NCBI GenBank assembly: GCA_020445165.1
Contig: JAGRHE010000048.1
Coordinates: 1-15,255 of the forward strand
DNA: 15,255 nucleotides
Reading direction: 5' to 3'
Source: Gammaproteobacteria bacterium
GTDB lineage: Bacteria > Pseudomonadota > Gammaproteobacteria > Chromatiales > Sedimenticolaceae
In this document: positions 1-15,255 of the stretch, piece after piece
Layout of the letters: each line of letters opens with the position of its first letter
How positions within the stretch are numbered: position 1 is the stretch's first letter
Program-made: the position numbers and the translations under genes
The notes under the pieces: generated by a model
Database searches by the model: none
The model's input: the letters and a program-made list of their open reading frames with translations, nothing else
Told to the model about the DNA's origin: nothing

Positions 1-147
1 ACAGAGCCGTTCCAGAACCTGCAGGTCGTCGACAAACAGGCGGACATCAAGCTCGAATTCGTGAGCCAACTGGCGTGCCAACCGCCAACTGACGCCGACA
101 TCACCATAGTTGTCGACTGCACTGCAGAAGATGTCCCAGGATTTCAT
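1..147 (-). CDS. earP: EF-P arginine rhamnosyltransferase EarP, N-terminal part (runs off left edge)
   Basis: Only the first 49 codons are present. The translation begins MKSWDIFC and continues through VDNYGDVGVSWRLARQLA and VRLFVDDL, the N-terminal Rossmann-like signature of EarP (DUF2331). This family transfers rhamnose from dTDP-rhamnose to the conserved arginine of elongation factor P in the cytoplasm, activating it for translation of polyproline stretches. The start is well fixed: the ATG is at 147-145 and an in-frame TGA lies only four codons upstream (159-157). No strong Shine-Dalgarno is visible. It is divergent from the FKBP gene across about 190 bp. In other genomes earP commonly sits beside efp; efp is not in this window. 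The presence of EarP implies an arginine-type EF-P in this organism (family knowledge). Confidence 0.9.
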   Translation of the reverse strand, partial: MKSWDIFCSAVDNYGDVGVSWRLARQLAHEFELDVRLFVDDLQVLERLC

Positions 148-337
148 GAGTGGAGATCAATCCCGTCTGATCGAGAAGCGGGCGGTTCGTTTTTCCGGGG
201 GTCCTGCAGAAAACCATGAAGCATCCGCTCGGCCCGAGCGCGATGATAAGCCGTCTATCCGACGGTGGAAGCGCGGCTTTCGATCAGCACCAGCTGGGTT
301 AAACTCCTGCGTCAACGCCAATTGCCGGAGCCGCCCG

Positions 338-814
338 TTGAAGTACATCGTCGCCATTCTGCTCGTCATCGCATTGATGCTGGCGTATCAAATGATCACC
401 CGCAACAAGCAATCCGCCACGGCAAACATACAGCAGGGCCAGGCCTTTCTGGCTGAGAATGCCAAGGCCGAGGGCGTCATCACCACTGCGTCCGGCCTGC
501 AATACAAGGTGCTGCAAGCCGGCAATGGCAACCTGTCTCCTGGGCCGAACGATCGCGTCAAGGTGCACTACCACGGCACGCTGATCGATGGCACGGTGTT
601 CGATAGCTCAGTGGACCGGGGAGAGGCAATCTCGTTTGGGTTGAACCAAGTCATCAAGGGCTGGACGGAAGGCCTGCAGCTGATGGTCGTCGGGCAGAAG
701 AATCGCCTCTTCATCCCCAGCCACCTCGCCTACGGCGACCGCGGTGCAGGCGGCGTAATCGGCCCGGGCAGCACCTTGATCTTCGATGTGGAGCTGCTCG
801 GTATCAACGAGTAG
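338..814 (+). CDS. membrane-anchored FKBP-type peptidyl-prolyl cis-trans isomerase
   Basis: The 158-residue protein has an N-terminal hydrophobic anchor or uncleaved signal (residues 3-20, YIVAILLVIALMLAYQMI), a short linker, and one FKBP domain (about 48-156). The domain carries the family landmarks SGLQYKVL, VHYHGTL, DGTVFDSS, VIKGW and IPSHLAYGDRG, ending in the strand LIFDVELLGI. Family members catalyse cis-trans isomerisation of Xaa-Pro bonds; here the domain should face the periplasm. The chosen start is the TTG at 338, because GGAG lies 7 bases before it (327-330) and it places the hydrophobic segment at the N-terminus. The frame is open back to 110, but that would overlap earP and add an unconserved, arginine-rich stretch. 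The family assignment is secure; the substrate is unknown. Confidence 0.9.
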   Translation: MKYIVAILLVIALMLAYQMITRNKQSATANIQQGQAFLAENAKAEGVITTASGLQYKVLQAGNGNLSPGPNDRVKVHYHGTLIDGTVFDSSVDRGEAISFGLNQVIKGWTEGLQLMVVGQKNRLFIPSHLAYGDRGAGGVIGPGSTLIFDVELLGINE

Positions 815-1210
815 GTCGTGCGCCATATAGGCCCTGACGGGCAGTCGCTTTGCTTCGTTACCTTGCTTAAGCCGCACTTCGACTTCAGCGGGAACACGTT
901 GCTGTGGCCCGGCTCGACGGTAACCCGGCCGGCGTCGGCTCCTCACCCAACTTGTCTTCTTCTGCATGCCGCGCCCGGCGACCCGGTAAGGGCCGGGTCT
1001 GCGAAGTCGCTGTATGCGTGATGTGACATTGTGCGACATGAGCGCAGCGTATTCGCCCACAGCCCTGACACCAAGCGCTTTGACGGCACCGACGAAATCG
1101 TCGATACGCCTGTTTCTGCCGGCCCCGCCGCCGGTTAGACATGCCAGGCAGGTGAGTGGCACGCCAGTTGCTGTGTGCTGAGGGACGTGGCTTGCACAGA
1201 AGGTACGCAG
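815..1210. other. intergenic region without a recognisable gene; hairpin at 980-999
   Basis: No convincing coding sequence was found between the FKBP gene and the next plus-strand gene. Frames are open on the minus strand, but they continue as antisense shadows through the neighbouring genes and show no recognisable motif. A clean hairpin, GACCCGG / CCGGGTC with a 6-base loop, lies at 980-999. It is not followed by a T run, so its role as a terminator for the FKBP gene is uncertain. Confidence 0.5.
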
Positions 1211-1519
1211 ATGCAGACACCAGACTATCCCGAAGATTCGGTCCTGCGGCGACATGCCGACTCGGCGAGGGCGTTCGAAATGCCAATATCCGGAAGCGGA
1301 CAGCCGGAAGATTCGGTGCTCCGCCGACACTATGATCAACAAAATGCGGCAACTGACACGGATAGTGCGCCTGCCGAAGCGGAGCACTCTGCGACCACGG
1401 TCTCTGCAGAGGTCGTCCCGCTGCGGCGGCCGCCGCTAGCTGAGCCAACCCGGCCCAGTCAGCCTGAAGCGCGCAAAGGTGGCCTGTTCGGCTGGCTGGC
1501 GCGACTGTTTGGCGGCTGA
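1211..1519 (+). CDS. small protein with duplicated PEDSVLRRH motif, function unknown
   Basis: The protein has 102 residues. The start is the ATG at 1211, supported by AGAAGG at 1198-1203 with a 7-base spacer; the frame is open 12 codons further upstream without a better signal. The N-terminal half holds two copies of the nonamer PEDSVLRRH, at about residues 7-15 and 33-41, each followed closely by Asp. The middle is Ala/Thr/Pro/Glu-rich and probably disordered. The last 13 residues (GGLFGWLARLFGG) form a short amphipathic or membrane-touching helix. There is no signal peptide, so it is probably cytoplasmic, perhaps peripheral to the membrane. It lies 92 bp upstream of the Fae homologue on the same strand and could share its transcript. 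I do not recognise a function. The good ribosome site and the internal protein-level repeat argue that it is real. Confidence 0.7.
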   Translation: MQTPDYPEDSVLRRHADSARAFEMPISGSGQPEDSVLRRHYDQQNAATDTDSAPAEAEHSATTVSAEVVPLRRPPLAEPTRPSQPEARKGGLFGWLARLFGG

Positions 1520-1611
1520 CGATCACTGGATTTTCGCGACCCACTGCCTGTGCCGCCTGCCGCGGCCGCGCTAAGCGAAACGTCTTCTGAACCTGACAGA
1601 GGCCCATCGGC

Positions 1612-2160
1612 ATGACTGAACGAATCGTAATGCGCACCGGAGAGGCGCTGGTCGCCGGCGGGCCGCCCGGCACCGCGGCAGAACCGGAGGTGGTGATCGG
1701 CGAGCTGGACGGCCCCTTCGGGACAGCCTTCGCAAACCTGCTTGGTGACCAGGTGAAAGGACATTCGCGAGTTCTTGCAATCATGAACACCGATATCATG
1801 GTGCGCCCTGCGACGCTGATGGTCAGCAAGGTGACTGTCAAGAACAGCCGCTACACGAACATCCTCATGGGTACGGTTCAGGCAGCGATCGCCAACGGGG
1901 TGCTCGATGCGGTACGCAGTGGCGACATCCCGAAGGCGCGAGCCAATGACCTGGGTATTATCGTATCGGTGTGGCTGAACCCCATCGTCGCTGAACAAGA
2001 CGACCTCGACCACCAGGTGTTGTTCGACATCCACCGCGAGGCTACCGGCGTGGCAATCCACAAGGCGATGTACCACGAACCGAGCATTGAATGGTTGCTG
2101 GAAAACCAGGACCAGATCACGCACAAGTATTTCCAGATGGGTCTGGATGGAAAGATTTGA
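1612..2160 (+). CDS. formaldehyde-activating enzyme (Fae) family protein, probable non-canonical member
   Basis: The 182-residue protein follows Fae along its length: TGEALV at the N-terminus, GPFGTAFANLLGDQ, the PATLMVSKVTVKN strand, VQAAIANGVLDAV, IPKARANDLGIIVSVWL, and HREATGVAIHKAM near the C-terminus. True Fae condenses formaldehyde with tetrahydromethanopterin in the cytoplasm. In canonical Fae the N-terminal motif reads E-(V/I)-A-H-(I/V)-D and the His is proposed to be catalytic. Here the matching stretch is TAAEPEVVIG, so Glu (about residue 24) stands in place of His. The C-terminal tail after KAM is also unlike the methylotroph enzyme. No other tetrahydromethanopterin-pathway gene is in the window. 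It is therefore better read as a Fae-like paralogue of unknown ligand. AGAGG at 1598-1602 supports the start. The nitroreductase lies 135 bp downstream on the same strand. Confidence 0.85.
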   Translation: MTERIVMRTGEALVAGGPPGTAAEPEVVIGELDGPFGTAFANLLGDQVKGHSRVLAIMNTDIMVRPATLMVSKVTVKNSRYTNILMGTVQAAIANGVLDAVRSGDIPKARANDLGIIVSVWLNPIVAEQDDLDHQVLFDIHREATGVAIHKAMYHEPSIEWLLENQDQITHKYFQMGLDGKI

Positions 2161-2295
2161 GGACTGGTCCGTCGGGCCTCGCCGCAATCAGTGCCGGTAC
2201 CATGTTGTGCGGTGGATCATGCTGATCAGGCGACGGCGTATTTTCGCCACTGGCCGTTCTTCTGGTGTGGGGAAGTCCTGATAAGAGGCTGCGAT

Positions 2296-3129
2296 ATGAG
2301 CGACTCGACCGTTGCAGACTTGATCGAGCGAAGATTCGGCCTGGCACCAGCGGTGCCCGCGTCGTTGAACGATCAGCAAGGACTCAAGCAGATCATCGGG
2401 CGTGGATCCTGCCGTCGGTTTCGATCGACCCCGGTTGCCCCTGAAGTTTTACAAACCCTGGCGGCGGCGGCGCTTTCTGCACCTTCAAAAAGCGATTTGC
2501 AGCAATGCGACATCGTGCTGATGACAGATCCCGAACGGATCGCGAGATTGAAGGCACTGCTTACCCGACAGGCATGGGTCCAGAACGCCCCGGCGCTGGT
2601 GATCTTCCTGGCCAACAACCGGCGCCAGAGGCAGCTACAGGATTGGCGCGGACAGCCGTTTGTCGGCGACAACCTGGACGTCTTCTTCAACGCCAGTGTG
2701 GATGCGGCAATCGGGCTCGCGTTCTTTATTACCGCTGCCGAGACGGCGGGCCTGGGCTGCTGTCCGATCAGCGCGATCCGCAACTTCCTGCCGCAGGTAC
2801 GTGACGTTCTGGATCTGCCGGATCATGTATTTCCCGTCGCCGGCCTGGGTGTCGGTTATCCGGCTGACCCGTCACCGACGATCAGTGCGCGACTGCCGCT
2901 GCGCAGCACTGTGCACCATGATCGCTTTGTCGACGTGACCCGTGAAGAGATTGCAGCCTATGACAGCCGTCGCGCGGGGCACAGCGTGTTGGGACAACAA
3001 CCCGATGCAGGCAGCGTCGCTGCAGACCCGAAACCTTCATGGTCAGAGAGCAAGGCGCGGATGGCCGATAAACCTCATCGGGCAGATTTCGGACGCTTTA
3101 TTCGCAGCATCGGCTTCAACCTCGATTAG
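2296..3129 (+). CDS. nitroreductase family (FMN-dependent, NfsA-like) oxidoreductase
   Basis: The 277-residue protein has the nitroreductase fold landmarks. RGSCRRFRSTPV (about 36-47) is the phosphate/FMN-binding N-terminal motif, APSKSDLQQCDIVL (62-75) follows, ASVDAAIGLAFFITAAETAGLGCCPIS (133-159) is the central helix and flavin loop, and LGVGYPADP (184-192) is next. Members reduce nitro groups, quinones or flavins with NAD(P)H in the cytoplasm. The substrate here cannot be told from sequence. The ATG at 2296 is chosen over the open extension back to 2191 because AGAGG lies 7 bases upstream (2284-2288) and homology begins after it. The C-terminal 50 residues are polar and extended, as in NfsA/Frp-type members. 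Its end converges on the hydrolase gene. It may be co-transcribed with the Fae homologue. Confidence 0.88.
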   Translation: MSDSTVADLIERRFGLAPAVPASLNDQQGLKQIIGRGSCRRFRSTPVAPEVLQTLAAAALSAPSKSDLQQCDIVLMTDPERIARLKALLTRQAWVQNAPALVIFLANNRRQRQLQDWRGQPFVGDNLDVFFNASVDAAIGLAFFITAAETAGLGCCPISAIRNFLPQVRDVLDLPDHVFPVAGLGVGYPADPSPTISARLPLRSTVHHDRFVDVTREEIAAYDSRRAGHSVLGQQPDAGSVAADPKPSWSESKARMADKPHRADFGRFIRSIGFNLD

Positions 3130-3136
3130 TCGTATT

Positions 3137-3166
3137 GCCGGTATCCGTCGGCGATACGGCATCTTT
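3137..3166 (+). terminator. possible rho-independent terminator after the nitroreductase gene
   Basis: An eight-pair stem with one bulged G is seen: GCCGGTATC (3137-3145) pairs with GATACGGC (3153-3160) around a 7-base loop, followed by ATCTTT. It sits 7 bases after the nitroreductase stop and before the convergent hydrolase gene. The T tract is short, so this is moderate evidence. Confidence 0.4.
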
Positions 3167-3200
3167 ATCCACGACCCCGCCCAGATACCGCAACGACGTC

Positions 3201-4280
3201 CTATTTCCTACCGTCAAGGAATTCCGCTACGGCCTGATAGAACGCCGTGTTGTTTTTCTCGTACTGAATCATATGGCCCGCCTCCGCGATCTCGACATAC
3301 TGTTTCTCTGTGCTGCCCAGATCCGCAACCAGTTTCTGGTTGTCCTCGCGGCTGCCCAGCGTGTCGGAGTCGCCGCGGATCACCAGTGTCGGCACCGTGA
3401 TCTTGCTGGCATCAAAATGGGGCTCTGGCCAGCCGATGAATCGTCCCCAAGGCGCACGCACCTTGCCACCGAGCTCCGCCGATTTCGGGTCAGACGCGAG
3501 GTGGGCCTGCCGATAGGCTTCGAAGGCACCGGGTATCAGGTATTCCTTCTTGGTACCCAGCTTGGCCCAGCGCTTGATGTTGGAAGGATCGCCGTAGCGA
3601 TTCTTCTCTGCGTTGTGCTTGTCATCCTCCGCCTGGCGCTCCGCAGCCGTCTTGCCTTTGCTCTTGCCAAGGTAGTTGGTCGCATAAAGCACCAGCTTCG
3701 CGACCTTGTCCGGCTGCTGAATGGCATAGCGCGGAGCTTCCGCCATGCTGGCGGAAGACCAGCCCAAGATATGCACTTTGTCGACGCCACGCAGATCGCG
3801 GATGAAGTCCACGACCCGTCCCACGTCGTCGACCGTGACCGTCAGATCGATGGGGGCCTTGCTGTCAGGATAGCTCTCCGGTTGATCCATGATCAGCGGA
3901 CGCGTGGATTCACCATACCCTTCCAGGTCCAGCGCGAAGGTGTCCCATCCGAGCCTGGCGAAATGCCGCATCATCGACACGTTCTCATGGTCCAGGTCAA
4001 ACGCCACATTCGCCGGGAAGGTGGCACCATGGATGAACAGCAGGACCTTGTTTTCTCTGCCCGCCGTGCGCTCATTGCCGGCGGCCACGACTTCGCGCAC
4101 ATGCACCACCACGTCAGGGGACAGGTTGTGCTGCCGGTAGAACGGCTCTTTGCTTTCGTGGCTCAGGTAGTAGTCCGTCGTTCTCAGGCCGGTATCTGCC
4201 GCAGCCTCTGTCGCCAATGCACACGCCTGCAGGGCGGCAACAAGGCACGCTGCAGCTAGGGTCAACGTCGCAGTCTTCAT
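3201..4280 (-). CDS. exported alpha/beta hydrolase
   Basis: The 359-residue protein has an N-terminal signal sequence with a hydrophobic core at about 5-24. Cys20 follows LQA and could be a weak lipobox, or cleavage could occur in the later ATEAAAD stretch. The alpha/beta-hydrolase core shows the oxyanion loop HGATF (84-88), DLEGYGES (118-125), and the nucleophile elbow LGWSSAS, with Ser175 as predicted nucleophile. The acid is in GDSDTLG (about Asp306) and the base is His336 in AGHMIQYE. The elbow reads G-x-S-x-A instead of the usual G-x-S-x-G. A lysine- and glutamate-rich cap (205-245) covers the site. It is probably a periplasmic esterase or related hydrolase; the substrate is unknown. AAGGAG lies 6 bases before the ATG. 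A 374-residue plus-strand frame opposite it is a shadow. Confidence 0.88.
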   Translation of the reverse strand: MKTATLTLAAACLVAALQACALATEAAADTGLRTTDYYLSHESKEPFYRQHNLSPDVVVHVREVVAAGNERTAGRENKVLLFIHGATFPANVAFDLDHENVSMMRHFARLGWDTFALDLEGYGESTRPLIMDQPESYPDSKAPIDLTVTVDDVGRVVDFIRDLRGVDKVHILGWSSASMAEAPRYAIQQPDKVAKLVLYATNYLGKSKGKTAAERQAEDDKHNAEKNRYGDPSNIKRWAKLGTKKEYLIPGAFEAYRQAHLASDPKSAELGGKVRAPWGRFIGWPEPHFDASKITVPTLVIRGDSDTLGSREDNQKLVADLGSTEKQYVEIAEAGHMIQYEKNNTAFYQAVAEFLDGRK

Positions 4281-4450
4281 GGTCCTCTCCTTACTCGGTA
4301 CGCCAAATGGGGTTTCAGGTGCCGTGGCAAATCGATCTGCGGCGCCTGCGTACTAAGGTCTAGCCACGCCTTGCGCGCGTGTCCCAAAGGAAAGCCGAAG
4401 GAAAAGCAAAGGAAAACAGAAGAAGGATAAAAAAACGGGGACTCAATGGG
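4281..4450. other. leader of the hydrolase gene with a purine-rich tract
   Basis: This stretch lies between the hydrolase start and the possible small frame below. The plus strand is strikingly purine-rich from 4386 to 4440 (repeated AAGGAAA-like units and a run of seven A at 4430-4436). The minus strand, which is the sense strand for both flanking genes, is therefore pyrimidine-rich. No clear promoter or terminator stem was found. Confidence 0.4.
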
Positions 4451-4624
4451 TTACGAATCTCCCACGGCCGCTCTCGCCCGCTCGGACGAGGCCCCGACCA
4501 ACGATTCCGCGACAGCCGCCCCGCGAACGGCCAGCACACCAGGCTCCTGGAAGGCGACGGGGCCGTGCATCCCTCCACCGGCCAGATCACCCACGATCGG
4601 ATCGTGGTCGGCCAAGACACTCAC
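4451..4624 (-). CDS. possible small ORF overlapping the regulator's stop codon
   Basis: A 57-codon frame begins with GTG at 4624-4622, sharing one base with the TAG stop of the upstream regulator gene, and ends with TAA at 4453-4451. Its product would begin VSVLADHDPIVGDLAGGG and is Gly/Ala/Val-rich. The 1-base overlap suggests possible translational coupling, but there is no clear Shine-Dalgarno and I recognise no family. In DNA this GC-rich, open frames of this length occur by chance. An 8-bp perfect inverted repeat (4591-4607) lies inside it and could instead be a transcript-end hairpin of the regulator gene. Confidence 0.25.
   Translation of the reverse strand: MSVLADHDPIVGDLAGGGMHGPVAFQEPGVLAVRGAAVAESLVGASSERARAAVGDS
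4591..4607. repeat. 17-bp perfect palindrome
   Basis: CCACGATC and GATCGTGG flank a single central G. It lies 17 bases beyond the stop of the CadC-like regulator gene (minus strand). No T tract follows on either strand, so it could be a weak terminator hairpin or a protein-binding site. Confidence 0.4.
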
Positions 4625-6318
4625 TATTCAGGCAAGCCGGCCTCACGCAGGTCGTGGAGGAACCGTTGCAGCAATTCGGCATCGTTGGTTGCGAAGGTAT
4701 TCGCAAGGTGGGACAGGGTTTCGTGAGGGTTGATTGCCTGCACCTCCTCGATCTCCCACGCCGCATCGGCTGCGCGACCGGTGCGAACATAGCAGGCCGC
4801 CAACACGAGCCGCACAGGCATGACATTGGGATTGCGGGATTTCGCGCTCTCGAGTTCCGGAATCGCCTTGTCATATTCACCAAGGAGGTAATAGGCACGA
4901 CCAAGGTTGTAAGGGTAGTCCCAAGTGTAATAAGGATTCAGTTGCATCCCTTTCTGGATATTGGCGATCGCAGCTTTCGCATTGCCCAGGCTGTTGTTGA
5001 TCAGCGCCAGCAGGCCAAAGCCATCGGCATAGTTGGGAGCGATACCGAGCGACGTTTCCACGGCCTGTTCCGCGAGCGCAAACTCCTTGCGCATCAGGTG
5101 CACATAGCCGAGTGACCAGAAGGTCTGCGGGATCGAGGCATCCAGCTCGACGCCGCGCTGGGCCAGTTCGAGTGCGCGGTCGATCGTTTGCATTGGCGCA
5201 TCGGTCCAGCCGCGGCGGAAGCTATAGGCCAGGGTATAGGCGAGCGCGCCATAGGCCCTCCCGTACGTCGGGTCGGTCTCAATGGCTTTGCGGTACGCGT
5301 GCTGCGCCTCGATATTGCTTTCTTGTGTATTGATTTTCCCAAGGCGCTGGCCCTCCTGGAAATGGTCATAGGCCGCCAGGTTGTTCGTCGGTTGGCGGGC
5401 CAGGCGCGCCTTTTCCTGCGGGCTGAGCTGGACTGCGAGCGTCTCGACGATCTGGTTCGTCAGCTCGTCCTGAACCGCAAATGTCTCCTGGGCGGCGCGG
5501 TCATAACGGTGCGCCCAGACCTGAAACGCCGTTCGAACATCGACCAGCTGGGCGTTGACGCGTATCGAATCCCCTCGCCGGCGTACGCTGCCCTCAAGTA
5601 CGTAATCGATAGGGAGTTCATCTGCGACCTCCTGGGTCGAAACCTGCCGGCCCTTGTACGAGAAAGAGGTATTGCTCGCGATAACCCGCACGCCGGCTAT
5701 CCCGGACAGGTCGGTGATGATGTCTTCGGTGATCCCGTCTGCGAACCGCTCCTGTGACGGGTCGTCACTGAGGTTCTGAAATGGCAGCACCACGATAGAC
5801 GGCGGCGAGCTGAGTTGCTGGACGCCGGATTCGACCGCGGGCGGCGCCAATTGCGTCAGCACACCCCAGATCGCTGCGGCAGCCAGGATCAGGACCGCGA
5901 CCAGCGTGGCGACCTTACGACGATCGGCCCTGGCCGAAGGGACCGGGGAGACGGATTCCGGGGATGCCGCTTGTACCGGCGGTTCGTCGTCCACCAGCGA
6001 GACCGGGGCGATCAGCTGGTACCCGCGCTTGGGGACAGTGGTTATGTAGGTTGGCCTGCGGGCGTCGTCCCCCAAGGCCTTGCGCAGCTTGATCACGGTA
6101 CTGGTTACCGAGTCATAGCTGACCACGCCGCCCTTCCAGACCGCTTCCTCCAGATCCGCGCGCGACACGACCTCGCCGGCGCGCGAGGCGAGATAGACGA
6201 GAACCTGCATCGCCAGTGGCTCGAGACGTTCGCTACGGCCATCCCGGCTGACCACGTCCTCATCGGGCGTTACCCGCCACCCGCCGACATCAAAGCTCTT
6301 CGCCTCCCGAATGTCCAT
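4624..6318 (-). CDS. CadC/ToxR-like membrane transcriptional regulator with TolB-like and TPR regions
   Basis: The 564-residue protein has four parts. Residues 12-105 form an OmpR/CadC-type winged helix, with EPLAMQVLVYLASRAGEVVSR, LEEAVWKG, SVTSTVIKLRKALGDD and the wing YITTVPKRGYQL. A single transmembrane helix follows at 135-157, just after RADRRK. Next is a TolB-N-like region (172-300) with SIVVLPFQNLS, FADGITEDIITDLS and YVLEGSVRR. The C-terminal part is a series of TPR-like helices (315-535). One-component regulators of this type bind DNA in the cytoplasm and sense through the periplasmic part. The start ATG at 6318 has GAGGGGAG directly before it. The likely target is its own region, including the divergent small exported protein. 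The signal sensed is unknown. Confidence 0.9.
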   Translation of the reverse strand: MDIREAKSFDVGGWRVTPDEDVVSRDGRSERLEPLAMQVLVYLASRAGEVVSRADLEEAVWKGGVVSYDSVTSTVIKLRKALGDDARRPTYITTVPKRGYQLIAPVSLVDDEPPVQAASPESVSPVPSARADRRKVATLVAVLILAAAAIWGVLTQLAPPAVESGVQQLSSPPSIVVLPFQNLSDDPSQERFADGITEDIITDLSGIAGVRVIASNTSFSYKGRQVSTQEVADELPIDYVLEGSVRRRGDSIRVNAQLVDVRTAFQVWAHRYDRAAQETFAVQDELTNQIVETLAVQLSPQEKARLARQPTNNLAAYDHFQEGQRLGKINTQESNIEAQHAYRKAIETDPTYGRAYGALAYTLAYSFRRGWTDAPMQTIDRALELAQRGVELDASIPQTFWSLGYVHLMRKEFALAEQAVETSLGIAPNYADGFGLLALINNSLGNAKAAIANIQKGMQLNPYYTWDYPYNLGRAYYLLGEYDKAIPELESAKSRNPNVMPVRLVLAACYVRTGRAADAAWEIEEVQAINPHETLSHLANTFATNDAELLQRFLHDLREAGLPE

Positions 6319-6373
6319 CTCCCCTCGCTGCAGCCGTTCCGTGAGCAGCCACGTCGCCGGGCCGCCTCGTAGT

Positions 6374-6410
6374 ATTGTATTTAAATTATTGTTTTTATTT
6401 TATTTTATTT
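6374..6410. promoter_or_regulatory. AT-rich divergent regulatory region with TTTTA repeats
   Basis: This 37-base block is almost entirely A and T, in sharp contrast to its GC-rich surroundings. It includes about four TTTTA units (6392-6410). It lies between the divergent CadC-like regulator and the small exported protein, so it is the natural site of both promoters. Read on the minus strand it contains TACAAT, close to a -10 box, but no good -35 box at the right distance. Confidence 0.5.
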
Positions 6411-6558
6411 CGTCGTCTTTCCTTAGTTCTCCAGTCCGTTTTCCGTCCGGACTTCTGTCGCCGGCAGCGCTAGAAATCCCACCATGGCACGGCGAGACAC
6501 CGGTTTCCACGCAGTCTCCCGGCCCCGAAAGTCACTGAAAAACGATAGGAGAACGACC

Positions 6559-6852
6559 ATGAATAGCCAGTCCAAAACCCGCTGCCTCGTTTCGCTGATC
6601 CTGATGCTCCCGTGGCTCGAAGGTCAATCAGCCGCGGCCGAGGGATTCCAGGAGCGTCGACTGCTGGCGCCAACGGCAGCCGAGGAACGCCTGGAGCGCC
6701 AGGGCCGGGTACATATCTACGACGGCCTGCACGAGGAGACCGTCGACCGCGCAATGGACACGCAATTCGACCGGGTGCAGAACATGATGTTCATCGGCAC
6801 AAAGTACACGACTGAGACAGGCGAGGTATATGCCAGCAACGACTGCGATTGA
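6559..6852 (+). CDS. small exported protein of unknown function
   Basis: The 97-residue protein has a clear signal peptide: KTR, then a hydrophobic core CLVSLILMLPWL, with likely cleavage near QSAAA-EG (about residue 27). The mature part is about 70 residues, polar and acidic, with RVHIYDGLHEETVDRAMDTQ and FDRVQNMMFIGT, and it ends in the acidic Cys-containing tail NDCD. The ATG at 6559 is preceded by AGGAG (6547-6551) with a 7-base spacer; an in-frame extension back to 6484 lacks such support. I do not recognise the family. It is probably periplasmic. Its divergent position next to the CadC-like regulator, across an AT-rich region, makes it a candidate target of that regulator (inference). 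Two hairpins follow the stop codon. Confidence 0.75.
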   Translation: MNSQSKTRCLVSLILMLPWLEGQSAAAEGFQERRLLAPTAAEERLERQGRVHIYDGLHEETVDRAMDTQFDRVQNMMFIGTKYTTETGEVYASNDCD

Positions 6853-6871
6853 CGCAGAAAACCTGCGTTCG

Positions 6872-6925
6872 AGCGAAAGATTTCGCTGGCTGCGACCGGG
6901 CTGTCGCCGATTTCGTCGGCAGCCC
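6872..6925 (+). terminator. two adjacent hairpins after the small exported protein gene
   Basis: The first stem is AGCGAAA / TTTCGCT (6872-6887) with only GA between its arms. The second is GGGCT / AGCCC enclosing GCCGA / TCGGC with a GTC bulge (6898-6925). Neither is followed by a T run, so an intrinsic terminator is possible but not of the standard kind. Confidence 0.35.
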
Positions 6926-7369
6926 CTGGCCGCAACAGCGGTACCGACCGGTTGAACCGTCATTCAAGCTAATAAGTAACTGCCGGACCAGACCGCCAAA
7001 AACCCTGCAGGTAGCTAATGCGCACTCCGGTCACATAAGCATGACGATTGATGCGCCTCACAATCTCAACCGCCGCGAAAACCGAAGCGCCCCACTCTCT
7101 TACCCCACAAACATCTAACCGACTGATTTGCGCAAGCCTTTGACTTCTTCCCGAAACTGAACGCCTTCGTTTCTCAGACTTTTGGAAGGCTAATCCTTTC
7201 AGCCACCGTCCCAGCAAAAGGTTAGGCCAGAAGTGTCGGCTGGAATGGTTTTTCTACGGAGTCAAGTAAGTGTGTACAAGAGCGGCTGCTGAATTCGCAG
7301 ACGGCTACGAGAATCACCTAACGCAGGATGAATTGATGGTTTCCCGCCTATACTCCCTAGCGGCGGTCA
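6926..7369. other. intergenic region without a recognisable gene
   Basis: This stretch is less GC-rich than its neighbours and lies between two convergent units. An 89-codon plus-strand frame (6849-7118) overlaps the previous stop, crosses the hairpins and shows no motif or ribosome site. The minus-strand frames are likewise unconvincing. Just past the stop of the TIR gene there is a weak stem, CCGCC / GGCGG, with a 13-base loop. Confidence 0.4.
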
Positions 7370-9076
7370 TCAGGGCAGTTTGTGGATTCTGTACTCCGGA
7401 GAGATTTTCCCAGGGCTAACGGCGAACACGCGTCCATCGCCGCTGATACCGGAACCTACGACACCCAGTCCTTCGATAACCTTCCCATGCTCTTGCATGA
7501 TGGAACCCACCTGCACCGAAGATGTTCGAACGTTCTCCTCGAATGAGCGCGAATTAGCGTAGCGGAGATCGACCGCGCGCCAAGCGTCGCCAGGTTCCTG
7601 CCAGGCGGCATAGATGGCCTTCTGGCTTCCATCGGCCGTATCGCTGAGTGGACTCGCCAGCAGCACGAGAACCGGGTCGACGCCTTCGATGCTATGGGAA
7701 TCGACAACCGCAATCAGCAACAGCGCAGCCTCGAGCGAATTTGCATTGCCGCGTTGCAGGACCTGGGAAGGAGGAGCGATGTACTGTCGCGGCATATCGG
7801 GAAAACGCACGGCATCCTCAAAGACGCGCACCTTTCCCCCCTCACCGAAGAGATCCCTGTAGCATGAGCCGATAGCATCGTCCTTTCTGAGCGGCACGCC
7901 CGCACCGTTCGGACTGCGGCACTGCCAGCCAAGCTCGGCAACCTCTTTGGGGGGCCTGATGGTCCACGCAGCGAGCGACGCAACTAGGTACTCTTTCTCA
8001 ACGGGCTCGCCGTCGCGCTTTTCCCCGGCCGGTCGCCTGAGATCCCAGGCGACCGTATAAGGTGGAACAATCTCGGTGATAATGCTGCCGACCTTGACCT
8101 GTGCCTGTTTCTCGTCCTCGACCGACCAGTGGATCTTGACCGGATACAGCATCTCCTTGGTTAAAAGCCGGAACTCCGGTTTGAAAGTCTGCTCAACCGG
8201 CTTGCCATCACTCGGCAGGCGAAGCGACAGCGAGTGAACGTCCATCTCGACATTCTCGGCGTCGTCGAAACGGACTTTGAGTCGTTTTGGATTGCCGCAG
8301 TCGTTAACGGCCGTCAACCTGAGCCAGTATGGAAAGTTCTCATGTCCAATCGAGTTGAGCAGGTAATGCGGTATCACATTTGGCGACAGCGCCTCGATCT
8401 TGACACAATCCCGCTCTCGCTCATGTAGCTCCGGCGCGATGGCCGCAGCAGTCAGAGGCGTGGTCTCCGAGAGCGGTGGCAAACTGACAGCAGGCTCCAT
8501 GCCTGGCGCCCAGATCATGATAGCGGCAACCACCGCGACCACTGTTATGGCAAGCATCGCCCAGTCGAGCGCTCGAAACCGGTGCTTCCTCGTCAAATGC
8601 CGGTGCACGACTGAAGGATGTACCGGCTTCCATTCCTTGTCAGCACGGAGGCGCGCGAGCAATTGCAACAGGCGCTCGGTCACCTCGTCCAGGTCGAGTT
8701 CATCGGAAATGACTAGACCCTGCTTCAGCTTCAATCCATAGAGGTTACCAGCCGCGCGCATTGCCGCTTGATCCAGGTAAAGCGGCACGACGACGTGACG
8801 TTCGCTTTTCGAGCGTCCCATCTCGATCGCCGAGCGTATCTCTTCGCGGACGTAATAGGATTCTTCGGCCTCGGCGGAAACCAGGATCACGCTGATCAGC
8901 GACGATTTCTGTGCCCGGACCAGCGCCAAGTCCCAATCATCGCCGAGTTCGATGCATTCGGCGTCGAGGAACACGCGCGCCTTGCCTTGTAGCCGGTCGT
9001 ACAAGTCGCGCGCGGTCTCCAACTCGTTCGATGGGTGTGCCAGAAAGAAGTCCCAGTCGAGGTGCTTGTCAGTCAT
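7370..9076 (-). CDS. transmembrane TIR-domain protein with large periplasmic domain
   Basis: The protein has 568 residues. Residues 6-145 form a TIR domain: WDFFLAHPSN, a VFLDAECIELGDDWD loop, SLISVILVSAEAEESYYVREEI, and VVVPLY. Glu79 in VREEI aligns with the helix glutamate that is catalytic in TIR NADases such as SARM1. A single helix at 172-190 (WAMLAITVVAVVAAIMIWA) follows a basic stretch (RKHRFR), predicting TIR inside and the C-terminus outside. The remaining 375 residues should be periplasmic. Within them, IAPPSQVLQRGNANSLEAALLLIAVV (433-458) resembles the core of a transglutaminase-like fold, but Ser447 stands where the catalytic Cys would be. The start overlaps the end of the upstream transglycosylase gene by 8 bases, so the two are almost certainly co-translated. 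TIR NADases act in phage defence; NAD cleavage by this one is inferred. Confidence 0.88.
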   Translation of the reverse strand: MTDKHLDWDFFLAHPSNELETARDLYDRLQGKARVFLDAECIELGDDWDLALVRAQKSSLISVILVSAEAEESYYVREEIRSAIEMGRSKSERHVVVPLYLDQAAMRAAGNLYGLKLKQGLVISDELDLDEVTERLLQLLARLRADKEWKPVHPSVVHRHLTRKHRFRALDWAMLAITVVAVVAAIMIWAPGMEPAVSLPPLSETTPLTAAAIAPELHERERDCVKIEALSPNVIPHYLLNSIGHENFPYWLRLTAVNDCGNPKRLKVRFDDAENVEMDVHSLSLRLPSDGKPVEQTFKPEFRLLTKEMLYPVKIHWSVEDEKQAQVKVGSIITEIVPPYTVAWDLRRPAGEKRDGEPVEKEYLVASLAAWTIRPPKEVAELGWQCRSPNGAGVPLRKDDAIGSCYRDLFGEGGKVRVFEDAVRFPDMPRQYIAPPSQVLQRGNANSLEAALLLIAVVDSHSIEGVDPVLVLLASPLSDTADGSQKAIYAAWQEPGDAWRAVDLRYANSRSFEENVRTSSVQVGSIMQEHGKVIEGLGVVGSGISGDGRVFAVSPGKISPEYRIHKLP

Positions 9077-11444
9077 TGCCGTGCACCCCGTCGTACAGAT
9101 CTATCGCGTCGGTGATCGCCACGTCCCGCATAATCCTGCGCGCAAAGTCACGCGCTTCCAGACCCCAGCTTTCCATCTCGCCACGGTCGATCTCGGGCAA
9201 GCGGAACGTCTCGATCATCAACTCGACGTCACCGAAACATCCCAGACGCGTCCAGCGATCGATCCAGGGCCGGACGCGATGATCTCCTGAATGATGCGCA
9301 AGAGCCGCCAACAGTATGTCGTTACCGAAATCGCGCAGCTTCTTCTCGCCGAACCAGCGCGCTCCCAGCGCAAGAGACTCATCCGCATCCAGCAGGTAAG
9401 CACGGCGGTCCCGGTGACCGCTGTTCGCCAGCAGTTGCCATTCTGCATCGGCCGCATTGAATGTGCTTTCGATGAACTGGAACAGACCCAATGCACCAGC
9501 AGGCGACATCGCCGCCGGATAAAAGAAACTTTCGTTACGCATCACGGCATACAGGATCTCGGGCATAACTCGGTAGCGCGATGCATAGTCCAAGAGTGCC
9601 CTTGGATAAACCTTTGGATAAGCCGCCCTCAGGTAGCCATCCTTTTCCATCAGCGTGGACAATCTGCCATGCGACGACCGGCTGACGCTGTGCACGAGGG
9701 TCATCGCCAATGGCCAGTCCGCGACCTCCTTGGCAACCCGCTCGCTCAGAGCCAGCGAAGCGTGCGGGTCATCCGTTGTATCAACCGCGGCAAGTGCGTC
9801 CTCTCGAATTGCAATCAATACGGCAATCCGCGTGAGCAGACCTTCTGCATCAAGTTCATTGGCCGTGAAATCCTCGATGCGTTTCGACGGTTGGACTGCA
9901 CGAAGTTGATCTTCTCCGGCCAGCGCATACCGATAAATGCCGAGACTAACCGCACCTTCAACACGCTGAATGTATCGGTTGGCGCTCTCATTCAGAGAGC
10001 GCGCGGGCACATGTTTCGCATAGGCGTCCTTGAGTTCGCGTCTTAGGCTTGCGTTCTGCGGCATCCGCTGCATCTTTGCAGACGGACCATCTGCGAGATG
10101 CATGCGGGCCCTTAACCCGTAGTAACCAAAAGGGTCATGCTTCGCCACTTCCTCGAATGCGGACTTTGCCTTTTGTGCGTGCTGTTGTGCCTCCATGATG
10201 CGTCCGTACCAGAACAACGCATCAGGCCGATATCTCGATTCCGGATTGTCTCTGGTGAACATCGCGAGCAGATCCGCCGCTCGGTCGAGGTCGCCACCTT
10301 CACTCCGTAGTATCAGGCCGATGGCCGGGAACATAACCGCCCTTGCCTGGTAGGTCTCCGATTGCGAGACCTGCATCAACTTTGCATACCAGGGCAGCGC
10401 CGCGTCGAGCCTGCCGACCATATGTTCACCACGGGCAAGCCAGTACAGCGCGTCGTCGACAAATGCGCCGTCCGGAAAGGCGTTGACGAGTTCGTGCAGA
10501 CTTTCCCGGTATGCCGCCTCGTCGGGTGCATGCAACAGGGCCTCCTGAAACATGGCCAGCGCGATCAGCGAATCTTTAGATGCGTAGCGTGCAATTTCCT
10601 TGTAAACGGCCGAGCGTGCATCGCTGTTGCGCGGAAACCGCAGGTGGCGGGCCAACAGGTACTTGGCCTCTAGGCCAACCTGCTCATCGCCGGATGCCGC
10701 CGCCTTTTCAAGGAGGGGTCGTGCCGACTGTTTGTCACCCAGCTGCGCCAAGCGGCGCCCCCTGGCAAGCGCGATACGATCCTCGGTCGCCAAGCCCTTG
10801 GCGATGACGAGTTCGTAGAGTCCTGATGTTTCGTCGGCAGGGCGGTCTTGCCTTAGCCGGGAAAGGTACTTGAGAAAATAGCTCGCGGCCTTGCCGTCCA
10901 AGCCAGAACGCTGCGCTTCCTTTGCCAGCGCGAGGAACAGCTCCTCTTCGAATAGAGGCAGACGTGGGAGGATGGGATGTGTCTCGAACACAGCGCGTGC
11001 GAGACGTCGTCGCAGCAACGTGTCGACAGCGTCGAACAGGCCAGCCATCTCTTCTGCACTGGACGTCTCAAGTCGCTTACTTACATCCAGCCATCGATAC
11101 AGTGCGAATGCGACAAAAGCGTTGTCACCCCAGGTATCCCGCTGACGGTCCGTAGCAGCAGTCTCGATTATCCGATGGTAGAGCGGCGCAGCTTCCGCCA
11201 GCATATCGGCCGCTCGCAGTGTCTCCGCTTTGAGGAACGTGAGCATCGGCCAGAGTGCTGCATCCTCGTCCGCGGTATCGAGTTTCTCGAGCAGGCCGCG
11301 AAATGTCTGCGTACCGTTGCGGTAAGCATTGGCATATGCCGCCGGTGTCAGGATCTGCTCGATCTCCTGTTGCGACAATCGATCGCTTGCAAGCACATCC
11401 AAGGTGCCAATCAACAAGCACAGCAGCCCACAAAAAAACTTCAT
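9069..11444 (-). CDS. exported TPR / Slt-type lytic transglycosylase
   Basis: The 791-residue protein starts with MKFFCGLLCLLIGTLDVLASD, a signal peptide. Residues from about 25 to 580 are a long TPR-like helical superhelix, for example ALYWLARGEHMVGRLDAALPWYAK and DALFWYGRIMEAQQHAQKAKSAFEEV. The C-terminus is an SLT domain with catalytic Glu638 in MRNESFFYP and the signature SPAGALGLFQFIESTF. Family members cleave peptidoglycan glycan strands to 1,6-anhydro-MurNAc ends in the periplasm. The usual A-Y-N-A-G motif reads LAHHSGDHRV here. The frame is open upstream to a TTG at 11609, but the ATG at 11444 puts the signal peptide at the N-terminus; its Shine-Dalgarno is weak. It overlaps the TIR gene by 8 bases and is longer than E. 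coli Slt70 (about 645 residues). Confidence 0.87.
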   Translation of the reverse strand: MKFFCGLLCLLIGTLDVLASDRLSQQEIEQILTPAAYANAYRNGTQTFRGLLEKLDTADEDAALWPMLTFLKAETLRAADMLAEAAPLYHRIIETAATDRQRDTWGDNAFVAFALYRWLDVSKRLETSSAEEMAGLFDAVDTLLRRRLARAVFETHPILPRLPLFEEELFLALAKEAQRSGLDGKAASYFLKYLSRLRQDRPADETSGLYELVIAKGLATEDRIALARGRRLAQLGDKQSARPLLEKAAASGDEQVGLEAKYLLARHLRFPRNSDARSAVYKEIARYASKDSLIALAMFQEALLHAPDEAAYRESLHELVNAFPDGAFVDDALYWLARGEHMVGRLDAALPWYAKLMQVSQSETYQARAVMFPAIGLILRSEGGDLDRAADLLAMFTRDNPESRYRPDALFWYGRIMEAQQHAQKAKSAFEEVAKHDPFGYYGLRARMHLADGPSAKMQRMPQNASLRRELKDAYAKHVPARSLNESANRYIQRVEGAVSLGIYRYALAGEDQLRAVQPSKRIEDFTANELDAEGLLTRIAVLIAIREDALAAVDTTDDPHASLALSERVAKEVADWPLAMTLVHSVSRSSHGRLSTLMEKDGYLRAAYPKVYPRALLDYASRYRVMPEILYAVMRNESFFYPAAMSPAGALGLFQFIESTFNAADAEWQLLANSGHRDRRAYLLDADESLALGARWFGEKKLRDFGNDILLAALAHHSGDHRVRPWIDRWTRLGCFGDVELMIETFRLPEIDRGEMESWGLEARDFARRIMRDVAITDAIDLYDGVHGND

Positions 11445-11910
11445 GAGGGCAAGCCGCGGGCGCCAGCGACGCTGGAGCGCGTCGCTAGGCGTCGCAACGC
11501 GCAGCGCAAGATCAGTTGCAATAATGCGGGTCAGACCAGATGATTCGACGACAGAACGCACACGACTTCCCAGTCTTGATTCGACTAAAAATTGATGGAT
11601 TACCGCCAACTGAAATGATAGGTCTACGCTAAAACGGTTTGTTTGATCTGCATCGCGATGACGGTGGGAGCCGAGCTACGCACGGGAGGTAGCGCCGGTG
11701 TCGACAATGCCGCCATTATTCGTCAGATCAACCCTGCACCAGCAACTGCAGCGTGGACAACCACCCAGGGAAAAGGCGAGGTAAGAAGTTCACTTGGGAA
11801 AGAACCCAGATCCGAACGATTCGCTCGTCAGCGGCTTCGATCTATATCGAATAGCACCTCTCAGCTCGTCGAACTATCGATTTCCCTGCGCCGGATCAAC
11901 CGCGAAACCC
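11445..11910. other. upstream region of the transglycosylase-TIR operon, no recognisable gene
   Basis: No convincing gene was seen. The transglycosylase frame stays open on the minus strand to 11609, and a 96-codon plus-strand frame (11643-11933) runs into the transposon end without a motif. A TATCAT that could serve as a -10 box for the minus-strand operon lies near 11625-11630, but no matching -35 box was found. Confidence 0.4.
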
Positions 11911-11926
11911 GGATCAGAGAACAATT
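11911..11926 (-). repeat. inverted end of RayT-type element 1 (downstream end)
   Basis: GGATCAGAGAACAATT here is the inverted copy, with one mismatch, of the 16-mer at 12523-12538. The two bracket the Y1 transposase relic, as expected for REP/RayT-associated element ends. Confidence 0.65.
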
Positions 11927-11929
11927 CAG

Positions 11930-12438
11930 CTAATCTTGCCGTTCGCTTCCTGTCGCGCCCAGGCGTCGGTACTCGTCGTGCAGGCAGAGCGTTTCGTCGA
12001 CCGCACCCCGGGCATTGGCGCCATAACTCGATCAGCGATACTTGCCCGGGTGATCGACCATCCCCGCCCGCACCGGGATGAGTTCGATGCACTCAGCAAA
12101 TAGCGTTCACTCTGGACCAAGCTGGCCTTGAAGCGTCCCTCCCACAAGGGCCCGCTGCGCCGGCATTCCCTGTTGACGTAGCGCACGTATCGCCGCCCAA
12201 CAGATTGCATGACCTCGGACAGCGCGTTTTCCCGGTCCGGCGTCATTAGCAGGTGGACATGGTTGGTCATCAGCACATGCGCGTGGATGCGGCCACCGAA
12301 CTTGTCGGCTGCGGCGCGCAAGGATTCGAGGTAGTAGAGATAGTCGCCTTCGGCGAAGAAGCAGGCTTGGCGATTGTTCCCACGCTGTACTACATGCTGG
12401 GGCACGCCGGGCAATTGAAATCGAGGTTTCCGTGACAT
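11930..12438 (-). pseudogene. Y1/IS200-like REP-associated transposase (RayT), frameshifted and truncated
   Basis: The first 115 codons from the ATG at 12438 are an intact Y1_Tnp N-terminus. They include PGVPQHVVQRGNNRQACFF, the HUH motif in LMTNHVHLL (His60, His62), the candidate nucleophile Tyr84 in VGRRYVRYVN, and GPLWEGRFKASL. Family members are single-strand DNA transposases or REP-processing enzymes. Near 12092 the homology jumps frame. The new frame reads CIELIPVRAGMVDHPGKYR, then a TGA (12034-12032) where the family has Trp, then SSYGANARGAVDETL and HDEYRRLG, ending at TAG 11932-11930. The usual C-terminal 60 or so residues (compare the fragment at 13205-13607) are missing, because the element end follows directly. 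Three independent lesions make it inactive. Confidence 0.88.
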
Positions 12439-12522
12439 CGTCTTCCCTGACGATTCGTCTCCAAATGCCGCCATGTTAATGGAAATCGTGCGCTGACCCG
12501 GATATCGCGCCCTATTGGCTAA

Positions 12523-12538
12523 AATTGTTCTCTGACCC
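12523..12538 (+). repeat. inverted end of RayT-type element 1 (upstream end)
   Basis: AATTGTTCTCTGACCC is the partner of the 16-mer at 11911-11926 (one mismatch, similar flanks). It lies about 85 bases upstream of the transposase start and defines an element of roughly 630 bp. Confidence 0.65.
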
Positions 12539-12570
12539 TGTTTTCACGGTTTTCAGAATTTTCTCTATCC

Positions 12571-13205
12571 TCAGGCCCTCAGCGGTAGCAAATCTTTCTC
12601 AAAAGATTCTTTGAACCGCTGCTGCATCTTTGGCGACTGGATTACCTGCTTACCATACTCGGAAATATTGTAGGTCACGGTGGTATCAGACCATTTCATG
12701 GCTAGCCCCAGGTGAGCCAAGTACAGTAATCCGTACCTTACTGCCCGTATCCATCCCCGCATTTCGGCATCGCTCATTTCTTCCTGCATACCAGCTGATT
12801 GAGCCATGGCTTTACCATAAAAGTCTGAAAGCACCCATTGATCATCCCGTTCCAGGCACCTGAGAATGAGGAAAAGGTCTGGTGTCAAGGTGTCTTGTGG
12901 AACGTTTTCCGACAAGCCCTGTATGGTTTCAATTACCCTGCGGGCATCTCGAGTCCAGAGTTCTTTCCCGGAAACTGCACAGGCAACTGCGCCTCTCGGA
13001 CCGCCGCCTCAGCGAGCGAGACAATCACCTGCTTACCCGCCCCCCAGAATGCACCCAGCTCGGCCATACACCACGCTGAGTCCACCGAGCATTTGGTTGC
13101 CAGAAACACGCAGGCCTCACAGGTACGGACCAGCTGATCAGCGAGCGATTGGCCGATCGCCATGACCTGAGGATCCCATCGCTTTATCCCGTTTCTGTCC
13201 AGGGA
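12571..13205 (-). pseudogene. TIR-domain gene (TIR_2 type), N-terminally truncated and frameshifted
   Basis: Two minus-strand frames join into one protein. The upstream frame, from about 13205 to 12968, reads WDPQVMAIGQSLADQLVRTC, EACVFLATKCSVDSAWCMAE and LGAFWGAGKQVIVSLAE. This matches the second half of a TIR domain, with Glu in the WCMAEL helix. At CCGGG (12965-12969) the frame would need one more G. After that shift it continues as GKELWTRDARRVIETIQGLS and then as SENVPQDTLTPDLFLILRCL, an uninterrupted 114-residue helical tail rich in charged residues ending at 12571. Read alone, the tail frame (12915-12571) could still start at its ATG. The first half of the TIR domain is lost where a RayT fragment abuts at about 13200. 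It is probably the remnant of an intact TIR effector. Function is unknown; most TIR proteins of this type are predicted NADases. Confidence 0.7.
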
Positions 13206-13607
13206 AAGGGAGGACTACATGCCAGGCTGCCATCGCTACATCGAGCTCAACCCGGTGCGCGCCGGGATGACCGAGCATCCGGCCGAGTACCGCTGGTCGA
13301 GCTAGGCGGCGAATGCCCAAACGGACACCAACCTGCTGCTGACGGCTCACCCGCTGTACCTGGCGCCCGCCCCAATCCCGAGTCTCGATGCGAGAAATAT
13401 CGCGAGCTGTTCAGGGCTGAACTCGATCCTGGGCTGGTCGACGAGATTCGCCTGGCTACAAACGGCAACTACGCACTTGGCAGTACCCGCTTCCAGGCGC
13501 AGGTCGAGCGGGCGCTGGGGCGACGTGCGACCAGGGGCACCTCGGGACGACCGTGTCATCCGGCCGGTTCTCGTGACCGAAGACCAAAACCGTGGTCTGT
13601 CCCCTAA
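13205..13607 (+). pseudogene. 3' remnant of a second Y1/RayT transposase
   Basis: The segment encodes the C-terminal half of a RayT protein in two frames. The first reads CHRYIELNPVRAGMTEHPAE and YRWSS, then a TAG (13303-13305) where the family has Tyr, then AANAQ. After a frame change near 13360-13385 the other frame gives CEKYRELFRAELDPGLVDEI, then RLATNGNYALGSTRFQAQVE and RALGRRATRGTSGRP. The reading frame closes at TAA 13605-13607, inside the terminal motif of the element. The N-terminal HUH and Tyr region is absent. The fragment abuts the TIR relic at its 5' side, so insertion or rearrangement here is the probable cause of that gene's truncation. Confidence 0.82.
13586..13606 (+). repeat. 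RayT-type element end, 21-bp motif, copy 1
   Basis: The motif contains GTGGTCTGTCCCCTA and closes the RayT remnant. Its inverted copy, with one mismatch over 21 bases, is at 15110-15130 on the far side of soxXA. Confidence 0.7.
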
Positions 13608-13646
13608 TATTCAGTACGCGTCAGCGCGCGACTGCCGGGCGACGCA

Positions 13647-14423
13647 TCAATAACGTACGGCCGGCGTCTCTATCGGCAGGCCGTTGGAGCGGGCGCTCAG
13701 ATAGTATTCCAGCAACTTGATCTCTTCTGAATCGTCGGGAAAGGGCTCCGCCCGCATCAGGTCCAGGCACTGGGTGATGCGCAGGTTCAGGTTGGCCATT
13801 TCGCCGGTGCCCAGCCGATAGGCCGGAAAGCCGTTGGACTGCCCCTGCGAGATCTTCTGGCCACGCACGAACTGGCCGGCATAAACCGTGTGGCAGATAT
13901 GGCAGGACATGTCGATCAGGCCGTAGCGTGTCTCGTAGAGTGCCTCGCCGCGTTTGAGCAGCGCCTGGATCTCGGCACCTTCCGTCTGCACGTTCACTGG
14001 CACACCCTGCGCGCGGTTGCGCACGAAGGTCTCCAATGCCATCAGGTCGGGGTGGTTCACCGGCAGGGTGTCATCTGCGATCCTGCTGCGGCAGTCGCTG
14101 ATGCGGCGCTGAAGCGAGATGATTTCTTTCTTTTCTGCATCGTAGATCGGGTAGCTGGCGATCCGCTGCACGTCGAGTTTCTCACCGTCGTCGCCGTGAC
14201 ATTCGGCGCACGTCTTACCGCCCGCAGTAACAGGCGTGGTAAAAAGTTCGGCGCCCCTTTCCACCGCGATCAGTCCGGGGTTGGCGAATTCATCATCCTG
14301 CATGGCGCGGGTTTCGTCCTTGACGAAGGCATAGCCCGACAGTTTCTCGGCTGCAGCGTACTGGGCGAGGCTGGCGCCGAGCACGGCACAGATCATCATT
14401 GTTGTTATGCGCATCGTGATCAT
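13647..14423 (-). CDS. soxA: SoxA, dihaem c-type cytochrome of the thiosulfate-oxidising Sox system
   Basis: The 258-residue protein has a signal peptide (core MMICAVLGASLA, cleavage near YAAA-EK). Two haem-binding motifs are present, CAECH (72-76) and CHICH (174-178). Cys111 in RRISDC and Cys219 in LRITQC match the distal cysteine ligands; Cys219 is the active-site persulfide cysteine of SoxA. KISQGQSNGFPAYRL and the C-terminal SARSNGLPIETPAVRY are also typical. With SoxX it forms the periplasmic SoxAX complex, which oxidatively attaches thiosulfate to the SoxY cysteine. Both haem sites are kept, so this is the dihaem type. The ATG overlaps the soxX stop as ATGA (14423-14420), indicating coupled translation; a second ATG three codons on is possible. 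No soxYZ or soxB gene is in the window. Confidence 0.95.
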   Translation of the reverse strand: MITMRITTMMICAVLGASLAQYAAAEKLSGYAFVKDETRAMQDDEFANPGLIAVERGAELFTTPVTAGGKTCAECHGDDGEKLDVQRIASYPIYDAEKKEIISLQRRISDCRSRIADDTLPVNHPDLMALETFVRNRAQGVPVNVQTEGAEIQALLKRGEALYETRYGLIDMSCHICHTVYAGQFVRGQKISQGQSNGFPAYRLGTGEMANLNLRITQCLDLMRAEPFPDDSEEIKLLEYYLSARSNGLPIETPAVRY

Positions 14424-14905
14424 TTCATTGTCATCAAAAAGGCAATGACGTCCTCGACCTGCTGGGCCGTCAGAAAGGTGCGCCCCTCGAACATCTTCGC
14501 CGGGCGGTTGATTTTGGCTGGATCACGGTAGTAACCAGGCATGATCGATGCCGGGTTGAACGACTTGGTATCCACGACGCGCAAGCGGATGTAGCCCTCC
14601 GGATAGCGCCCGCCGATGCCCGCGAGTGACGGGCCGATCGTGCCGTAACCCTCGACATTGTCCAGCGGCATGACATGACATGCGACGCAGTTACCGCGAT
14701 TGCCGTCGGTGGCGATGGCGCGACCGCGCACCGGGTCACCGTGCAGTCCGCACAGCGGTTCGTTGATCGCCAGGTCCGTCTGCTGCCAGTGGCAGTAGGC
14801 TTCAGCAGGCAGGGGTTGGGAAGTTGCAGTGTCGGCGGCCGTGACGACGCCATTCAAGGCGAGGCCCAGGCTTGTCACGACGGTGAACTTGGCGGCTTTA
14901 CGCAT
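14420..14905 (-). CDS. soxX: SoxX, monohaem c-type cytochrome of the Sox system
   Basis: The 161-residue protein has a signal peptide (KAAKFTVVTSLGLALNGVV, cleavage near TAA-D). One haem-binding motif, CVACH (73-77), is followed by GTIGPSLAGIGGRY, and Met122 in ASIMPGYY is the expected axial ligand. The C-terminal helix LTAQQVEDVIAFLMT is typical of small class I cytochromes. SoxX receives electrons from SoxA in the periplasm during thiosulfate oxidation. Cys38 and Cys52, ahead of the haem motif, could form a disulfide. GGAG lies 5 bases before the ATG at 14905. It is the first gene of the soxXA operon. The upstream region carries three direct repeats that may be operator sites. Confidence 0.95.
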   Translation of the reverse strand: MRKAAKFTVVTSLGLALNGVVTAADTATSQPLPAEAYCHWQQTDLAINEPLCGLHGDPVRGRAIATDGNRGNCVACHVMPLDNVEGYGTIGPSLAGIGGRYPEGYIRLRVVDTKSFNPASIMPGYYRDPAKINRPAKMFEGRTFLTAQQVEDVIAFLMTMK

Positions 14906-14944
14906 GGGTGCTCCATCAATGTCGGGTCGACTGATCTGTACCGA

Positions 14945-14981
14945 CTTATTCGGTCCGGCTGATTCGGTCTGGCCTGATTCG
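14945..14981. promoter_or_regulatory. three direct repeats upstream of soxX
   Basis: On the plus strand the octamer CTKATTCG (K = G or T) occurs at 14945-14952, 14959-14966 and 14974-14981, with periods of 14 and 15 bases. The repeats lie 40-76 bases before the soxX start codon, a usual place for operator or activator sites. The binding protein is unknown; repressors of the SoxR type control sox genes in other bacteria. Confidence 0.4.
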
Positions 14982-15109
14982 ATTGGCTGCCAACGGCGCA
15001 GGCAACTGAACCCACGATGATCGACTGGTTACCTAACTCTAGCGCAGTTGGTGTAGTCAATCCCGCATGAACCTGGCCGCCCTGTCCGGACTCCCGTGAG
15101 GCGAGACAA

Positions 15110-15130
15110 TAGGGGACAGACCACAGTTTT
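15110..15130 (-). repeat. RayT-type element end, 21-bp motif, copy 2
   Basis: The motif contains TAGGGGACAGACCAC and is the inverted copy of 13586-13606 with one mismatch. It stands 88 bases before the start of a third RayT gene and so marks the upstream end of that element. Confidence 0.7.
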
Positions 15131-15133
15131 CGG

Positions 15134-15161
15134 CGTTTTCCGTTTTCCGTTTTCCGTTTTC
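15134..15161. repeat. tandem heptamer repeat (CGTTTTC)4
   Basis: Four perfect head-to-tail copies of CGTTTTC are seen, preceded by a related GTTTTCGG (15126-15133). The array lies inside the upstream end of the third RayT element. Confidence 0.8.
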
Positions 15162-15217
15162 CGCCGGAGACCCAGCCTGATACCCTGAAACGCTACAGAT
15201 CAACGGAATGACTGATC

Positions 15218-15255
15218 ATGCCAAGAAGGCCTCGAATCGCGTCCCCGGCGTTCCC
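15218..15255 (+). CDS. third Y1/RayT transposase, start only (runs off right edge)
   Basis: The frame MPRRPRIASPAFP matches the N-terminus of RayT proteins (compare MSRKPRFQLPGVP in the relic at 11930-12438). The position just after an element-end motif fits. Only 12 full codons are visible, so whether the gene is intact cannot be judged. Confidence 0.6.
   Translation, partial: MPRRPRIASPAF

Follow-up and report, generated by a model that had tools for sequence, protein, structure and literature searches.

Gene Organization of the Locus

The stretch of DNA analyzed here (15,255 nucleotides, hereafter the window) carries two adjoining genes on the minus strand. The upstream gene (positions 11444–9069) encodes a lytic transglycosylase (LTG) of 791 residues with a signal-peptide-like N-terminus, a TPR superhelix, and a C-terminal SLT domain. 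The downstream gene (9076–7370) encodes a protein of 568 residues that consists of a TIR domain, a transmembrane (TM) helix, and an ectodomain. Both ORFs were found at these coordinates, and Pfam matches to TIR_2, SLT, and TPRs agree with the two-gene architecture proposed in the preliminary description. The eight-base overlap that it also described is seen directly in the sequence: within the context GGCAATGACTGACAAG, positions 9069–9076 (ATGACTGA) hold both the TGA stop codon of the LTG gene and the ATG start codon of the TIR-protein gene. A scan for promoters and terminators gave nothing informative.

Active Site of the LTG

Translated from the ATG at 11444, the LTG begins with MKFFCGLLCLLIGTLDVLAS, which is signal-peptide-like, judging from hydropathy and by eye. 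Besides the TPRs, Pfam detects SLT (8.7e-16) over residues 620–729 (9258–9587, minus strand). Glu638 (9531–9533, minus strand) aligns with position 478 of Slt70, where Glu478 is reported to be the catalytic residue (PMC550655). This column is Glu in all nine LTGs of the subfamily and in all eight ordinary SLTs aligned. The position of the Tyr in the AYNxG motif should be noted. His717 (9294–9296, minus strand), aligned with Slt70 position 552, replaces this Tyr, and the column is His in 9/9 subfamily LTGs, whereas it is Tyr in 8/8 ordinary SLTs (P0016–P0023). The LTG has the SLT domain, the catalytic Glu, and the GxxQ motif of the Slt family (GH23) and lacks the AYNxG Tyr. The subfamily differs from the soluble Slt70-type LTGs (GH23, family 1) in the invariant His, in a Phe within the GLMQ motif (GLFQ or GVFQ), and in the location of its gene beside an ectodomain gene. 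The last feature is found for five of the nine LTGs, which are all five whose neighbor is known.

TIR Domain and Membrane Topology

Pfam TIR_2 (5.8e-12) covers residues 10–118 of the 568-residue protein (8723–9049, minus strand), and a fold search indicates resemblance to NADase TIRs such as AbTir. The putative catalytic Glu79 (8840–8842, minus strand) lies in the column that we take to be that of the catalytic Glu of TIR domains. TIR domains of the family fall into two types, approximately 20% identical to each other, and the putative catalytic Glu is present in both (9/9 domains). The TIR domain is thus retained as originally described, with its fold and Glu79 intact. Matches of the window protein to models of the Thoeris, SPARTA, CBASS-TIR, and retron-TIR kind are confined to the TIR part: the best one in PADLOC is weak (E 0.0058), and that to the NCBIfam retron-TIR model (9e-06, 24.7 bits) is far below the 600-bit cut-off.

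The protein has a single strong hydrophobic segment at residues 172–190 (8507–8563, minus strand; Kyte-Doolittle mean, 2.43), with five Lys or Arg residues among the 15 positions that precede it and none among the 15 that follow. This positive-inside arrangement around a lone TM helix predicts an N-in/C-out topology, in line with the earlier proposal, and residues 191–568 (378 residues) would therefore be located outside.

Ectodomain and Optional TIR Domain

The predicted periplasmic ectodomain (7373–8506, minus strand) comprises a β-sandwich (about residues 224–345) and an α/β part (about 346–568). Cys224, Cys260, Cys386, and Cys405 are conserved within the clade. By eye, the C-terminal part has a helix-strand-strand-strand order and an AW...W..D pattern that look transglutaminase-like. 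Pfam gave no match under E 0.07 to a 12-row ectodomain alignment, and a sequence-profile search of the PDB with the ectodomain gave none under E 0.3. Fold searches, dominated by TIR matches, probed the ectodomain fold only slightly and provided no tie between it and a known ligand-binding fold. When the C-terminal part was compared with transglutaminase by hhalign, the alignment was in the register expected by eye, at a probability of 2.4% (E 0.019); the control with the β-sandwich part gave 0.07%. At such a low probability, a dead transglutaminase core is not claimed.

Protein searches, each scoring about 8,000 candidates, found 13 further proteins with the ectodomain. Among the 14 proteins including that of the window, the TIR domain is present in eight, absent in five, and undecided in one. 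Both clades contain TIR-bearing and TIR-less members, which fits a replaceable effector, and the LTG is kept in the TIR-less members. The pairing of LTG and TIR in the preliminary description is accordingly to be revised: a recurring partner of the LTG does exist, but, judging from these sequences, the constant partner is the ectodomain and the TIR domain is optional.

Recurrence and Distribution of the Pair

Scanning of genome contigs revealed a like LTG gene directly upstream of the ectodomain gene in all four distant loci (L001–L004), two of which are in Roseibium, one in Geomonas, and one in a Gemmatimonadota MAG (Alphaproteobacteria, Geobacteraceae, and Gemmatimonadota, respectively). The gene order is the same at each locus, with both genes on one strand and 3–37 bp between them by the starts chosen; the TIR domain is present at L004 only. 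The pairing is thus found outside close relatives, one of the points on which the preliminary description had let its proposal hang, and the recurrence of order and strand in 4/4 loci indicates an association beyond chance.

In Roseibium, the genus of genome G001, the LTG profile (E up to 1e-20) and the ectodomain profile (E up to 1e-3) each match two of 45 genomes, and these are the same genomes. Throughout the class of G001, one and the same genome out of 385 is matched by both profiles (LTG, E up to 1e-30). The pair occurs in 1/48 genomes of the Geomonas family (that of G003), in 1/395 in the phylum of G003, and in 2/395 in the phylum of G004, one of the two being weak. Since the class- and phylum-wide searches scored 2–5 candidates per genome, weak members may be missed. 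Judging from these samples, the distribution is sporadic.

The Geomonas pair forms an insertion of approximately 4.2 kb beside ligA. It is absent from all nine relatives examined, seven of which have a spacer of 17–133 bp at the site. A clean empty site at Roseibium L002 was considered and rejected: all seven relatives match only from 11,163–11,173 on, and the far side is unmatched. GntR matches on this far side (25–33%) look like a paralogue. At L001, 7/7 relatives match the downstream side only. No relatives were detected in the phage and plasmid collections by tblastn or in viral contigs by a pattern scan.

Neighboring Genes

At L001, where 10 neighbors were scanned, an AbiD gene (PADLOC, 1.9e-71) is located 0.7 kb from the pair, and Imm11 and primase/helicase genes are also present. 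The helicase at the edge of this locus also matched restriction-helicase models, probably generically. PADLOC found no clear defense gene among 17 neighbors at L002–L004; ligA was the sole match to a candidate model, through its C-terminal residues 597–667 alone. The three neighbors scanned in the window include no clear defense gene, and ThsA, Ago, cyclase, and RT were not found among the window neighbors scanned with Pfam, NCBIfam, and PADLOC. The window does contain a decayed TIR fragment. Neither the LTG nor the ectodomain was matched convincingly by a PADLOC model. Residence in a defense island is thus suggested at L001, with its AbiD gene, but not at L002–L004 as far as scanned, and we do not adopt it as the general setting.

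Discussion

To our knowledge, the known bacterial TIR systems all read signals inside the cell: AbTir, Thoeris ThsB, SPARTA TIR-APAZ, and SpbK are cytoplasmic TIR NADases with intracellular triggers. In contrast, a TM helix here connects the TIR domain to a domain predicted to be periplasmic, and the gene for this protein is paired with that of an LTG. The arrangement is like that of animal Toll-like receptors (single-pass, with TIR facing the cytoplasm and another domain outside the cell membrane), a comparison of working principle only; here the TIR domain is N-terminal, and neither an LRR match nor a sequence relation of the ectodomain is seen. We know of no protein common to this pair and the Zorya system with its envelope-anchored ZorAB. 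Zorya follows an envelope-located logic of phage defense (PMC11890865) similar to that considered here. Among the open-licence PMC matches listed, no paper connects lytic transglycosylases to TIR proteins in a defense context; the five containing both terms concern other subjects, judging from their titles and the beginnings of their abstracts.

The recurrence of the pair in unrelated bacteria suggests a rare, previously undescribed envelope-alarm system, possibly anti-phage. The explanation that we favor, albeit tentatively, is a compact, horizontally moving two-gene system for envelope surveillance, most likely against phage, in which some members carry TIR as an effector. The upstream LTGs in 4/4 loci, the shared genomes, the insertion, the sporadic presence, the TIR fold with Glu79, the occurrence of members with and without TIR in both clades, the AbiD gene at L001, and the decayed TIR fragment count for it. 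Against it count the five of 14 ectodomain proteins without TIR and the undecided one, the lack of clear defense genes among the neighbors scanned at L002–L004 and in the window, the lack of convincing PADLOC matches to the LTG and the ectodomain, the lack of phage, plasmid, and viral-contig matches, and an ectodomain fold for which the searches gave no tie to a known ligand-binding fold.

In such a system, the exported LTG with its altered active site would bind and perhaps cut peptidoglycan, and we infer that it and the inner-membrane protein work together as a physical complex through the ectodomain. The trigger may be a breach of the wall, or the LTG or its glycan product engaging the ectodomain, and the signal would pass through the single TM helix to the cytoplasm. 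Where a TIR domain is present, its copies in the cytoplasm would then cluster and consume NAD+, so that the cell is arrested or killed. TIR-less members would have to respond in the periplasm, for example by releasing the LTG or anchoring it, or else through an unseen partner.

Alternatively, the pair may be an accessory unit for peptidoglycan remodeling, in which the role of the membrane protein is to hold the LTG in place or to control it, and TIR, where present, is a non-immune scaffold or metabolic signaling enzyme. Retention of the LTG by TIR-less members, the location of three of the four distant loci among ordinary genes, and the catalytic Glu638 in 9/9 LTGs fit this explanation; a very sporadic presence within a genus (2/45), a compact insertion, and two types of attached TIR domain are unusual for maintenance genes, and we regard it as possible but on the unlikely side. 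Somewhat less likely is a family of Toll-like transmembrane receptors, where the Tyr-to-His LTG would be a wall-reading co-receptor, the ectodomain would signal across the membrane, and swappable TIR domains would burn NAD+ upon breach of the wall, with another output in TIR-less members. The constant core of LTG and ectodomain with optional TIR also accords with a toxin-antitoxin-like pair, in which the LTG is a damaging effector, the membrane protein its inhibitor or immunity partner, and TIR an added second effector. The change to His717 points to an enzyme that is unusual and possibly restrained; however, the LTG of the window starts in an ordinary, signal-peptide-like manner and none of three LTGs examined with Pfam has a delivery domain, and we consider such a pair improbable. 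Accidental overlap of unrelated genes, a general possibility and nothing more, is contradicted by the adjacency in 4/4 distant loci and the window and by the shared genomes in the samples searched, and is hardly credible.

If the pair does serve envelope surveillance, bacteria would also use receptor-like, cross-membrane TIR signaling to watch their wall, and the two genes would offer a testable system for how the entry of phages, or lysis by them, is sensed at the envelope. If the pair has no immune role, an invariant Tyr-to-His change in the active site together with one membrane partner would still represent an unusual control of a peptidoglycan enzyme.

Gene pair and ectodomain family

The 791-residue TPR-SLT lytic transglycosylase (LTG; 11444–9069, minus strand) has a signal-peptide-like start and matches the Pfam SLT family (8.7e-16) plus TPRs. 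Judging from the sequences, catalytic residues are conserved, and His717 of LTG occupies the position where ordinary SLTs have the Tyr residue of AYNxG. The LTG gene shares 8 bases with the downstream gene for the TIR protein (9076–7370, minus strand; 568 residues), in which Pfam detects TIR_2 (5.8e-12).

The ectodomain, the predicted periplasmic part of the TIR protein, is very rare. When residues 190–568 were searched against 5.8 billion proteins (~8,000 candidates scored), nine relatives were retrieved besides the protein of the window itself. Three more (P0024, P0025, and P0026) came from a profile search, and scanning of genome contigs revealed four loci, one of which (L003) encodes an additional protein, making 14 ectodomain proteins with the window's counted in. 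TIR is present in eight of them (the window's, P0002, P0003, P0005, P0006, P0008, P0024, and P0025) and absent from five (P0004, P0009, P0010, P0026, and L003), while P0007, which starts within the transmembrane region, is assigned to neither group. P0006 carries two tandem TIR domains, 60% identical, followed by one transmembrane helix and an ectodomain of the same kind. No Pfam family or PDB sequence matches the ectodomain. An AlphaFold2 model based on 14 sequences (pLDDT 78, pTM 0.59) predicts a beta-sandwich (about 224–345) and an alpha/beta part (about 346–568).

The single strong hydrophobic segment in the window's TIR protein is 172–190, with five Lys/Arg residues before it and none after it, from which an N-in/C-out topology is predicted. 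In 11 of 13 ectodomain proteins (P0007 left out), more Lys/Arg residues precede the best segment than follow it, and the two sides are equal in P0026 and L003; the best segments of P0002, P0003, and P0008 are only moderately hydrophobic (1.37–1.49). The 10 rows of the ectodomain alignment share four invariant Cys residues, which would suit an oxidizing periplasm. They are missing in P0024 and P0025, and neither P0026 nor L003 retains the complete set.

Conservation and mobility of the pair

The four loci belong to Roseibium sp. (L001), a Roseibium MAG (L002), Geomonas paludis (L003), and a Gemmatimonadota MAG (L004). In all four, a TPR-SLT gene lies directly upstream of the ectodomain gene on the same strand, with a spacing of about 3–37 bp. 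The ectodomain gene has this neighbor in 5/5 cases of known neighbor, window included. The LTG and ectodomain profiles each match 2/45 genomes in the genus of L001, and 1/385 in its class, the same genomes each time; the LTG thresholds are strict (E 1e-20 and 1e-30, respectively), so that ordinary SLTs are excluded. The ectodomain is found in 1/48 genomes of the family and 1/395 of the phylum of L003, and in 2/395 of the phylum of L004, where one match is weak (E 7.8e-4, 73 positions) and is not counted as a member. All matches except the weak one are the source genomes themselves. These comparisons indicate that the LTG–ectodomain pair is conserved.

ligA is matched in 45/48 genomes, and the nine best-matching relatives of the L003 locus (L011–L019) were fetched around it. 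They match L003 up to 6961–6986 and again from 11058–11194; the part absent from them is the gene pair with short flanks. The aligned blocks are separated by 17–133 bp in seven of the nine, and by about 0.7 kb of other sequence in L018 and L019. The two genes form a clean insertion here and, in this case at least, move together. No comparable clean insertion site was found at the two Roseibium loci.

Genomic neighborhoods

At L001, AbiD (1.9e-71) lies 0.7 kb from the pair, and primase, helicase, Imm11, and DMP19 genes are farther off. The region 1–20700 is a Roseibium accessory region, where AbiD, helicase, primase, Imm11, DMP19, and DUF7677 genes surround the pair. The neighbors at L002–L004, partly named by eye, are transporter, regulator, ligA, peroxiredoxin, sulfatase, and beta-lactamase-fold genes. 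PADLOC found no clear defense gene among 17 scanned neighbors there, the sole candidate-model match being ligA (residues 597–667).

In the window, the neighbors of the pair include SoxXA, Fae, a winged-helix TPR regulator, and an IS200-like transposase; three further neighbors gave no PADLOC match. Formaldehyde-activating enzyme (Fae) and SoxXA (1612–2160 and 13647–14905) place C1 and sulfur oxidation genes within the one window. The transposase gene (11926–12474; Y1_Tnp in Pfam) is bounded by a 29-nt imperfect inverted repeat (11898–11926/12523–12551, 86% complementary), and the element 11898–12551 resembles a REP-associated transposase. An 80-nt inverted repeat (12010–12089/13239–13318, 79%) links the transposase with sequence at 13.2 kb, where visual inspection suggests a second, broken transposase remnant; Pfam gave no confirmation. 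A TIR_2-like fragment (12936–13214, minus strand; 2e-4, below the Pfam gathering score) appears to be a decayed second TIR gene. The ORF after it (12571–12915, minus strand; 114 residues, different frame, low GC of 48.7%) has no match in Pfam, NCBIfam, or PADLOC.

Possible function

Our literature searches found no description of a pair of LTG and a TIR/ectodomain protein, and the passages of PMC7075850, PMC7159879, PMC12419801, PMC5372988, and PMC550655 do not describe one. There are two main alternatives to the reading given below. The pair might be an accessory unit for wall remodeling, which we consider less likely than not. That LTG is an enzyme accompanied by its guard is less probable still. 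The reading we favor, tentatively and at somewhat under even odds, is a two-gene envelope-surveillance system, probably anti-phage, with LTG and the ectodomain as the core and TIR as the effector in some members. In such a system, the two proteins may form a complex and respond to a ligand, the TIR domain may act as an NADase, and the pair may protect the cell against phages.
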